DNA of 64,000 bases from Verrucomicrobium sp. GAS474 (GTDB taxonomy: Bacteria; Verrucomicrobiota; Verrucomicrobiia; Methylacidiphilales; GAS474): contig NZ_LT629781.1 of NCBI RefSeq assembly GCF_900105685.1, forward strand, positions 2,604,001 through 2,668,000. Direction: 5' to 3'. Both the position numbers and the translations under genes were made by a program. Below the pieces are notes generated by a model. The model made no database searches. It worked only from the letters and a program-made list of their open reading frames with translations, and had not been told where the DNA came from. Positions 1-64,000 of this stretch are shown piece by piece. Numbering within the stretch: position 1 is the stretch's first letter; each line of letters begins with the position of its first letter.

Positions 1-1
1 C

Positions 2-736
2 ACTGGCACCCTCTTCCTCGACGAGATCGGCGAACTCAGCCCCGGCACCCAGGCGAAGCTCCTCCGCGCCCTCCAGGAGCGCGTGATCCAGCGCCTCGGC
101 AGCAACGAGGCGATCTCGGTCGACGTCCGCGTCATCGCGGCGACGAACCGGAACCTGGAGGAGGCGATCCAGGAAAAGCAGTTCCGCGAGGATCTCTATT
201 ACCGGCTGAACGACGCCACCATTTCCCTCCCGCCCCTGCGGGAGCGGCAGGGCGACGTGCCCGAACTGATCGGCTACTTCATCTCCCATCACGCGAAGGA
301 TCTCGGCGCCCAGCGTCCCGGGATCACCCCGGAGACGGTCGATTACCTCGCCTCGCTCCCCTGGCCCGGGAACGTCCGGCAGCTCCAGTCGTTCCTCCGC
401 CAGGCGATCCTCGCCTCGCGCGGCTACGCGATCTCCCTGGAAACGGTGAAGGAGATGCTCTCCCGCGAGGGCAAGACCGGCGGGGGCAAGGGGGCGGCCG
501 ACCGTCCGTTCCGCGATTTCATCGCCGAGGTTCTGGAAGGGGCCTCGACGGCAAAGGAGCCCGACGCCTACGCCGTGGCGATCCGCGCGGCGGAGCGGGA
601 GCTCCTCTCCCAGGCGATCCGGCTGACGAAGGGAAACCAATCCCTCGCCGCCCGCTGGCTCGGCATCTCCCGCCTCACGCTCCGGACGAAGCTCACCGAA
701 CTCGGCCTCCGCGAGGCTTCCGAGAAGGAAGAGTAG
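2..736 (+). CDS. Sigma-54-dependent transcriptional activator (NtrC family), 3' part
   Basis: The reading frame is already open at the window edge, so the N-terminus (receiver or other sensor domain and the Walker A/GAFTGA part) is missing. The visible 244 residues begin at the Walker B segment (GTLFLDEIGELSP), continue through sensor motifs (RVIAATNRNLEE, FREDLYYRLN, WPGNVRQL) typical of sigma-54 AAA+ ATPases, and end in a Fis-type helix-turn-helix (GNQSLAARWLGISRLTLRTK). Proteins of this kind hydrolyse ATP to open promoters bound by sigma-54 RNA polymerase. The signal and target genes cannot be judged because the sensor part lies outside the window. The family is secure. Confidence 0.93.
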   Translation, partial: TGTLFLDEIGELSPGTQAKLLRALQERVIQRLGSNEAISVDVRVIAATNRNLEEAIQEKQFREDLYYRLNDATISLPPLRERQGDVPELIGYFISHHAKDLGAQRPGITPETVDYLASLPWPGNVRQLQSFLRQAILASRGYAISLETVKEMLSREGKTGGGKGAADRPFRDFIAEVLEGASTAKEPDAYAVAIRAAERELLSQAIRLTKGNQSLAARWLGISRLTLRTKLTELGLREASEKEE

Positions 737-789
737 GGGAGTTTCTCCCGCCTCCAAAACCACTCTTTCGGCGCGGCGTTCAGGTTGCG

Positions 790-809
790 TTTTAGATCTG
801 GGTCTAAAA
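790..809. other. AT-rich hairpin beside tRNA-Thr
   Basis: TTTTAGA and TCTAAAA form a 7-bp stem around a 6-base loop between the activator gene and the tRNA. It lies 3' of the tRNA on the minus strand, so it may be a processing or weak termination structure. No T-tract follows on either strand, so it is not called a terminator. Confidence 0.3.
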
Positions 810-817
810 GAGAAGGG

Positions 818-889
818 AGCCGCTTGTCGGGATCGAACCGACGACCGACTGTTTACAAAACAGTTGCTCTACCACTGAGCTAAAGCGGC
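818..889 (-). tRNA. tRNA-Thr (anticodon TGT)
   Basis: Read on the minus strand, this 72-base segment folds as a cloverleaf. The acceptor arms GCCGCTT and AAGCGGC pair fully. The D-arm contains AGCTCAGTGGTAGAGC, the anticodon loop TTTGTAA exposes TGT (threonine, ACA codons), and the T-arm contains GGTTCGATCCC. The 3' CCA is not encoded, as in many bacteria outside the gammaproteobacteria. Bases 890-1042 downstream on the plus strand show no further gene. Confidence 0.95.
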
Positions 890-1042
890 GTGGGGAACGG
901 AGTGCGGGAGTATGGCGCAGCGTGTCCCGGCTGAAAAGCCCGGAACGTCGTTCCCCCGTGCTTTTATCGGTTCCGGGCTCGGAAAGTGCTTCCCAAACGC
1001 GTTCCCGGAGGGAAATCTCTCCGGACCCAACCCACTATCTCC

Positions 1043-2503
1043 ATGGATCTTTTAAGAAAGAAGTCGTTCGCCTCCTTGCAGAAACAGGCCGAACGCGTCG
1101 GGGGGCTGCGCCGGGTGTTGACCGCGCCCCAGCTGGTCGGCCTCAGCGTCGGCACGGCGATCGGGACCGGCGTCTTCGTCCTGACGGGGCACGTGGCGGC
1201 GGAGCACGCCGGCCCGGCGCTCGTCCTCTCCCTCATCGTCGCCGGGCTCGCCTCGCTCTTCGCCGGGCTCTGCTATGCCGAATACGCCTCGATGATCCCC
1301 GTGGCCGGGAGCGCCTACACCTACGCCTATGCGACGTGCGGGGAATTCTTCGCCTGGATCATCGGCTGGGACCTGATCCTCGAATACCTCTTCGGCGCGG
1401 CGACGGTCGCCGTCGGTTGGTCGGGCTACATGACCCGCTTCCTCCACTATTGCGGGATCGACCTTCCCACGAAGCTGGTTTCCTCCCCCTGGGTCTACAA
1501 GCACGGGGAATGGATCCACAGCGGGGCCTACTTCAACCTTCCGGCGGTCCTCATCACCGCCTTCGCCACCTGGGTCATCTACTCCGGCATCCGCGAATCG
1601 GCCCGGCTCAACCTCGTCATCGTCATCATCAAGGTCTCGGTGATCCTCCTCTTCATCGGCTTCGGCCTCCCCCACGTGAAGCCGGAAAATTGGCATCCCT
1701 TCATCCCGCCGAGCGACGGCATCTCGGGCGAGTTCGGCTTCAGCGGCATCTTCGCCGGTGCGGGGGTCATCTTCTTCGCCTACCTCGGCTTCGAGGCTGT
1801 CTCGACGGCGGCCCAGGAGGCGAAGAACCCGCAGCGGGACATGCCGATCGGCATCCTCGGCGGCCTCCTGATCTGCACCGTCCTCTACATCTCCGTCGCC
1901 GTCGTGCTGACGGGGCTCATGTCCTACAAGGACCCCGGGATGGCGGGCCCCGCGCCGGTCGCCTACGCCATCGAGCACGTCGGGACATCCCTGAAGTGGC
2001 TCGCCCCCTTGATCCAGCTCGGGGCGATCGCCGGGCTCACCTCGGTCATCTTCGGCCTCCTCCTCGGCCAGAGCCGCCTCTTCTACTCGATGTCCGAGGA
2101 CGGCCTCCTGCCGAAATCGTTCTCGAAGATCCACGCCGTGCGCGGCACCCCCTGGGTCACCACCCTCCTCGTCGGCGGCGTCACGGCGGTGATCGCGGCC
2201 CTCTTCCCCATCGGCATCCTCGGGGAGCTGACCTCGATCGGGACGCTCCTCGCCTTCCTCATCGTCTGCGTCAGCGTGATGGTCCTCCGCCGCACCCAGC
2301 CCGGGTTGCCCCGGTCGTTCCGGACCCCGTGGGTTCCGCTGGTCCCCCTCCTCGGCGTCTTCTTCTGCGGCCTCTCGATGTATTACCTGCCGAACGACAC
2401 CTGGGTCCGGCTCTTCGTCTGGATGGCCGTCGGCCTCGTGGTCTACTTCCTTTTCTCGCGGAAAAACAGCAGGCTGGAAAAAGGAAGCGAAGACGCTATC
2501 TAG
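1043..2503 (+). CDS. APC-family amino-acid permease (CAT/YfnA-like)
   Basis: A 486-residue integral membrane protein with about 12 hydrophobic segments. Near the N-terminus is the APC signature LVGLSVGTAIGTGVFVLTG (residues about 30-50), the unwound substrate-binding helix. Further on are FFAYLGFEAVSTAAQEAKNPQ and LPKSFSKIHAVRGTPWV, both characteristic of cationic/neutral amino-acid transporters of the CAT/YfnA branch. It should import an amino acid by proton or cation coupling; the substrate is not predictable. An in-frame start at 986 exists, but MDLLRKKSFASLQKQ at 1043 resembles family N-termini better. A GNAT gene starts 5 bp after the stop, suggesting co-transcription. Confidence 0.9.
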   Translation: MDLLRKKSFASLQKQAERVGGLRRVLTAPQLVGLSVGTAIGTGVFVLTGHVAAEHAGPALVLSLIVAGLASLFAGLCYAEYASMIPVAGSAYTYAYATCGEFFAWIIGWDLILEYLFGAATVAVGWSGYMTRFLHYCGIDLPTKLVSSPWVYKHGEWIHSGAYFNLPAVLITAFATWVIYSGIRESARLNLVIVIIKVSVILLFIGFGLPHVKPENWHPFIPPSDGISGEFGFSGIFAGAGVIFFAYLGFEAVSTAAQEAKNPQRDMPIGILGGLLICTVLYISVAVVLTGLMSYKDPGMAGPAPVAYAIEHVGTSLKWLAPLIQLGAIAGLTSVIFGLLLGQSRLFYSMSEDGLLPKSFSKIHAVRGTPWVTTLLVGGVTAVIAALFPIGILGELTSIGTLLAFLIVCVSVMVLRRTQPGLPRSFRTPWVPLVPLLGVFFCGLSMYYLPNDTWVRLFVWMAVGLVVYFLFSRKNSRLEKGSEDAI

Positions 2504-2508
2504 GGAGG

Positions 2509-3273
2509 ATGGAATCCTCCCCCGCGGCCCCGCTCGAGCCCAAGGCCGAGCCGCCCGTCCTCACGGTCCGCTTCTACCGGCCCGAGGACCGGCCCGTGAT
2601 CCGGCGGATCTGCGCCGAGACCGGTTTCCTCGGGAAGCCGATCGACCCGCTCTTCGAGGACCGCGAGCTCTTCGCCGATTACCTCACCCGCTATTACACC
2701 GACATCGAGCCCGAATCGACCCTCGTCATCGAGAGCGGCGGCGTGGTCCAGGGATACCTGAACGGTTCCCGCCGGGTGGGGCAATACAAGCGGTTCCGGT
2801 TCCGGGACAACGCCCGCCTCTTCCTCGTCGGGGCCTGGCGCTACTTCACCCGCCCCTACGGGGCCGAGACGCGCCAGTACGTCCGGTGGCTCATGACGCG
2901 GGCCGGGAAAGAGAACCCGGTGACCCCGCAGGATCTCCCCCATTTCCACATCAACCTCCTCCCCCCGGTCCGCAGCGTCGCCGGGACGCGGGCGATCATC
3001 GACGCCTTCCTGAAGTACCTCGTCGAGCAGGGGGAAAAGGGCGTCTACGCCCAGGTCATCTCCTACGAGGCGCGGCGGGCCGTGCGGACCTTCGAGCGGT
3101 ACGGCTTCGAGGTCATCGACCAGAAGGAAGTGACGAAATACCGGCACCTCCACGACGGCGGCATCTTCCTCTTCACGATCATCAAGGACCTGAAGGCGAA
3201 CGGGAGTCTCTACGGAAGCGATCTGGGTAAGGGCAAGGGCAAGCACCAGAGCCAGCCAACATCGAAGGCATGA
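2509..3273 (+). CDS. GNAT-family N-acetyltransferase-like protein
   Basis: A 254-residue protein whose N-terminal half (VRFYRPEDRPVIRRICAET) and C-terminal half (EARRAVRTFERYGFEVIDQ) look like the beta-strand/helix pattern of GNAT acetyltransferases. The end of the fold, where a residue run follows RTFERYGFE, is typical of the CoA-binding half. The acceptor substrate is unknown. The gene sits between a permease (5 bp upstream) and a polysaccharide-deacetylase-like gene with which it overlaps by 4 bases (ATGA), so the two are probably translationally coupled. That context suggests modification of an amino sugar or lipid head group, which is inference. The reading frame is open far upstream inside the permease gene, but ATG 2509 is the first plausible start. 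Confidence 0.72.
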   Translation: MESSPAAPLEPKAEPPVLTVRFYRPEDRPVIRRICAETGFLGKPIDPLFEDRELFADYLTRYYTDIEPESTLVIESGGVVQGYLNGSRRVGQYKRFRFRDNARLFLVGAWRYFTRPYGAETRQYVRWLMTRAGKENPVTPQDLPHFHINLLPPVRSVAGTRAIIDAFLKYLVEQGEKGVYAQVISYEARRAVRTFERYGFEVIDQKEVTKYRHLHDGGIFLFTIIKDLKANGSLYGSDLGKGKGKHQSQPTSKA

Positions 3274-4022
3274 GTGCCACTGCGGGAAAGCACCTCGTCG
3301 TCTCCCTCCACGACCTCCACCCCGGCAGCCGGAAGGCGATCGCCGCCCAGCGGGAGGCGCTGGCCGCGTGGGGCGTCTCCCGCCGGAGCCTCCTCGTCGT
3401 CCCCCAATTCCATCACGGCCCGAAGGCCGACGAGCCCGACTTCGCCGCGACCGTCCGCGCCTGGGCGGGGGAGGGGGACGAAGTTGTCCTCCACGGCTTT
3501 TTCCACGACCGCCAAGGCCGGAAGGACGCCCTCGGCTCTCTCTTCTGGACCCGCCTCTACACGAACCGGGAGGCCGAGTTCCTCGACCTCACCGGCCCGG
3601 AGACGGTGGCGCGGCTTGCCGCCGGGAGCGCCCTCTTTGCCGAGGCCGGTTTCCCCGTCCCGGTCGGCTTCATCGCCCCGGCCTGGCTCATGGGCCCCGA
3701 GGTCGTCCCCGTCCTCCGGGCCGCCGGGTTCCGCCACACGACGACGCTCCGGGAGTTCCTCTCCCTCCAGCGGGGCGAAAGCGTCCCTTCCCAGTCCCTC
3801 TGCTGGAGCACCCGGGCCGCGTGGCGGCGGACGGTCTCGGTCCTCTGGAACCGGCACCTTTTCTCCCGCTCCCAGGGGAATTCCCTCCTGCGGATCAGCC
3901 TCCATCCCGACGATCTCCTCCACGTCACAATCCGGAAACAAATCGAGCGGGTCGTGAAAACGGCATTGGATCGCGGCTTCGAGCCGGTAACCTATGCGGA
4001 TTATGCCTCTCTGCCGGGTTGA
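3270..4022 (+). CDS. DUF2334-type polysaccharide deacetylase-like protein
   Basis: A 250-residue protein with the layout of the NodB/DUF2334 carbohydrate-esterase fold: an N-terminal SLHDLHP motif that would supply the catalytic Asp, a central HGFFH motif giving the metal-binding histidines, and RISLHPDD near the C-terminus. No signal peptide is seen, so it probably acts in the cytoplasm, for example on a nucleotide-linked or lipid-linked amino sugar. It overlaps the GNAT gene upstream by 4 bases and the PHP-glycosyltransferase gene downstream by 29 bases. Such overlap indicates one translational unit. The fold is fairly sure; the substrate is not known. Confidence 0.75.
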   Translation: MSATAGKHLVVSLHDLHPGSRKAIAAQREALAAWGVSRRSLLVVPQFHHGPKADEPDFAATVRAWAGEGDEVVLHGFFHDRQGRKDALGSLFWTRLYTNREAEFLDLTGPETVARLAAGSALFAEAGFPVPVGFIAPAWLMGPEVVPVLRAAGFRHTTTLREFLSLQRGESVPSQSLCWSTRAAWRRTVSVLWNRHLFSRSQGNSLLRISLHPDDLLHVTIRKQIERVVKTALDRGFEPVTYADYASLPG

Positions 4023-6414
4023 CCTCCATCTCCACTCCCGCTTTTCCGACCGCCCCTCGGAGTGGATCCTGCGGCAGCTCGGGATGCCCCAGAGCTACAG
4101 CCAGCCGGAGGCCCTCTACGCCCGCCTCCACCAGGCCGGGATGCGGTGGAAGACGATCACCGACCACAACCGGATCGACGGCGCCCTGGAGCTCGCCGCC
4201 CGCCATGACGACGTCTTCCTCAGCGAGGAGGTCACGACCTACTTCCCCGACGGCTGCAAGATCCACCTCCTCGTCTGGAACCTGACCGAGGCCCAGCACC
4301 GGGAGATCGCCACCCTGCGGGAGAACATCTACGACCTCGCCGGATGGCTCCGCGTCCAGAAGCTCCCCCACGGCGTCGCCCATCCGCTCTCCGACATCAA
4401 CGGGAAGCTGACCCCCGCCCACGTCGAGAAGCTCCTCCTCCTCTTCCGCGTCTTCGAGGGGCGGAACGGCAACCGCGAGCCGCTGGCCCAGCAGGTCCTC
4501 GGCCAGATCGTCGCCTCCCTCACCCCGGAGAAGCTGGCCCAGCTGGCCGACCGCCATCACCTCGCCCCGGTCGATGCCGATTTCCACCGGAAGATCCTCA
4601 CCGGCGGCTCCGACGACCACGGCGGCCTCTACGCCGGGCGGACGTGGACCGAGGCGGCGGTTGATTCCAACACAGCCGACACCGTCGACGGCTTCTTCGC
4701 CGCCCTCCACTCCGGCCTCGCCACGCCGCAGGGGGAGGCCGGGACGCCGCTCCATCTTTCCAGCAGCTTCTACAACACCGTCTTCTCCTACGCGCAGGAC
4801 CGGATGAAGAAGACCGCCCCGCTCGCCGCCAATCTCCTCAGCACCGTGGCGCAACGGTTCGTCACCGGCAAGAACCCGACCGACTTTTCCTTCGGCGAGC
4901 AGATGGGCTTCGTCGTCGAGGCGGTCCGGACCGGCCAGGTCTTCGACTTCTTCAAGCCGGGCGAGACGACCCTCTCGCGGGAGTTCGCCGCCTTCTTCAC
5001 CGATCCGAAGGTGAAGACCGATCTCGACACCATCATCCGCACCGAGGCCGGGCCGGAGCGCCGCTCCTTCGCGATGGCCTCCTACCTCACGAACCAGCTC
5101 TCCTACCGCCTCTTCCTCGAATTCATGCGGCGGGTCGAGCGGGGAAGCCTCCTCGACGCCTTCCAGTCCCTCACCGGGATCGTCCCCGTCGCCGGGGCCG
5201 TCCTTCCCTACGTCGTCGCCTACCGGCAGCAGGCCCCCGCGCGGCCCTTCCTCCGCGAGACCGCCCGGGAATTCCTCCCCGAGGTCCCCTCCTTCCTCCG
5301 CAACGAGAAGCGGGCCTGGTTCACCGACACCCTCGAGGACGTCAACGGCGTCGCCCGGACGATCTGTTCCATGACGGCGGCGGGCCTCCGCGCCGGGGCC
5401 GACCTCACCGTCGTCACCTCCCGGTCCGAGGTCTTCGTCACCGACATCCCCGTGAAGAACTTCGCCCCCGTCGGCGAGTTCGAGATCCCCGAGTACAAGC
5501 TCCAGAAGATGAGCTTCCCCCCCTTCCTCGAGATCCTCGACTACATCGAGCGGGAAGGCTTCACCGAGCTCGTCATCAGCACCCCCGGCCCCGTCGGCCT
5601 CTGCGCCCTCGCGGCGGGGAAGCTCCTCGGCCTCCGCCTCACCTCGATCTACCACACCGACTTCCCCCAGTACGCCCGCTTCCTGAGCGACGACGCCTTT
5701 ATGGAGACCGTCACGTGGCGCTACATGCAGTGGTTCTACGGCCAGTTCCACCGCATCTACGCGAACTCCGAGTTCTACCGTCAGTGCTGGATCGACCGCG
5801 GCATCCCCGCCTCCCGGCTCGAGATCTTCCCGCGCGGTCTCGACACCTCCCTCTTCGCCACGAAGTTCCGCCGTCCCGATTTCTGGACCGCCCGGGGCGC
5901 GAAGCCGGGCGCGCCCGTCCTCCTCTACGTCGGCCGCGTCTCGAAGGAAAAGGAACTCGGCTTCCTCGTCGACGTCGCCCGCGAGCTGGAGAAGCGGGGT
6001 GCCTCCTTCACCGTCGCCCTCGTCGGGGACGGCCCCTTCCGGGACGAGATGGCGGCGGCCCTTCCCGGCGCGATCTTCACCGGAGTCCTGACCGGGGAGG
6101 AACTCGCCGCCGCCTACGCCTCCGCCGACCTCTTCCTTTTCCCCAGCACCACCGACACCTTCGGCAACGTCGTCATCGAGGCGATGGCCTGCGGCCTCCC
6201 CGTCGTCGTCTCCGACGTCGGCGGACCGAGGGAATTGATCACCGCCCCTGCGCGCGGCGCCGTCGTCCCCGCGCGGAACCTGAAGCAATGGGCCGACACC
6301 GTCTCCGGCTTCCTCGCCGCCCTCCCCACCGAGGCCTCCCGCCAGGCCCTCTCCAGCGAGATCCACGAGGAACGGAGCTGGGACCGGGCGTTCCAGAAAT
6401 TCTGGAACGAATAA
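3994..6414 (+). CDS. PHP-domain phosphoesterase fused to a GT4-type glycosyltransferase
   Basis: An 806-residue two-enzyme fusion. Residues about 5-235 form a PHP metal-dependent phosphoesterase domain, with VDLHLHSRFSD, TDHNR, VAHPLSD and GSDDHGG in the usual order and all main metal-ligand histidines and aspartates visible. A helical region of about 200 residues follows. From about residue 435 a complete GT-B fold begins, ending with VLLYVGRVSKEKELGFLVD and the nucleotide-sugar region FPSTTDTFGNVVIEAMACG. The GT half resembles lipid- or polysaccharide-directed GT4 enzymes. The fusion implies coupled removal of a phosphate and sugar transfer, perhaps in glycolipid assembly (inference). A second start at 4003 is possible. 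Confidence 0.88.
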   Translation: MRIMPLCRVDLHLHSRFSDRPSEWILRQLGMPQSYSQPEALYARLHQAGMRWKTITDHNRIDGALELAARHDDVFLSEEVTTYFPDGCKIHLLVWNLTEAQHREIATLRENIYDLAGWLRVQKLPHGVAHPLSDINGKLTPAHVEKLLLLFRVFEGRNGNREPLAQQVLGQIVASLTPEKLAQLADRHHLAPVDADFHRKILTGGSDDHGGLYAGRTWTEAAVDSNTADTVDGFFAALHSGLATPQGEAGTPLHLSSSFYNTVFSYAQDRMKKTAPLAANLLSTVAQRFVTGKNPTDFSFGEQMGFVVEAVRTGQVFDFFKPGETTLSREFAAFFTDPKVKTDLDTIIRTEAGPERRSFAMASYLTNQLSYRLFLEFMRRVERGSLLDAFQSLTGIVPVAGAVLPYVVAYRQQAPARPFLRETAREFLPEVPSFLRNEKRAWFTDTLEDVNGVARTICSMTAAGLRAGADLTVVTSRSEVFVTDIPVKNFAPVGEFEIPEYKLQKMSFPPFLEILDYIEREGFTELVISTPGPVGLCALAAGKLLGLRLTSIYHTDFPQYARFLSDDAFMETVTWRYMQWFYGQFHRIYANSEFYRQCWIDRGIPASRLEIFPRGLDTSLFATKFRRPDFWTARGAKPGAPVLLYVGRVSKEKELGFLVDVARELEKRGASFTVALVGDGPFRDEMAAALPGAIFTGVLTGEELAAAYASADLFLFPSTTDTFGNVVIEAMACGLPVVVSDVGGPRELITAPARGAVVPARNLKQWADTVSGFLAALPTEASRQALSSEIHEERSWDRAFQKFWNE

Positions 6415-6415
6415 T

Positions 6416-7558
6416 TCAGGCCCTTTTCCTCAGCCCATTTTTACGAATCGAGGCTTGGGCGGGGGCCTCGAAATAGCGGTACGCCAGGAATGCGGCGACG
6501 CAAGTGATTCCCATATAAAGCAGGAAGAAGGCGTTGTGGTAGAGTGGAACGCCTTGCCCCGATCGGGTGAAAATCAGGACAAGCCCCAGTTGAATCGGGA
6601 AATGGAGGAGATAACTCGAATAGGTCATGTTTCCGGCGCTCTCCACGTATTTCCGCAGGGAGTCGGGAATGGAAATATCCCTTGCGAAGAAGAGCACCAG
6701 CGCGGGGATGTAAAGATAGGAAAGCAGGGGTTCGATGGGAGTGCCCGGGTGAGGGTTCCAGTGCAGCAGCTTTTCCATGATGGGTGTCGCGATCAGGAAA
6801 CCCGCCAGCAAAACTTTCAGTAGCAGATCCTTCGATTTTGAATCGGGCGAGGCAAGCCTGCCAAGCAGAGTCATCGTCCCTCCGAGATAGAAATAAAGGA
6901 CGCAATCGAATAGCGGGGTCCGTCCGTGCATCGCCGTCAGCACCCCGAATATCCCGAGCACGATCAGGCTCACCCGGAACGAGGCGCCGAAACGGAAAGT
7001 CACGCAGAAGAACACCATATAAATCAACACTTCCAACGAGATGGACCAAACCGGGCCATTGAAGCTGAGGTGGCTCTGATTGATCCAATCGCTGGCCATG
7101 AAGAGCTGGAGGAGGAAATGGAGAGTGTCGGTGTCCCGGTAGACGAAGAAGAGGTGGTGTCGTGTGAGGTAGCACCACTGAAGCAGGCAGACCAGGAGGA
7201 GGGTTGCCAGATGAAGCGGATAAAGACGTGAAAAGCGAAGGATGAAAAATCGCCCTGCGGAAATGTTTTTTTCCCGAATCGCATGGCCATATTTCCAGAA
7301 GAAAATATAACCGCTGATGCACCAGAAAATCGGGACTCCATAATTCCCGAAGTCGTAGAGGGACTTCAGTAGGGGATAAAAGGGCTGGTTCTCCCGCACC
7401 CAACCGATCGGATCGTTCCCGATATAGGCGAAATGCCGGTAATGGAAGACGACGACAGCCATTGCCGAAAGAAAGCGAATCAACTCGAGTCCCAGCAGTT
7501 TATTCCCGGACGGAGAGCCCTGAGGTCTTTCTCCAGACGATGAAGGAGGCTGGCTCAT
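6416..7558 (-). CDS. Membrane acyltransferase, OafA/YrhL family (acyltransferase 3)
   Basis: About 380 residues with roughly ten hydrophobic segments. The N-terminal ELIRFLSAMAVVVFHYRHF holds the catalytic-type histidine of acyltransferase-3 proteins, and an RFSRLYPLH motif follows, as in OafA and NodX relatives. These enzymes add acetyl or similar groups to O-antigen, peptidoglycan or exopolysaccharide sugars. Base composition is clearly lower than in both neighbours (23 of 60 G+C on the line starting at 7261), with AT-rich codons, suggesting more recent acquisition. The start at 7558 (MSQPPSSSGERPQ) is preferred; the frame stays open to 7684. It converges tail to tail with the glycosyltransferase, leaving 1 base between stops. 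Confidence 0.87.
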   Translation of the reverse strand: MSQPPSSSGERPQGSPSGNKLLGLELIRFLSAMAVVVFHYRHFAYIGNDPIGWVRENQPFYPLLKSLYDFGNYGVPIFWCISGYIFFWKYGHAIREKNISAGRFFILRFSRLYPLHLATLLLVCLLQWCYLTRHHLFFVYRDTDTLHFLLQLFMASDWINQSHLSFNGPVWSISLEVLIYMVFFCVTFRFGASFRVSLIVLGIFGVLTAMHGRTPLFDCVLYFYLGGTMTLLGRLASPDSKSKDLLLKVLLAGFLIATPIMEKLLHWNPHPGTPIEPLLSYLYIPALVLFFARDISIPDSLRKYVESAGNMTYSSYLLHFPIQLGLVLIFTRSGQGVPLYHNAFFLLYMGITCVAAFLAYRYFEAPAQASIRKNGLRKRA

Positions 7559-7701
7559 GGCATCAGGGAGAGCGCCTCGATCGGGATGAGCCATGTCTTG
7601 CCTGTCTAATCTCGTCCCGGAGCCATGACAAGTTATATTGCGCTCTCTCCAAAGACCGGCTCCCTTCTTGCCCCCGCCGGGCAATCGGCTTTAATGGACC
7701 G

Positions 7702-9429
7702 ATGCAGTTCTCCACCGCTCCCTATTCCCCCCGCACCTATCTCCCGGCCGGGATCGACCTGACCGATCTCAAGACCCTCGAAGGCCTTTACGGTCGCCTT
7801 CAGGCCGACCTCGAGGCGGCGGCGACGGCGGCGGAGCTCGAGACGTGGCTTGCCTCCTACGGCGAGGTCGACAGCGCCATCGACCAGGCCCGCTCCGAGC
7901 GGTACATCGCGATGACCTGCCAGACCGACGATCCCGAGCGGGAGAAGGCCTACCTCCATTTCGTCGAGGAACTCGACCCCGCGCTGAAGCCCCGCCAGTT
8001 CGCCCTCTGGCAAACCCTCGTCGCGAAGCCCGCCTTCGAGATGTTGCCCGACTACTACGCCGTCTTCCGCCGGAGCGTCGCGACCGCCGTCCGTCTTTAC
8101 CGGGAACAGAACATCCCCCGCGAGACCGCGACCGCGAAGCTCTGCCAGAGCTACCAGAAAATCTCCGGCGCGATGACCGTCACCTTCGACGGGGCCGAGC
8201 AGACCCTTCCCCGCATGGGCCGCATCCAGGAGGAGACCGACCGCGCCCGCCGCCAGGCCGCCTGGGAGGCCGTCGCCGCCCGCCGCCTCGCCGACAGCGA
8301 GAAGCTGGAGGAGATCTTCGACCAGCTCCTCGTCCTCCGGGAGGAGATCGCGAAGGAGGCCGGGTTCGCCGACGCGCGGGCCTACTTCTTCGCCTCGCGG
8401 GAGCGGTTCGACTACACCCCCGACGATTGCCTCCGCTTCCACGACGCCATCGAGAAGCAGATCGTCCCCCTCGTCCGCGAGATGCAGGCGGAACGGAAGG
8501 CGAAACTCGGCGTCGACACCCTCCGCCCGTGGGACCTCGCCGTCGATCCCGAGGCGCGCCCCCCGCTGAAGCCCTTCGCCACCGGCGACGAGCTCTTCGA
8601 GAAGACCGACGCGATCTTCGGCGAACTCGATCCCCGGCTGAAGGGCTTCTTCGACGTCCTCCGCCAGGGCGGCCTCGTCGACCTCGAGAATCGGAAGGGG
8701 AAGGCCCCCGGCGGCTACCAGGCGAACCTCCCCGAAGCCCGCGTCCCCTTCATCTTCATGAACGCCGTCGGCATGCAGCGCGACGTCGAGACCCTCCTCC
8801 ACGAGGCGGGCCACGCCTTCCACACCCTCGCGGCGCGGGAGCAGCCGATGAACTGGTACCGGAATGGCATCCCCATCGAGTTCTGTGAGGTCGCCTCGAT
8901 GAGCATGGAGCTCCTCGGCGCCCCCTACATGGGCAAATTCTATAACGAGGAAGAATCGAAGCGGGCCCGCCGGGACCACCTCGAGGGGATCGTGAAGTTC
9001 TTCCCCTGGATGGCCATCGTCGACGGCTTCCAGCACTGGCTGTACACCCATCCCGGCCACAGCCGCCCCGAGAGGAAGGCCGCATGGATCGCGCTGATGG
9101 ACCGCTTCGGCGGGATCGAGGACTGGACCGGCCTCGGCGACCTGAGCGAGGCCCGCGCCTACCTCTGGCACCGGCAGCTCCACATCTTCGAGCTTCCCTT
9201 CTACTACGTCGAATACGGCATCGCCCAGCTCGGCGCGCTCCAGGTCTGGAGCGCCGCCCACAAGGACCGGAAGGCCGCCATCGACGCCTACCTCAGCGGC
9301 CTCTCCCTCGGCGGCTCGAAGCCCCTGCCGCAGCTCTTCGAGGGCGCGGGCATCGCCTTCGACTTCACCGACAAGACCATCGCGCCCCTCATCGCGCTGG
9401 TGCGGGAAGAGATGGCGAAGCTGGGGTGA
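7702..9429 (+). CDS. M3-family oligoendopeptidase (PepF-like)
   Basis: A 575-residue zinc metallopeptidase. The active-site motif HEAGHAFHTLAAREQ (about residues 367-381) gives the HExxH helix. IEFCEVASMSMELLG, about 25 residues later, provides the third zinc ligand in the manner of thimet oligopeptidase and PepF. The long N-terminal helical part matches the oligoendopeptidase F layout. It should be cytoplasmic and cleave short peptides. The start at ATG 7702 gives the family's usual N-terminus; the frame stays open upstream to 7462, but that stretch overlaps the divergent acyltransferase gene and lacks matching codon use. No clear Shine-Dalgarno sequence was seen. Confidence 0.9.
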   Translation: MQFSTAPYSPRTYLPAGIDLTDLKTLEGLYGRLQADLEAAATAAELETWLASYGEVDSAIDQARSERYIAMTCQTDDPEREKAYLHFVEELDPALKPRQFALWQTLVAKPAFEMLPDYYAVFRRSVATAVRLYREQNIPRETATAKLCQSYQKISGAMTVTFDGAEQTLPRMGRIQEETDRARRQAAWEAVAARRLADSEKLEEIFDQLLVLREEIAKEAGFADARAYFFASRERFDYTPDDCLRFHDAIEKQIVPLVREMQAERKAKLGVDTLRPWDLAVDPEARPPLKPFATGDELFEKTDAIFGELDPRLKGFFDVLRQGGLVDLENRKGKAPGGYQANLPEARVPFIFMNAVGMQRDVETLLHEAGHAFHTLAAREQPMNWYRNGIPIEFCEVASMSMELLGAPYMGKFYNEEESKRARRDHLEGIVKFFPWMAIVDGFQHWLYTHPGHSRPERKAAWIALMDRFGGIEDWTGLGDLSEARAYLWHRQLHIFELPFYYVEYGIAQLGALQVWSAAHKDRKAAIDAYLSGLSLGGSKPLPQLFEGAGIAFDFTDKTIAPLIALVREEMAKLG

Positions 9430-9445
9430 GGTTCGGTCTGGAGCG

Positions 9446-9706
9446 ATGAAAGCTCTTTGGATGGGCTTCTTGGTGGTAGGGATTTACGCATGGCTGCTAG
9501 GCGGGTGTGCCGCCCAGCCTCGGAGTAGCGCATCTTATTTGAAGGATGCTCAGGGCCGCGTTGTTTATGACAGCTATGGGAATCCCGTTCCGGATCCTGC
9601 TTATAAGTCCCAATTCAGAGGCGAGCCAGGCAGGACTGATGCGACTCCGAGTGCTGGTCTTCTTGGGAGTGCCGCCAACGGGTTAAACGGCTTGAAAGGG
9701 AAATAG
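9446..9706 (+). CDS. Small predicted lipoprotein
   Basis: An 86-residue protein with an N-terminal hydrophobic stretch and a lipobox (LLGGC at about residues 17-21), so it is probably lipidated after signal peptidase II cleavage. The rest is short and polar (DAQGRVVYDSYGNPVPDPAYK), with glycine-rich ends and no recognisable domain. A GGAG sits a few bases upstream of the ATG. It follows the peptidase gene by 16 bases and its base composition is lower than that of its neighbours. The function is unknown. Confidence 0.65.
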   Translation: MKALWMGFLVVGIYAWLLGGCAAQPRSSASYLKDAQGRVVYDSYGNPVPDPAYKSQFRGEPGRTDATPSAGLLGSAANGLNGLKGK

Positions 9707-9711
9707 GGGGA

Positions 9712-10254
9712 CTAATCGACGTCGCTGTCGGCGAACTTCGCGCGATGGGCCTTCGCCACCTCGACGTATTTCTTCGCGAAGGCGCTCGTGTTCGCCCGCT
9801 CTTCCGGGGTGAGGGGACGGACGACCTTCGCCGGGACGCCGAGGACCATCGAGCCCTCGGGGACCCGCATTCCCTGGGGGACGAGGGCGTTTGCGCCGAC
9901 GATCGATTCCTTTCCGATCACCGCGCCGTCGAGGATCGTGCTGTGCATCCCGATGAGGCACGAATCGCCGACAGTGCAGGCGTGGACGACGGCGGCATGG
10001 CCGACGGTGACGTCCTTCCCGATCACCACGCCGAAGTCGTCAGAGAGATGGACGATCGCTCCGTCCTGGATGTTGGATCCTTCGCCGATGACGATCGAGT
10101 TGATGTCGCCGCGCAGGACCGCGCCGGGCCAGACGCTGGTCCGGGGGCCGAGGAGGACGTCGCCGATCACCGTGGCCCCCGGGGCGACGTAGGCCGTGGG
10201 ATCGATCTGCGGATCGCGTCCCAGGAAGGCGGCGAGCCGTTCGGGGAGCGTCAC
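9712..10254 (-). CDS. Gamma-carbonic-anhydrase-like hexapeptide-repeat protein
   Basis: A 180-residue left-handed beta-helix protein. Repeated hexapeptides run through most of its length (VIGDVLLGPRTSVWPGAVL, GEGSNIQDGAIVHL), and the spaced histidines in VHLSDDFG and VGHAAVVHAC match the zinc ligands of YrdA/PaaY-type gamma-carbonic anhydrases. These trimeric proteins bind a metal, though many show no hydratase activity. The GTG start overlaps the stop of mutS in a GTGA arrangement (10251-10254), so the two genes are translationally coupled, an unusual partnership. The 3' end lies 5 bases from the convergent small lipoprotein gene. Confidence 0.85.
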   Translation of the reverse strand: MTLPERLAAFLGRDPQIDPTAYVAPGATVIGDVLLGPRTSVWPGAVLRGDINSIVIGEGSNIQDGAIVHLSDDFGVVIGKDVTVGHAAVVHACTVGDSCLIGMHSTILDGAVIGKESIVGANALVPQGMRVPEGSMVLGVPAKVVRPLTPEERANTSAFAKKYVEVAKAHRAKFADSDVD

Positions 10255-12776
10255 GAGGCCTCCTGCTTGAAGAGGTCGAACTGGGACCATTCCTTCACGA
10301 TCTTCTTCGACGGATTCTTCCCGTTCTTCGGCGGCTGGCTGAGGCGGGGCTTGCCGCTCTCGTCGAGCTGCTCCTCCTCCAGGATGCGGAGGACTTCCTT
10401 CGCCCGCTCGACGACGGAGGGGGGGAGCCCGGCGAGGCGGGCGACCTGGATGCCGTAGCTCTTGTCGGCCCCGCCGGGGATGATCTTGCGGAGGAAGATC
10501 ACCTCGTCGTTCCACTCCCGGACGGCGACGCAGGCGTTCTGGATCGAGGGACGGCTGAGGGCGAGCTCGGTCAGCTCGTGGTAATGGGTGGCGAAGAGGG
10601 TGAGGGCCCTCGCCTGGTCGTGGAGGTGCTCCGCGACGGCCCAGGCGATGCTCAGGCCGTCGAAGGTGCTCGTCCCCCGGCCGATCTCGTCGAGGATGAC
10701 GAGGCTCCGGTCGGTGGCGTGGTGGAGGATGTTCGCCGTCTCGTTCATCTCGACCATGAAGGTGCTCTGTCCTCGGGAGAGGTCGTCGTTCGCGCCGACG
10801 CGGGTGAAGATCCGGTCGAGCGCGCCGATCCGGGCCCGCGCCGCCGGGACGTAGGTGCCGAGGTGGGCCATGAGGGCGATGAGGGCGACCTGCCGGATGT
10901 AGGTGCTCTTGCCCGCCATGTTCGGCCCGGTGAGGATCGTGAGGCGCTGGGCGGCGGTGTTCAGCGTGGCGTCGTTCGGGATGAATCGTTCGCCGAGCAT
11001 CCGCTGCTCGAGGACCGGATGGCGGCCCTCTTCGATCTCGATCTCGACCTCGTCGGTCAGCTCGGGACGGACGTAGTCCCGTTCCTGGGCCAGGGCCCCC
11101 CAACCGGCGAGGATGTCGAGCTCGCTCAGGGCGCGGGCCGTCTGCTGGATGGCGTCGAGGCGGGCGACCGCCTCCTGCCGGAGGGAGAGGAAGATCTCGT
11201 ATTCGAGCTGCCGGGACCGTTCCTCGGCGCCGAGGATCTTCCCCTCCATCTCCTTCAGCTCGGGCGTGATGAAACGCTCCGCGTTGGCCGTCGTCTGCTT
11301 CCGGTGATAGTCGGCGGGGACGTTGGCGGCCTGGGAGTGGCTGACCTCGAGGTAGTAGCCGAAGACCTGGTTGAAGCGGATCTTGAGGGTCTTGATCCCG
11401 GTCCGCTCGATTTCCCGCTGCTGGAGCCGGGCGAGCCATTCCTTCCCCTCGGTCCCGGCGGCGAGGAGTTCGTCGAGGTCGGCGCGGTACCCGGGACGGA
11501 TCATCCCGCCTTCCTTGATCGGGATCGGCGGTTCCTCGACGAGGGCGTCGCCGAGGAGGGCGACGAGGTCGTCCTGCGGGACGATTTCGTCGCGCAGGGC
11601 GGCGACGCGGGGGAGGTCGATCCCGGCCAGCGCGGCGCGGACGGCGGGGAGCTTCGAGAGGGAAAGCTTCAGCGCGGCGAGGTCGCGGGCGTTGCCGCCG
11701 CCCTGGCTGAGGCGGCCGATCAGGCGCTCCAGGTCGCGGATGTCGCGGAGGTGGCCGCGCAGCTGTTCCCGGGCCGGTTCGCCTTCCTTCCACCAGCCGA
11801 CGGCCCCCAGGCGTTGCCGGAGGGCGTCCCGGTCCCGGAGGGGATGGAGGAGCCAGCGCCGCAGGAGCCGCCCGCCGCCCGAGGTGACGGTGCGGTCGAT
11901 CGCGCCGAGCAGGGTGGCGTCGCCCGAGGCCTCGCGCGAGGTTTCGACGAGGTCGAGGTTCCGCTGGGTGACGGGATCGAGGCCGAGGTATTCGGCCCGC
12001 TGAAAGGCGGTGATGCGGCGGACGTGGCCGAGGTTCCGCCGCAGTTCGACGGCGAGGTAATGGATCAGCCCGCCCGCCGCCGCCGCGCCGAGGGGGGCGC
12101 AACCGAGGCCGAAGCCGTCGAGGGAATGGGTCTTCAGGTGTTCCAGGAGGGCCGCCTTCGCCGTCTCCCCCTCGAAGGCCCAGCCCTCGTGAGAGACGAA
12201 GAGGCGGTTCGATTCCTTCCTCAGCTCGGCCCAATCGTCGTCCTGGCCCTGGCCTGAAGGAATGACGATCTCCGAGGGATCGAGGCGGAGGAGCCAGTCG
12301 AGGACGTCGTCGACGCCGCCCGCCTCCCCGGCCTGGAATTCCCCCGTGCTGAGATCGAGGCAGGCGAGGCCGTGCTTCTTCCCGCCGAGGCCCCGGACGA
12401 GGGCGGCGCAGTAATTGTTCCGCTTCGCCGCGAGGACGTTCCCGTCGAGGACGCTGCCGGGGCTGATGATCTGCGTCACCTCGCGGCGGACGAGCTGGCC
12501 CGGCTTCGGGGCCTCCACCTGGTCGCAGATGGCGATGCGGCGGCCCGCCTTGATGATCCGGGCGATATAGGCCTCGGCGGCGTGGAAGGGGAGGCCGCAC
12601 ATCGGCATCCCGTTCCGCTGGGTGAGGGTGAGGTCGAGGATCTCCGAACCGATCTTCGCGTCGTCGAAGAAGAGCTCGTAGAAATCGCCGAGACGGAAGA
12701 AAAGAAGGGCGTCCTTCGGGATCTGGCTCTTCAGCGCCCGGTACTGCTGCATCATCGGTGTCTCGGCGGAGGACAT
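10251..12776 (-). CDS. mutS: DNA mismatch repair protein MutS
   Basis: A full-length MutS of 841 residues. The mismatch-recognition domain is at the start (LFFRLGDFYELFFDDAK, carrying the Phe-x-Glu that stacks on mispairs), followed by connector, lever and clamp regions. The C-terminal ABC-type ATPase has Walker A TGPNMAGKSTYIRQ, signature LSRGQSTFMVEM and Walker B LVILDEIGRGTSTFDG. It scans newly replicated DNA and recruits MutL, which is not in this window. The gene is read divergently from thyA across about 180 bases that hold both promoters. Confidence 0.98.
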   Translation of the reverse strand: MSSAETPMMQQYRALKSQIPKDALLFFRLGDFYELFFDDAKIGSEILDLTLTQRNGMPMCGLPFHAAEAYIARIIKAGRRIAICDQVEAPKPGQLVRREVTQIISPGSVLDGNVLAAKRNNYCAALVRGLGGKKHGLACLDLSTGEFQAGEAGGVDDVLDWLLRLDPSEIVIPSGQGQDDDWAELRKESNRLFVSHEGWAFEGETAKAALLEHLKTHSLDGFGLGCAPLGAAAAGGLIHYLAVELRRNLGHVRRITAFQRAEYLGLDPVTQRNLDLVETSREASGDATLLGAIDRTVTSGGGRLLRRWLLHPLRDRDALRQRLGAVGWWKEGEPAREQLRGHLRDIRDLERLIGRLSQGGGNARDLAALKLSLSKLPAVRAALAGIDLPRVAALRDEIVPQDDLVALLGDALVEEPPIPIKEGGMIRPGYRADLDELLAAGTEGKEWLARLQQREIERTGIKTLKIRFNQVFGYYLEVSHSQAANVPADYHRKQTTANAERFITPELKEMEGKILGAEERSRQLEYEIFLSLRQEAVARLDAIQQTARALSELDILAGWGALAQERDYVRPELTDEVEIEIEEGRHPVLEQRMLGERFIPNDATLNTAAQRLTILTGPNMAGKSTYIRQVALIALMAHLGTYVPAARARIGALDRIFTRVGANDDLSRGQSTFMVEMNETANILHHATDRSLVILDEIGRGTSTFDGLSIAWAVAEHLHDQARALTLFATHYHELTELALSRPSIQNACVAVREWNDEVIFLRKIIPGGADKSYGIQVARLAGLPPSVVERAKEVLRILEEEQLDESGKPRLSQPPKNGKNPSKKIVKEWSQFDLFKQEAS

Positions 12777-12954
12777 CCCGGGATGTTGTGTTCCGTGGGG
12801 GTAAAGATCAAACCAAGATCGTGCGGGAAAGGGGAGAGTTGCCCCGGGGAATGGAGAGGGGTAACTTATTCACAGGTTCTTGGCGGGTTGCTCGGATGTT
12901 ATTGAGTGCTTTTGCTCGCAAGACATTGATGTGGAGTGATTTGAATTGATATTG

Positions 12955-14028
12955 ATGGGGTCCGCCCTACCTTCTGACGTTGTGAAAAAGAAAGCGGTGA
13001 ACGATCTCGATCTCGACCTCGGCCCCATTCCCGGGCTCGACTACGATCCGCTCACGGAACTCGACCTCGGGCCGATCTCGAAACCGGGGGACAAGCATGT
13101 CCTGGCCCCGCGCACCCGCGTGGCGACGCACCGCGCGCAGGTTTCCGACAAGGACAAAAGCGGAGCCGGCCAGCTCGATTTCTTCTTCCCCGCCACGGGT
13201 GGCCCGAACGACGCGATGGCGTCCTACCACGACCACCTCTACCAGCTCCTCCGCCAGGGCATCTACCGGGATCCCCGGAACTACCGCCAGGACCGGACGG
13301 GGACCGGAGCCTACACGCTCTTCGGCGGCCAGATGCGCTTCGACCTCTCCGAGGGCTTCCCCCTTGTCACGACAAAGAAGGTCCACACGAAGTCGGTCAT
13401 CCACGAGCTCCTCTGGTTCCTCAAGGGGGAGACGAACATCCGTTACCTGAAGGAGAACGGCGTCCGCATCTGGGACGAGTGGGCCGACGCCGACGGCAAT
13501 CTCGGCCGCGTCTACGGTGCCCAGTGGCGGAGCTGGCAGACCGCCGACGGCCGGACCGTCGATCAGATCCGGAACGTCGTCGACCAGATCCGCCGGAACC
13601 CGAACAGCCGCCGCCTCATCGTCAGCGCGTGGAACCCGGGCGAGGTCGACGGGATGGCCCTTCCTCCCTGCCACGCCTTCTTCCAGTTCTCCGTCCTCGG
13701 CGGGAAGCTCCACTGCCAGCTCTACCAGCGGAGCGCCGACTTCTTCCTCGGCGTCCCCTTCAACATCGCCTCCTACGCGCTCCTGAACATGATGGTGGCG
13801 CAGGTCTGCGGGCTGGAGGCCGGGGAGTTCATCCACACGCTCGGTGACTACCACCTCTACTCGAACCACATCGACCAGGCGAAGGAACAGCTCCTCCGCG
13901 AGCCGCGCCCGCTGCCGAGAATGCGCCTCAATCCCGACGTGAGGGAGATCGAGGACTTCCGCTTCGAGGACTTCACCCTCGAAGGCTACGATCCCCATCC
14001 GACGATCAAGGCGCCCGTCGCGGTCTGA
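12955..14028 (+). CDS. thyA: Thymidylate synthase with an N-terminal extension
   Basis: The last 270 residues, from [15 protein letters not shown] (13216), are a complete ThyA: RTGTG for dUMP phosphate binding, LWFLKGETN, the nucleophile in [10 protein letters not shown], and [12 protein letters not shown]. It makes dTMP from dUMP with methylene-tetrahydrofolate. Upstream the same frame stays open with GC-rich codons for another 75-85 residues rich in Asp, Leu and Pro, including the near-repeats [10 protein letters not shown] and [10 protein letters not shown]. Possible starts are ATG 12955, GTG 12982 and the canonical ATG 13216. The extension has no fold I recognise. FolK is encoded about 28 kb away. 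Confidence 0.93.
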
Positions 14029-14035
14029 GTCGCGC

Positions 14036-14446
14036 TCAGCGGATCACGCCGTTCGACTTCAGCAGCCCCCACGTGATGAAGAGGGCGACGCTGCCCGCCC
14101 GGATCACCGAGGCCTGGACCCGGATCGCCTGATAGCTCTTCGGGATGCCGACCGATTCCATGTCCCGCGCCGCGCCGCGCGCGCGGATGACCGTCCAGAT
14201 CACGAACCACGCCGCGAAGGTCAGGACGCCCCAGAGCTTCTCCGTCGGGAAGAGCTTCTCGTAGACGATCAGCGCGAAGAAAAGGATCAGGAAGGGGGCG
14301 AAATCGCCGAAGCTCCGCCGCTTGATGTTCGAGACGATCTTGCCCTGTTCCTCCGGGGTGAGGGAGAGGAGGAGCTTCCGTTCCCGGAAGGTCAGCGAGA
14401 CGCTGAGGATGACGAGGGCGACGAGGCCGAACAGGAGGGGATTCAT
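14036..14446 (-). CDS. Small membrane protein of unknown function
   Basis: A 136-residue protein with about four hydrophobic segments: an N-terminal helix (LLFGLVALVILSVSL), two central ones (FAPFLILFFALIVYEKLF and GVLTFAAWFVIWTVI) and one near the end (GSVALFITWGLL), separated by short charged loops. No family was recognised. It ends 7 bases from the convergent thyA stop, and a TPR-like gene lies 9 bases upstream on the same strand, so the two may be co-transcribed. Confidence 0.7.
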   Translation of the reverse strand: MNPLLFGLVALVILSVSLTFRERKLLLSLTPEEQGKIVSNIKRRSFGDFAPFLILFFALIVYEKLFPTEKLWGVLTFAAWFVIWTVIRARGAARDMESVGIPKSYQAIRVQASVIRAGSVALFITWGLLKSNGVIR

Positions 14447-14455
14447 GCGGCGGGA

Positions 14456-14785
14456 TTAATTCGAGGAACCGTCCGCTTCCCCCGTCAGGACCGAGAGCGA
14501 CTGCCGGATCTCGGCCTCCGGCCCCTCGTGGCGCTGGGAGATCGCGAGGGGGAGGGCGTATTCGTAATATTGGCGGGCGAGGGCCATGTCGTCCCGGCGG
14601 ATGGCGCACTGGGCCAGGAGCATGGCGGCGACCATCCAGTCGGGCTTCTTTTCGAGCGCCAGCCGGAGATGGACCTCGGCCTCGGCGAAACGCTCCGCGT
14701 CGAAGAGCGCCTTCCCCAGGCTGAATTGGAGGAGCTCATTGTCGGGCTGGGCCTCGATCAGAGCTTGGTATTTGGAAATCGACAC
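14456..14785 (-). CDS. Small TPR-repeat protein
   Basis: About 109 residues from a GTG start at 14785, preceded by AGGA at a suitable distance. The sequence reads as two tetratricopeptide-like repeats: LLQFSLGKALFDAERFAEAE followed by a helix partner ending in LALEKKPDW, then MLLAQCAIRRDDMALARQYY. Such proteins are scaffolds for protein contacts; the partner is unknown. The frame remains open to 14995, but that part overlaps the divergent binding-protein gene and is AT-rich non-coding-like sequence. It probably shares an operon with the small membrane protein downstream. Confidence 0.68.
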   Translation of the reverse strand: MSISKYQALIEAQPDNELLQFSLGKALFDAERFAEAEVHLRLALEKKPDWMVAAMLLAQCAIRRDDMALARQYYEYALPLAISQRHEGPEAEIRQSLSVLTGEADGSSN

Positions 14786-14993
14786 GATGCCATCCTGTTT
14801 ATCCCCGGCAGGCCTCCTTTTCCAGTCCCGTTTTCCAACGCCCGTTTGTTTAGAGACCAAAATGATCGATCTGTGAGTATTAATACGCTTTCGGGTTTTC
14901 GCGAAAACGAATAGAACTAATTCACGATCCCGGGGGGGAAATCGCAACCACTCACGCCAAGAAAACGCCAGCCCGTCTGGCGACCCAAGACGC

Positions 14994-15755
14994 ATGAAGC
15001 ATCATCCCCTCAAATCCCTCGTCACGGCCACCGTCCTCTCCTGCCTCGCCCTCGGCGGGCTCCACGCCCAGACGGCCCCGGTGAAGCTCGCCGGTTCGGT
15101 CACCCTCTGCGCCAAGGTCACGGCGAAGAAGGCCGAACTCGAGGCCGCCTCCGGCACGACCTTCGATGTGATTCCGAACACCACCGGCAAGGGAGTCGTC
15201 GACCTCGTCGAAGGCCGCGCCGATGTCGCCCTGATCGGCGGCGCGTGGGAAGCGGTCGTCGCCGACGTCAACGGGAAGGCCCCGGGCAAGGTCGATACCG
15301 CTACCCTCAATGTCGCCCCCCTGAAGCCGACGAGCCTCGTCTTCATCACCGACGCCGCGAATCCGGCCAAGGCGATCACGACGCAGCAGGCGGCCGACCT
15401 CCTCACCGGCAAGATCGCGAACTGGAAGGATGTCGGCGGTGCCGATCAGGCCGTCTCGGTCATTCTCCCGCCCCCCTCCAATGGCTTCCGCATCTTCTTC
15501 CAGAGCACCCTGATCAAGGGCTCCACCTATGCCGCCTCGGCCAAGGAAATCCCCGACCTGCGGAACATCCCCCTCGTCGTCGCCCAGGTTCCGGGAGCGA
15601 TCTCCTTCCAGTCGACCGACCTCCCCATGGCGGCCGGGACGCGCATCATCCCGATCGACAAGCCCCTGGCGTTCCCCCTCCTCGTGGTGACAAAAAAGAC
15701 CGCCTCCCCCGAGGTCGGCAAGGCGGTTGCTGCCATCGTGGCCGCCTTCAAATAA
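14994..15755 (+). CDS. Periplasmic substrate-binding protein, PstS-like
   Basis: A 253-residue exported protein with a Sec signal peptide (residues 1-26, ending HAQ) and no lipobox cysteine. The remainder fits the short PBP-like phosphate-binding fold: NTTGKGVVDLVEGRADVALIGG, then TTQQAADLLTGKIANWKDVGG, a motif very typical of PstS relatives (the loop preceding the second lobe). No PstC, PstA or PstB genes are nearby, so it is probably not part of an ABC importer encoded here. A chemoreceptor starts 55 bases downstream, which suggests it may present a bound ligand to that receptor (inference). Confidence 0.85.
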   Translation: MKHHPLKSLVTATVLSCLALGGLHAQTAPVKLAGSVTLCAKVTAKKAELEAASGTTFDVIPNTTGKGVVDLVEGRADVALIGGAWEAVVADVNGKAPGKVDTATLNVAPLKPTSLVFITDAANPAKAITTQQAADLLTGKIANWKDVGGADQAVSVILPPPSNGFRIFFQSTLIKGSTYAASAKEIPDLRNIPLVVAQVPGAISFQSTDLPMAAGTRIIPIDKPLAFPLLVVTKKTASPEVGKAVAAIVAAFK

Positions 15756-15810
15756 GCGTTCGGACCGAGGTTCCCGCTCCCCTCCGCCATTTCAACTTCA
15801 CCCTCTCCCT

Positions 15811-17514
15811 ATGAGCACTGCATCCCAACGTGAGTCAAAGTGGCCCATCGGAAAATGGATTTTCCTGGTCGTCGGCGTCGGCATCGCCGGTCTGCTGCTG
15901 GTTTCGGCGCTGACCGTCTTGCAGCTGATACCGCTGAGCCAGGAAGCCCGAAAGATGCAGGCCATCAGCCTGACGACGCTGAAAGAGTTCTACGCGCTCA
16001 ACGATGTCCTGGTGAAGCAGGTCGGCATCGTCGGCTTGGCGACGGGAGAGGTGAACCTCAAGACGATCGGCGAGGAGCGGACGAACTTCATGGCCCTCTC
16101 CGACGAGGCCGACAAGCACCTCCAGGCGCTGGCCGGTCTCGGCGTCCCTCCCGACAGCCTCCGCGTCCTCGGCGAGGCCAACAAGGGCTTCCGCGACGGG
16201 GCCGAGGAGGCCTTCAAGGCGGGGCTCAATTTCATGCAGCAGGCCGCCGGGGCTGCCTACCACGACAAGGTCGTTCCCGCCGGGGAGACGATCGGCTCCG
16301 AGTTGCGGCGGCTCGTCGCGGCCTCCCTCGAATCGACCTCCCGCCAACCCGGCGTGATCCTCGACCGCGCATCGACCCTCACCGATTCGGTCCTCGTCAC
16401 GGCGACGGTCCTGATCGTCGTCGTCTTCACGCTTTCCCTGTGGATCGTCCGGACCCGCGTCCTCGCTCCGCTGCGCGGCATCACGCAGCAGATCGTCGGG
16501 GCGGTCTCCGAGACCGAGGAAGGGGCCGAGGAGCTCCTCAACGCCAGCCGCCGCATGTCCGACATCGCCTCGAGCCAGGCCGCCGCGATCGAGGAGACGA
16601 GCGCCTCGATGGAGGAGATCGACAGCATGATCCGCCGGAATTCCGACGATGCCGGGCAGGCGAAGACCCTCGCCGCCGAGACCCGGCGCAAGGCCGACAC
16701 CGGTATGGAGCTGATGCGGGACATGGAGCACAAGATGGGAGAGGTCCAGCTCGCCTCGAAGTCGCTCAGCACGGCGATGGACGAGATCGAGCAGTCGAGC
16801 AACGGCATCTCCAAGATCCTTTCGACCATCGACCAGATCGCCTTCCAGACGAACATCCTCGCGCTGAACGCCGCCGTCGAGGCCGCCCGGGCGGGCGACG
16901 CCGGAGCGGGCTTCGCCGTCGTCGCCGACGAGGTCCGCCGTCTGGCGCAGAGCTGCGCCGATGCGGCGAAAGAGGTGACCGTCCAGATCGAGGGCTCCCT
17001 CGACAAGACCCGCAAGGGCACCCAGGCCTGCGACTCGACGAACCGGATCCTGGTCGAGATCGTCGAGCAGGCGACGAAGGTGGAGCGGCAGCTCTCCGAC
17101 GTCGTCCAGGACATCCGCAAGGTCGACGAGGTCCTCGGCGGCATCGCCTCCGCCTCGTCGGAGCAGAGCCAGGGCATCCACCAGGTGAACGAGGCCGTCA
17201 CCCAGCTCGACCAGCAGATCCAGAGCAGCGCCACCGAGGCGCAGCGGGTTTCCGAGGCCGGCGAGGGGATGAAGAACCAGGCCCTCGCCCTCTCCCGGGT
17301 GACCGAGGAACTGGCGCGGCTCCTCGCCCAATCGGCTTCCTCCTCCGCTTCGGCTTCCCATCCCGCAGCCCATTCCTCCTCCCTGGCCCAGGCCATGAGC
17401 CGGGCCGAGGAACGCCCTGCTTCGCTCACTGTCGCTCGCGCGGTCGCCCGGACGACGGCGAAGCCGGTCTCGGCCCTTCCCGCCGGGAAGTGGAGCGGCG
17501 AGGGGACCGATTGA
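15811..17514 (+). CDS. Methyl-accepting chemotaxis protein (transmembrane)
   Basis: A 567-residue receptor. TM1 (WIFLVVGVGIAGLLLVSAL) is near residues 14-36, followed by a periplasmic four-helix-bundle-like domain of about 150 residues, TM2 (SVLVTATVLIVVVFTLSLW) near 190, a HAMP-like joint, and a long cytoplasmic coiled coil. The hairpin tip IDQIAFQTNILALNAAVEAA with GFAVVADEVRRLAQ is the conserved CheA/CheW contact. It lacks a C-terminal CheR-docking pentapeptide; the tail is Ala/Ser-rich. The directly preceding solitary binding protein could be its ligand carrier. No other che genes are in the window. Confidence 0.95.
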   Translation: MSTASQRESKWPIGKWIFLVVGVGIAGLLLVSALTVLQLIPLSQEARKMQAISLTTLKEFYALNDVLVKQVGIVGLATGEVNLKTIGEERTNFMALSDEADKHLQALAGLGVPPDSLRVLGEANKGFRDGAEEAFKAGLNFMQQAAGAAYHDKVVPAGETIGSELRRLVAASLESTSRQPGVILDRASTLTDSVLVTATVLIVVVFTLSLWIVRTRVLAPLRGITQQIVGAVSETEEGAEELLNASRRMSDIASSQAAAIEETSASMEEIDSMIRRNSDDAGQAKTLAAETRRKADTGMELMRDMEHKMGEVQLASKSLSTAMDEIEQSSNGISKILSTIDQIAFQTNILALNAAVEAARAGDAGAGFAVVADEVRRLAQSCADAAKEVTVQIEGSLDKTRKGTQACDSTNRILVEIVEQATKVERQLSDVVQDIRKVDEVLGGIASASSEQSQGIHQVNEAVTQLDQQIQSSATEAQRVSEAGEGMKNQALALSRVTEELARLLAQSASSSASASHPAAHSSSLAQAMSRAEERPASLTVARAVARTTAKPVSALPAGKWSGEGTD

Positions 17515-17564
17515 GCGTGCGGAGCATGGCTTGAGATTTTTCCCCGCGTCGGATTAAGTAGGGG

Positions 17565-19178
17565 ATGCCCGCCTCCCCCGCTTACGACATTGCCGTCATC
17601 GGCGGAGGGCATAACGGCCTGACCTGCGCCTGCTATCTGGCGAAGGCGGGCCTGAAGGTCGCCGTCCTCGAGCGGAGCCGGACCGTCGGTGGCGGCGTCC
17701 GCACCGAGGACGATCTCCTGCCCGGTTACAAGGTCGATACCGGTTCCTCGGTCCACATCATGATCCACCTCACCCCGGTGGTGAAGGACCTCGACCTGGA
17801 GCGCCACGGCCTCGAATACCTCGAGATGGACCCGTGGGCCTACTACCCGACGGGCGACGGGCGCGGCATCTCCTTCCATCGGGACATCGAGGCGACCTGC
17901 CGGAGCATGGCCGTCTTTTCGGAAAAGGACGCGGAGAGCTACCGCCGGTTCTGCGAGGTCTGGGGCGAGCTCAACGAGGGCATCTTCGAGACCTTCCTGA
18001 AGCCGCCGACGCCCGGCAAGATCTTCGGGACGATCTTCAAACGGAACCTCTTCCGCCCCCGCTCGCGCAAGCTCTGGTCGTCCCTCGATCTTTCCCGGCA
18101 GCTGATGGCCCCCTACGGGCAGGTGTTGGAGGAGTGGTTCGAGGACCCCCGCGTCCGGACCGCCCTCGGCTGGCTCTCGGCCCAGTCGGGGCCGCCCCCC
18201 TCGGAGCTCGCCAGCGGCGACATGCTCGGCTGGAACGCGATGATCCACCGCAGCGGGGCGAAGCGGGCGAAGGGCGGAAGCGGGATGCTCACCCAGGCCC
18301 TCGCCTCCCGGCTTCGGTCGGACGGCGGGACGATCCTCACCGAGGCCCCGGTCACCGCCCTGCGGCGGGAGGGGACGGGCTGGCGCGTCACCTATGGGAA
18401 GGGGAAGGGGGAGGGGGAGTCCCTCGTCGCGAAGGCCGTCGTCGGGGCCTGCCACGTCCAGACCCTCTTCCTCGACCTGCTGAAGGAGGAATGCCCTGCG
18501 GAACTCCGCCGCCGCGTCGGCCATATCCGGGTCGGGAACGGCTTCGGGATGATCGTCCGCCATGCCGTCGAGGAGTTGCCCCAATACGAGGGGGAGGGGA
18601 GCGGCGGCGTCCGTCCCTATCACTCGGCGATGCAGCTCCTTTGCCCCTCGCTCGAAAATCTCGCCGCCTCCCACCGCGATTTCCTCGCCGGGGAGCCGCC
18701 GCGCGATCCCTCCGTCGTCGCGATGACCTTCTCGGCCCTCGATCCGACCCTCGCCCCGGCCGGGAAACATCTCCTCTACACCTGGGCCCAATACCATCCC
18801 TACGAGTTGCGGAACGGCGAAAAGTGGGAAGCCATCGCCGAGCGCGAGGCCGACAAGATCTACGCGACCCTCTGCCGCCACGCCCCGAACATGCGGGGGA
18901 AGTGGACCGACCGCCTCATCCAGACCCCGCCCGAGATCGAGCGCCTCCACGGCATGCTCCGGGCCAACGTCATGCACGTCGAGATGAGCCTCGACCAGAT
19001 GTTCTTCTTCCGCCCCCTGCCGGAGCTCTCTGCCTACCGCACCCCGCTTCCCGGCCTCTATCTGACCGGGGCCAGCACCCATCCCGGCGGCGGCGTCTTC
19101 GCCGCCAGCGGCTACAACACGGCGGGCGTCGTGCTGGGCGATTGGGCCAAGATTGCCAAAGGGAAGAGCGTGCTGTAA
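17565..19178 (+). CDS. FAD-dependent oxidoreductase, phytoene-desaturase/CrtO-like
   Basis: A 537-residue protein opening with a dinucleotide-binding motif (IAVIGGGHNGLTCACYLAKAG) and the following Glu at the end of the second strand (VAVLERSRTVGGGVRTED). The C-terminus has LYLTGASTHPGGGVFAASGYN, the FAD-contacting motif shared by carotenoid desaturases, CrtO ketolases and PYROXD2-type proteins. It is most like the COG1233 group; whether it acts on a carotenoid or on another lipid cannot be told. No other carotenoid genes are nearby. The GDP-fucose synthase gene begins 13 bases after its stop, so the two may share a transcript. Confidence 0.85.
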   Translation: MPASPAYDIAVIGGGHNGLTCACYLAKAGLKVAVLERSRTVGGGVRTEDDLLPGYKVDTGSSVHIMIHLTPVVKDLDLERHGLEYLEMDPWAYYPTGDGRGISFHRDIEATCRSMAVFSEKDAESYRRFCEVWGELNEGIFETFLKPPTPGKIFGTIFKRNLFRPRSRKLWSSLDLSRQLMAPYGQVLEEWFEDPRVRTALGWLSAQSGPPPSELASGDMLGWNAMIHRSGAKRAKGGSGMLTQALASRLRSDGGTILTEAPVTALRREGTGWRVTYGKGKGEGESLVAKAVVGACHVQTLFLDLLKEECPAELRRRVGHIRVGNGFGMIVRHAVEELPQYEGEGSGGVRPYHSAMQLLCPSLENLAASHRDFLAGEPPRDPSVVAMTFSALDPTLAPAGKHLLYTWAQYHPYELRNGEKWEAIAEREADKIYATLCRHAPNMRGKWTDRLIQTPPEIERLHGMLRANVMHVEMSLDQMFFFRPLPELSAYRTPLPGLYLTGASTHPGGGVFAASGYNTAGVVLGDWAKIAKGKSVL

Positions 19179-19191
19179 TGGGTATGCTTCC

Positions 19192-20160
19192 ATGAATTTC
19201 GATTCGCGCATCTTTATCGCCGGCCATCGGGGCCTCGTCGGGGCCGCCTGCGCCCGGGTTTTCGCCAAGGCCGGGTACCGGAACCTGCTCCTCCGTTCCC
19301 GCGCCGAGCTCGACCTCCGCGATACCGACGCCGTCAACGCCTTCTACCGCGATGCGCGGCCCGAATACGTCGTCGTCGCCGCCGCGAAGGTCGGCGGGAT
19401 CGGAGCCAACTCGACCTACCCCGTCGACTTCCTCCTCCATAACCTCGAAATCCAGAACAACCTGATCCGGGGGGCCTTCGAGCACGGCGTGACGAAGCTC
19501 CTCTTCCTCGGCAGCACCTGCATCTACCCGAAGCTCGCCCCGCAGCCCCTCACCGAGGACGCCCTCCTCACCGGCCCGCTCGAACCGTCGAACGAGGCCT
19601 ACGCCGTCGCGAAGATCGCCGGGATCAAGCTCTGCCAGGCCTACGCGAAGCAGTACGGCGCCCGCTTCATCTCCGCGATGCCGACGAACCTCTACGGCAT
19701 CGGCGACAACTTCGACCTCGCCAACTCCCACGTCCTCCCCGCGATGATCCGCCGCTTCTCCGAAGCGCGGGAATCGGGAGCCCCCTCGGTCACCCTCTGG
19801 GGGGACGGGACGCCCCGGCGCGAATTCCTTTTCTCCGACGACCTCGCCGAGGCCTGCCTCTTCCTTCTTCAGAATTACGAAGACCCCGAGATCGTCAACA
19901 TCGGTTGCGGCGAGGATCTCTCCATCCGCGAGCTGGCGGCGATGATCGCCGGGATCGTCGGCTACGAGGGGGAAACCCTCTGGGACACCTCGAAGCTGAA
20001 CGGGACGCCCCGGAAGCTCGTCAACGTCGCCAAGATCCGCGCCCTCGGCTGGAACGCCAAGACCTCCCTGCCCGACGGCCTCAAGGCCGTCGTCGCCTGG
20101 TGGAAGGAACACCGGCACGAACGGGAAGGGGCCGTGGCCGCGGCCGCGGCCTCGGTCTAG
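19192..20160 (+). CDS. fcl: GDP-L-fucose synthase
   Basis: A 322-residue extended short-chain dehydrogenase. It has the NADP-binding IFIAGHRGLVGAACARVF at the start, FLGSTCIYPKLAPQPLTEDA carrying the catalytic Ser/Cys region, and YAVAKIAGIKLCQAY giving the Tyr-x3-Lys pair. The sequence matches WcaG/Fcl throughout, including the ITPTNLYG-like MPTNLYGIGDNFDL. It epimerises and reduces GDP-4-keto-6-deoxymannose to GDP-L-fucose. The partner GDP-mannose dehydratase is not in the window. The gene is followed after 72 bases by a sugar-phosphate transferase, consistent with exopolysaccharide or O-antigen synthesis. Confidence 0.95.
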   Translation: MNFDSRIFIAGHRGLVGAACARVFAKAGYRNLLLRSRAELDLRDTDAVNAFYRDARPEYVVVAAAKVGGIGANSTYPVDFLLHNLEIQNNLIRGAFEHGVTKLLFLGSTCIYPKLAPQPLTEDALLTGPLEPSNEAYAVAKIAGIKLCQAYAKQYGARFISAMPTNLYGIGDNFDLANSHVLPAMIRRFSEARESGAPSVTLWGDGTPRREFLFSDDLAEACLFLLQNYEDPEIVNIGCGEDLSIRELAAMIAGIVGYEGETLWDTSKLNGTPRKLVNVAKIRALGWNAKTSLPDGLKAVVAWWKEHRHEREGAVAAAAASV

Positions 20161-20232
20161 CCGTTTCCGGCGGCGGTCGATGGGTCGGTCGATCGATTTC
20201 CGCCGCCCGAAACAAAAAGAAAAAAGAACGCG

Positions 20233-21639
20233 ATGCTACATCGGCGCGAGCAGTTCACCTACCAGGTTTTGCAGATCGTCGATGCCTTCCTCCTGGGAGG
20301 CGCGCTCTGCCTCGCCTATCTGCTCCGCATCGAGGTCATCCCGCTCTTTCCTCTCCCCCTGGTGGCGGAGGAGATCGGCTCCCTCGGCGATTACATCTGG
20401 CTCTTCGGCATCATCCTGCCGATGGGGCCGCTCCTCCTCGAATTCCAGGGATTCTACCGGCTCGATTCCTCCTACCGGCGCTGGACCGTCCTCGGCCGCA
20501 TCTGCCGCGGCGTCTTCTATCTCTGGCTCCTGATCCTCGCCGTCATCGTCTTCCTCCGCATCCCGAACGCCGAGGTCAGCCGCGGCGTCCTGCTCTGCTT
20601 CATCCCGACGGGGATCGCCGTCATCGCGCTGCGGGAAAAGCTGTTCCGCCGCTGGCTCCACCGCCGGGGCGAGGTCGCGCAGAACGTCCAGCACGTCATG
20701 CTCTGCGGCTCCCTCGAGCAGCGGAAGCGGTGGCGCTGGAGCATGGACGCCGTGGTCGACCGCCGGATGGTGGTCCGGGCCGAGGTCGATCTCCGCGTCG
20801 ATTCGGCGGAGCGGTTCCTCACCCTCCTCCACGACGAGAGCATCGCCATCGTCGTTTTCGAGATCGATCCCGACCTCCACGAGAAAACGAGCCAGGCGAT
20901 CCGCGCCTGCGAGAACGAGGGGATCGAGGCCTGGGTCGCCGCCGACTTCATCGCCACCACCCTCGCCCTGCCGAAGTTCGACCAGTTCCTCGGCCGCCCC
21001 CTCCTCGTCTTCCGCACCGCCCCGGAGGCCTTCTGGCCGCTGCTCTGCAAGGCGGCCATCGACCGCGTCGGCGCGTTCCTCCTCCTGGTGCTCTCCTCGC
21101 CCCTCCTTCTGGCCATCGGGTTGGCGATCCGCTGCGGGGAGGGGGCGCCCGTCTTCTTCTCCCAGATGCGGAGCGGACGCCACGGGAAGCCCTTCCGCAT
21201 GTACAAGTTCCGCACGATGGTGACGACGGCGGAGCAGAAGAAGGACGAGCTGCGCGCCTTCAACGAGATGTCGGGCCCCGTCTTCAAGATGGAGAACGAT
21301 CCCCGCGTCACCCCCCTGGGCCGCTGGCTCCGCCGGACGAGCCTCGACGAGCTGCCCCAGCTCTGGAACGTCGTCAGCGGGGAGATGAGCCTCGTCGGCC
21401 CCCGCCCGCTGCCGGTCACCGAGACGGAACGCTTCGTCGACTTCGCCCAGCGCCGCCGCCTCAGCATGAAGCCCGGCCTCACCTGCCTCTGGCAGATCTC
21501 GGGCCGCAACAGCATCTCCGATTTTTCCGACTGGGTCCGCCTCGACCTGGAGTATATCGACACGTGGTCCCTCTGGAACGATTTCCGCATCCTGGCGCGG
21601 ACCGTTCCCGTCGTCTTCTTCGGAAAAGGCGCGCGCTGA
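20233..21639 (+). CDS. Undecaprenyl-phosphate sugar phosphotransferase (WbaP/exopolysaccharide priming type)
   Basis: A 468-residue enzyme. Its N-terminus has four or five hydrophobic segments followed by a Rossmann-like linker domain. Its C-terminal catalytic domain starts at a re-entrant membrane helix (VGAFLLLVLSSPLLLAIGLA) and carries the hallmark motifs GKPFRMYKFRTM, LGRWLRRTSLDELPQLWNV, MSLVGPRPLP and KPGLTCLWQISGRN. It transfers a sugar-1-phosphate from a nucleotide sugar to undecaprenyl phosphate, starting a surface polysaccharide. The directly upstream GDP-fucose synthase suggests fucose is part of that polymer (inference). No glycosyltransferases or polymerase follow. Confidence 0.94.
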   Translation: MLHRREQFTYQVLQIVDAFLLGGALCLAYLLRIEVIPLFPLPLVAEEIGSLGDYIWLFGIILPMGPLLLEFQGFYRLDSSYRRWTVLGRICRGVFYLWLLILAVIVFLRIPNAEVSRGVLLCFIPTGIAVIALREKLFRRWLHRRGEVAQNVQHVMLCGSLEQRKRWRWSMDAVVDRRMVVRAEVDLRVDSAERFLTLLHDESIAIVVFEIDPDLHEKTSQAIRACENEGIEAWVAADFIATTLALPKFDQFLGRPLLVFRTAPEAFWPLLCKAAIDRVGAFLLLVLSSPLLLAIGLAIRCGEGAPVFFSQMRSGRHGKPFRMYKFRTMVTTAEQKKDELRAFNEMSGPVFKMENDPRVTPLGRWLRRTSLDELPQLWNVVSGEMSLVGPRPLPVTETERFVDFAQRRRLSMKPGLTCLWQISGRNSISDFSDWVRLDLEYIDTWSLWNDFRILARTVPVVFFGKGAR

Positions 21640-21715
21640 TTCCCCCTTTTTTTGGCTCTCCCCGGGCCTGCGGTCGGATCGAAAGTTTGCGAGTATGATC
21701 TTTAGCGCAATTATC

Positions 21716-21744
21716 TTGCCACCCGCTGATGCTTGTCCGACAAT
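21716..21744 (+). promoter_or_regulatory. Candidate sigma-70 promoter of the LacI-type regulator
   Basis: TTGCCA at 21716-21721 and GACAAT at 21739-21744 are separated by 17 bases. The region is more AT-rich than the surrounding genes and lies about 70 bases before the regulator start. It is a sequence match only. Confidence 0.42.
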
Positions 21745-21812
21745 GAAGGGGAGGGGGTGAAAGAGGCATCAAAGAGGCCGTCCTCAGCCTGAATTGAACG
21801 ATCGGATTTTCA

Positions 21813-22922
21813 ATGAAACCCATGAGTCATCCCGCTGCCGTCGATCAGCCCCAGCGCCTTTCCGAGCTCTTTCGGATTCTTTTGAACTGCGGCTTTTTCG
21901 GGTCGGTCCTCCCCTCGGTCCAGAAGATGGTCGCCCAGATGCGCCTGCCGAAGCGGCTGATCGAGGATGCCCTCGTCGTCCTGGTCAAGGAGGAGGCCAT
22001 CGCCCTCGATGCCGACGGCCATTACCGGCGGATCTATCCCGCCAACGTCGCCGAGGGCGTGCGGACCCGGATCGGCGTCCTCACGGAACGGAACATCTTC
22101 ATGCGCTATTTCGAGGTCTACCAGGACTACCTCATCGGCCTCGGGCAGATCTTCGGCGGGGCGGGCCTCGACCTCGTCTTCGCCCATGAGCTGGTCAGCG
22201 CGGAATCGAAGATCATCGCCTTGGAGGAGCTGATCCGCGCGGGCGTGACGGGTTTCGTCATCATCGGCCGCTCGGACGAGCAGTTCCGGGCCGCCCTCAA
22301 GGCGACGGGAATCCCCGCCATCCTCTGCGGCAACACGACGATCGAGCAGCGCGATTTCGCTTGTGTCTGCAGCGACAATCTCTTCGGCATGAAAAACCTG
22401 GTCGCCCGCCTCCAGGCGATGGGTCATCGGCGGATCGCCTATTACACGACGGCCTCCCGCAGCCACGAGGGCTACCGCCACCGGATCATCGGCTACCGCA
22501 ATGCCATGGAGGACGCGCAGCTCGAGACCTACGAGGAACTGATCCAGGAAAACCGCCACTCGCCCGACTCGGCCCGCCTCGCGGCCGAGGCCTACCTCGG
22601 GCTCCAGCGGCGGTCGAACGCGCCCACCGCCGTCGTCTGCGCGTGTGACCGGGAGGCCTTCGAGCTCATCTCCGAGCTCGAAAAGCTCGGCATCCAGGTC
22701 CCCGGCGACGTCAGCGTGGCCGGTTTTGAAAACAGCCTGATCAACGCCCTCTCCCCGATCCCGCTCACGACGGTCGATATCTTCGCCCTCGAGATGGGGC
22801 GGATGGCCGGGGAACTCCTCCTCCTGGAGCTGAAGGCCCCGCAACAGCCCGTCCGCGTCGTCATGCCCTCCCTCCTATTGGAGCGGGCCTCGGTCGTCCC
22901 CCCCGGTATCGCGGTCGGGTGA
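21813..22922 (+). CDS. GntR/LacI-hybrid transcriptional regulator
   Basis: A 369-residue repressor-type protein. Residues about 12-75 form a winged-helix DNA-binding region (VLPSVQKMVAQMRLPKRLIEDALVVLVKEEAI pattern, split here) like GntR rather than the classic LacI helix-turn-helix. From about residue 88 the protein has a LacI/GalR sugar-binding fold: RIGVLTERN, the dimer motif GHRRIAYYT, VVCACDREAFELISELEKLG and PGDVSVAGFEN, then LTTVDIFALEMGRMA. Such AraR-like hybrids are common in Verrucomicrobiota and usually control sugar genes. No sugar operon is adjacent, so the target is unknown. A start at the second ATG (21822) is possible. Confidence 0.9.
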   Translation: MKPMSHPAAVDQPQRLSELFRILLNCGFFGSVLPSVQKMVAQMRLPKRLIEDALVVLVKEEAIALDADGHYRRIYPANVAEGVRTRIGVLTERNIFMRYFEVYQDYLIGLGQIFGGAGLDLVFAHELVSAESKIIALEELIRAGVTGFVIIGRSDEQFRAALKATGIPAILCGNTTIEQRDFACVCSDNLFGMKNLVARLQAMGHRRIAYYTTASRSHEGYRHRIIGYRNAMEDAQLETYEELIQENRHSPDSARLAAEAYLGLQRRSNAPTAVVCACDREAFELISELEKLGIQVPGDVSVAGFENSLINALSPIPLTTVDIFALEMGRMAGELLLLELKAPQQPVRVVMPSLLLERASVVPPGIAVG

Positions 22923-22981
22923 GGGAGAAAGGGTGTTTTTCGGCCCCTCTTTTCCCCCGTGCGAAGGGCGACGAAAAAAAC

Positions 22982-23010
22982 TTGCCAGGGTGGGATGATT
23001 CTCCTAGTTT
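22982..23010 (+). promoter_or_regulatory. Candidate rpsO promoter
   Basis: TTGCCA at 22982-22987 and TAGTTT at 23005-23010 are 17 bases apart, about 26 bases before the rpsO start codon. The -35 element is identical to that of the upstream regulator's candidate promoter. The -10 matches only three of six consensus bases. Confidence 0.42.
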
Positions 23011-23036
23011 GACCCCTCACCTAATAAAGAAAAAGT

Positions 23037-23300
23037 ATGGAAGAGATCGCCAAGACCGCTGTGGTCAAAGAGTTTAAGCTGAATGACGCCGACACCGGGT
23101 CCGCCGACGTTCAGGTTGCATTGCTCACTCACCGCATCAATGAATTGTCCGTTCACCTGCAGTCCTTCAAGAAGGACCACCACTCCCGCCGTGGTCTTCT
23201 CCGCATGGTCAACCGCCGCCGCAAGCTTCTCGATTACCTGAGCCGCACCGCGAACGACCGCTACAAGAACATCATCGCCAAGCTCAACCTGCGTAAGTAA
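23037..23300 (+). CDS. rpsO: 30S ribosomal protein S15
   Basis: An 87-residue S15 of normal length. It contains [19 protein letters not shown] and [20 protein letters not shown], the two most conserved stretches, which contact 16S rRNA helix 22 and the three-way junction. The gene is followed by pnp, the conserved bacterial order in which mRNA processing between the two genes matters for expression. Confidence 0.98.
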
Positions 23301-23333
23301 CGCAGGAGGAAACCCGACGGGTCGAGCATCACA

Positions 23334-23378
23334 GCCGGAACAACCGAATCAAAGCGGTTTTCCGGCCTGATGTTTTTT
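23334..23378 (+). terminator. Stem-loop with T-run between rpsO and pnp
   Basis: GCCGGAA and TTCCGGC form an outer 7-bp stem. Past one unpaired C, AACCG and CGGTT form an inner 5-bp stem around an 8-base loop. Six T residues lie 6 bases beyond (23373-23378). It could be a rho-independent terminator of rpsO or an RNase III-type processing hairpin of the joint transcript; both occur at this locus in other bacteria. The remaining pnp leader to 23581 holds at least one more GC-rich hairpin (GCCGGG/CCCGGC near 23440-23460). Confidence 0.6.
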
Positions 23379-23581
23379 GGGGCCTGGCGTCCCTCCCGTC
23401 GATTGCGGGAAGGGCTCCTTGAATTTTTAAAGGTTCCAGGAGCGCCGGGGCTCCGTCCCGGCCTTTCCCCTCCGGTTTTCCCCGCCGAGCCCGGCCTTCC
23501 GTTCGCCCGGAGCCGCCGTCGATCGAGTTCCCGCAGTCCGTCCGTCCGCCTCCATTTTAAAAAAAGAAAAAAGGAAACATC

Positions 23582-25717
23582 ATGTCCGAATCCATCACGC
23601 GTCTCTCGACGCAGTACGGGGCTCTGCCCATCACCATCGAAACCGGCAAAATCGCCAACCTCGCCGACGGCGCGGTCACCGTCACCTACGGCGAAACCAT
23701 CGTCCTCGTCACCGCCGTCTCCTCGACGAACATCAAGCCCGGCCAGGACTTCTTCCCCCTGACCGTCGAATACCGCGAGAAGGCCGCCGCCGTCGGCCGC
23801 TTCCCCGGCGGCTACTTCCGCCGCGAAGGCCGCCCCTCCGAGAAGGAAATCCTCACCTGCCGGATGACCGATCGTCCCCTCCGCCCCCTCTTCCCCAAGG
23901 GCTACCTCTACGACACCCAGATCATCACCACCCTTCTCTCCGCCGACGGCGAGAACGATCCCGACATCCTGAGCATCAACGGCGCCTCCGCCGCCCTCCT
24001 CGTCTCCGACATCCCCTTCGCCGGTCCCATCGGGGCCGTCCGTGTCGGCCGCGTCGACGGGAAGCTTCTCATCAACCCGACCCACGCCCAGCGTGAGCGG
24101 AGCGACCTCGACCTCGTCTACGTCGGCACCCAGACCCAGGCCCTCATGATCGAAGGCAGCGCCCTCGAACTCCCCGAGGCCGAGTTCAACGACGCCCTCG
24201 AATACGCCCAGAAGGAAATCCAGGCCGTCATTACCCTCCAGAAGGAACTCGCCGCGAAGGCGACCGCGGGCCGCGCCAAGCGCGTCATGCCCCTCTTCAG
24301 CGTTCCCGAGGCGATCCAGGAAGTCGCCTACAACGTCGCCGGCGACCGCATCGAGGCCGCCATCTACACCCCAAAAAAGGTCGACCGCCAGAAGGCCGTC
24401 GAGGCCATCCGCAGCGAGGTGAAGGCGAAGATCCTCGAGCAGTTCCCCGCCGCCACCGACTTCGAGATCAACCAGGCGTTCGACTACCTCCAGAAGAAGG
24501 CGTTCCGCAAGAGCGTCCTCGTCAACGGCAAGCGCGCCGACGGCCGCACCGCCACCGAGATCCGCGCCCTCTCCGGCGAGACCGGCGTCCTCCCCCGCTC
24601 CCACGGCACGGCCCTCTTCGCCCGCGGCGAGACCCAGGCCCTCTGCCTCGCCACGCTGGCCTCGGTCAGCGAGGCGCAGGAACTCGACGGATACACCGGC
24701 GGCGAGACCAGCAAGCGGTTCATCCTCCACTACAACTTCCCGCCCTTCAGTGTCGGCGAGACGGGCCGTTTCGGCGGCCAGAACCGGCGCGAGATCGGCC
24801 ACGGCGCCCTCGCGGAGCGTTCCATCCTCCCCGTCATCCCGTCGGAGTCGGAGTTCCCCTACGCCATCCGCGTCAGCTCCGAGGTCATGTCGTCCAACGG
24901 CTCGACCTCGATGGCCTCCGTCTGCGGCGGTGTCCTCTCCCTCCTCGACGCGGGCGTCCCCCTGAAGGCCCCCGTCGCCGGCATCTCCGTCGGCCTCGTC
25001 ACCGAGTTCGAGGGTGACCGCCTCGCGAAGTACCTCCTCCTCGACGACATCATCGGCAGCGAGGATCACTTCGGCGACATGGACTTCAAGCTCTGCGGCA
25101 CCCACGCGGGCGTCACTGGCTTCCAGCTCGACCTCAAGCTCCCCGGCGTCGACCTTTCGATCCTGAAGGAAGCCGTCGCGCGCGCCAAGGGCACCCGGAC
25201 GATCATCCTGAACTTCATGGACACCGTCCTCGCCCAGCCGAAGACCCTCTCCAAGTACGCCCCCCGCATCGAGACGATCAAGATCAACCCCGACAAGATC
25301 GGCCTCATCATCGGGCCCGGCGGCAAGAACATCAAGGGCATCCAGGCCGAGAGCGGCGCCGAGATCAACATCGAGGACGACGGCACCATCATGATCTACT
25401 GCAACAACGGCGAAGGGATGGAAGTCGCCCGCCAGATGATCAACGACCTCACCGGCGAGATCGAGGCCGGGAAGCTCTACCGCGGCCGCGTCACCGGCGT
25501 GAAGGAGTTCGGCTGCTTCGTCGAGGTCATGCCGGGCCGCGAAGGCCTCGTCCACATCTCCGAACTCTCCGACACCCCGGTGCGCCGCACCGAGGACGTC
25601 GTGAAGATGGGCGAAGAGGTCTGGGTGAAGTGCCTCGGCACCGACGACCGCGGCCGCGTCAAGCTGAGCCGCAAGGCCGCGATGCGCGAGCGCGGCGAAG
25701 TCGCCGCGAAGAACTAA
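23582..25717 (+). CDS. pnp: Polyribonucleotide nucleotidyltransferase (PNPase)
   Basis: A complete 711-residue PNPase with two RNase PH domains (residues about 10-230 and 320-550), joined by an all-alpha linker. The first contains FFPLTVEYREKAAAVGRFPGG; the second contains the catalytic region RETQALCLATL-like GETQALCLATL and GSEDHFGDMDFK. A KH domain follows (GLIIGPGGKNIKGIQ), then an S1 domain near the end (GRVTGVKEFGCFVEVMPGREG). It degrades RNA 3' to 5' with phosphate and acts in the degradosome. The start lies behind a 280-base structured leader that may serve autoregulation. Confidence 0.98.
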   Translation: MSESITRLSTQYGALPITIETGKIANLADGAVTVTYGETIVLVTAVSSTNIKPGQDFFPLTVEYREKAAAVGRFPGGYFRREGRPSEKEILTCRMTDRPLRPLFPKGYLYDTQIITTLLSADGENDPDILSINGASAALLVSDIPFAGPIGAVRVGRVDGKLLINPTHAQRERSDLDLVYVGTQTQALMIEGSALELPEAEFNDALEYAQKEIQAVITLQKELAAKATAGRAKRVMPLFSVPEAIQEVAYNVAGDRIEAAIYTPKKVDRQKAVEAIRSEVKAKILEQFPAATDFEINQAFDYLQKKAFRKSVLVNGKRADGRTATEIRALSGETGVLPRSHGTALFARGETQALCLATLASVSEAQELDGYTGGETSKRFILHYNFPPFSVGETGRFGGQNRREIGHGALAERSILPVIPSESEFPYAIRVSSEVMSSNGSTSMASVCGGVLSLLDAGVPLKAPVAGISVGLVTEFEGDRLAKYLLLDDIIGSEDHFGDMDFKLCGTHAGVTGFQLDLKLPGVDLSILKEAVARAKGTRTIILNFMDTVLAQPKTLSKYAPRIETIKINPDKIGLIIGPGGKNIKGIQAESGAEINIEDDGTIMIYCNNGEGMEVARQMINDLTGEIEAGKLYRGRVTGVKEFGCFVEVMPGREGLVHISELSDTPVRRTEDVVKMGEEVWVKCLGTDDRGRVKLSRKAAMRERGEVAAKN

Positions 25718-25744
25718 CCGCCGCCAACCCAAGGAACCAACGAC

Positions 25745-26230
25745 ATGCCCCTGGCCATTGGAACGAAAGCCCCCGACTTCGCCCTCAAGACGAAGACGGC
25801 GGAAGGATTGAAGGAAGTCCGCCTCAGCGAGAACTTCGGGAAGAAGAACACCGTGCTCCTCTTCGTGCCGCTCGCCTTCACCGGCGTCTGCACCGACGAG
25901 CTCTGCTCCGTCTCCGGCGGCCTCGGCGAGTACGCCAGCCTCGGGGCCGAGGTCTACGGGATTAGCGTCGACAGCCCCTTCGCCCTCGAAGCCTGGGCGC
26001 AGAAGGCCGGGATCACGATCCCGCTCCTGAGCGACCTCAACAAGGGGACTGCGAAGGCCTACGACGTCTACCTCGAAAACCTCGGCGGCCTCGGCATCGG
26101 CGATACGGCGGCCCGTGCCGCCTTCGTCATCGGCAAGGACGGCGTCGTCGCCTACTCCGAGCAGACGCCGACCCCCAAGGATCTCCCGAACTTCGCGGCC
26201 GTGAAGGCGGCGCTCGCGAAGCTTCAGTAG
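25745..26230 (+). CDS. Peroxiredoxin (AhpC/TSA family, AhpE-like)
   Basis: A 161-residue thioredoxin-fold peroxidase. The peroxidatic cysteine is in LAFTGVCTDELC (about residue 46), with the expected Pro-x3-Thr-x2-Cys setting. A second cysteine is 5 residues later, which is close for a classic resolving residue, so the reducing partner is uncertain. It reduces hydrogen peroxide or organic peroxides in the cytoplasm. It follows pnp by 27 bases and is closed by a strong terminator, so it may be expressed from the rpsO-pnp transcript. Confidence 0.92.
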   Translation: MPLAIGTKAPDFALKTKTAEGLKEVRLSENFGKKNTVLLFVPLAFTGVCTDELCSVSGGLGEYASLGAEVYGISVDSPFALEAWAQKAGITIPLLSDLNKGTAKAYDVYLENLGGLGIGDTAARAAFVIGKDGVVAYSEQTPTPKDLPNFAAVKAALAKLQ

Positions 26231-26270
26231 GCTCCTCGGCTCCGGTAAAACTCCGGTCCCTCCCAAAGAA

Positions 26271-26300
26271 AGGCGTCCTCCGCAAGGAGGACGCCTTTTT
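26271..26300 (+). terminator. Rho-independent terminator after the peroxiredoxin gene
   Basis: A perfect 11-bp stem (AGGCGTCCTCC with GGAGGACGCCT) closed by a GCAA loop and followed by TTTT. It separates the rpsO-pnp-peroxiredoxin unit from the chemoreceptor gene. Confidence 0.9.
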
Positions 26301-26333
26301 GTTGTTATTGTAAAACGTTGGTAATAAATGTCG

Positions 26334-26362
26334 TTGACAGAAGTATCTTATGTAATTATATA
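26334..26362 (+). promoter_or_regulatory. Strong sigma-70-like promoter of the soluble chemoreceptor
   Basis: A consensus TTGACA at 26334-26339 is followed after exactly 17 bases by TATATA at 26357-26362, in a strikingly AT-rich island between the terminator and the gene. The predicted start point is near 26370, about 57 bases before the chosen ATG. It is the best promoter match seen in the window. Confidence 0.75.
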
Positions 26363-26426
26363 TATCTAAGCGTATTTCGGGGTGTCGAAATACAGCATTA
26401 AACTTAGCCAATTGAGGATTGCTGCT

Positions 26427-27713
26427 ATGCCTGAGAAAGTCGTCGCCTTCACGAAGGAAATCTCCCGTCTCACCGGGACGGGATTGAAGAGCATCCACGA
26501 CGTCACCCGCCGGACACGCATCATCGCCATCAACGCGATGATCGAGGCGGCCCGGATCGGGGAAAAGGGAAGGGGATTCGCCGTCGTCGCCGAGGAGGTC
26601 GGCAAGATTTCCGAGCAGGTCACCGAGATCGCGACGACGTTGGAAACGGAGCTGAGCGCCCGCGTCGGCGAGCTCGACGCCCATGGCCAGACGCTGATCC
26701 GGGCGATCCGGGGAACGCGCCTCGTCGACCTCGCCTCGAACACCATCGACATCGTCGACCGCAATCTTTACGAACGCTCCTGCGACGTCCGCTGGTGGGC
26801 GACCGACGCCGCCGTCGTCGATGCCCTCTCCTCCGGCGGGGCGGGACACGGGCAAAACCACGGCCTCGCCGAGCACGCCTCGCAGCGGCTCGCCGTCATT
26901 CTCGGCGCCTACACCGTCTACCTCGACATCTGGGTCGTCGATCTCTCCGGGAAGGTTGTCGCCACCGGCCGGGGCAGCCGTTATCCCGGCTCCCTGGGCC
27001 GCGACGTCTCGGAGACGTCCTGGTTCCGCGATGCCCTGAAGACGAAAAACGGCGACGAATACGCCGTCTCCGACATCGAGATGAATCCGGTCTTCCATTC
27101 CTCCGTCGCCACCTACGCGGCGGCGATCCGCGAGGGCGGTACCAGCCACGGGAAGGTGATCGGCGTCCTCGGCGTCTTCTTCGATTGGGCGAAGCAATCG
27201 CAGACCGTCATCGACAACGTCCGGATCGCCGACGAGGAGAAGGACCGGACCCGCTGCCTCATCCTCGACGCGAAAGGCCGGGTGATCGCCTCGACCGGGG
27301 GCCGGGGCGTCCTGACCGAGCAATTCTCCCTGAGTGCCGAGGGGAAGACCTCCGGCTCCTACACCGATGCGCAGGGCCGCGTCGTCGGCTTCTTCAAGAC
27401 CGTCGGTTACGAGACCTATGCCGGTCTCGGTTGGTACGGGGTCATTGTCCAGGAACTGCCGAGCGGGGCGGGTAATGGGGGGGCTCATCCCTTGGCCGGG
27501 CTGGCCGAGCCCTTTCAACATACCGCCGCCCGGCTGAAACTGGAGCTGACGGCTGAGATCCCCGCTTCCGCTTCGACGGAGAGGGAACGGCTTCCCGAGA
27601 TAGATCAGTCATCCCTCCAGGCCGAAATGGAACGTCCGTCCGATTATTCGGCCGAAGAGGCCGTTCTCCTCGGCCTGGTCGAAAGGCCGAGAATCGATCT
27701 GGGCAAATTCTGA
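26427..27713 (+). CDS. Soluble chemoreceptor-like protein with N-terminal signalling tip and C-terminal sensor
   Basis: About 428 residues with no signal peptide or membrane segment. Residues about 15-85 hold a shortened methyl-accepting signalling hairpin: RTRIIAINAMIEAARIGEKG and GFAVVAEEVGKISEQ align with the CheA/CheW-contacting tip. The long remainder looks like a Cache/PAS-type sensor with two similar strands, VYLDIWVVDLSGKVVATGRG and CLILDAKGRVIASTGGRG. This order is the reverse of ordinary receptors, and the coiled coil is too short for a normal methylation region. ATG 26427 has GAGG upstream; the frame opens at 26382. It is cytoplasmic, its ligand is unknown, and it is driven by its own strong promoter. 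Confidence 0.8.
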   Translation: MPEKVVAFTKEISRLTGTGLKSIHDVTRRTRIIAINAMIEAARIGEKGRGFAVVAEEVGKISEQVTEIATTLETELSARVGELDAHGQTLIRAIRGTRLVDLASNTIDIVDRNLYERSCDVRWWATDAAVVDALSSGGAGHGQNHGLAEHASQRLAVILGAYTVYLDIWVVDLSGKVVATGRGSRYPGSLGRDVSETSWFRDALKTKNGDEYAVSDIEMNPVFHSSVATYAAAIREGGTSHGKVIGVLGVFFDWAKQSQTVIDNVRIADEEKDRTRCLILDAKGRVIASTGGRGVLTEQFSLSAEGKTSGSYTDAQGRVVGFFKTVGYETYAGLGWYGVIVQELPSGAGNGGAHPLAGLAEPFQHTAARLKLELTAEIPASASTERERLPEIDQSSLQAEMERPSDYSAEEAVLLGLVERPRIDLGKF

Positions 27714-27841
27714 CCGGTCCTTGCGAAATCGGGTCCGGCGCGCCATGAGGAATTTTTCGGATACAAAAGGGGACGTTTCGCGTTCTGCATAAGTAGTTTA
27801 ACTATTTGCATTTCCTCCTTCGGGATGCTCGTTTATTCCCG

Positions 27842-28492
27842 ATGGGAAAACGGGCGGGACGACTCTCTTTTTGGCTCCTTTTGCTGGCGTGGCTGACGGC
27901 CATCGTCCTCGGCTTCCGTTTTCTTTCAGGCTATGAAGGAAAGGCCGGTTCCGGGGCGGCGGTCGCCTCCTTCCCCCAGGGTCTTTCCCCGGCGCTGTCC
28001 CTCGATCCTTCCCGGAAAAACCTGATCCTCGTCGCCCACCCCCGCTGCCCCTGCACCGGAGCCACCCTCGACGAATTGATCGAGATCATGACTGCCTGCC
28101 GGAACGAACTCCACGTCTCGGTCCTCTTCACCGTCCCTGCCGGGGAATCCCAAGCCGGATGGGTCGATTCCCATCTGGAACGGGAGGCCCGCCGGATTCC
28201 GGGAGTCACCGTCGTCGACGATCCCGATGGGAAGATGGCCGCCCGGCTTGGCGCGGCGGTCTCGGGCGTGGCGCTCCTTTTCGACGGCCGGGGAAAGCTC
28301 CTCTTCTCCGGGGGGATCACCGAGGCGCGGGGACATCGGGGTCCGAACGATGGCCGCGAATCGGTGATCGCGCTCGTCCAGGGCCGCCCGGCGGCGGCTC
28401 TCCGCACGCCGGTCTTTGGCTGCGCCCTGGTCGGGAGCGGATTGCAGGCGGGCATGGGAAATGATTCCGGGAAGACGGAGAAAAAGTTATGA
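27842..28492 (+). CDS. Membrane-anchored thioredoxin-like protein (RedB-like)
   Basis: A 216-residue protein with one N-terminal membrane helix (FWLLLLAWLTAIVLGFRFL), so the bulk should be periplasmic. The domain after it starts LILVAHPRCPCTGATLDEL, giving a CPC pair at residues about 69 and 71 where thioredoxins have CxxC. Later parts (VVDDPDGKMAARLGA, GVALLFDGRGKLLFSGGIT) fit a thioredoxin-like fold. I think it resembles proteins named RedB, but the name is tentative. Its stop overlaps the start of a hybrid histidine kinase by 4 bases, so the two are likely a functional pair, perhaps in redox sensing. Confidence 0.68.
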   Translation: MGKRAGRLSFWLLLLAWLTAIVLGFRFLSGYEGKAGSGAAVASFPQGLSPALSLDPSRKNLILVAHPRCPCTGATLDELIEIMTACRNELHVSVLFTVPAGESQAGWVDSHLEREARRIPGVTVVDDPDGKMAARLGAAVSGVALLFDGRGKLLFSGGITEARGHRGPNDGRESVIALVQGRPAAALRTPVFGCALVGSGLQAGMGNDSGKTEKKL

Positions 28493-30717
28493 CGGCGGGC
28501 CTTTCTGAAAAAGTTATGACGCTGGGAGGCGGGCCGGTCGACGAGCGGGCCGTCGAGGCCGTCTTCGGCTCGTTCATGGATCGTGTCCAGGAGCGGACCA
28601 ACCGCTTCTTCGCCTTCCTCCTCCTCGGGCAATGGGTGGCTGCCATCGCGATCGCCCTGATCATCTCGCCCCTCGCCTGGGAAGGGCGCGGCTATCAGGT
28701 CCATCCCCACGTCTGGGCGGCGGTCTTCATCGGCGGATTGATCACGCTCTATCCGGCCTGGCTCGGATTGCGGAGCGCGACGAAGGGGGAAGGGACGGCC
28801 ATCGATCGCCGCCTGGTCCCCCACATCATGGCGGTCGCCCAGATGTTGACCTCCTCCCTCTTCATCCACCTCACCGGCGGACGGATTGAGACCCATTTCC
28901 ATATCTTCGGCTCCCTCGCCCTCCTCGCCTTCTATCGGAAAACTCCGGTCCTCCTCACCGCCACGGCGGTGACCTGCCTCGATCACCTGTTGCGCGGCCT
29001 GTTCTGGCCGGAATCGGTCTACGGCGTCTTCACCGCCTCGCCCTGGCGGACGCTCGAGCACGGCTTCTGGGTCCTCTTCGAGGTCGCCTTCCTGGCCATC
29101 TCGATCCGGGGCGGACGGCAGGACCTGTGGGACGGCGCCCGCCGCCGGGTCGTGCTGGAGAACGTCAACGGGGAGATGGAACGGATCATCACCGAGCGGA
29201 CCACCGACCTCCAGAAGAGCGAGGAACGCTTCCGCACCCTCTTCAAGGACGCCCCCATCGGCCTCTATCACGCCGACCCGCAGGGAACCCTCCTGCTGGC
29301 GAACCGCCTCATGGTCCAGATCCTCGGCTACGCCTCGCGGGAGGAGCTGAAGGCCCATGCCGTCAACTTCCGGAAGACCGGGGAGAGCGACGACCGGCAG
29401 GCCTTCTTCGACGAGGTCGTCGCCCGTGGGGAAATCCGGAGCCGGGACACGGCGTGGCGGCGGGCCGACGGTTCCCTGGTCCACGTCCGGGAGAGCGTCC
29501 GCGCCTACCGGAACGAGGAGGGGAAGCTTCTCCACTTCGAGGGCTCGGTCGAGGACATCACCGAACGCCGCCACCTCGAGGAGCGTTATTTCCAATCCCA
29601 GAAGGTCCAGGCCATCGGTCAGCTCGCGGGCGGCGTCGCCCACGACTTCAACAATATCCTGACCGCGATCCTCGGCTACACCGAGATGATCGTCGACGAG
29701 CCGGGATCGCACGAGACCCCCTCCCATGCCGCCGAGATCCGCAAGGCCGCGGAACGGGCCGCCGACCTCACCCGGCAGCTCCTCGCCTTCAGCCGGAAGC
29801 AGACCCTGCAGCCCCGCGTCTTCGCGCTGAACGAGGTCGTCTCCGACCTCGACAAGATGCTCCGCCGCCTCGTCGGCGAGAACATCGAGATCCGGACGAA
29901 GCTCGACCCCCGCCTCGGCCTGACGAAGGCCGATCCCGGCCAGATCCAGCAGGTGATCATGAATCTCACGGTGAACGCGCGGGACGCGATGCCGTCGGGA
30001 GGACGCCTCACGATCGAGACCTCGAACGTGCAGCTCGACAAGGCCTACCTCGGGCCCCAGTCGGAACTGGTCCCCGGCGAGTACGTCATGATCTCGATCA
30101 GCGACAGCGGCATCGGGATGACGCCCGAGGTGAAGGCGCGGATCTTCGAGCCCTTCTTCACCACGAAGGGGGAGGGGCAGGGGACCGGCCTCGGCCTGGC
30201 CACCTGCCACGGCATCGTCCGGCAGAGCGGCGGCCAGATCTCGGTCTACAGCGAGGTCGGTATCGGGACGACTTTCCGGGTCTACCTGCCCCGGACCCGC
30301 GAATTGCTCAGTCCCGTCGAGGCCCCGGTGAAGACCGTCTCCCAGGGCGGGGGCGAGGTGTTGCTCTTCGTCGAGGACGAGCCGATGGTCCGGCAGCTCG
30401 GCAGCCGCGCGCTGACCTCCCTCGGCTACCGCGTCATCGAGGCGGAGAACGGCGTCGAGGCGCTCCAGATCATCGAGAAGACCCAGGAACGTCCCGCCCT
30501 GCTGGTCACCGACGTCGTGATGCCGAAGATGGGCGGCGGGGTCCTTTCGGAAATGATGCGGGAACGGATTCCGGGACTCCCGGTCCTCTTCACCTCCGGG
30601 TACACCCAGGAGGCGCTCGACGACCTCGATCTCGCCAAGCCCGGCATCTCCTTCCTGCCGAAGCCCTATTCGATGTCCGATCTCGGCGAGACGGTCGGGA
30701 AGCTTCTGGGTCGCTAG
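28489..30717 (+). CDS. Membrane hybrid sensor histidine kinase
   Basis: A 742-residue kinase. Residues about 38-215 hold roughly six membrane helices with the motif TGGRIETHFHIFGSLALLAF, a histidine-containing segment common in this kinase type. A PAS domain spans about 245-365. HisKA follows with GGVAHDFNNILTAILGYTEM (phospho-acceptor His near 385), then an HATPase (VIMNLTVNARDAM, ISDSGIGMTPEV, GTGLGLATCHGIV). The C-terminal receiver has its phospho-accepting Asp in LLVTDVVMPKMGG. No output regulator is adjacent. The start region contains a 15-base repeat, so a second ATG at 28516 could also be used. It is coupled to the thioredoxin-like gene. Confidence 0.95.
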   Translation: MTAGLSEKVMTLGGGPVDERAVEAVFGSFMDRVQERTNRFFAFLLLGQWVAAIAIALIISPLAWEGRGYQVHPHVWAAVFIGGLITLYPAWLGLRSATKGEGTAIDRRLVPHIMAVAQMLTSSLFIHLTGGRIETHFHIFGSLALLAFYRKTPVLLTATAVTCLDHLLRGLFWPESVYGVFTASPWRTLEHGFWVLFEVAFLAISIRGGRQDLWDGARRRVVLENVNGEMERIITERTTDLQKSEERFRTLFKDAPIGLYHADPQGTLLLANRLMVQILGYASREELKAHAVNFRKTGESDDRQAFFDEVVARGEIRSRDTAWRRADGSLVHVRESVRAYRNEEGKLLHFEGSVEDITERRHLEERYFQSQKVQAIGQLAGGVAHDFNNILTAILGYTEMIVDEPGSHETPSHAAEIRKAAERAADLTRQLLAFSRKQTLQPRVFALNEVVSDLDKMLRRLVGENIEIRTKLDPRLGLTKADPGQIQQVIMNLTVNARDAMPSGGRLTIETSNVQLDKAYLGPQSELVPGEYVMISISDSGIGMTPEVKARIFEPFFTTKGEGQGTGLGLATCHGIVRQSGGQISVYSEVGIGTTFRVYLPRTRELLSPVEAPVKTVSQGGGEVLLFVEDEPMVRQLGSRALTSLGYRVIEAENGVEALQIIEKTQERPALLVTDVVMPKMGGGVLSEMMRERIPGLPVLFTSGYTQEALDDLDLAKPGISFLPKPYSMSDLGETVGKLLGR

Positions 30718-30726
30718 AGTTTGCTT

Positions 30727-31869
30727 CTAGACGACCAATTCCCCGGGCGCGATGCCGGCGGGGAGCGGCGCGGGCCGGGAGCACGATGTCCCGACGGCGA
30801 GGCGAATCCCTTCCTCCGAAGAACGGGCGAGAGTCAGGAGCGCGTCGAGGAGATGGAGTGCGAGCGGTGCCGAGGCCCGGTGGGGCTTGTCCATGAGGAG
30901 GGCCGCCGCCATGTCGCCGAGGCCGATTCCCTTGCCGATGCCGCCCGGGCTCTGGGCCGGTTCGGCATAGGCCGGAGGAATCTCGCGCCAGAGGGGATCG
31001 TCCTTGCTGCGGAGGGAGACGGGTCCCTGCTCAAACGTGGCGAGGGAGAGGCTTCCCTCGGTGCCGTGGATTTCCAACGCCGGTTGGCGATGGTGGAGGA
31101 CATCGTACGAGGCCGTGAGGGTGCCGCCCGCGCCGGTGGCGAAGTCGAGGAGGGCGGTGACATGGGTCGGGACCTCGACCGGGATGCGGACGCCCTGCTT
31201 TTTCTCGCTCGTCACGGTCCGTTCGGTCAGCGGCGTCCGGGTCGAGCCAATGACGGCGGCGACGGGGCCGAGGAGCGTCACGAGGGCCGAGAGGAGCGGG
31301 GGGACGGCGTCGAAGAGCGGCCCGCCGCCGTTCCCGGCGAGGTAGAACGACTCGGGATCGGGATGCCACGTCTCCGGCGCCGGGAGGGAGAGATGGGCGT
31401 GGGCGGAGAGGGGGATGCCGAGACTCCCCTCGTTGATGAGGGCCAGCGCCGTCTGGAGGGGGGCACCGAGGAAGAGATCGGGCGCGGAGCCGATCCGGAG
31501 GTTCCGGCGCTCGGCCTCCTCGAGGAGGTGGGCGGCCTCGGCGAGGTCGAGGGAGAGGGGGGAGTCGGAGAAGAGATGCTTCTTGGCCTCGAGGATGCGG
31601 AGGCTGATCCCGGCGCGGGAGCGGGCGGGGGCGAGGTTCACGACGAGGGAGATCCCCTTGTCTGCCAGCAGCTCGTCGATCGAGCAGGCCTTCATCGTCG
31701 CCTGGCCCTGGCTGTACTGCTGGGCGCGATTCTCCGCCCGGAAAAAATCGGAGTCGGCGCAGGCGACGGCCTGAATCGTGGGAAAGCGGCGGAGGCTGCT
31801 GAAGAAAGCTCCGGTGCCGTGGCCGCAGCCGATGATGCCGATGGGAATCCGACGGGGGGTGCTGCTCAT
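30727..31869 (-). CDS. Gfo/Idh/MocA-family oxidoreductase
   Basis: A 380-residue protein with an N-terminal Rossmann domain (PIGIIGCGHGTGAFFSSL), a helix carrying a lysine-poor variant of the usual family motif, and a C-terminal beta-sheet domain (EIHGTEGSLSLATFEQGP). These NAD(P)-dependent enzymes act on sugars, cyclitols or related compounds. The usual EKP triplet after strand five is replaced by FSDSPLSLDLAEA (residues near 95-107), so the catalytic lysine is uncertain and the enzyme may be divergent. It follows tyrS on the minus strand and ends 9 bases from the convergent kinase gene. Confidence 0.85.
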   Translation of the reverse strand: MSSTPRRIPIGIIGCGHGTGAFFSSLRRFPTIQAVACADSDFFRAENRAQQYSQGQATMKACSIDELLADKGISLVVNLAPARSRAGISLRILEAKKHLFSDSPLSLDLAEAAHLLEEAERRNLRIGSAPDLFLGAPLQTALALINEGSLGIPLSAHAHLSLPAPETWHPDPESFYLAGNGGGPLFDAVPPLLSALVTLLGPVAAVIGSTRTPLTERTVTSEKKQGVRIPVEVPTHVTALLDFATGAGGTLTASYDVLHHRQPALEIHGTEGSLSLATFEQGPVSLRSKDDPLWREIPPAYAEPAQSPGGIGKGIGLGDMAAALLMDKPHRASAPLALHLLDALLTLARSSEEGIRLAVGTSCSRPAPLPAGIAPGELVV

Positions 31870-31925
31870 GCTATTTCAAACTTAGCCATAGAATGTTCTC
31901 GGATGCGACGAGAACTATGCGTCTC

Positions 31926-33125
31926 TTAGTTGAATAGCGAGGAGGGAGGATTTTTTTGGGGAGTATCAGGCAAGCAGGTCACGTAATAAAAACCGCGTTT
32001 TCCCACTTTGAGATAGAATCCTTCGCAATCGACGACGTGATTGGGATCAATTATTTTTTGACCATCGATAGCTACGCCCCCTTGTTGAATCAAAGTGCGG
32101 GCTTGAGAGCCGCTAGGTGCTGCTTCAATTGCGACAAGTAGTTTAATGAGAGCGAGCGAGGTCTCGTTGACAATTGTCATAGCTACTTTCGGAAACTCCT
32201 TCTTGGAGAAGACCTGCTCGAAGCCTTCGCGGGCTTCCTTCGCGGCGGCCTCGCCGTGAAAGCGGGTGACGATCCGGGCGGCGAGCTGTTTCTTCGCCTC
32301 CATCGGATGGAGCGCGGTATCGAGGCGCTCGGCGAAGAGGGTGGGGTACCAGCGGGCCATGAGCTCGTCGCTGATCCGCATCGCCTTGCCGAACATCTCC
32401 GAGGGGGGATCGTTGACGGCGATGGTGTTGCCGAGTGACTTGCTCATCTTGTTCGTCCCGTCGAGGCCCTCGAGGAGGGGCAGGGTGAGGACGACCTGGG
32501 GGGGCTGGCCCATCTGTTCCTGGAGATGGCGGCCGACGAGGAGGTTGAAGAGCTGCTCGCTGCCGCCGAGCTCGATGTCGGCCTTGAGGACGACCGAGTC
32601 CCAGCCCTGGAGGAGGGGGTAGGTCAACTCATGCATGGCGATCGGCTTGCCCGCCTCGCGCCGTTCCTGGAAGTCCCGCCGCTGGAGCATCTGGGTGGCG
32701 TTGCCGCGCCGTTGGAGCTGGATAAGGTCGACGGCGCTCATCTTGCCGAACCAATCGCCGTTGAAGACGACCTCGGTCTTTTGGGGATCGAGGATCTTGA
32801 ACGCCTGGTCCTGGTAGGTCTTCGCGTTGGCGGCGATGTCGGCGGGGGAGAGTTCGGGCCGGGTGGTGTCGCGGCCGGTGGGGTCGCCGATGCCGGCGGT
32901 GAAGTCGCCGATGATGAGGACGGCGATGTGGCCCTCGTCCTGGAAGGCGCGGAGGGTGAGGAGGGGGACGGTGTGGCCGAGGTGGATGTCGGGGGAGGTC
33001 GGATCGACGCCGAACTTCACGCGGAGGGGCCGCCCGAGGGAAAGCTTCTTCTCCAGTTCGGCGCGGGAGTGGATTTCTTCGACGCCCCGGAGGAGGCGGG
33101 CGAGGGTTTCGGCGGGGCTGCTCAT
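31926..33125 (-). CDS. tyrS: Tyrosyl-tRNA synthetase
   Basis: A 399-residue class I synthetase. The HIGH-like motif is in DPTSPDIHLGHTVPL, the KMSKS loop in NKMSKSLGNTIAV, and an S4-like RNA-binding region ends the protein (LIQQGGVAIDGQKI). It belongs to the TyrRS subgroup with this DPTSPDIHLGH start. The 5' four-fifths is GC-rich like the neighbours, but the last 230 bases drop sharply (26 of 60 G+C on the line starting at 31981 against 40 of 60 at 32521), pointing to recombination within the gene. The start at 33125 gives the family N-terminus. Confidence 0.97.
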   Translation of the reverse strand: MSSPAETLARLLRGVEEIHSRAELEKKLSLGRPLRVKFGVDPTSPDIHLGHTVPLLTLRAFQDEGHIAVLIIGDFTAGIGDPTGRDTTRPELSPADIAANAKTYQDQAFKILDPQKTEVVFNGDWFGKMSAVDLIQLQRRGNATQMLQRRDFQERREAGKPIAMHELTYPLLQGWDSVVLKADIELGGSEQLFNLLVGRHLQEQMGQPPQVVLTLPLLEGLDGTNKMSKSLGNTIAVNDPPSEMFGKAMRISDELMARWYPTLFAERLDTALHPMEAKKQLAARIVTRFHGEAAAKEAREGFEQVFSKKEFPKVAMTIVNETSLALIKLLVAIEAAPSGSQARTLIQQGGVAIDGQKIIDPNHVVDCEGFYLKVGKRGFYYVTCLPDTPQKNPPSSLFN

Positions 33126-33163
33126 GGAAGGGGGGAGGATAAAGAAAGAAGGGGGAGCGACGC

Positions 33164-33196
33164 AAAAGAAAAGGGCGACCGGTTTCCCGGTCGCCC
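33164..33196 (-). terminator. Terminator of rpsA
   Basis: On the minus strand, GGGCGACCGG and CCGGTCGCCC form a 10-bp stem with a short loop followed by TTTTCTTTT. It lies 33 bases after the rpsA stop, so tyrS probably needs its own promoter between the hairpin and 33126. Confidence 0.85.
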
Positions 33197-33228
33197 TTTC
33201 TTTGAGGACGATGCTTTGGAGAGAAGAA

Positions 33229-34899
33229 TTACTTCTTGTCGCCGGGGCGGTAGTCTTCCTGGGCCGCGGTGTCGAAGGCGTCGGCCAACGAGCCGAGGTC
33301 TTCGCCGGGGCGGATCGTGTCGAGGCGCTCGCGCTCCTTCTCGAACTGCTCCTCGTTGTAGTCCATCGCCTTGAGGGAGAGGCCGATACGGCGCTCCGCC
33401 TTGTCGATGCGGATGATGCGGGCGGTGACGTCCTGCCCGATCTTGAGGACGTCCTTGACCTTCGCGACGCGCTCGTTGCTGATCTGCGAGATGTGGACGA
33501 GGCCGTCGATGTCGTCGGCGAGCTGGACGAAGGCGCCGAAGCTGGCGACCTTGGTGACCTTGCCGCTGACGGTCTCACCGACCTTGTAACGCTCCTCGAT
33601 GGCCTTCCACGGATCGTCGGCGAGCTGCTTGAGCCCGAGCGAGATGCGCTGGTTGGTCTTGTCGATCTCGATGACGCGGGCCTCGATCTCCTCGCCCTTC
33701 TTGAGAAGTTCGGAGGGATGATTGATCTTCCGGGTCCAGCAGAGGTCGTTGACGTGGATGAAGCCGTCGATGCCCTCGTCGAGCTCGATGAAGGCGCCGT
33801 AAGCGGTGAAGCTCCGGACCTTGCCCTTGACGGTCATGTTGACGGGATACTTGAGGGAGACCTCGTCCCACGGATTCGCGTCGAGGGCGCGGACGGAGAG
33901 GGAGATCTTCTGTTCGTCCTTGTTGACGTCGAGGATGATTGCCTCGATTTCCTGGCCCAAGGCGAGGACGTCGGCGGGACGCGCGACGCGCTTCGTCCAG
34001 GAGAGCTCGGAAACGTGGACGAGGCCTTCGATGCCGGGTTCCAGTTCGACGAACGCGCCGTAGGGCGCGAGGTTCGTGACCTTGCCCTTGACCTTGGTCT
34101 GGACGGGATACTTGTCGGCGATCTTGTCCCAGGGGTTGTCGCTCTTCTGCTTGAGGCCGAGGGAGACACGCTCCTTCTCGCGGTCGACGTCGATGACGAC
34201 GACTTCGATTTCCTGGCCGATGCGGAGGAGTTCCGAGGGATGGTTCAGGCGGCTCCAGCTCATGTCGGTGATGTGGAGGAGGCCGTCGATGCCGTCGAGG
34301 TCGATGAAGGCACCGAATTCGGTGATGTTCTTCACGGTGCCCTTGACGAGGCTGCCCTTCTCGACGCTCGAGAGGAACTTGGAACGCTTCTCGGCGCGTT
34401 CGGCCTCGACGATCTCACGGCGGGAAAGAACGACGTTCTTCCGCTCTTCGTTGATCTTGACGATCTTGCAGGTGAGGGTCTTGCCTTCGTATTCGCGGAG
34501 ATTCTTCGGGGGGGCCACGTCGATCTGCGAGGAGGGGAGGAACGCCTCGACGCCGACGGTGAGCATGAGACCTCCCTTGACGACGGCCTTGACCTTGCCG
34601 TCGATGACGCCGCCTTCATTGAAGGTCTTGACGATCTTGTCCCAGTTCTGCTTCTGGGCGGCCTTTTCCTTCGAGAGGACGATGACGCCGTCCTCGTTCT
34701 CGAGGTCTTCGAGGAAGACTTCGACTTCGTCGCCGACGGCGAGCGTGTCTCCGTCCTCGAACTCGTTCAGGGCGATGACGCCTTCGGACTTGTAGCCGAT
34801 GTCGACGAGGATTTCCTTGCTGCGCTTCTCGATGATGCGCCCTTTGACGATGCTGCCCTCAGTGTAGATGGGCAACGCTTTGACCAATTGTTCCAACAT
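33229..34899 (-). CDS. rpsA: 30S ribosomal protein S1
   Basis: A 556-residue protein with six S1 RNA-binding domains, each about 70 residues, starting near residues 15, 97, 185, 270, 357 and 442. The last four carry the typical GxVxNxxxxGAFVxL core (for example VTNLAPYGAFVELEPGIEG). It tethers mRNA to the 30S subunit. The ATG at 34899 follows a clear GGGAGG. An acidic tail follows the sixth domain. The gene closes the cmk-plsC-rpsA arrangement seen in other bacteria, here with a lipoprotein gene inserted. Confidence 0.97.
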   Translation of the reverse strand: MLEQLVKALPIYTEGSIVKGRIIEKRSKEILVDIGYKSEGVIALNEFEDGDTLAVGDEVEVFLEDLENEDGVIVLSKEKAAQKQNWDKIVKTFNEGGVIDGKVKAVVKGGLMLTVGVEAFLPSSQIDVAPPKNLREYEGKTLTCKIVKINEERKNVVLSRREIVEAERAEKRSKFLSSVEKGSLVKGTVKNITEFGAFIDLDGIDGLLHITDMSWSRLNHPSELLRIGQEIEVVVIDVDREKERVSLGLKQKSDNPWDKIADKYPVQTKVKGKVTNLAPYGAFVELEPGIEGLVHVSELSWTKRVARPADVLALGQEIEAIILDVNKDEQKISLSVRALDANPWDEVSLKYPVNMTVKGKVRSFTAYGAFIELDEGIDGFIHVNDLCWTRKINHPSELLKKGEEIEARVIEIDKTNQRISLGLKQLADDPWKAIEERYKVGETVSGKVTKVASFGAFVQLADDIDGLVHISQISNERVAKVKDVLKIGQDVTARIIRIDKAERRIGLSLKAMDYNEEQFEKERERLDTIRPGEDLGSLADAFDTAAQEDYRPGDKK

Positions 34900-35089
34900 A
34901 ATGTGAAACCTCCCTATGTAGCTATTTGTTTGTCCCGGTCTTTCGGGAGAAGAGCCTGACGAGGTGATCGGGGAGGATAAAAAACGATCGCCCAAGCGCC
35001 GGGCCTTCTCGACCGGGAGGATCAGCCTATGCGGAAAGGGCTGTGCGGCAAGAATTTATTTGGGGGATTCCAAATAAAGTCGGTCCTGT
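34900..35089 (-). promoter_or_regulatory. rpsA leader region
   Basis: About 190 non-coding bases precede rpsA. Features seen are the Shine-Dalgarno GGGAGG at 34908-34914, a small CCCG/CGGG hairpin near 34935-34950, and a 9-bp AT-rich hairpin at 35055-35078 (TTTATTTGG with CCAAATAAA) just after the upstream lipoprotein gene, possibly its terminator. S1 often represses its own translation through its leader; whether that happens here is not shown by sequence alone. Confidence 0.45.
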
Positions 35090-35527
35090 TCAGGGCTTCC
35101 GCCGCAGCTCGATCACCACTTTCGTGGCGAGGCCGCTTTCATTGCTCGCCTCGAAGGGGACATAGGCCGGGGCGGGCGGCAGGAGGGCGTTCTGCCAGGC
35201 GGAGGAATCGATGGTGGAGCCGTCGTTCTTCTTGAAGAGGGCCCGGATCTGGATGGCGAGGGGCTGGAGGGTGAGGTTCCCGAGGCGGCAGGTGACCTTG
35301 ATGGCCTTCTGCCCGCCGGCGGTCTTGTTGAAGCCGGTCGGGTTGACGATGTCGATGAGCTTCGCCATCGAGTCGTCGGTGATGAGGAAGAGGACGGTCT
35401 CGTCCTGGTCGTTCCGGACCCAGCCGGGACCGGGATTCTCGTAGGAAGGGGCGGGGGGCGGAGCGCCGGCGCACCCGGCGAGGAGGGTGACGAGGAGGGC
35501 GAGGGAAAGGAGGGGGAAGGCTTTCAC
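35090..35527 (-). CDS. Predicted lipoprotein, possibly YcfL/DUF1425-like
   Basis: A 145-residue protein with a signal peptide and lipobox (LVTLLAGCAG, Cys near residue 19). The mature part contains GQKAIKVTCRLGNLTLQPL, ALFKKNDGSTIDSSAWQNA and ASNESGLATKVVIELRR. This order, a beta-rich domain with D/N-x-D-G followed by a Trp, recalls YcfL-type lipoproteins linked to the LpoB/YcfL group, but the match is only by eye. It lies 13 bases after plsC and before the rpsA leader. Confidence 0.65.
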   Translation of the reverse strand: MKAFPLLSLALLVTLLAGCAGAPPPAPSYENPGPGWVRNDQDETVLFLITDDSMAKLIDIVNPTGFNKTAGGQKAIKVTCRLGNLTLQPLAIQIRALFKKNDGSTIDSSAWQNALLPPAPAYVPFEASNESGLATKVVIELRRKP

Positions 35528-35540
35528 TCGGGGTAGGGGG

Positions 35541-36167
35541 TCAGGAGAGTTCGGCGATCTTGCCCATCATTTCCCGGGAGAGATCCTCGTAGCCGGTCTT
35601 GCCCTTTTCGGCGGCGGCGGCGAAGTCGGGAAGGTAGGGCTTCCCGATGACGACGCGGAGGGGATGGCGGCGGAACTTCGAGGGGCGCTCGGCGGTGCCG
35701 CGGGGGAGGGCCTCGTAGGAGCCGAAGAGGCGGACGGGGAGGATGGGGACGCCCGCCTTGGCGGCGACGAGGCCCGCGCCGGGCGCGCCGGGCTGGAGCC
35801 GCCCGTCGAGGGCGCGGGCGCCCTCGGGGAAGAGGATGACGGCGCAGCCTTCCTTCAGCCGCTTGATGATGATGCGGAGGCCGTTCATGTCGGGCTTGTC
35901 CTGGTCGACGGGGATCGAGTTCAGGCTCGAGATGAGCCAGCCGAAGCCGTTTTTCTTGAAGAGGGTCTTCCGGGCGAGGAAGTGGATTTCCCGCGTCATG
36001 CCGCAGGCGACCATCGGCGGATCGAGGAAGCTGAGGTGGTTCGAGACGATGAGGAGGCCTCCCTTCTCGTACCCCTTCAGGTTCTCCCGCCCTTCGTAGG
36101 TGATGCCGCAGGTCGCGCCCATGAGGAGATGGGCGAGACCGCGGGCGAAGGCGTACCAGAGGCGCAT
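35541..36167 (-). CDS. plsC: 1-acyl-glycerol-3-phosphate acyltransferase (PlsC family)
   Basis: A 208-residue enzyme with the acyltransferase motifs in order: NHLSFLDPP (His-x4-Asp), FLARKTLFKKNGFGWL, and FPEGARALDGRLQPG. GVPILPVRLFGS fits the last block. It should add the second fatty acid to lysophosphatidic acid at the membrane. It follows the aroA-cmk fusion by 31 bases; cmk-plsC-rpsA linkage is known from other bacteria. Confidence 0.92.
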   Translation of the reverse strand: MRLWYAFARGLAHLLMGATCGITYEGRENLKGYEKGGLLIVSNHLSFLDPPMVACGMTREIHFLARKTLFKKNGFGWLISSLNSIPVDQDKPDMNGLRIIIKRLKEGCAVILFPEGARALDGRLQPGAPGAGLVAAKAGVPILPVRLFGSYEALPRGTAERPSKFRRHPLRVVIGKPYLPDFAAAAEKGKTGYEDLSREMMGKIAELS

Positions 36168-36198
36168 GGGAGGGGCGGGGCGGACGGGAGTGGGCCGG

Positions 36199-38253
36199 TT
36201 ATTTCGCTTCCTTCACCGCGTGCGCGTCGGCGTTCTCGAAGAGGCCCTTCCCCTCGAGGAAGCCGAGGACAGTCTCGACGACTTCGTCGATGCTGAGGGT
36301 GCTGGTGTCGATGCGGATGGCGTCCTTCGCCTTCATCATCGGGGCGGCCTTGCGGGCGGCGTCCTGGGCGTCGCGGGAGGCGACGCTGTCCTTCTCCCCG
36401 TCCTTCGCCCGGCGGGCGGCGCGGACCTCGGGGTCGGCGTCGATGAAGAACTTGAAGGGGGTGTGGGGGAAGACGACGGTGCCGATGTCCCGCCCCTCGA
36501 CGACGAGGGGGCCGTGGTTGAGGAGTTCCCGCTGCTTTTCGAGGAGGGACTGGCGGACCGCCGGGATGGCGGCGACGGCGGAGACGTACTCGTTGATTTC
36601 CCCGTCCCGGACGTGGGGGAGGGGGTCGATGTGATCGAGGCGCATGACGAGGGTGTCGGCCTCGATGCCGCACTCGATCTTCATCGTCTTCAGCCGTTCC
36701 GCGACGAGGGCGGGCTTGGAGAAGTCGACCTTCTCGTCGAGGAGCTTCCAGGTCAGGGCGCGGTAGAGGGTGCCGGTGCCGACGTGGGCGAAGCCGAGGC
36801 GCTTCGCCAGCTCGCGGGAGACGGTGCTCTTGCCGGAGGCGGCAGGCCCGTCGATGGCGATGACGTGGTTGAGGATCGTCCCTTCCTCGGGCCGGGCGGG
36901 GGGCTTCGGCGGGTTGATCTTCTTCTTCAGGGCGTGCCAGGTCCGTTCCGGGAGGCTCTGGGCGTACTTCTGGGTGAGGAACTCCAGGTGGCGCTCGAAG
37001 CCGGGGTAGGAGGTGGCGATGCAGTCGGTGTCGTCGATCCGGCTGGGATGGTCGGCGGAGAGGGCGAGGACGGCGCAGGCCATGGCGATGCGGTGATCGC
37101 CGAAGCTCTCAACCCGGGCGTGCTTGATGGGGTGGCTGCCGTCGATGATCATGCCGTCGGGCTGCTCGACGACGGGGACGCCGAAGAGGCGGAGGTTCGT
37201 CGCCATCGCCTTGATCCGGTCGCTTTCCTTGACGCGGAGCTCATGGGCGTCCCGGATCACGGTCTGGCCCTCGGCGAGGGCGGCCGCGACGGAGATGATC
37301 GGGATCTCGTCGATGATGTTGGGGATCTCGTCGCCGCCGATCTCGACGCCGTGGAGCTTCGTCCCGATGACTTCGAGCGTGCCGAAGGGCTCGGCGCTGG
37401 GGGCCTCGACGTGCTCGCGGATCTGGGCGCCCATCCGCATGAGGACGTTGAGGAGGCCGGTGCGGGTGGGATTGAGGCCGACGTTGCGGATCGTGAGGCG
37501 GGAGCCGGGGGTGGCCGCCGCGGCGACGAGCCAGAAGGCGGCGGAGGAGAAGTCGCCCGGGACCTGGAGGTCGTTCCCGTGGAGCTTCGTCCCGCCGCGG
37601 ACGGTGACGGTGAGGCCGTCGATCTGGGCGGGGGCGTAGAAGTGGGCGAGGAGGCGCTCCGTGTGGTCGCGGCTCTGGATCGGATCGGTGACGCGGGTGA
37701 CGCCCTGGGCGAGGAGGCCCGCGATGAGGATGCACGACTTCACCTGGGCGCTGGCGACGGGGGACTTGTAGTCGATCCCCTTCAGCGCGGCTCCCTCGAT
37801 GGCGAGGGGGGGCGTGCCCTTCTCGCCGGTGGCGGAGAGCTTCGCACCCATGAGGGTGAGGGGGTCGATGATCCGCTTCATCGGGCGGCGGGAGAGGGAG
37901 GCGTCGCCGAAGAGGCGGGTGGGGAAGGGCTGCCCGGCGAGGAGGCCGGCGAGGAGGCGCATGCCGGTGCCGGAGTTGCCGCAGTCGAGGGGTTCCCACG
38001 GGGCCTTGAACTTCCCCTGGACGCCCTCGATGAGGAGGGTGGTGCCGTCCTCGAGGATCTCGATCTGGGCCCCCATGGCCTGGAGGGCGCGGAGGGTGCA
38101 CATGCAATCCTCGCCGGGGAGGAAGCCGGTGACGCGGGTCGGGCCGGAGGCGAGGGAGGCGAAGATGACGGAGCGGTGGGAGATGCTCTTGTCGCCGGGG
38201 ACGGTGATTTCCCCGTCGATTTTCGGGGAGGGGATGATGCGGAGGTGGTTCAT
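36199..38253 (-). CDS. aroA-cmk: EPSP synthase fused to cytidylate kinase
   Basis: A 684-residue bifunctional protein. Residues about 1-435 are a complete AroA: ITVPGDKSISHRSVIFASLA, GNSGTGMRLLAGLL, ESDRIKAMATNL and FGDHRIAMACAVLAL. These make 5-enolpyruvylshikimate 3-phosphate from shikimate 3-phosphate and PEP. After a linker of about 25 residues, residues about 462-684 are a complete Cmk: the P-loop AIDGPAASGKST, then VEGRDIGTVVFPH. It phosphorylates CMP and dCMP. No internal start or stop divides them. The upstream neighbours are tyrA and hisC, the downstream ones plsC and rpsA, so the fusion joins two gene sets. Confidence 0.95.
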   Translation of the reverse strand: MNHLRIIPSPKIDGEITVPGDKSISHRSVIFASLASGPTRVTGFLPGEDCMCTLRALQAMGAQIEILEDGTTLLIEGVQGKFKAPWEPLDCGNSGTGMRLLAGLLAGQPFPTRLFGDASLSRRPMKRIIDPLTLMGAKLSATGEKGTPPLAIEGAALKGIDYKSPVASAQVKSCILIAGLLAQGVTRVTDPIQSRDHTERLLAHFYAPAQIDGLTVTVRGGTKLHGNDLQVPGDFSSAAFWLVAAAATPGSRLTIRNVGLNPTRTGLLNVLMRMGAQIREHVEAPSAEPFGTLEVIGTKLHGVEIGGDEIPNIIDEIPIISVAAALAEGQTVIRDAHELRVKESDRIKAMATNLRLFGVPVVEQPDGMIIDGSHPIKHARVESFGDHRIAMACAVLALSADHPSRIDDTDCIATSYPGFERHLEFLTQKYAQSLPERTWHALKKKINPPKPPARPEEGTILNHVIAIDGPAASGKSTVSRELAKRLGFAHVGTGTLYRALTWKLLDEKVDFSKPALVAERLKTMKIECGIEADTLVMRLDHIDPLPHVRDGEINEYVSAVAAIPAVRQSLLEKQRELLNHGPLVVEGRDIGTVVFPHTPFKFFIDADPEVRAARRAKDGEKDSVASRDAQDAARKAAPMMKAKDAIRIDTSTLSIDEVVETVLGFLEGKGLFENADAHAVKEAK

Positions 38254-38290
38254 GGCGGCTGGGAAAGGGGGCTAGGAAAAGGGAGGGAGG

Positions 38291-39166
38291 CTACTCGAGT
38301 TTGCGGCGGGTGTCGTTGGCTTTTTCTAAAAGGGCTTGGAGGGTGTCGGCGTCGCCGTTCTGGAGGGCTTGGCGCGCCTTCTGGAGTTCGACAATCAGGG
38401 TGTCGAGGATACCGCCGACCTCGGTGCGGTTGGCAAGGAGGATTTCCCGCCACATGGCGGCGGGACCGGCGGCGATCCGGGTGGTGTCGCGGAAGCCGGG
38501 GCCGGCGGCGTGGAGGCTCTCGTCATCGACGATGGCGGCGAGGGCGGCGGCGGCTAGATGGGGAAGATGGCTGATCTGGGCGGTTCGGCGGTCGTGCTCT
38601 TCGGCGTTGAGATTCTCTACAATGCCTCCTACGGATTTCCAAAAGGAGGTAACGCGAGAGATGGTCTCTGGGGTGGTTTCTGTCGTGGGAGTCAGAAGGA
38701 TAGTCTTGCCTTCAAAAAGAGTAGGGGAGGCGACGGGATCGAAACCGCCTTTTTCCCGGCCAGCCATGGGATGGCCTCCGATCCATCGTTCTTTGAGGAG
38801 AGGGGTAAGGGCGGAAACCACAGGACCTTTGACGCTGCCCACATCGGTAACAACGGCCTCTGCCTTAAGGCTGCCCGAGATTGTAGTGGCTACATTGAGC
38901 ATCTGATCGATGGGGACGCAAAGGAATACCAGATCGGCATTCATCACGGCATGATCGAGATCTACTTGATAATTTAAGGTGGGAGACGTTTTTCCCTCGA
39001 ATGCCTTTTTAAGGATGGGCCATGCGTCCTCGTTCACGTCACAAATAGTGAGGTAGTCACAAAGCTTCTTATGAACGCATGCCCAAGCGATCGCACCTCC
39101 AATCAGTCCGGGGCCGATGATGGCGATGGTGCCTACGTGAAACGGAGATGTCCCCGTTTCGCTCAT
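38291..39166 (-). CDS. tyrA: Prephenate dehydrogenase
   Basis: A 291-residue TyrA with the NAD-binding IAIIGPGLIGGAIAWAC at the start, DVGSVKGPVV, the active-site IGGHPMAGREKGG, and SHLPHLAAAALAA later. It oxidises prephenate to 4-hydroxyphenylpyruvate, the tyrosine branch; no ACT domain is attached. The start overlaps the hisC stop by 4 bases. The first two-thirds of the gene is lower in GC (29 of 60 on the line starting at 38881) than the last third (48 of 60 at 38461) and than hisC, suggesting replacement by recombination. Confidence 0.96.
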   Translation of the reverse strand: MSETGTSPFHVGTIAIIGPGLIGGAIAWACVHKKLCDYLTICDVNEDAWPILKKAFEGKTSPTLNYQVDLDHAVMNADLVFLCVPIDQMLNVATTISGSLKAEAVVTDVGSVKGPVVSALTPLLKERWIGGHPMAGREKGGFDPVASPTLFEGKTILLTPTTETTPETISRVTSFWKSVGGIVENLNAEEHDRRTAQISHLPHLAAAALAAIVDDESLHAAGPGFRDTTRIAAGPAAMWREILLANRTEVGGILDTLIVELQKARQALQNGDADTLQALLEKANDTRRKLE

Positions 39167-40269
39167 GCCGTGGGGAGGGCTCCGGGGAGTTCGGCGAGGA
39201 AGAGGTCGAGCTGGGCGGGGGTGCCGATGCTGACGCGGATCCAGGCGGGGAGGCGGTAGCTGACCATCGAGCGGACGATGATCCCCTTGGCCTGGAGCTT
39301 CTTGAAGACGCTGGCGGCGTCGCCGACCTCGACGAGGACGAAGTTGGCCTCGGAGGGGACGAACTTCCGGCCCATCCGGGTGAAGGCTTCCTGGAGGCGG
39401 AGGCGGCCCGCGTCGGTCATCTCCTTCGTCTTCTTCTGGTGCTCGGTGTCCTGGAGGGCGGCGAGGGCGGCGGCCTGGGCGAGCATGTTCGTGTTGAAGG
39501 GCTGGCGGCTCCGCTCGAGGAGGCCGGAGATCTCGGTCGTCGTCAGGGCGTAGCCGATGCGGAGGCCGGCGAGGCCCTGGATCTTCGAGAAGGTCCGCAT
39601 GAGGATGACCTTCTTCCCCTCGCGGACGGCGCGGAGGGTGTCGGGCGGGTTATCCAAAAATTCGTAGTAGGCCTCGTCGATGACGGCGACGACGTGGTCG
39701 GGGAGGGCGTCGAGGAAGCGGTCGAGGGCGTCGTTCGGGATGCGGGTGCCGGTCGGGTTGTTCGGCGAGGCGACGAAGACGAGGCGGGTCTTCGGGGTGA
39801 TCGCCGCGAGGATCGCGTCGAGGTCCTGGTGGAAGCCGTCCTTCTCCTTCACCTTCGTGCAGCCGACGCCGAAGAGCTGCGCCATCAGCTCGTAGACGGC
39901 GAAGGCGTTCTCCGAGGTGACGATCTCGTGCTGGCCGGGGCGGGTGAAGGAGTGGTAGGCGAGCTCGATGATCTCGTTGGAGCCGTTGCCGAGGACGACG
40001 TTCTTCAGCTCGAGGCCGAAGACGCCCGCGATGCCGTTGCGGAGGTGGTAGCCCGCGCCGTCGGGGTAGAAGTGGAGGGAGGGGAGGGTGTTGCGGATCG
40101 CCTCCAGCGCCTTGGGCGAGGGCCCGATGGGGTTCTCGTTCGAGGCGAGCTTGATGATGGAGCCCGGCTCGAGGCCGAGTTCCCGGGCGACGTCGTCGAT
40201 CGGCTTGCCCGGTTCGTAGGGGACGAGGTTGGCGACTTCGGGGTTGGCGAGATCGGTGGCGGAAAGCAT
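39163..40269 (-). CDS. hisC: Histidinol-phosphate aminotransferase
   Basis: A 368-residue fold-type I aminotransferase. It has KLASNENPIGPSPKALEAI at the start, NNPTGTRI for cofactor and substrate contacts, the PLP-binding lysine in RTFSKIQGLAGLRIGYA, and the arginine in WIRVSIGTP near the end. The tyrA neighbour (4-base overlap) makes use in tyrosine or phenylalanine transamination plausible, as some HisC proteins also serve as aromatic aminotransferases. It heads the minus-strand aromatic cluster. Confidence 0.93.
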   Translation of the reverse strand: MLSATDLANPEVANLVPYEPGKPIDDVARELGLEPGSIIKLASNENPIGPSPKALEAIRNTLPSLHFYPDGAGYHLRNGIAGVFGLELKNVVLGNGSNEIIELAYHSFTRPGQHEIVTSENAFAVYELMAQLFGVGCTKVKEKDGFHQDLDAILAAITPKTRLVFVASPNNPTGTRIPNDALDRFLDALPDHVVAVIDEAYYEFLDNPPDTLRAVREGKKVILMRTFSKIQGLAGLRIGYALTTTEISGLLERSRQPFNTNMLAQAAALAALQDTEHQKKTKEMTDAGRLRLQEAFTRMGRKFVPSEANFVLVEVGDAASVFKKLQAKGIIVRSMVSYRLPAWIRVSIGTPAQLDLFLAELPGALPTA

Positions 40270-40341
40270 AGGAGGGGGAAGGGGGAATGTGGGGCGGGAG
40301 GGCCGAATTGTCGATGCGGAATTGAGGCGGCTGGGCCGGGT

Positions 40342-40794
40342 TCAGGACTCGGACGGGGCCAGTTTCCCGGCGGCGGCCTCGTCGATGAGGGCGAAGATTT
40401 TCCGCTCGATGAGGGGGAGGGCCTCCTCGGGGGTGGCGAAGTCGAGGTCGTGGATGTCCCAGTAGGTGATCTTGTCGGCCCAGTCGGGGAATTGCTCCGT
40501 CATCATGGCGAGGTGCTCGTCCCGTTTCAGGGCGATGACGAGGGCGGCCCGCTCCAGGTCGGCGCGGGTGAGGGCCTGGCGGTCGGGGGCGGTGAAGAGG
40601 GGGCTGATGCCCCGGACGGTGAGGGCTTTCACGGTGTGGGAGGAGAGGGGGCCGCTGACGAGGTGGATCATGAGGCCTCGGGAAAAGGCCCGCCAGGGGA
40701 GGTTCTTCCGGGAGGCGAGGAAGTTGAAGACGGCTTCGGAGAAGCGGCTGCGGTAGTAGTTGCCGGTGCAGATGAAGAGGATGTGCTTTTCCAT
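40342..40794 (-). CDS. Low-molecular-weight phosphatase/ArsC-like protein
   Basis: A 150-residue protein of the LMW protein-tyrosine phosphatase fold. The P-loop FICTGNYYRSRF keeps the nucleophilic Cys and the Arg six residues later (C-x5-R), but the second cysteine of typical arsenate reductases or LMW-PTPs (CxGNxCRS) is tyrosine. A WDIHDLD stretch near residue 118 resembles the acid-loop region of arsenate reductases. Substrate unknown: phosphotyrosine or arsenate are both possible. The start at 40794 is preferred over 40815. It is divergent from the BamE-like lipoprotein gene. Confidence 0.8.
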   Translation of the reverse strand: MEKHILFICTGNYYRSRFSEAVFNFLASRKNLPWRAFSRGLMIHLVSGPLSSHTVKALTVRGISPLFTAPDRQALTRADLERAALVIALKRDEHLAMMTEQFPDWADKITYWDIHDLDFATPEEALPLIERKIFALIDEAAAGKLAPSES

Positions 40795-40845
40795 GGAGGA
40801 CTGGGATCTTTGCACTTTTCCTCCCGGTATGAAAGAATGGAAGGA

Positions 40846-41127
40846 ATGAAAAAAACGGTCCTCCTCCCCCTTTTCGGTTTCGCGTTGGTCGTGGCGCTCT
40901 CCCTGACCGCCTGCTCGTCGAAGCTGACGAATGAGAACCTGACGAAGGTAAAGACGGGAATGAGCGCCTCCGAGGTGGAGGCCCTCCTGGGGAAGCCCGC
41001 GAGCATCGAGACGAGCGAGACGCTCGGCATCCGGGCGACGACTTATTATTACAAGGCGGGCGGGGCCGAGGTGAAGATCTCGTTCCTGAACGACGGGGTG
41101 ATGGTGAAGGAAGGGTCGTTCAAATAA
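40846..41127 (+). CDS. Small BamE/SmpA-like lipoprotein
   Basis: A 93-residue protein with a signal peptide ending in a lipobox (LSLTACSS, Cys near residue 22). The mature part, LTKVKTGMSASEVEALLGKP followed by strands TTYYYKAGG and VKISFLNDGVM, is the compact alpha/beta fold of the SmpA/OmlA (BamE) family. A role in outer-membrane assembly is only suggested by the fold. ATG 40837 is an alternative start. The gene ends at a bidirectional terminator. Confidence 0.8.
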   Translation: MKKTVLLPLFGFALVVALSLTACSSKLTNENLTKVKTGMSASEVEALLGKPASIETSETLGIRATTYYYKAGGAEVKISFLNDGVMVKEGSFK

Positions 41128-41143
41128 CGGTTCTCCCGACGCG

Positions 41144-41176
41144 AAAAAAGGGGAGGGCCGAAGCCCTCCCCTTTTT
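41144..41176. terminator. Bidirectional terminator
   Basis: AAAAAAGGGGAGGGC and GCCCTCCCCTTTTT flank a CGAA loop. The stem is flanked by A- and T-tracts on opposite sides, so it can stop transcription from both the plus-strand lipoprotein gene and the convergent minus-strand coiled-coil gene. Confidence 0.88.
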
Positions 41177-41193
41177 CGTCGGGACGCGGACGA

Positions 41194-42069
41194 TCAATGA
41201 TGATGGTGGCCGCCGCCGCCGAACCGGAAGTCGAGGCCGACGCTGGGGCCGTAGTAGTAGCCGGGCCGCCCGTAATAGTAATAAGGCGGGGGATAATAGG
41301 GGTTATACCCGTTGTAGTAGTAAACCGGCGGGGAGTAGCTGTCCTGGACGATGACGGTCGTCGGCGGGGCGGGCTGCGGCGCCGGCTGGGGCTCGGCGAC
41401 GGCGACGGTCGCCGAGGAGTAGTCGGCGGCCTGGTTCGTATGGGCGCCGGAGGCGGTCGCGGCGGCCTGGCTCGCCTGGGCGTCGGCGAGGGCCTGGGCG
41501 TGGGTGGCGCTGCGGCGCTCGGCCTTGGCCAGCTCGTCCTTGTGGGTCGAGGCCATCTTGATCATCGCCTCCATGCTGCCGAGGCGGGAGAGATCGGACT
41601 GGCGTCGGCCCTGGAGGAGTCCGACTTTCTCCCGCTGGGCCTGGGTGAGGAGATCGGTCTTTTCGTCGAGCTTGTGGCTGCCCTGGAGGTAGGACTGCTT
41701 CTTGTCGATGGCGGCGAGGTCGGCGGAGACGTCGTCGAGGCGCTTCTGGAGCCCGGTTTGGGCCGAGGTGTAGGAGGCGATGTCGACGTCGGCCGAGCTT
41801 TGGGCGGCGACGCCCTGGCGGAGGTTCTTCTCGGCGGCGGTGATGTCGGCCTCGATCTGGTCGAGGTTCGCCGAGGCCCGGGTGAGGGTCGAATCGGCGA
41901 CGGGGGCCATCTCTTCCTTGGCCTTTGCGGTCTCGTCGGTGAAGAGCCCGGCGTGGGCCTTCGACAAGGGCGCGAAGAGAAGGATGCCGCCGCCGACGAG
42001 GGCGACGAGGGTGAGGAGAGGGATGCGGCGCGAGTCAACTAACGCCGCGGAGGGCGCAGGGTGTTTCAT
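41194..42069 (-). CDS. Exported coiled-coil protein with Tyr/Pro/Gly-rich tail
   Basis: A 291-residue protein. A signal-anchor or Sec signal (LLTLVALVGGGILLFAPLSKAHA) spans residues about 18-40. Residues about 50-200 are strongly helical with heptad character (LDQIEADITAAEKNLRQGVA, LQKRLDDVSADLAAIDKKQS). The C-terminal 80 residues are low complexity, with PQPAPQPAPP, then clusters of tyrosine, proline and glycine, ending GGGGHHHH. No known family was recognised. The layout suggests an envelope protein with a long rod and a sticky or metal-binding tail. Confidence 0.72.
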   Translation of the reverse strand: MKHPAPSAALVDSRRIPLLTLVALVGGGILLFAPLSKAHAGLFTDETAKAKEEMAPVADSTLTRASANLDQIEADITAAEKNLRQGVAAQSSADVDIASYTSAQTGLQKRLDDVSADLAAIDKKQSYLQGSHKLDEKTDLLTQAQREKVGLLQGRRQSDLSRLGSMEAMIKMASTHKDELAKAERRSATHAQALADAQASQAAATASGAHTNQAADYSSATVAVAEPQPAPQPAPPTTVIVQDSYSPPVYYYNGYNPYYPPPYYYYGRPGYYYGPSVGLDFRFGGGGHHHH

Positions 42070-42190
42070 ATCTTACATAATATAGACTCTAAATGACCTC
42101 GAACGTTTCATGGTGTTTTATAAGTCGTTCTCCATCAATTAAAAATTCTTGTTCTTGATCCCCTCTTCGGGCTCCTCCATCGTCGTTTCC

Positions 42191-42661
42191 TTGAAAGCCG
42201 GAATTGCCATTGGATCGAACCTGGGGGATCGCGCCGCCGCCGTCGCCCGGGCGTTCGCCTTTCTGGCCCGCCTCTCGCCGGGGCATTGCCTCTGCTCCCC
42301 CGTCTACGAGACGGCCCCGGTCGATTGCCCTCCCGGCTCCGGGGGGTTCCTCAATGCGGCGGCGGAGATCGACTTCGCCGGGTCGCCGGGGGAACTTCTG
42401 GCCCGCCTCCATGAGCACGAACGGAGCGAGGGGCGAGGGAGGGAGGGAGGGGAGAAGGAACGGAACGCCCCCCGCGCGATCGACCTCGATATCCTCTATT
42501 TCGGCGACCGGACGATCGACGAGGCGGGGCTGGTCATCCCCCATCCCCGCATGAAGGGACGCCGTTTCGTGATGGAACCGCTTGCGGCGATCGTTCCCGG
42601 CCTTATCTTTCCCGGAGAGACCCGGACGGTGGGGGAGATCCTGGGCGACCTGAAAGATTAA
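42191..42661 (+). CDS. folK: 2-amino-4-hydroxy-6-hydroxymethyldihydropteridine pyrophosphokinase
   Basis: About 156 residues from a TTG start: AGIAIGSNLGDR is the standard HPPK N-terminus, YETAPVDCPPGSGGFLNAA the substrate loop, and RAIDLDILYFGDR the metal-binding Asp pair, then IPHPRMKGRRFVMEPL. It activates the pterin for folate synthesis. No ATG is available near this point; TTG 42149 would add 14 residues. The region before it (42070-42190) is AT-rich and divergent from the coiled-coil gene. panB starts 26 bases after it. Confidence 0.93.
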   Translation: MKAGIAIGSNLGDRAAAVARAFAFLARLSPGHCLCSPVYETAPVDCPPGSGGFLNAAAEIDFAGSPGELLARLHEHERSEGRGREGGEKERNAPRAIDLDILYFGDRTIDEAGLVIPHPRMKGRRFVMEPLAAIVPGLIFPGETRTVGEILGDLKD

Positions 42662-42687
42662 AGACTGGTTTTTTCCTATTCTTCTTT

Positions 42688-43497
42688 ATGAGCGACAAGA
42701 GCGTGAACAAGACGGCGTGGCTCCTCGAGGCGAAGCAGAAGGGCGAGAAGATCGCCTCGCTGACCTGCTACGATTATCCGACGGCGCGGCTCCTCGACGA
42801 GGGTGGCGTGCGGCTCCTCCTCGTCGGCGATTCCCTCGGCATGGTCGTCCTCGGCTACGAGGACACGACGCGGGTGACCCTGGCCGACATGGTCCACCAT
42901 ACGCGGGCCGTGGCGCGCGGCGCGGCGGTGCGGGGCCGCGCGACGGTGGTCGCCGACCTGCCCTACAAGAGCTACGAGACGGCCGAGCATGCGGTGACGG
43001 CGGCGAAGGCCCTCCAGGCGGCGGGAGCCCACGCGGTGAAGCTGGAGGGCGGGCGGGCCTTCCTTCCCCAGATCGAGGCGATCCTCAAGGCGGGGATTCC
43101 CTTCGTCGGCCACCTCGGGATGCTCCCCCAGTCGGTGAAGGAGGAGGGGGGCTATCACGTGAAGGGGAAGACCGACGACGAGGCGGCCCGGATCGAGGAC
43201 GACGCGAAGGCGTTGGCGGTGGCCGGGGCCTCGGCGATTGTGCTGGAACTGGTCGTCCCTGCGGTGGCGGAACGGATCACGCGGGCGATCCCGGTGCCGA
43301 CGATCGGCATCGGTTCCGGCGATCAGTGCGACGGGCAGATCCTCGTCGTCCACGATTACCTCGGCCTCTTCCCGTGGTTCCGCCCGAAGTTCGTCCGGCC
43401 CGATCCCGAGGCCGAGCTCGGCCCGGTGCTGCGGGAATCGGCGCGGCGCTTCGTCCGCCGGACGGGGGCTCCCGATTGGTCGGAGCCGACCGGATGA
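42688..43497 (+). CDS. panB: 3-methyl-2-oxobutanoate hydroxymethyltransferase
   Basis: A 269-residue (beta/alpha)8 enzyme with the PanB signatures KIASLTCYDYPTARLLDEGG, LLVGDSLGMVVLGYEDT, HTRAVARG, and GIPFVGHLGMLPQSV. It makes ketopantoate for pantothenate and CoA from ketoisovalerate and methylenetetrahydrofolate, a folate link to the folK upstream. The start of miaA overlaps its stop by 4 bases (ATGA). Confidence 0.97.
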   Translation: MSDKSVNKTAWLLEAKQKGEKIASLTCYDYPTARLLDEGGVRLLLVGDSLGMVVLGYEDTTRVTLADMVHHTRAVARGAAVRGRATVVADLPYKSYETAEHAVTAAKALQAAGAHAVKLEGGRAFLPQIEAILKAGIPFVGHLGMLPQSVKEEGGYHVKGKTDDEAARIEDDAKALAVAGASAIVLELVVPAVAERITRAIPVPTIGIGSGDQCDGQILVVHDYLGLFPWFRPKFVRPDPEAELGPVLRESARRFVRRTGAPDWSEPTG

Positions 43498-44423
43498 TTG
43501 TTTTCCTGCTGGGGCCGACCGGCGTCGGCAAGAGCGAGGTGGCCCTGCGGCTGGCCGCCGAGGACAAGGGGGCGATCCTCTCCCTCGATTCGATGCAGGT
43601 CTACCGGGGCCTCGACATCGGGACCGGGAAGCCGACCGCCGCCGAGCAGGCCCGGATCCCCCACGGCGGCCTCGACCTCTTTTCCTGGCGGGATCAGGCC
43701 GACGTCGCCCGGTATGTCGAGGCGGCGGCGGCGTTCATCGAGAAGAGCAGGGGCCGCCCCCTCTACGTCGTCGGCGGGACGGGGCTCTATTTCCGCGCGT
43801 TGACGCAGGGGTTGAGCGAGGCTCCTCCGGCGCCCCTGGCCCTGCGGGCCGAACTGGCGGCCCTTCGCCTGGCCGAGCTGACGGCGCGGCTCCGTTCCCT
43901 CGATCCGGGGCAGGAGAAGGAGGCGTCCTTCGATTGGCAGAATCCCCGCCGCGTCCAGCGGGCGCTCGAGGTGCTGGTGGCGACGGGGGTGCCCCTGCGC
44001 GAATGGCAGAAAAAGAAGCCGACTTCCCCCCTCCTGCCTCCCGGGACGTTCCGCGCCTTCCTGCTCCGGCGGGAGCGGGACGAATTGCGGGAGCGGATCG
44101 CCCTGCGCGTGGAGAAGATGGTCGCAGAGGGATGGATCGACGAGGTGCGGCGGCTCCTGGACGAGGGCGGGCCCGGCTCGCTGGCCGATTGCGCCGCCAT
44201 CGGGTACTCCCTCCTCGCCGGCTGGCTGGAGCGGGGCGGATCGCCCGTGGCGCTTCCCGCCGTCCGGCAGGAGATCGTCGACGCGACGCGGCAATACGCG
44301 AAGCGCCAATTGACATGGTTCCGCCGGGAATCCAATGTGGAGACGTTGATGATCCCCCCTTTCAAGAGTAGTGACGAGACGGCCTGGCGCGTGCGCGCCG
44401 CCCTGCAGGTTCCCTCATGCTAG
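43494..44423 (+). CDS. miaA: tRNA dimethylallyltransferase
   Basis: A 309-residue MiaA with P-loop LLGPTGVGKSEVALRLA, the SLDSMQVYRGLDIGTGKP motif including DSxQ, VVGGTGLYFRALTQGL, and the tRNA-binding ending RQYAKRQLTWFRRE. It adds the dimethylallyl group to A37 of tRNAs reading UNN codons. It overlaps panB by 4 bases and hflX by 7. In many bacteria hfq lies between miaA and hflX; here it is absent. Confidence 0.97.
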   Translation: MIVFLLGPTGVGKSEVALRLAAEDKGAILSLDSMQVYRGLDIGTGKPTAAEQARIPHGGLDLFSWRDQADVARYVEAAAAFIEKSRGRPLYVVGGTGLYFRALTQGLSEAPPAPLALRAELAALRLAELTARLRSLDPGQEKEASFDWQNPRRVQRALEVLVATGVPLREWQKKKPTSPLLPPGTFRAFLLRRERDELRERIALRVEKMVAEGWIDEVRRLLDEGGPGSLADCAAIGYSLLAGWLERGGSPVALPAVRQEIVDATRQYAKRQLTWFRRESNVETLMIPPFKSSDETAWRVRAALQVPSC

Positions 44424-45700
44424 TCCCGAAGGTCAAGAAGGCCCAGGAAGCGGGCAAGGAGCGGAGCATGCTCGTCGCCCTCGAGCGGGACGGGGACAGC
44501 CACGCCGACCAGGTCGATTCCCTCGACGAGCTCGCCTCCCTCGTGGGGACGGCGGGCGGCGACGTGGTCCGCTCCGTCATCCAGCGTCTCCCCCGCCCGA
44601 CGGCCCCCTATTACATCGGCAAGGGGAAGGCCGAGGAGGTCGCCGCGACGTGCGAGGAGGAGGAGATCCACTCGGTGATCTTCGACGACGAGCTCTCCCC
44701 CGCGCAGAGCCGCAATCTCTCCAACGTCGTCAAACGGAAGATCATCGACCGGACCCAGATCATCCTCGATATCTTCGCCTTCCGCGCGAAGACGAAGGAG
44801 GGCAAGCTCCAGATCGAGCTGGCCCAGCTCAACTACCTCCTCCCGCGCCTCACCCGCATGTGGACCCACCTTTCCCGCCAGACGGGCGGGATCGGGACCC
44901 GGGGGCCGGGCGAGACGCAGCTCGAGGTCGACCGCCGCCGCGTGCAGGAGAAGATCGCCAAGATCTCCCGCGACCTCGAGGCCGTCCGCCAGCACCGGGC
45001 GACGCAGCGGCAGGGGCGCTCCCGGCACAACTGGCCGGTCGTCTCCCTCGTCGGCTACACGAACGCGGGGAAGTCGACCCTCTTCAACCACCTGACCCGG
45101 GCCGAGGTCCTGGCCGAGGACAAGCTCTTCGCGACGCTCGACCCGACGACCCGCGTCGTCGACCTTCCCGAGAAGCAGCGGGCGCTCTTCACCGACACCG
45201 TCGGCTTCATCAAGAAGCTCCCCCACGACCTCGTCGAGGCCTTCAAGGCGACCCTGGAGGAGGTCTGCGAGGCCGACCTCCTCCTCCACATCGTCGACCT
45301 CAGCCACCCGCAGTACGACAACCAGATCGTCGCCGTCCAGGAGGTCCTCAGCCAGATCGGGGCGCACGAGAAACCGGCCCTGGTCGTCTTCAACAAGACC
45401 GACAGGGTCGCCCCGGAGACGGTCGCCCGCGTCCTCGACTTCCACGCCTCGAGCGTCGCGATCTCGGCCGAAACCGGGGAGGGGATCGACGGCCTCCTCC
45501 GGGCGATCTCCGACCGCCTCGCCGCGCGGCGGCAGCGGGTCCATCTTCTCGTCCCGCACAACGAGACGAGCCTCGTCGCCGAACTCCACCGCGAGGGGAG
45601 CGTCGAGGAGATCTCCTACGAGGGGGACGAGATCGCCGTCACGGCGCGGATTCCTCCGGGCCTCCAGCGGCGGATCGAGCCTTACCTGACGAAAGGTTGA
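44417..45700 (+). CDS. hflX: GTPase HflX
   Basis: A 427-residue GTPase. The N-terminal HflX domain includes APYYIGKGKAEEVAA and DDELSPAQSRNL; the glycine-rich helix linker GGIGTRGPGETQLEVDRR follows. The G domain has VSLVGYTNAGKSTLFN (G1), DPTTRVVDLP (G2), TDTVGFIKKLP (G3) and VFNKTDRV (G4). It binds and splits stalled 70S ribosomes under stress. The start lies inside the end of miaA, indicating translational coupling. Confidence 0.96.
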   Translation: MLVPKVKKAQEAGKERSMLVALERDGDSHADQVDSLDELASLVGTAGGDVVRSVIQRLPRPTAPYYIGKGKAEEVAATCEEEEIHSVIFDDELSPAQSRNLSNVVKRKIIDRTQIILDIFAFRAKTKEGKLQIELAQLNYLLPRLTRMWTHLSRQTGGIGTRGPGETQLEVDRRRVQEKIAKISRDLEAVRQHRATQRQGRSRHNWPVVSLVGYTNAGKSTLFNHLTRAEVLAEDKLFATLDPTTRVVDLPEKQRALFTDTVGFIKKLPHDLVEAFKATLEEVCEADLLLHIVDLSHPQYDNQIVAVQEVLSQIGAHEKPALVVFNKTDRVAPETVARVLDFHASSVAISAETGEGIDGLLRAISDRLAARRQRVHLLVPHNETSLVAELHREGSVEEISYEGDEIAVTARIPPGLQRRIEPYLTKG

Positions 45701-45716
45701 ACCCCACCGCGAGCCT

Positions 45717-46412
45717 ATGAGCGGCACGATTCACGACATGCCGGGGGAGGATCGCCCCCGGGAGCGGCTTCAGGCGCACGGGCCGTCGGCGCTGAAGAGC
45801 GCGGAGCTGATCGCGATCCTGCTGCGGACGGGGCGGGAAGGGGCCTCGGCCTTGCGGGTGGCCGAGGAATTGATCGAGCGGTTCGGGAGCCTGGAGGCCC
45901 TGGCTCGCGCCGGGGTCGCCGAGTTGGCGAAGGTGAAGGGGGTCGGCCCCGCGAAGGCGCTCCAGCTCGTCGCCGCCTTCGGTCTCGGGGCTCGGTTCAG
46001 CCGGTCCCAGGTGGAGGCCCGCCCGGTGGCGACTTCCTCCGACATCGTCGCCCTGCTGGGGGACGAGATGCGGCTCCTCGGCCACGAGAGCATCCGCGTC
46101 GTCCTCCTCGACAAGAAGCACCGCATCCTCGCCGTCGAGGAGGTCTCCAAGGGACTCCTCGACGAGTCGCTGCTGCATCCCCGCGAGGGGTTCCGCGCCG
46201 CCATCGCCCGGAATGCGGCGGCGGTGATCCTGGTGCACAACCATCCCTCGGGCGATCCGAAGCCTTCGGTGGCCGACCGACAGGTTACCAGGCAGTTCTT
46301 CGAGGCGGCCCAGGTGATCGGCATCCCCCTGCTCGACCATGTCATCCTCGGCGGGGCCGGTCCGGGGGGCGAAACGCTCTATTTCAGTTTTCAGGAACAG
46401 GGGCTTTTATAA
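45717..46412 (+). CDS. radC: RadC-type JAB/MPN-domain protein
   Basis: A 231-residue protein with an N-terminal helix-hairpin-helix (VAELAKVKGVGPAKALQL) and a C-terminal JAB metalloprotease-like domain holding VILVHNHPSGDPKPSVAD and LLDHVILG. Metal-binding His and Asp residues are present. The family was once linked to DNA repair, but its true activity is unclear. It follows hflX by 16 bases. Confidence 0.92.
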   Translation: MSGTIHDMPGEDRPRERLQAHGPSALKSAELIAILLRTGREGASALRVAEELIERFGSLEALARAGVAELAKVKGVGPAKALQLVAAFGLGARFSRSQVEARPVATSSDIVALLGDEMRLLGHESIRVVLLDKKHRILAVEEVSKGLLDESLLHPREGFRAAIARNAAAVILVHNHPSGDPKPSVADRQVTRQFFEAAQVIGIPLLDHVILGGAGPGGETLYFSFQEQGLL

Positions 46413-46465
46413 TTCCCTAATTTCCTTCGGGGCTGTATGGATTGAGTGAAGCTTTTCCGACCGCC

Positions 46466-47305
46466 ATGCCTTCCCCCCTCATCCATCCCACCGCCAGCAT
46501 CTCCCCCCATGCCCAGCTGGGGAACAACGTCCGGGTCGGCCCCGGCGCCCAGATCGACGACAGCTGCGTCGTCGGCGACGATTGCGAGATCCGCGCCCAT
46601 GCCGTCATCACGGGCGGGGCGGTCCTCGGGAAGGGGAACCAGATCGGCTACGGCGCGATCATCGGCGCGGAGCCGCAGGACACGGCCTTCAAGAACGAGC
46701 CGAGCCGCGTCGTCATCGGGGACAAGAACATCATCCGGGAATACGTCACGATCCATCGCGGCACGAAGGATGGGACCGAGACCCGCCTCGGCGACGGGAA
46801 TTTCCTCATGGTCGGCGCCCACGTCGCCCATAATTGCCACATCGGCAGCCAGGTCATCATCGTGAACAACGTCCTCCTCGGCGGCTACGTCGAGGTCGAG
46901 GACAAGGCGTTCCTCGGCGGCGGCGCCGTCGTCCACCAGTTCGTCCGCATCGGGGAACTGGCGATCATCCGGGGCCGGAGCGCCCTCGGGAAGGATCTGC
47001 CCCCCTACTTCATGGGGTGCGAGGTGAACGAGGTCTCCGGCCTGAACCGGATCGGGATGCGCCGGGCGGGCCTCGGGCAGGACGTGCGGCTGAACCTGAC
47101 CCGCGCGTACAAGTTCCTTTACCGGAGCGGGATGAACATCAGCCAGGCGCTAGAGGCGATCCAGAAGGAACTCCACGGCGGCGAGATCGAGAAGCTCGTC
47201 ACCTTCATCCAGAATTCGCAGCGGGGTATCTGCCGGGCGCGCAAGGCCAGCGGGACCAATGGCGGCGGCGGGGCCGGCGGGCATGGCGACGGGGATGGGG
47301 ATTAG
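46466..47305 (+). CDS. lpxA: UDP-N-acetylglucosamine acyltransferase
   Basis: About 279 residues of left-handed beta helix with a helical C-terminus. HPTASISPHAQLGNNVRVG starts the coil, the catalytic histidine lies in GAHVAHNCHIG, and GCEVNEVSGLNRIGMRR marks the end of the helix. It starts lipid A synthesis by adding a hydroxyacyl chain to UDP-GlcNAc, so the cell makes lipopolysaccharide. It lacks the usual neighbours lpxD and fabZ. A glycine/aspartate-rich tail of about 15 residues (GGGGAGGHGDGDGD) is unusual. A start at 46442 would add 8 residues. Confidence 0.93.
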   Translation: MPSPLIHPTASISPHAQLGNNVRVGPGAQIDDSCVVGDDCEIRAHAVITGGAVLGKGNQIGYGAIIGAEPQDTAFKNEPSRVVIGDKNIIREYVTIHRGTKDGTETRLGDGNFLMVGAHVAHNCHIGSQVIIVNNVLLGGYVEVEDKAFLGGGAVVHQFVRIGELAIIRGRSALGKDLPPYFMGCEVNEVSGLNRIGMRRAGLGQDVRLNLTRAYKFLYRSGMNISQALEAIQKELHGGEIEKLVTFIQNSQRGICRARKASGTNGGGGAGGHGDGDGD

Positions 47306-47344
47306 GTTCCCCCTGTTCATCGAAGCAGGGACGCGGAGAGACGA

Positions 47345-48007
47345 ATGACTCGGATCAAAATTTGCGGGATCACCCGTGTGGAGGATGCGTTCTCGGCGAT
47401 TCGCTGGGGGGCCGACTCGATCGGCTTCCTCGTCGGGCAGCGCCATGCGAGTCCCGATTTCCTGACGGCCGAGGCGGCGGGGTCGATCATCGCGAAGCTC
47501 CCGCCGCTGGTGAACACGGTCCTCGTCACCCACCTCCTGACGGCCGACGAGGTCCTCGACACGCTGGAGATGACCGGGGCCGACACCGTCCAGCTCCACG
47601 GGGAGATCACCCCGGCCGAGATCATCCGCCTCCGCGAGTGGCGGCCCCGGCTGAAGATCATCAAGTCGTTCCACGTCGTCGACGAGGCCTGTGTCGAATA
47701 CGGCCTGCCGTACGTTGCCTTCGTCGATGCCTTCGTCCTCGACAGCCTCAATGCGGAGACGAACCAGATCGGCGGTACCGGCCTCGTCCACGATTGGGAG
47801 ATCAGCAGCCGGATCAAGGCCCGCTATCCGATTCCGATCATCCTCGCCGGGGGATTGACCCCGGAGAACGTCGCCGACGGGATCGCCGCCGTCCGGCCCT
47901 ACGGGGTCGACGTGAACACGGGGTTGAAGAACGCAAGCGGGTTCAAGGATCACGCGAAGATCCATTCCTTCGTCGAGGCCGTGCGAGGCGTCCACGCGAT
48001 GGTCTAA
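47345..48007 (+). CDS. Divergent TrpF-like (phosphoribosylanthranilate isomerase) paralogue
   Basis: A 220-residue (beta/alpha)8 protein of the TrpF family. The general base Cys7 sits in KICGIT and an Asp at 128 (FVDAF) aligns with the general acid. ILAGGLTPENV and GVDVNTGLK follow the family pattern. It differs at usually conserved places: the YPKSPRY-like phosphate loop is GQRHASPDF, and the final DVSSGVE is DVNTGLK. A canonical trpF is encoded near 57 kb next to trpB, so this copy may have another substrate. It follows lpxA by 39 bases and ends at a terminator. Confidence 0.85.
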   Translation: MTRIKICGITRVEDAFSAIRWGADSIGFLVGQRHASPDFLTAEAAGSIIAKLPPLVNTVLVTHLLTADEVLDTLEMTGADTVQLHGEITPAEIIRLREWRPRLKIIKSFHVVDEACVEYGLPYVAFVDAFVLDSLNAETNQIGGTGLVHDWEISSRIKARYPIPIILAGGLTPENVADGIAAVRPYGVDVNTGLKNASGFKDHAKIHSFVEAVRGVHAMV

Positions 48008-48028
48008 GAGCCCGGAAGCATCCAGGCA

Positions 48029-48064
48029 CAAAAAAAGAGGCGGAGTAATCCGCCTCTTTTTTTG
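48029..48064. terminator. Bidirectional terminator after the TrpF-like gene
   Basis: An A-tract, GAGGCGGA, GTAA loop, TCCGCCTC and a run of seven T form an 8-bp stem flanked by A- and T-tracts. It can serve the plus-strand TrpF-like gene and the convergent minus-strand lipoprotein gene. Confidence 0.88.
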
Positions 48065-48085
48065 TACGTCCGATTGCCCGGACGT

Positions 48086-48126
48086 GCCCCCGCGCTTGGG
48101 GGGAGTCGGAGGGGGGCAGTCCCCCT
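48086..48126. repeat. Pair of GC-only hairpins, REP-like
   Basis: Two adjacent short palindromes, CCCCC/GGGGG with a 6-base loop and AGGGGG/CCCCCT with a 5-base loop, lie between the terminator and the lipoprotein gene. The G-run/C-run layout recalls dispersed extragenic palindromes of GC-rich genomes. No second copy was noticed in this window. Confidence 0.4.
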
Positions 48127-48136
48127 CTGAAGTTCT

Positions 48137-48535
48137 CTAGGGAACGATGAAGATCTTGCCGGTGTAGGGGCACTTGACCTGCGTGCCCGAGGGGAAGCCC
48201 TGGACGTCGACGAGGCCGGCGTGCTCGGCGTAGGGGCTGCGGACGTAGCCCTTCTTGTTCGGGACGGGGATGCCGGCGGGATACTTGGCGGCCGAGGCGC
48301 TCGCCGCCGCGGTGGGGGCGGGGGCGGAGCTGTTCGGGGTCCACGGCTTGTAATTGGCGGAGGAGCTGTCGGCGGGGGCGCTGGCGTCGGCCGCGGCGTT
48401 GCCGGGCTGGGGCTGGCCGGAGGTCGTCGGCGTCGTGCCTTGATCCTGGTATTGGACGTTGGTCTTGTCGCCGCAGGCGGCGAGGAAGAGGGAGGGTGCC
48501 GCGAGGGCGAGGGCGATCAGCGTGGTTTTCTTCAT
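48137..48535 (-). CDS. Predicted lipoprotein with conserved short C-terminal motif
   Basis: A 132-residue protein with signal peptide and lipobox (LFLAACGDK, Cys near residue 21). A long Ala/Ser/Pro-rich linker leads to a compact, well-ordered end: GYVRSPYAEHAGLVDVQGFP followed by VKCPYTGKIFIVP. The end looks like a small conserved module, with one Cys in a CPYTGK turn. The function is unknown. Confidence 0.75.
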   Translation of the reverse strand: MKKTTLIALALAAPSLFLAACGDKTNVQYQDQGTTPTTSGQPQPGNAAADASAPADSSSANYKPWTPNSSAPAPTAAASASAAKYPAGIPVPNKKGYVRSPYAEHAGLVDVQGFPSGTQVKCPYTGKIFIVP

Positions 48536-48616
48536 GAAAAAAAGTTGGGGTTCCGGATTAGAGCAATATTCACCAAGGTCATCAACCCCGTAATTTACGC
48601 CCTTTTCCCCGTTTGA

Positions 48617-50737
48617 CTAGGGGACCGGAAGGAATTCGCAGACGATGCGGAAGGAGGCTTCCTCTTTCTGCTTCAGCCGGAGGGGCCAGACGATCTGGAA
48701 GGCGGAACCCTGGTAATCCCACTCGGTCCGGGGGAGTCCTTCGCCCGGGGCGTGGGGGAGGGGGGAGCGGGCGGTGTGGATGGGGTGATGCCAGAGATCG
48801 GCCCCGGGGGTGACGGTCCACTTCCAGAGGAGCTTCCGGCTGGTATCGGAGATGGTCCAGCCCTCGGGTTTCGGGATGGCGAAGTCGGCCCCGCAGATGA
48901 AGGGCTGGTTCCCGACCTGGATGAGGCGCTCCGGGGAGTCGCCGGAGAGGCAGGTGTAGTTGACCTCGCTGACGAAGAAGAGATCGGTCGGCAGGTCGCC
49001 CTTGTTCGTCAGGGTGTAATCGACGGTGAGTCGGCCCGGGTTCTCCATCTTGAAGACCTTCCGGCAAGTAAGGGCCCGCCGTTCCCGGCCGAAGTAGAGG
49101 CCGCCCTGCCGCTCGAGGACGACCATGCTGGCGTTGCGGTCGTTCTCGGTCTGGACGATCTCGTAGGGCTGGTTCACGAAGTCGCCGTGCTCGACGAAGG
49201 TGTTGTTCTTGAACGCGGAGGGGGCAGTGTTCGTCGGGACGAAGTGGTCCTGGAAGAGGCGGCGCTCGTACCAGTCCTCGATCTGGGTCTCGATGCGGGT
49301 GGTGTCGTGGTAGACCTCGACCCGGCGCCGGAAGGTGTTGGCGAGGTTGTAGGCCGTCGGGAGGAAGGCGTACTCGCAGAGGCTCCCGCCGTATTGGGGG
49401 ATGACGAGGGCCGAGGCGTCCCGGCTCCGCAGGAGGACCTCGTCGTGGCCGTCGCCGTCGTAGTCGACCTGGTTTTCCTTCGGTGTCTCCTTGCGGTCCT
49501 GGCTGTGGAGGGCCTTCTCGGCCTCCAGGAGGCGTTGGTAGACGGCGTCCCGGAGGTAGTTCGCGTAGACGCCGCCGGTGCGGGCGTGCCAGAAGGTGGT
49601 GTGTTCCTCGGCGCAGAGGAGGGCTTCCAGGGCGGTGGCGCGGGCCTTGACCTGGCCGGGGGGGAGCTTGTCGACCTCGCCCCGGAGCCAGAGGAGGCGG
49701 TGGAGCATGAGGCGGGCCTCGGCGTACTTGCCGAGGAAGCCCGCCCAGTTCCCGCCGCGGAAGTAATTGACGAAGCGGTCCCCGTCGAAGCGTTTCTGGA
49801 GCTCGGCGCGGGCGGCGTCGTACTCCCGCCGGGCGACGGTGTTCAGGACGCAGGCCTCGAGGCCCTCGGCGGCCCCGCTGGCGGGGGCGGCGACGGGCCA
49901 GCGGCGGCGGGCGACCTCGCCGAAGTGGGCCATCTCGATCCAGTGGCGCTCGCTTTCGAGGTAGAGGAGCCATTCCTCGAACGCGCCGATCGTCCCCTCG
50001 CTGCCGTAGACGGGGAGGTGGCGCGGGGCGGCGTGGCCGTGGCCGCCGCTGTGGATGCTCTCGGCGGCGTAGAGGTCGCCCGATTGGGCGAGGGTGACGA
50101 TCTGCTCGTCGGGGCGGTTGCTGAGCTGGTTGAAGGCGGCCTTGATCTCGCGGACGCCCTCGGTCGGGATCTGGCGGGACCAGATGCGGTGGTAGGGGAA
50201 GAGGACGGTGCGGTTGTTCAGGTGGGGGACGGAGAAGCCCCGGAAGAGCTGGGCCCGCTTCCAGCCGACGGCCTCGAAGAGGGTGTCCTCGAGGAGGGCG
50301 TATTCATATCCGGCCTGATGGAGGATCTCGACGAAGCGCGGTTCCCAGACCGACTCGGGGAGCCAGGCCCCCTTGGGGATGCAGGCGAATTCGTCCTGGA
50401 CCCAGTCGCTCATCTTGCGGAGCTGGGCGACGGCGTCGGCGGGGGGGATGAGGCTCCAGATCGGCTCGTAGAAGCCGCCGCCGAGGAGTTCCACCTGGTT
50501 CCGGCGGACGAGCTCGCCGAGGGTGGCGATGAGGTCGGGCCGGTGTTCCTTCAGGTATTTCAGGAGGACGCCGGAGAAGTGGAGGGAGAGCCGGATCTGC
50601 GGGTGCCGCGCCAGCATGGCGAGGAAGGGGGTGCAGGTGCGGGAGGCGTAGGTTTCGAGCACCTCGCGGAAGTTCCCTGGAGGCTGGTGGAAATGGACGG
50701 CCCAGGCGAGGGTCACTTTTTTCACGGCGGTAGGCAT
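48617..50737 (-). CDS. GH57 4-alpha-glucanotransferase-like protein, catalytic Asp apparently lost
   Basis: A 706-residue protein with an N-terminal GH57 barrel (WAVHFHQPPGNF at residues 12-23, LHFSGVLLKYL, GGGFYEPIWSLIP) and C-terminal beta domains (DYDGDGHDEVLL, HYGGS-like QYGGSLCEYAF, HGDFVNQPYEI). It aligns by eye over its whole length with Thermococcus 4-alpha-glucanotransferase. The nucleophile Glu is kept (GAWLPESVWEP, E128). The DDGEKFG block carrying the acid/base Asp reads QSGDLYA (residues 218-224), so catalysis may be impaired or altered. It is followed upstream on the same strand by a second, intact GH57 gene. Confidence 0.85.
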   Translation of the reverse strand: MPTAVKKVTLAWAVHFHQPPGNFREVLETYASRTCTPFLAMLARHPQIRLSLHFSGVLLKYLKEHRPDLIATLGELVRRNQVELLGGGFYEPIWSLIPPADAVAQLRKMSDWVQDEFACIPKGAWLPESVWEPRFVEILHQAGYEYALLEDTLFEAVGWKRAQLFRGFSVPHLNNRTVLFPYHRIWSRQIPTEGVREIKAAFNQLSNRPDEQIVTLAQSGDLYAAESIHSGGHGHAAPRHLPVYGSEGTIGAFEEWLLYLESERHWIEMAHFGEVARRRWPVAAPASGAAEGLEACVLNTVARREYDAARAELQKRFDGDRFVNYFRGGNWAGFLGKYAEARLMLHRLLWLRGEVDKLPPGQVKARATALEALLCAEEHTTFWHARTGGVYANYLRDAVYQRLLEAEKALHSQDRKETPKENQVDYDGDGHDEVLLRSRDASALVIPQYGGSLCEYAFLPTAYNLANTFRRRVEVYHDTTRIETQIEDWYERRLFQDHFVPTNTAPSAFKNNTFVEHGDFVNQPYEIVQTENDRNASMVVLERQGGLYFGRERRALTCRKVFKMENPGRLTVDYTLTNKGDLPTDLFFVSEVNYTCLSGDSPERLIQVGNQPFICGADFAIPKPEGWTISDTSRKLLWKWTVTPGADLWHHPIHTARSPLPHAPGEGLPRTEWDYQGSAFQIVWPLRLKQKEEASFRIVCEFLPVP

Positions 50738-50770
50738 GGAAGGGGGAAAGGGTAGCCGGGAGTGCGTCGA

Positions 50771-52945
50771 TCAGACGAACCACTGGCTGGCGGCGAAGTC
50801 GGGGCCGGGGGCGGGGAACTCGATCAGGCCCCGTTCGGGATAGCGTTCGCGGATCATCTCCCCTTCGAGGATGTGGACGAAGAAGGAGACGGTGGTGCCG
50901 GGCTTCCAGTCGAGGATCGAAGTCGGGATCGAGGCGACGAAGAAGTCGTCCCACGCGGCGGCGATCGTCTTCCCCGTGGGAAGGGAGAGGGGATTGAAGG
51001 TGATGTGGTCGTCGCTGCGGGAGGAGGTGGAGACCCACTCGTTGCTGAGGCGGGAGAGGGTGATGCGGATGTCGGTCGGCTGGAGGAAGTGGATCTCGAT
51101 GCCGTGGGGCGGGGCGAGGAGATCGAGGCGGAGGGTGAAGGTCTTCTCGTCGAAGCCGTAGTAGAGGGCCTGGCCGATGCGGTCGGCCTGGAACATGGCG
51201 GTCTGCTGGCGGCTGAGGTCGAGGTGGCCGGAGCCGATCCAGTCGAAGAAGGTCTCCAGGCGGCCCGTCACCGCCGGACGGATCGCGAGGCGGGGGCGGG
51301 TGTAGGTGATCTCGGCCGTCGGGAGGCAGATCGGCACCTCGAGGTAGGCCGGGGGCTCGAAGCCGAGGATGCGGTAGACGTTCTGGAGGTGGGTGCGGAA
51401 GAGGTCGTCGAAGAGGAAGTCGCAATCGGTGGTGAAGTCGGGGCCGTACCACCAGAACCAGTCGCTCCCCTCGGCGGCATAGATGGCCCACCACGCGGCC
51501 TCGACCTGTTCCTTCGTGAAGGAGGCGCCCGATTTCGCGAGGGTCTGGACGAGGAAGGCGCGGGTCTTGCCGATCCATTCCCAGCCCTTGTTCTCCTCGG
51601 GGTCGCCGATCCAGATGTCGAAGTCGCTCCCGATCCACGAGCCGGTGTGGAGGCGGCTGATCTCGACCTGGGGCTTGTGGGCGTCGAAGTACTCGCCGAG
51701 GCGGACGGTCCGGAGCGCGGGGCTTTTCTCGAGCTTCTGGTAGAAGAGGCTCAGGAAGGCCTCGCCGCCGTCGCGGAACGATTCCCAGGCGTTCTCCCCG
51801 TCGAGGGCGATGAGGACGGCGTGGTGGGGGGCGGTGCGGACGGTGGCAAGATGCTCCAGGTGATGGAGGAGGTAGTTGGACGACTGGTCGGCGCTTCCCT
51901 TCGCCGCGTTGAAGCCGACGAAGTCGGAGAGGGGCCGCTCGCGGAAGAGGGCGTTGCAGCGGGCCCCGTCGTGGACGACCGACCAGCCCTGGAAAAGCTC
52001 CAGGTGGTCGACCCGGTGGCCGCGCCAATGGGGGTCCTGCTCCAGGCTGCGGAAGAGGTTCCCCTCGTCGGTGCAGAAGTATTCGATCCCGGCCTGCTGG
52101 AAGAGGGGGATCAGCTCGGGCGCGATCGAGCCCTCGGAGGGCCAGAGACCGCGGGCGGGCGCGCCGAAGGCCCGGGTGTGCTGCTCCTGCGCGAGGCGGA
52201 GGTGGGCGGCGACGTCCTCCGGCGCGGAGAACTGGTTGGGAAGGGGGGAGTGGGGCATGCAGCGCCGGGCCAGGTTCGTGTCGTAGACCAGCGGCATGAT
52301 GGGGTGGAAGAACGGCGTCGTCGTGATCTCGGCGCGGCCCTTCGCGGCGGCATCGCGGTAGAGGGGGAGGATGAGGGCGAGGATCTCCCGGTGGATGTCG
52401 AGGACGGCGTTCTTCTGCTCCTCGGTGAAGTGGCGGCCCTGCTTCTTCAATGCGGCGAGGAGGGGGAACCGCTTCTCGGCGGAGAAGCCGCACCAGGCGA
52501 GGTTGTACCAGGTCTGGAGGTCGCGGTAATCGGCGGTCGAGTAGGCGCGGAGGGCGGTGTCGAGGGTGTGGCTGTTCCAGTTCGCCCCGCGGAGGGCGAG
52601 GAGCTCCGCGTAGCGGGGGAAGGGATGGATGAGGTTTTCCCAATTGATCTTGAAGAAGTTCTCCAGGATGCGGCGCTTTTCCTCGTCGTTGAGCTCGGCG
52701 GCCGGTTTCCGGCTCCAGTCTTCCCAGAGGTCGGTGACGCTTCCCTCGACGAACTCCTCGATCTGCTTCACGAGGACCGGGGTGAAGTTGAAGTTCACCT
52801 TCACGCCGGGGGCGCTGTCGAGGAGGTCGACCATGTCGAGGTACCCCTTCACCGAATGGAGGCGGACCCACGGCATCATCGCCGTCTTCGTCACCGGATT
52901 CACGTAATACGGCTGGTGCATGTGCCAGAGGATGACGACGTTCAT
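50771..52945 (-). CDS. GH57 alpha-amylase/amylopullulanase-like glycoside hydrolase
   Basis: A 724-residue cytoplasmic GH57 enzyme starting directly at the barrel (VVILWHMHQPYY). Motifs in order: FNFTPVLVKQIEEF, then TTTPFFHPIMPLV, nucleophile in GLWPSEGSIAPEL (E271), acid/base in LIALDGENAWESF (D382), followed by a helical region and a C-terminal beta domain. No signal peptide is visible. It should cut alpha-1,4 (perhaps alpha-1,6) bonds of glycogen or maltodextrins inside the cell. It lies 33 bases upstream of the GH57 paralogue and 30 bases after the GalT-like gene, forming a three-gene unit. Confidence 0.92.
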   Translation of the reverse strand: MNVVILWHMHQPYYVNPVTKTAMMPWVRLHSVKGYLDMVDLLDSAPGVKVNFNFTPVLVKQIEEFVEGSVTDLWEDWSRKPAAELNDEEKRRILENFFKINWENLIHPFPRYAELLALRGANWNSHTLDTALRAYSTADYRDLQTWYNLAWCGFSAEKRFPLLAALKKQGRHFTEEQKNAVLDIHREILALILPLYRDAAAKGRAEITTTPFFHPIMPLVYDTNLARRCMPHSPLPNQFSAPEDVAAHLRLAQEQHTRAFGAPARGLWPSEGSIAPELIPLFQQAGIEYFCTDEGNLFRSLEQDPHWRGHRVDHLELFQGWSVVHDGARCNALFRERPLSDFVGFNAAKGSADQSSNYLLHHLEHLATVRTAPHHAVLIALDGENAWESFRDGGEAFLSLFYQKLEKSPALRTVRLGEYFDAHKPQVEISRLHTGSWIGSDFDIWIGDPEENKGWEWIGKTRAFLVQTLAKSGASFTKEQVEAAWWAIYAAEGSDWFWWYGPDFTTDCDFLFDDLFRTHLQNVYRILGFEPPAYLEVPICLPTAEITYTRPRLAIRPAVTGRLETFFDWIGSGHLDLSRQQTAMFQADRIGQALYYGFDEKTFTLRLDLLAPPHGIEIHFLQPTDIRITLSRLSNEWVSTSSRSDDHITFNPLSLPTGKTIAAAWDDFFVASIPTSILDWKPGTTVSFFVHILEGEMIRERYPERGLIEFPAPGPDFAASQWFV

Positions 52946-52975
52946 GGTCTTGGGGCTCCTGTTGAAAGGGGGGGA

Positions 52976-53995
52976 CTAGATCTTCACCGCGCGGAGGAAC
53001 TGGGCGGCCTCCTCGGGCAGCGTGCTGTTGATGAAGAAGCCGGTGCCGAACTCGAACCCGGCGATGCCGGTGAGGCGGGGGAGGACCTCGATGTGCCAGC
53101 GGAAGTCGAGCTCCAGCCGGGCTTCCTCGGAGGCCTCCCGGACGAAGGGGGCGGTGTGGAGGATGAGGTTGTAATCAGGCTTCCCGACGCCCTTGGCGAG
53201 GCGCTGGAGGATCTGCTTCAGCGATTCGGCGGCGAGGTCGAGCTCGCTGTCGGTGCTGTGGTGGAAGTGGGGGTTCTGGCGGCGGGGGAGGAGGCAGAGC
53301 TCGAAGGGGAACCGGCTGGCGTAGGGGCAGAACGCGACGAAGCCGTTGTTCTCGTGGACGACCCGCTTCCCTTCCTTCCGCTCGGCGCGGATGAGGTCGT
53401 CGAAGAGGTTCCGCTCCTTCGAGGCGTAGTGGGCGCGCGCCGCGGTGAGGCGGTCCTGCAGCATGCGGGGGACGACGGGGAGGGCGATCAGCTGCGAGTG
53501 GGCGTGCCGGAGCGAGGCCCCCGCCATCGGGCCGACGTTCTTGAAGATGAGGATCGAGCGGAAGCGGCTGTCCCGGCTGAGATCGACGATGCGGCTCCGG
53601 TAGGCCTTGAGGATCCCCGAGATCGCCTCGACCGGCTGGTCCTCCAGGGCGAGGGCGGCATCGGCGGTCTCGATGATCACCTCGTGGGCCCCGATGCCGT
53701 TCATCCGGTCGTAGATGCCGTCGCCTTCGGGCATCAGGTCCCCCTCGATGCGGAGGGCGGGGAAGCGGTTCGGGACGACGCGGACCTGCCAGCCGGGGCC
53801 GTTGGGGCCGTGGGCGGCGCCTTCGGGACGGGTGGCGTAGACTTCGGGCGGGGTGAGGTGCTCGTTGCCCCAGGTGAAGGCCCCGAGTTCGGGCAGCGCG
53901 CCGTTCTGGAGGTGGAAGTCCTGAGGACGCTGTTTCCGTTCAGGCGAAAAAACTACCCAGCGCCCGACCAGTGGATCCCGTCTTAATTCCGGCAT
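52976..53995 (-). CDS. galT: Galactose-1-phosphate uridylyltransferase-like (GalT) protein
   Basis: A 339-residue HIT-superfamily nucleotidyltransferase. It starts MPELRRDPLVGRWVVFSPER, has the catalytic His triad in ASLRHAHSQLIALP (HPHxQ in many relatives), then FCPYASRFPFELCLLPRR and DYNLILHTAPF. GalT moves UMP between glucose-1-P and galactose-1-P, but relatives act as ADP-glucose phosphorylases, which would fit the glycogen-type GH57 neighbours. The frame extends upstream to 54976, but that part is antisense to the PDZ gene and is not included. Confidence 0.88.
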   Translation of the reverse strand: MPELRRDPLVGRWVVFSPERKQRPQDFHLQNGALPELGAFTWGNEHLTPPEVYATRPEGAAHGPNGPGWQVRVVPNRFPALRIEGDLMPEGDGIYDRMNGIGAHEVIIETADAALALEDQPVEAISGILKAYRSRIVDLSRDSRFRSILIFKNVGPMAGASLRHAHSQLIALPVVPRMLQDRLTAARAHYASKERNLFDDLIRAERKEGKRVVHENNGFVAFCPYASRFPFELCLLPRRQNPHFHHSTDSELDLAAESLKQILQRLAKGVGKPDYNLILHTAPFVREASEEARLELDFRWHIEVLPRLTGIAGFEFGTGFFINSTLPEEAAQFLRAVKI

Positions 53996-54190
53996 GTCGT
54001 CTGTTTTCCAAAAGGGATATTTGAGGTTGCTTCCCAGGTTCCCGCGTTCCTGCATCGGGTTGCCGTTCCCATCGGAAATCGACGCCCGCCGGGCTTCAGG
54101 TTTGTCCAAAAAAGAACGCCCGGCTATCCCAAAATGCGGCGGAGCGTGAAAAGTTTTGCGGCGTGCCGATGTGCGCCCTAGAAAGGAAGC

Positions 54191-55054
54191 GTGGCTTCTT
54201 CTTTTTGTCAGCGCGGCGCGATCGTCCTTCTCCTCTTTTCGATCGTCGGTCTCGCCGATCGGGCGGCGGGGCAGGAATCCCCGGCCGCCCCGCAATCCGA
54301 TTCGCCCCCGCCGAAGCGCGACGTGCAGGCGCGGAGCATCAACATCGAGACGATCCCCCCCTTCACCGAGGCGCTGCCGTGGGCCGATACCGAGGAGGGG
54401 GTGAAGACGCTCTACTCCTTCGCCCTCTCGTCGACGCGGACGGTTCCCGCGGGCTCGATCGTTCGCATCTTCTATGTGAAGCCGGTGCCGACCGAGGCCC
54501 CGGTCCGCATCATGGGGAGCGACGAGCAGCGGGAGCAGGCCTACACCCGCAGCTCCGGCCTCCCCAAGGATGCCAAGGCGATCTACGGATCGCCCGAGGT
54601 CGAGGCGGCGCTGAAATCGGCCCATACGATCGTCTGGCCGAATATCGCCTCCTTCCGCGCCTCGCTCGACCTGATCAACCTCATCGATCTCCGCGTCGTC
54701 TACATGGCCCCGGGGGCGAAGGACTATTCCGACGAGCGCCTCGCGATGCCAGAGGGATTGCTGCTGGCGGAGAAGGAGGGCTTCGTGACGATCCTCGCGG
54801 TGGTGAAGGGATCGAGTTCGCAACTCGCCGGACTGCGGGCCGGGGACCGGATCGTCGCCTTCAACGGCAAGGCGTTGAGCGGGGAGACGGCGACTCTCGC
54901 GACGTTCTTCACCGAATACCAGAGAAGCTCCGAGTTGAAGATCGGAGAGCAGAAACCCTATCGTTTTCGTATTCAACGGGGTGACGCTCCCGCTCCGGTC
55001 GAGTTCTCTCTCCGTCCGCCTCCTTCCCTGACAGGAAGTCTGATCGACCAGTGA
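54191..55054 (+). CDS. Exported PDZ-domain protein
   Basis: A 287-residue protein from a GTG start with AGAAAGG upstream. A Sec signal (GAIVLLLFSIVGLADRAAGQ) spans residues about 9-28. The middle part (VKTLYSFALSSTRTVPAGSI, VYMAPGAKDYSDERLA) is beta-rich without a known match. Residues about 190-270 form a PDZ-like domain: FVTILAVVKGSSSQLAGLRAGDRIVAFNGKAL region. It has no protease domain, so it may be a scaffold or substrate-presenting protein in the periplasm. It diverges from the GalT-like gene. Confidence 0.82.
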   Translation: MASSFCQRGAIVLLLFSIVGLADRAAGQESPAAPQSDSPPPKRDVQARSINIETIPPFTEALPWADTEEGVKTLYSFALSSTRTVPAGSIVRIFYVKPVPTEAPVRIMGSDEQREQAYTRSSGLPKDAKAIYGSPEVEAALKSAHTIVWPNIASFRASLDLINLIDLRVVYMAPGAKDYSDERLAMPEGLLLAEKEGFVTILAVVKGSSSQLAGLRAGDRIVAFNGKALSGETATLATFFTEYQRSSELKIGEQKPYRFRIQRGDAPAPVEFSLRPPPSLTGSLIDQ

Positions 55055-55128
55055 TTGTTTTTTGTAAGTATCGTATGGAGAGAGGGTTGATCGGCTTTCT
55101 ATAGGATGTAAATGAACACAGGAATTTG

Positions 55129-55157
55129 TTGATTATCTGTCAGGACAATGCTATTAT
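55129..55157 (+). promoter_or_regulatory. Promoter of the MarR-type regulator, nearly leaderless
   Basis: TTGATT at 55129-55134 and TATTAT at 55152-55157 are 17 bases apart in an AT-rich island. Transcription should begin about 55164, only about 5 bases before the ATG at 55169, too short for an ordinary ribosome-binding site. Confidence 0.7.
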
Positions 55158-55166
55158 GCTAATTGT
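55145..55166. promoter_or_regulatory. Possible MarR autoregulatory operator
   Basis: ACAAT and ATTGT form an inverted repeat with 12 bases between, overlapping the -10 element; inside it, ATGCTA occurs twice in direct order. The size and location fit a self-binding MarR site, but the arms are short. Confidence 0.4.
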
Positions 55167-55168
55167 TC

Positions 55169-55648
55169 ATGACCAGTAATCAACCTCCCTCCGCTTCCTA
55201 CTCCGCGACCGTGGTCGACTTGGCGAAAGAACTCGCCGAATGCATCACGCAGTTGCAGCGCATTTCCCTCGTCGACCTTTCGACGCAGGTGAGCCAGGGA
55301 AACATCTCGATCCCGCAGTACACGCTTCTCAGCTTCCTCAGCCAGAGCTCGGGCATCACGATGTCCCGCCTGGCCGAGTTGATGGAACACACTTCCCCCG
55401 CCACCACCGGCCTCGTCGACCGCCTCGTCGCCGCCGGATTGGTCGAGCGTTTCGGCAACCCGACCGACCGCCGCCAGGTTCTCGTGAAGATCACCGACAA
55501 GGGCCGCGAGCTCGTCGAGAAGATCAAGTCGAACATCGTCACGAAGGTCCTCGGCCTCTCCGAGGACTTCACCGAGGACGACATGAAGACCTGGGTGCGG
55601 ATCTACCGCACCATCCTCGCCCACTGTTCGCGCGTCAACCAGAAGTAG
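55169..55648 (+). CDS. MarR-family transcriptional regulator
   Basis: A 159-residue winged-helix regulator. ISIPQYTLLSFLSQ leads into MSRLAELMEHTSPATTGLVD (recognition helix) and the wing GNPTDRRQVLVKITDKGREL, whose DRR motif is typical of MarR proteins. Terminal helices should form the dimer. The start ATG lies a few bases after the predicted transcription start. The downstream pgeF begins after 19 bases; whether it is regulated by this protein is unknown. Confidence 0.93.
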   Translation: MTSNQPPSASYSATVVDLAKELAECITQLQRISLVDLSTQVSQGNISIPQYTLLSFLSQSSGITMSRLAELMEHTSPATTGLVDRLVAAGLVERFGNPTDRRQVLVKITDKGRELVEKIKSNIVTKVLGLSEDFTEDDMKTWVRIYRTILAHCSRVNQK

Positions 55649-55667
55649 GTGCTTTGCCGGAGGCGCT

Positions 55668-56318
55668 ATGCTGTCTTGGCAAACCTACCCTGAGTTGACG
55701 GCCCTCTCCCGGCTCGGGTTGAAGCACGCCTTCTCCCTCCGTTCCCCCGGCCACGCCGACGGGGAGCTTCCCTCCCTTCTCCGTCCCTCCATCGCGACCC
55801 TCGGCTGGAAGGAGAGGGGCGTCGTCGAGGCGGAACAGCCCCACGGCAACCTCGTCGCCCGCGTCGGGGCGGGGGAGATCGGGAAGGTCGTCCCCGCCGT
55901 CGACGCTCTGATGACCTCGGAGCCGGGCGTCGTCCTCGCCGTCCGTGCCGCCGATTGCGGGCCGGTCTGGTTTTACGACACGCGGCTGAGGGCGGTCGCC
56001 GTCGCCCATTCCGGCAAGAAGGGGACCGAGAAGAACATCGTCGGCGAGACCCTGCGGGCGATGGCCGAGGCCTTCGGCTCCGATCCCTCCGATCTCTTCG
56101 TCTTCCTCGGGCCGTGCATCCGGCCTCCCCACTACGAGGTCGATTTCGCCTCGGAGATCGCCCGGCAGGCCGCGCGGGGCGGCGTCGGCTCCTACCACGA
56201 CTCGGCGCGGAACACCGCCGCCGAGCTGGGGATCTATTACTCCTACCGGGCGGAGAAGGGGCAGACGGGACGGATGTGGGCCGCGGCCATGATCACCCCC
56301 TCCCGGGAGACGCCATGA
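55668..56318 (+). CDS. pgeF: Purine nucleoside phosphorylase-type/laccase-domain protein (YfiH/PgeF family)
   Basis: A 216-residue protein of the multi-copper-oxidase-like YfiH fold. Metal and active-site motifs appear in order: AEQPHGNLVARV, RAADCGPVWFYD, VAVAHSGKKGTEKN (usually HAGWRG) and LGPCIRPPHYEV. YfiH proteins were shown to act on purine nucleosides or to edit peptidoglycan precursors. The HSGKKG in place of HAGWRG is a notable change. Its stop overlaps the next gene by 4 bases. Confidence 0.88.
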   Translation: MLSWQTYPELTALSRLGLKHAFSLRSPGHADGELPSLLRPSIATLGWKERGVVEAEQPHGNLVARVGAGEIGKVVPAVDALMTSEPGVVLAVRAADCGPVWFYDTRLRAVAVAHSGKKGTEKNIVGETLRAMAEAFGSDPSDLFVFLGPCIRPPHYEVDFASEIARQAARGGVGSYHDSARNTAAELGIYYSYRAEKGQTGRMWAAAMITPSRETP

Positions 56319-56869
56319 GCCTCCGCGCCATCCTTCGCATCGGCTTCGGGATCGTCGCCTTCTTCGTCATCGGCCTCTCGGTCCTCTACCTGCGGCAGGG
56401 GGGGATCAGCTCCGGCGGGAACGACACGCCCTCGATCCTCGCCCGGCAGGTCGGCAACCTCGATCGCGCCGGGGAGGGGCGGCGGGACCCGGCCCTCACC
56501 CTCGTCGCCCCGCCGACGAACGTCGACGAGGCGAGGCTCACCAAGGCGGCCCTCGACACCTATCTCTCCTTCGACGGGGCCGACGCGATCGGGTGGGAGC
56601 GGTTCCACGCGTGGGTCGCGGTCCAGGGGCGGCCCGGGACGATCGCCTCCTTCGACCAGCTTTGGGAGACGCGGAGCAATGCGGTCGCGGCCTTCCGCCG
56701 TTTCGTCGAGGGCCTCGCCTCGGCGAAGTCCGACGGTGCCGGTGCCGGTCCCTGGGCCGACGCCCGGAGGACCGAGCAGTACGTCGCGCTCTACAACGCC
56801 TTCGAGCAGAGCGAGGACGCGCTCTACAACGGCGTCGTCCGCCTCACGCCCGGCGATTTTAAAAATTGA
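56315..56869 (+). CDS. Membrane-anchored protein of unknown function
   Basis: A 184-residue protein with an N-terminal membrane helix (ILRIGFGIVAFFVIGLSVLYL). The rest is helical: LTKAALDTYLSFDGADAIGW, FDQLWETRSNAVAAFRRFVE and TEQYVALYNAFEQSEDALYN. A tryptophan/alanine-rich layout and a glycine-rich stretch near residue 145 are visible. No family was recognised. It overlaps pgeF by 4 bases and precedes trpF by 30. Confidence 0.68.
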   Translation: MSLRAILRIGFGIVAFFVIGLSVLYLRQGGISSGGNDTPSILARQVGNLDRAGEGRRDPALTLVAPPTNVDEARLTKAALDTYLSFDGADAIGWERFHAWVAVQGRPGTIASFDQLWETRSNAVAAFRRFVEGLASAKSDGAGAGPWADARRTEQYVALYNAFEQSEDALYNGVVRLTPGDFKN

Positions 56870-56899
56870 CGGCGCGGGGCGGTGAGTCACCTTAGACGG

Positions 56900-57562
56900 A
56901 TGGGCATCCGGATCAAAATCTGCGGCATCACGCGGGAGGAGGACGCCGCCGCGGCGGTCGCCTCGGGGGCCCATGCGCTCGGCTTCATCCTCTATCCGAA
57001 GAGCCCCCGCTACGTCTCGCCGGAGCGGGCGGCGGAGATCCTGGCGACGGTGCCGCCCTACGTGGAGCGGGTCGCCGTCGTCGTCAATCCCTCGGCGGAG
57101 GAGGTGCGCCGGATCGCCGGGATCGCCCCCTTCAGCCAATGGCAGCTCCACGGCGCGGAGAGCCCCGCGCTGATGGCCGAGATCCGGGAGGCGGGTTCCC
57201 ATCCCTATCGGTTCGTGAAGGCCCTCCATCTTCCCTTCGAGGGCGGGGCGAGGGGGCTGGCCGCCTATGCCACGGCGGGGGCCGGGGCCTTCCTCCTCGA
57301 TACGCCGTGCGTCGAACACGGCGGCTCGGGAAAGACCTTCGACTGGAATCTCGTCGAGGGGTTCCGGATGGAAAACGTCTCGAACGTCCCGATCATCCTC
57401 TCCGGCGGACTGACGGCAGATAATGTTGGCGAGGCCGTTACCCGTGTGCGACCCTATGCCGTCGATGTTTCGAGCGGGGTCGAATCCGCGCCCGGAATCA
57501 AGGACCCGATCAAGATTGAACGCTTTATTTCCCGATGTCTGACAGCCTCTCTCCCAGCCTGA
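56900..57562 (+). CDS. trpF: Phosphoribosylanthranilate isomerase
   Basis: A 220-residue canonical Trp[20 protein letters not shown] with the general-base Cys8, [45 protein letters not shown] carrying the general-acid Asp, then [11 protein letters not shown] and [13 protein letters not shown]. It catalyses the Amadori rearrangement in tryptophan synthesis. Its 3' end overlaps trpB by 28 bases, so the two are coupled. A divergent paralogue is at 47.3 kb. Confidence 0.97.
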
Positions 57563-58800
57563 CCTCCGTTCCCAATGCCTCCGGCCACTTCGGCGCGTAC
57601 GGCGGGATGTTCGTCCCCGAAACCCTGATGACCCCGCTGCAGGACCTCGCGCGGGCCTATGAGGAGATCAAGCGGGACCCCTCTTTCCAGCGCGAGCTCG
57701 ACGGCCTCCTGAAGGATTATGTCGGGCGGCCCTCGCCGCTCTACTTCGCCGAGCGGTTCACCGAGGAAGTCGCCCGGGAGAACGGCGGCAAGGGGCCGCG
57801 CATCTACCTCAAGCGGGAGGACCTCCTCCACACCGGGGCGCACAAGATCAACAACGCCCTCGGCCAGGTCCTCCTTGCGATCCGCATGGGGAAGAAGCGG
57901 ATCATTGCCGAGACCGGCGCGGGCCAGCACGGCGTCGCCACGGCGACGGTCTGCGCCCGCTTCGGCCTCGAGTGCGTCGTCTACATGGGGGAGGTCGACA
58001 TGGAGCGGCAGGCCCTCAACGTCATCCGCATGCGGGCCCTCGGCGCGACGGTCGTCCCCGTCACGGCGGGCCAGAAGACGCTGAAGGAGGCGGTCAGCGA
58101 GGCGATGCGGGACTGGGTGACGAACGTCAACACCACCTTCTACATCCTCGGCTCGGCCCTCGGCTCCCATCCCTATCCGATGATCGTCCGCGACTTCCAG
58201 CGGGTGATCGGCGAGGAGGCCCGCCGCCAGATCCTCGACAAGGAAGGCCGCCTGCCCGACGTGATCGTCGCCTGCGTCGGCGGCGGGAGCAACGCGATCG
58301 GGATCTTCCATCCCTTCCTCGAAGACCGGGAAGTCCGCCTCGTCGGCGTCGAGGCGGGGGGCGACGGGATCTTGCCCGGACGGCACGCGGCCCGTTTCCA
58401 GGGCGGCGTCCTCGGCGTCCTCCAGGGAACCCGGACCTACGTCCTCCAGAACGAGGACGGCCAGATCGATCTCACCCACTCGGTCTCCGCCGGTCTCGAC
58501 TACGCCGCCGTCGGGCCGGAGCACGCCTTCCTCCGGGACGCGGGCCGGGTCGACTACGGCTTCGCGACCGATGCGGAGGCCCTCGAGGCCTTCAAGTTCC
58601 TCGCCGAGACCGAGGGGATCATCCCCGCCCTCGAATCGAGCCACGCCGTCGCCCACGCGCGGAAGATCGCCGGAGCCCTCGGCGACGGGAAGATCCTCAT
58701 CGTCAACCTCTCCGGGCGCGGCGACAAGGACGTGCAGCAGGCGGCGAAGCACCTCGGCATCAGCGGCGAAGCCAAAAGCGTCAAGACGGCCCGGTCATGA
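57535..58800 (+). CDS. trpB: Tryptophan synthase beta subunit
   Basis: A 421-residue Trp[14 protein letters not shown] is the N-terminal marker, the PLP lysine lies in [19 protein letters not shown], and the phosphate-binding loop is [15 protein letters not shown]. The C-terminus has [11 protein letters not shown]. It joins indole and serine to tryptophan, normally with TrpA, which is not in this window (trpF-trpB-trpA is otherwise common). It overlaps the next gene by 4 bases. Confidence 0.98.
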
Positions 58801-59699
58801 AGAGCATGACGGGACACGGCCGCGCCGTCGGCGGCCCCGCCCCGGACGGCCGCCGGATCGTCGTCGAACTCCAGTCGGTCAACCGGAAGCAGATCGAGGT
58901 CGTCTGCTCGCTCCCCCGCTTCCTCGCCTTCGCCGAGGCCCCGCTGCGGGAGGCGGTCTCCGGGGCCATCGCCCGGGGCCGCGTCACCCTCTCGGTCAGC
59001 TTCGCCTCGGCCGACGGGAAGAAGAAGGGAGCGGCCCCGGTCCTCGACAAGGCGGCGGCCCTCCTCTGGCACAAGGAACTCGACGCCCTGCGGAAGAAGA
59101 TGGGGCTGAAGGCCGAGGTGCCGCTCGATCTCGTGATGCGCGGCCCCGGCATCTTCCTCGACGCCGAGACCGAGGCGCTGCCCGACGAGACGGCGCAGAA
59201 GGCGTGGCTCGCCGTCCTTGAAAAGACGACGAAGGGGGCCCTCGCGGCGTTCGACCGGATGCGCCTCGCCGAGGGGGACCACCTCGCCGCCGATCTCCTG
59301 AAGCGGATCCGGGAGATGGAGGCGATCGTGAAAAAGATCGCGAAACGGGCTCCCCACGTCGTCACCGCCTACGCCGCCGCCCTCCGCGTCCGGATCGCCG
59401 CCCTCGGGCTGACCCTCGCCGACAACGACGAGCGCCTGGCGAAGGAAGTCGTCCTCCATGCCGACCGGTGCGACATCACCGAGGAGCTGACCCGCCTTTC
59501 GAGCCATTTCGCCCAGTTCCGGGCCTTCCTTGAAGGTGCCGAGGCGGCGGGACGGTCCCTCGACTTCCTCGCCCAGGAACTGAATCGGGAGATCAACACG
59601 ATCGGATCGAAGGCGAACGACGTCGAAATCGCCCATCAGGTCGTCGCCCTGAAGAGCGCTCTTGAAAAAGTGAGGGAACAAATCCAGAATTTCGAATGA
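58797..59699 (+). CDS. yicC: YicC-family endoribonuclease-like protein
   Basis: A 300-residue protein with the YicC N-terminal ([33 protein letters not shown]) and C-terminal ([37 protein letters not shown]) signatures. Relatives are endoribonucleases that affect small-RNA and mRNA turnover. The start could be 58797 or the second ATG at 58806. It overlaps trpB and gmk by 4 bases each. The yicC-gmk order is widespread. Confidence 0.94.
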
Positions 59700-60349
59700 G
59701 CGGAACAAGCCCCAACGAATCGCCCCGGGAAGTCGAAAAGACCTTCCGCCGCCACGGCATCCTCTTCGTCGTCTCGGCGGCCTCGGGGACCGGCAAGAGC
59801 ACGCTCTGCAACAGCCTCCGCCAGTCGAAGGACTTCATCTACTCGGTCTCCTGCACCACCCGCGCCCCCCGCCCGGGCGAGATCGACGGGGAGGACTACC
59901 ACTTCCTGAGCCGCGAGCACTTCGAGGAGAAGGTCGCCGCCGGGGGGTTCATCGAGCACGCCCACGTCCACGGGAACTACTACGGGACGCTGAAGCAGAC
60001 CGTCCTCGACGCCATCGCCTCCGGCACCGACGTCCTCCTCGACATCGACGCCCAGGGGGCCGAGAGCATCCGCAAGAATCCCGATCCCCAGATCGCCGCC
60101 TCCCTCGTCGATGTCTTCATCATGCCGCCGACCTTCGAGGAACTCGAACGCCGCCTCCGCAAGCGCGGCACCGAGACCGAGGAGAGCATCATCCGCCGCC
60201 TCGCCAACGGGCGGGAGGAAATGCAGCGGTGGTCGGAGTTCAAGTACACGATCCTCAGCGGCTCGATGGAGGAGGACCTCACGAAGTTCCGCGCCATCAT
60301 GCGGGCCGAGCGTTACCTCAGCCGCCGGTTGACCCTCGACGAGAGCTGA
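59696..60349 (+). CDS. gmk: Guanylate kinase
   Basis: A 217-residue Gmk with P-loop VSAASGTGKSTLCNSL, SCTTRAPRPGEIDGEDYHFL for GMP contact, YGTLKQTV, and LLDIDAQGAESIR. It makes GDP from GMP. rpoZ, often found between gmk and coaBC, is missing here; coaC follows directly after 2 bases. Confidence 0.98.
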   Translation: MSGTSPNESPREVEKTFRRHGILFVVSAASGTGKSTLCNSLRQSKDFIYSVSCTTRAPRPGEIDGEDYHFLSREHFEEKVAAGGFIEHAHVHGNYYGTLKQTVLDAIASGTDVLLDIDAQGAESIRKNPDPQIAASLVDVFIMPPTFEELERRLRKRGTETEESIIRRLANGREEMQRWSEFKYTILSGSMEEDLTKFRAIMRAERYLSRRLTLDES

Positions 60350-60351
60350 AG

Positions 60352-60900
60352 ATGAAGGGCAAGGCCAAGCGCATCCTCCTCGGCGTGACGGGCTCGATCT
60401 CGGCCTACCGCGCCGTCGACCTCGCCAGCCTCCTGACGAAGGAGGGGGTCGAGGTCGACGTCATCCTGACGAAGGAAGGCTCCCGCTTCATCACGCCGCT
60501 CGCCTTTTCCTGCCTCACGAAGCGCCCCGCCTACGTCGAGGACGGCCTGGAGGAGGGCGGCTTCCGTCCCACCCACATCGGCTTGGCCGACGATGCCGAC
60601 CTCGCCCTCGTCGCGCCCGCCACGGCCCATCACATCGGCCTGCTGGCCCAGGGCCTCTCCCCGGACCTCCTTTCCTCGGCCCTCCTCGCGCTGCCGGAGA
60701 AGACCCCCATCCTCTTCGCCCCGGCAATGAACGGCAAGATGTGGCGGCATCCCGCCGTCGCGGCGAACGTGAAGACCCTGACGCAGCGCGGCGTCCGCTG
60801 GATCGGGCCCGACAAGGGGCTCCTCGCCTGCGGCTACGAGGGGATCGGGCGGCTCTGGCCGGTGAACGAGATCTTCAAGGCGGCGATGGCGCTCCTCTAA
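60352..60900 (+). CDS. coaC: Phosphopantothenoylcysteine decarboxylase (CoaC domain only)
   Basis: A 182-residue flavoprotein equal to the N-terminal half of bacterial CoaBC/Dfp. [20 protein letters not shown] binds FMN, the catalytic His75 lies in [20 protein letters not shown], and [17 protein letters not shown] with the Cys in [13 protein letters not shown] completes the active site. The CoaB synthetase half is not attached and is not found in the window. It continues the yicC-gmk operon. Confidence 0.92.
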
Positions 60901-60913
60901 CTTCCTTTATTTT

Positions 60914-61456
60914 ATGGCAAAGAAAACCCTCTCCAAGGCAAAGGCGGCTCCCAAGAAAAAGGGCTCCCCCAAGAATCAAATTCCCGTCGTCGGCATCATC
61001 ATGGGGAGCACCTCCGATTGGACGACCATGAGCGAGACGGCGAAGATCCTCGAGGAGTTCGGCGTTCCTTTCGAGACCGAGATCGTCTCGGCCCATCGCA
61101 CCCCCGACAAGCTCATGCAGTACGCCGGGTCGGCGACGGCCCGCGGCCTCCACCTCATCATCGCGGGCGCGGGCGGCGCGGCCCACCTGCCCGGCATGGC
61201 GGCGGCCTTCACCAGCCTTCCCGTCCTCGGCGTCCCCGTCGAGAGCAAGGCGCTGAAGGGCCTCGACTCCCTCCTCTCCATCGCCCAGATGCCCTACGGC
61301 GTCCCCGTCGGCTCCCTCGCCGTCGGCGTTCCCGGCGCGAAGAACGCCGCGCTCCTCGCCGTCTCGATCCTCGCCCTCCACGACGAGGACCTCGCCCGGA
61401 AGTGGCAGGCCTTCCGCGTGAAGCAGACCGACCTCGTCCTGAATCAGACGCTCTAG
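60914..61456 (+). CDS. purE: 5-(carboxyamino)imidazole ribonucleotide mutase
   Basis: A 180-residue Pur[28 protein letters not shown] with the active-site His, and [16 protein letters not shown]. It converts N5-CAIR to CAIR in purine synthesis; purK directly follows, so this is class I. The first 22 residues are an unusual lysine/alanine-rich extension ([20 protein letters not shown]) before the normal start of the domain. Confidence 0.97.
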
Positions 61457-61467
61457 CTCCCTCGGCG

Positions 61468-62610
61468 ATGACTGCGGCCCCCATCCTCCCCGGCAAGACC
61501 ATCGGCATCCTCGGCGGCGGCCAGCTGGGCCGGATGCTCGCGCTCAGCGCCCGGAAGCTCGGCTACGGCGTCCACATCTACGAGCCGACGCCCTCGGCCC
61601 CCGCCGGGCAGGTCGCCGACCTCGAGGTGAACCGTCCCTACGAGGACGCCGCCGCGCTGGCCGAGTTCGCGAGGGGAGTCGACGTCCTCACCTACGAATT
61701 CGAGAACATCCCCGTCTCGGTCCTCGAACCGCTCGAGCAGATCGTCCCCCTGCGGCCCGGCCGCCACATCCTCCACACCGCCCAGAGCCGACGCCGGGAG
61801 AAGGAATTCCTCGTCCAGCACGGTTTCCCCGTCGTCCCCCACGCCATCGTCGAGAGCGAGGCCGCCTTCGTCGCCGCGGTCGGGAAGATCGGGCGTCCGT
61901 CGGTGCTGAAGACGGTCGATTTCGGCTACGACGGCAAGGGCCAGCAGGCGATCCGGGAGGGGAGCGACCTGGCCGCCCTCTGGAAGGCCCACGGGACCGG
62001 CGCGGGCATCGTCGAGGGGTGGATCACCTGTGAGGCCGAGCTCTCCGTCCTCGTCGCCCGGGGCCTCGACGGCAAGGCGAAGACCTTCCCCGTCTCCCGC
62101 AACGATCACCGCCACCACATCCTCGACCTCTGCGTCGTCCCCGCGCCGCTCCCCGTCGCCGCCGTGATCGAGGCCCAGCGCGTCGCCCTTGCCATCGCGC
62201 AGCAGCTCGACCTCGTCGGCCTCCTCGCCGTCGAGTTCTTCCTGACGCGGGAAGGGGAGGTGCTGGTCAACGAGATGGCCCCGCGCCCCCACAACTCGGG
62301 CCACTACTCCTTCGACGCCTGCCTCACCGGGCAGTTCGAGCAGCAGCTCCGCGCCGTCTGCGGCCTCCCCCTCGGCGAGACCGATCTCCTTTCCCCCGTC
62401 ATCATGCGGAACCTCCTCGGCGATGTCTGGAAGGACGGCAAGGAACCGGCGTGGGACCGCCTCCTGGCGCTCCCCGGCCTCCGCCTCCATCTCTACGGCA
62501 AGGCCGAAGCCCGTCCGGGCCGGAAAATGGGCCATTACTGCGTCCTCGCGCCGACCATCGAGAAAGCCCTCGAGATCGACGCCGCCGCGCAAAAGATACT
62601 CGGTCGTTAG
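61468..62610 (+). CDS. purK: N5-carboxyaminoimidazole ribonucleotide synthase
   Basis: A 380-residue ATP-grasp enzyme: TIGILGGGQLGRMLALSARK at the start, VLKTVDFGYDGKGQQAI in the ATP-grasp lid, LAVEFFLTREGEVLVNEMAPRPHNSGHYS with catalytic Asp/Glu region, and a C-terminal LYGKAEARPGRKMGH. It carboxylates AIR with bicarbonate and ATP. It starts 11 bases after purE and is followed by the MITE-like repeat. Confidence 0.97.
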   Translation: MTAAPILPGKTIGILGGGQLGRMLALSARKLGYGVHIYEPTPSAPAGQVADLEVNRPYEDAAALAEFARGVDVLTYEFENIPVSVLEPLEQIVPLRPGRHILHTAQSRRREKEFLVQHGFPVVPHAIVESEAAFVAAVGKIGRPSVLKTVDFGYDGKGQQAIREGSDLAALWKAHGTGAGIVEGWITCEAELSVLVARGLDGKAKTFPVSRNDHRHHILDLCVVPAPLPVAAVIEAQRVALAIAQQLDLVGLLAVEFFLTREGEVLVNEMAPRPHNSGHYSFDACLTGQFEQQLRAVCGLPLGETDLLSPVIMRNLLGDVWKDGKEPAWDRLLALPGLRLHLYGKAEARPGRKMGHYCVLAPTIEKALEIDAAAQKILGR

Positions 62611-62612
62611 TT

Positions 62613-62739
62613 TAGGGTCTATTTAGACATTCCGTTGGGGCTCGTTCCTTATGTGTGCTCCTACATTTGCTCACTTGCGCCTAGGGGAAGAGGCGAAGCC
62701 CTTCCGGCAAGCCCCAACGGAATGTATAAATAGACCCTA
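62613..62739. repeat. 127-bp inverted-repeat element, MITE-like
   Basis: Two 30-base arms (62613-62642 and 62710-62739) are inverted copies with 29 of 30 positions matching; they begin TAGGGTCTATTT and close with AAATAGACCCTA. The outer ends are TA. The 67-base middle has no reading frame and lower GC than the surroundings. It lies between purK and nrdR. The size and TA-ended arms are like miniature transposable elements of the IS630/Tc1 type, although a large hairpin terminator for purK is possible. Confidence 0.7.
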
Positions 62740-62748
62740 GTCTTCCCA

Positions 62749-62777
62749 TTGACACCCCAACCCGTTGTGGATACCCT
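62749..62777 (+). promoter_or_regulatory. Candidate nrdR promoter
   Basis: A consensus TTGACA at 62749-62754 and TACCCT at 62772-62777 with a 17-base spacer, 12 bases before the start codon. It directly abuts the inverted-repeat element. Confidence 0.5.
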
Positions 62778-62789
62778 CTTCGCGAAGGT

Positions 62790-63239
62790 ATGAAGTGTCC
62801 CAAATGTAGCTCCCAACAAGACCGGGTGGTCGATTCGCGCCCCCTAAAGGACGGGGCGGCCGTGCGCCGTCGCCGGGAGTGCATCGATTGCAGCTACCGT
62901 TTTACGACTTATGAAGAGGTCGAGGGCGAGGATCTCCGCGTCCAGAAGCGCGATGGCCGCTACGAGCCCTTTGACCGGCGCAAGCTGATGAGCGGCCTCG
63001 AAAAGGCGTGCGAGAAGCGGCCCGTGAACCGCGAGACCATCGAGAAGGCCGTCGACACGATCGTCGAGGACCTCCGCCGCAAGTACAACGACGAGATTCC
63101 CACCACCGCCATCGGGGAGGGGATCATGCACCAGCTTCGGGAAATCGACGAAGTGGCCTACGTCCGCTTCGCCTCCGTCTACCGGAAATTCCGGGACATC
63201 AAGGAATTCGTCAGCACGGTCGAATCGCTCGACCTCTAA
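62790..63239 (+). CDS. nrdR: Transcriptional repressor NrdR
   Basis: A 149-residue NrdR of normal length. The N-terminal zinc ribbon has MKCPKCSSQQ and CIDCSYRFTTYE; the ATP-cone domain follows (VQKRDGRYEPFDRRKLMSGL, RPVNRETIEKAVDTIV, VAYVRFASVYRKFRDI). It represses ribonucleotide reductase genes when dATP is high. No nrd genes are in the window. Confidence 0.98.
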   Translation: MKCPKCSSQQDRVVDSRPLKDGAAVRRRRECIDCSYRFTTYEEVEGEDLRVQKRDGRYEPFDRRKLMSGLEKACEKRPVNRETIEKAVDTIVEDLRRKYNDEIPTTAIGEGIMHQLREIDEVAYVRFASVYRKFRDIKEFVSTVESLDL

Positions 63240-63257
63240 CGAAGGACCGACTCTCTC

Positions 63258-63809
63258 ATGATCGCCCTTCCCCAGCGTCTCCCTTACGTTCTGTGGAAGG
63301 GGGATCGTCTCCTCCCGCTCTCCGAGGATTGGCTCGCCGAGTCCCTCAGCAGCGGTTCCCGCGCCGCCGGGCACGATCGCTGGGATCTCTCCGCCCACAT
63401 CGCCCGGGCCATCGTCTCCTACCTGGAGGAGGAGTATTGCGCCGCCACGATCACCCCGTCCCAGGTGAACCTGATGCTGGCCCAGTCGGTCGAGAAGGTC
63501 GGCTTCGGCGACATCGCCGGGAAGACGGCCCTCATCGCCCCCCGCCTCGCGATCTCCCTCGCCGAGATCGCCGACTCGGCCCCCTACGAGCTCCTCTTCT
63601 ATCTCCGCCTGCGGGAGAAGCTCGACGACGTCGTCGACATGGAGGTCCGCGGCCTCATCTGCGGCGACCTTCGGCCCTGCGTGAAGATCCTCGACCAGGC
63701 CCCCCGATGGCGGACGACGTGCGACGCGTTGAGCGAGCAGATCGTCACCTACATCCGCACGTACATGACCTCCGATCCCCGGCGGTCGTTCGACTTCGCC
63801 ATCGTTTGA
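63258..63809 (+). CDS. Protein of unknown function downstream of nrdR
   Basis: A 183-residue, mainly helical protein. PYVLWKGDRLLPLSEDWLAE opens it, followed by HIARAIVSYLEEEYCAATIT, AISLAEIADSAPYELLFYLR and LIAPRL segments, and ending RRSFDFAIV. It resembles ATP-cone or helical-bundle patterns only vaguely, so no function is given. It starts 18 bases after nrdR and is probably in the same operon. Confidence 0.72.
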   Translation: MIALPQRLPYVLWKGDRLLPLSEDWLAESLSSGSRAAGHDRWDLSAHIARAIVSYLEEEYCAATITPSQVNLMLAQSVEKVGFGDIAGKTALIAPRLAISLAEIADSAPYELLFYLRLREKLDDVVDMEVRGLICGDLRPCVKILDQAPRWRTTCDALSEQIVTYIRTYMTSDPRRSFDFAIV

Positions 63810-63844
63810 CCCGCCGCGCCGAGGCGGGGTAAGGTGGAACGATC

Positions 63845-64000
63845 ATGAAGACCTATTCCGTCGCCCCCGTGATGCAGGTGAACGACCTCGATGCCGCCCT
63901 GAGGTATTACGTCGACGTCCTCGGCTTCACCGAGGATTTCCGCTTCGGCGAGTACGCCGGGGTGCGGCACGGGGAGGCGGCGCTCCATCTCTGCGCCCAC
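63845..64000 (+). CDS. VOC-superfamily (glyoxalase/bleomycin-resistance-like) protein, 5' part
   Basis: The first 52 residues of a protein that runs off the window. APVMQVNDLDAALRYYVDVLGF is the typical first beta-alpha-beta module of glyoxalase-like proteins, followed by EAALHLCAH, which would carry a metal-binding His. A purine-rich AAGGTGGAA lies upstream of the ATG. The substrate cannot be judged from this part. Confidence 0.85.
   Translation, partial: MKTYSVAPVMQVNDLDAALRYYVDVLGFTEDFRFGEYAGVRHGEAALHLCAH

Follow-up and report, generated by a model that had tools for sequence, protein, structure and literature searches.

Three overlapping genes in Verrucomicrobium sp. GAS474 encode a GNAT-fold protein, a DUF2334 deacetylase and a protein uniting a PHP phosphoesterase domain with a glycosyltransferase (GT) of family GT4, here called PHP-GT. 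Do these proteins serve a single pathway and, if so, on which substrate might they act? Many bacteria of soil and fresh water, and the acidophilic methanotrophs, belong to the Verrucomicrobiota, whose membrane-lipid enzymes have, to our knowledge, been little studied. The genes lie on the forward strand of the window analysed (64,000 nucleotides), with overlaps of 4 bases (GNAT/DUF2334) and 29 bases (DUF2334/PHP-GT), in agreement with the first-pass annotation of this DNA. The features, in window positions, are as follows.

2509..3273, +, GNAT-fold protein P0001 (254 aa), nearest structures 4bmh and 3zj0, P-loop lost
3270..4022, +, predicted DUF2334 deacetylase P0002 (250 aa), GpgD-like, matching PF10096 and, below the cut-off, NF053788
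3994..6414, +, PHP-GT fusion P0003 (806 aa), described by AlphaFold2 model, profile comparison and GT4 fold match
3994..4746, +, predicted PHP phosphoesterase domain of PHP-GT (residues ~1-251), retaining all eight metal ligands
4747..5274, +, helical middle domain of PHP-GT (residues ~252-427), helices in the model
5290..6411, +, GT-B fold GT4 domain of PHP-GT, Agt-like (residues ~433-806), donor motif D721-x7-E729
6416-7684, acyltransferase-3 gene, downstream of PHP-GT

PHP and middle domains of PHP-GT

The AlphaFold2 model of PHP-GT had a mean pLDDT of 86.7, and the helical stretch previously noted between the two enzymatic parts was recovered as helices at residues ~252-427, modelled with confidence except for residues 307-325 (pLDDT largely <50). 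The Pfam profile for PHP domains, PF02811, scored below threshold (12 bits, cut-off 26.4, E 0.26), and searches of PDB sequences gave no match with the PHP and middle domains together and best E values of only 0.4 and 1.4 with the PHP part alone. Comparison with the profile of a PHP protein from the same genome gave a probability of 93% (E 3e-7), the alignment spanning the whole domain with the metal motifs in register. The window copy has all eight usual ligands (H12, H14, H58, E79, H91, H130, D207 and H209), as the first reading of the sequence had indicated. On the basis of these comparisons, the PHP part is assigned to the PHP phosphoesterase superfamily as a diverged member. A fold search with the full-length model returned a list filled by GT-B folds, and barely probed the PHP and middle domains.

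Although intact in the window copy, the PHP ligands are eroded or lost in some lineages, with E79 replaced by Q in 38 of 61 and D207 by N in 17 of 40; PHP activity cannot, therefore, be universal. A GT without the PHP domain was found in one genus only, and clustered within the PHP-GT clade of the tree, so that PHP was lost secondarily. That genus has kept the GNAT and DUF2334 partners, so the PHP and GT parts were not found separately with unrelated partners. The open-access literature searched contained nothing relevant on a PHP-glycosyltransferase fusion, and full-length PHP-GT was present in no record of the plasmid collection searched.

Probable relationship of the glycosyltransferase half to Agt enzymes

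The Pfam profiles PF13692, PF00534 and PF13439 all scored above their cut-offs in the GT half. The predicted GT4 donor motif was found as D721-x7-E729, with Asp in place of the first Glu, and showed no variation among the 115 homologues that have sequence at these positions. The fold matches were GT4 enzymes, headed by MshA (Z 22.9) and BshA. Outside the phylum, the best sequence matches included the P. aeruginosa GT encoded beside plcH-plcR (33% identity), which we read as Agt2, and GTs encoded directly 3' of PlcP-like phosphoesterase genes. Agt1 and Agt2 glycosylate diacylglycerol (PMC8528852). In the phylogenetic tree, PHP-GT formed a clade with support of 100/100, apart from the GpgS-like GTs and sister to Agt1/Agt2 at 92/87, the latter support being only 48/14 with other GT4s added. 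From this sequence comparison, the diacylglycerol glycosyltransferases Agt1/Agt2 appear as the closest known relatives of the GT half. The best NCBIfam match of this half was NF053787 (GpgS), at 120 bits against a cut-off of 480, but the Agt2-type GT of P. aeruginosa scored alike (135 bits), and kinship with GpgS on the basis of this match was therefore rejected.

The deacetylase and a GpgS-like glycosyltransferase

The DUF2334 protein matched PF10096 well above the cut-off (65.8 bits versus 26), and its residues D15, H75, H79 and H212 were kept in at least 93% of 104 homologues, consistent with its predicted role as a DUF2334/NodB-like deacetylase. The NF053788 profile (GlcNAc-phosphatidylglycerol deacetylase, GpgD) was matched over the full length at 175 bits, below the cut-off of 280, with relatives scoring 175-202 bits. 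GpgS-like GT4 proteins of the order scored 205-300 bits with NF053787, that of the window genome reaching 284 bits, all below the cut-off of 480. The first-pass annotation had considered the system unassigned, a description that no longer holds, since GpgD and GpgS are characterised relatives of the deacetylase and of the GpgS-like GT (PMC12713373).

The GpgS-like gene of the window genome (2.268 Mb) lies ~339 kb from the trio (2.607 Mb), and is thus not adjacent to the deacetylase gene in the manner of gpgSDF; in the congener G001, it lies inside the cluster. A rearrangement probably separated it from the trio. A GpgF-like flippase gene (NF053789, 113 bits) adjoins the GpgS-like gene in two genomes (G213 and G301).

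The GNAT-fold protein

The window copy of the GNAT-fold protein matched no Pfam or NCBIfam profile, and PF00583 was matched weakly by seven of the nine members of the family alignment. The AlphaFold2 model nevertheless has a GNAT fold, with 4bmh (Foldseek E 1.7e-10; profile E 2.7e-18) and 3zj0 as its best matches. The nearest relatives in fold and sequence are the SsAT/OgAT GNATs and the pseudo-HAT domain of O-GlcNAcase (PMC3919268). SsAT keeps the acetyl-CoA P-loop (Q/RxxGxG/A) and binds acetyl-CoA, whereas the P-loop and its glycines have been lost in all 36 homologues of the GNAT studied here; human OGA is also atypical at the P-loop. Within this family, the closest one studied, a comparable change left the protein unable to bind acetyl-CoA (PMC3919268), which argues against the re-acylation step formerly ascribed to the GNAT. 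The protein is probably a pseudo-acetyltransferase of the SsAT/O-GlcNAcase-C-terminal type.

Conservation and gene neighbourhood

Among 60 order-mates searched, PHP-GT-related sequence was found in all 60 (E ≤0.001), mostly at full length, which argues against a chance reading frame; the GNAT gene was found in 58, mostly as a single copy. The DUF2334 and PHP-GT genes are adjacent in most related genomes, and the gene order on which the idea of a shared pathway had been made to depend is conserved. Of 288 genomes of the phylum, the same 15 carried the GNAT, DUF2334 and GpgS-like GT4 genes, and 14 of these also had PHP-GT (Fisher's test 4e-24 for GNAT-DUF2334 and 4e-15 for PHP-GT-DUF2334, p-values that ignore kinship). 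The GNAT and DUF2334 genes are fused in one family, and the GpgS-like and GNAT genes in one genome. The four-gene set, consisting of the trio and the GpgS-like GT4, is conserved in Verrucomicrobiota. Co-occurrence, conserved neighbourhood and the two gene fusions argue for a shared membrane-glycolipid pathway, the part of the first-pass interpretation that stood. The presence of PHP-GT without the other three in 17 genomes, and of the other three without PHP-GT in one (G195), suggests that the halves of this pathway can work apart.

In four genomes of one other order, PHP-GT lies in an operon beside the ornithine-lipid synthase gene olsF, together with ugtP and phoB in two of them, and it adjoins ugtP in another genome (G006). 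No true PlcP turned up in the complete genome containing the window. Genomes whose PHP has been lost, frame-broken or eroded the most (G011, G016, G033, G029 and G003) do have PlcP, a pattern resting on one family; in G001, PlcP occurs alongside an intact PHP. E. coli-type Pho boxes were not found above shuffled sequences upstream of PHP-GT (19 loci) or of the window genes.

A proposed pathway and its alternatives

The set probably makes a membrane aminoglycolipid by steps of the GpgS/GpgD type. A mode of action of PHP-GT like that of PlcP-Agt is a more tentative suggestion. For the combined outline, in which a single chain, PHP-GT, would be the functional counterpart of PlcP plus Agt alongside the aminoglycolipid enzymes, we estimate a probability of about 0.5. 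The PHP domain would hydrolyse the head group of a phospholipid to yield diacylglycerol, to which the Agt-like GT half would add a sugar. The GpgS-like GT4, as the fourth gene of a membrane-glycolipid system with three others in the window, would add GlcNAc to phosphatidylglycerol or a hexosyl lipid, and the DUF2334 protein would deacetylate this sugar to give a cationic or zwitterionic aminoglycolipid. The GNAT-fold protein would be an accessory or binding subunit of these last two steps rather than an acetyltransferase.

Three known systems resemble this outline. In Pseudomonas aeruginosa, gpgSDF directs glucosaminyl-phosphatidylglycerol synthesis (PMC12713373). Common to both are linked genes for a GT4 and a DUF2334/COG3233 deacetylase with full-length profile similarity, and the YbhN-type flippase has its counterpart in G213 and G301; the set described here differs in its scores below curated cut-offs, in the additional GNAT-fold protein and PHP-GT, and, in the window genome, in having no adjacent flippase gene. 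The hexSDF genes of Clostridioides difficile, for aminohexosyl-hexosyl-diradylglycerol synthesis (PMC10128005), follow the same logic of GT, deacetylase and flippase, and in the scheme proposed for them the amino sugar goes onto a hexosyl lipid supplied by a different GT, the role proposed here for PHP-GT. HexS is, however, described as a monogalactosyldiacylglycerol-synthase type rather than a GT4, and hexSDF includes neither PHP nor GNAT. Phospholipid-to-glycolipid renovation by the phospholipase C PlcP and Agt (PMC8528852, PMC4796936) likewise has a phosphoesterase preceding a GT4, one that may share the branch of PHP-GT, and genes for phosphorus-free lipids and PhoB adjoin PHP-GT in one order. 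PlcP and Agt are separate enzymes, and PlcP is an LpxH-like metallophosphoesterase, whereas PHP-GT carries both parts in one chain, with a PHP fold and a helical middle domain, and lacks a detectable E. coli-type Pho box upstream.

PHP-GT could instead be a second GlcNAc- or hexosyl-phospholipid transferase of the GpgS type, with a vestigial phosphoesterase and with PHP and middle domains serving structure or membrane docking. Ligand erosion in several lineages beside an invariant GT motif, the genus that lost PHP and kept its GT, GNAT and DUF2334 genes, and the NF053787 match all fit this reading, but the equal score of the Agt2-type GT, the position of PHP-GT in the tree and the eight retained ligands of the window copy make it unlikely. 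The first-pass scheme, in which PHP dephosphorylates an amino sugar linked to lipid, which the GT then lengthens before it is deacetylated by the DUF2334 protein and re-acylated by the GNAT, benefits from the linkage of all four activities by operon and fusion. It is nonetheless improbable, given the missing P-loop and a neighbourhood survey in which no gene for a lipid-linked phosphosugar was conserved beside the set. Its phosphate-removal step is possible, but conversion of phospholipid to diacylglycerol is preferred because of the Agt kinship and the lipid-operon context.

The OlsF, UgtP and Agt links, which point to glycerolipids, also speak against modification of surface polysaccharide or lipopolysaccharide, a function unrelated to membrane glycerolipids. 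Exopolysaccharide loci, too, can contain GT4s and deacetylases of these types, and an acyltransferase-3 gene follows PHP-GT, but no polymerase, ligase or export genes were conserved beside the set in the same survey, and we see little likelihood in this reading. A low-molecular-weight thiol or similar soluble cofactor, on the mycothiol/bacillithiol plan, would call for the same list of enzyme types (GT4, phosphatase, deacetylase and GNAT), and MshA and BshA head the fold matches of the GT half. That likeness is general to GT4, the profiles place the deacetylase with DUF2334/NodB-like enzymes and not with the PIG-L type to which MshB and BshB belong, and BshC (PF10079) had no match in the complete genome containing the window, three control genomes being positive; a thiol pathway is thus not supported and is very improbable.

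If PHP-GT does make glycosyl-diacylglycerol from phospholipid, it would represent a new route to phosphorus-sparing membranes and a new substrate class for PHP phosphoesterases, with two enzymes known elsewhere as neighbours joined in one chain. The glucosaminyl-phosphatidylglycerol lipid has been seen since the 1960s and its genes came only in 2025; the pathway type would be extended to another phylum, with two extra components. More speculatively, and on balance doubtfully, PHP domains might serve membrane-lipid renovation as a second, unrelated class of phospholipase C, fused to the diacylglycerol glycosyltransferase using their product, the single chain replacing PlcP-Agt across much of Verrucomicrobiota and, in some lineages, a cationic amino sugar being added by the GpgS-GpgD pair and the pseudo-acetyltransferase.

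A minor observation concerns the start of PHP-GT. As its homologues begin with M(P/S/L)xxDLHLHS, the true start codon may be the ATG at 4003, which would give a protein of 803 aa and an overlap of 20 bases with the deacetylase gene.

Gene organization and conservation

The replicon carrying the trio is a complete chromosome of 3.76 Mb, and relatives with names in public records belong to the Methylacidiphilales and Chthoniobacterales (Verrucomicrobiota). The positions of the three overlapping genes proposed in the first-pass annotation were borne out, with overlaps of 4 and 29 bases; because homologues suggest it, PHP-GT may start at 4003 instead of 3994.

986-2503, amino-acid permease of the APC type, stopping 5 bases short of the GNAT gene
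2509-3273, + strand, GNAT-fold protein
3270-4022, + strand, DUF2334 deacetylase
3994-6414, + strand, PHP-GT
6416-7684, - strand (opposite), acyltransferase-3 family gene, just past PHP-GT

A homologous permease also precedes GNAT in locus L081, the PHP-GT of which is 88% identical. In the congener G001, no acyltransferase-3 gene was called at the matching place 3' of PHP-GT, which is directly followed by three M3 peptidase genes in tandem.

Sequence akin to PHP-GT was present, mostly at full length, in all 60 order-mates (E≤0.001), and one scan of a sequence collection yielded at least 584 related stretches. The three-gene order recurs in relatives, with DUF2334 beside PHP-GT in most loci: it adjoins PHP-GT, or the GT where this stands alone, at 35 of the 40 order loci and at 54 of the 61 loci in the L100-L160 set, several of the loci without it being contig ends. 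The order GpgS-like, GNAT, DUF2334, PHP-GT looks ancestral. Elsewhere, GpgS-GNAT is split from DUF2334-PHP-GT, or PHP-GT lies apart from GNAT-DUF2334. GNAT is fused to DUF2334 in one family (about 490 aa) and to GpgS-like in G195 (701 aa), and this fusion to either neighbour suggests a physical partnership with both.

As assembled, in-frame stops or frameshifts interrupt the PHP-GT genes of G029 and G027 (L062 and L061). PHP-GT clusters close to verrucomicrobial ones also turned up on contigs whose titles name Bacteroidetes, Betaproteobacteria and Acidobacteria (L083, L084, L143); these records are probably misnamed or misbinned.

The fourth gene

The G001 cluster reads PMT_2 gene, GpgS-like, GNAT, DUF2334, PHP-GT. 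The PMT_2-GpgS pair is located elsewhere in the window genome and in G002, where the permease stands before GNAT; a rearrangement common to these two genomes, not shared by G001, has split the cluster.

G000:C1:2268225-2269412 (L161:6214-7431), GpgS-like GT4, apart from the trio

NCBIfam names this protein GlcNAc-PG synthase (284 bits vs a cut-off of 480) and the deacetylase GlcNAc-PG deacetylase (175 vs 280), and a GpgF-like flippase adjoins GpgS-like in two genomes. In P. aeruginosa, GpgS puts GlcNAc on phosphatidylglycerol and GpgD then deacetylates it (PMC12713373).

Among 288 genomes of the phylum (GNAT counted over 200 bits, DUF2334 over 190 bits), GNAT was found in 15, GpgS-like in 17, DUF2334 in 16 and PHP-GT in 33. 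All 15 GNAT genomes had GpgS-like and DUF2334, and 14 had PHP-GT; with kinship ignored, Fisher values were 4e-24 for GNAT-DUF2334 and 4e-15 for PHP-GT-DUF2334. PHP-GT occurred without the other three in 17 genomes, and G195 had these three without PHP-GT.

Domains of PHP-GT

Pfam clearly assigned the deacetylase to DUF2334 and gave no PHP assignment for PHP-GT. Compared by profile with a PHP protein that this genome also encodes, the full domain aligned with motifs in register (93% probability, E 3e-7); judged from its sequence, the PHP domain is diverged. The window copy retains all eight usual metal ligands, in line with the metal motifs first noted, and the donor motif first noted in the GT-B/GT4 half was confirmed as an invariant D721-x7-E729. 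The middle stretch of about 175 residues is indeed helical, with a mostly confident structure prediction.

The match of the GT half to the GpgS profile NF053787 (score 120) was dropped as a sign of GpgS kinship, because a P. aeruginosa GT beside plcH-plcR scores equally (135), making the score uninformative. From PAO1 gene order, we take this GT to be Agt2 (PA0842), and a second, lying 3' of a PlcP-like gene and ahead of cyaB, to be Agt1 (PA3218); the paper on these enzymes names no such neighbours. Some other top matches lie directly downstream of PlcP-like phosphoesterases, and still others do not. In a tree, the GT halves of PHP-GT grouped as a single clade distinct from GpgS-like, with the Agts as sister group (92/87); once other GT4s were added, that sister grouping lost its high support. 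Under phosphate stress, Agt1 and Agt2 glycosylate the diacylglycerol that PlcP makes (PMC8528852).

E79 is replaced by Q in 38 of the 61 L100-L160 loci, and D207 by N in 17 of 40 order loci. Genus g10 lacks the PHP and middle domains; its GTs nest within the PHP-GT clade, so this absence is a loss. Among 40 order genomes, classical PlcP (48-51% identity) was found in seven, not including the window genome, and no Agt-like gene adjoins it. In five of the seven, PHP is lost (G011, G016, G033), frame-broken (G029) or changed at three ligands (G003). The pattern fits replacement of PHP by PlcP, as a lead only, because G001 has both intact PHP and PlcP, no PlcP was seen in two further g10 genomes (77-78% complete), and the five belong to one family.

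Functional interpretation

By analogy, the set most likely works like gpgSDF/hexSDF plus a one-chain analogue of PlcP-Agt; by the tests made, it is not a member of the gpgSDF, hexSDF or PlcP-Agt families. What appears new is that PHP is fused to an Agt-like GT and that this fusion has spread in the phylum, as well as the linkage of a probable pseudo-acetyltransferase to both GpgS-like and GpgD-like enzymes.

The re-acylation first proposed for GNAT was not upheld. The fold is SsAT/O-GlcNAcase-HAT-like, with highly conserved residues in the N-terminal half, but the acetyl-CoA P-loop (Q/RxxGxG/A) is absent from 36/36 homologues, whereas SsAT, the nearest solved relative, retains it and binds acetyl-CoA (PMC3919268). 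Altering the OgAT loop towards the OGA sequence abolished acetyl-CoA binding (PMC3919268), and on both grounds a non-catalytic or unusual role is more likely than re-acylation.

In a different order of the phylum, that of G194, OlsF and PHP-GT lie on the same strand in four genomes:

L169:3183-9906, PHP-GT/OlsF run, followed by UgtP and a PhoB-like regulator
L204:85-8485, PHP-GT/OlsF run, likewise followed by UgtP and a PhoB-like regulator
L203:3015-8998, PHP-GT/OlsF run
L205, PHP-GT/OlsF run, PhoB-like gene also present

A UgtP-type gene also adjoins PHP-GT in G006. OlsF is an ornithine-lipid synthase, and OlsF, UgtP and PhoB-type neighbours are typical genes of phosphorus-free lipids. A search upstream of PHP-GT in 19 loci and upstream of the window genes turned up no E. 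coli-type Pho box above shuffled sequence. The runs with UgtP and PhoB (two genomes) also contain a small membrane protein, and a family of about 572 aa with weak GH67-like similarity (F2) recurs beside PHP-GT, including in several OlsF runs.
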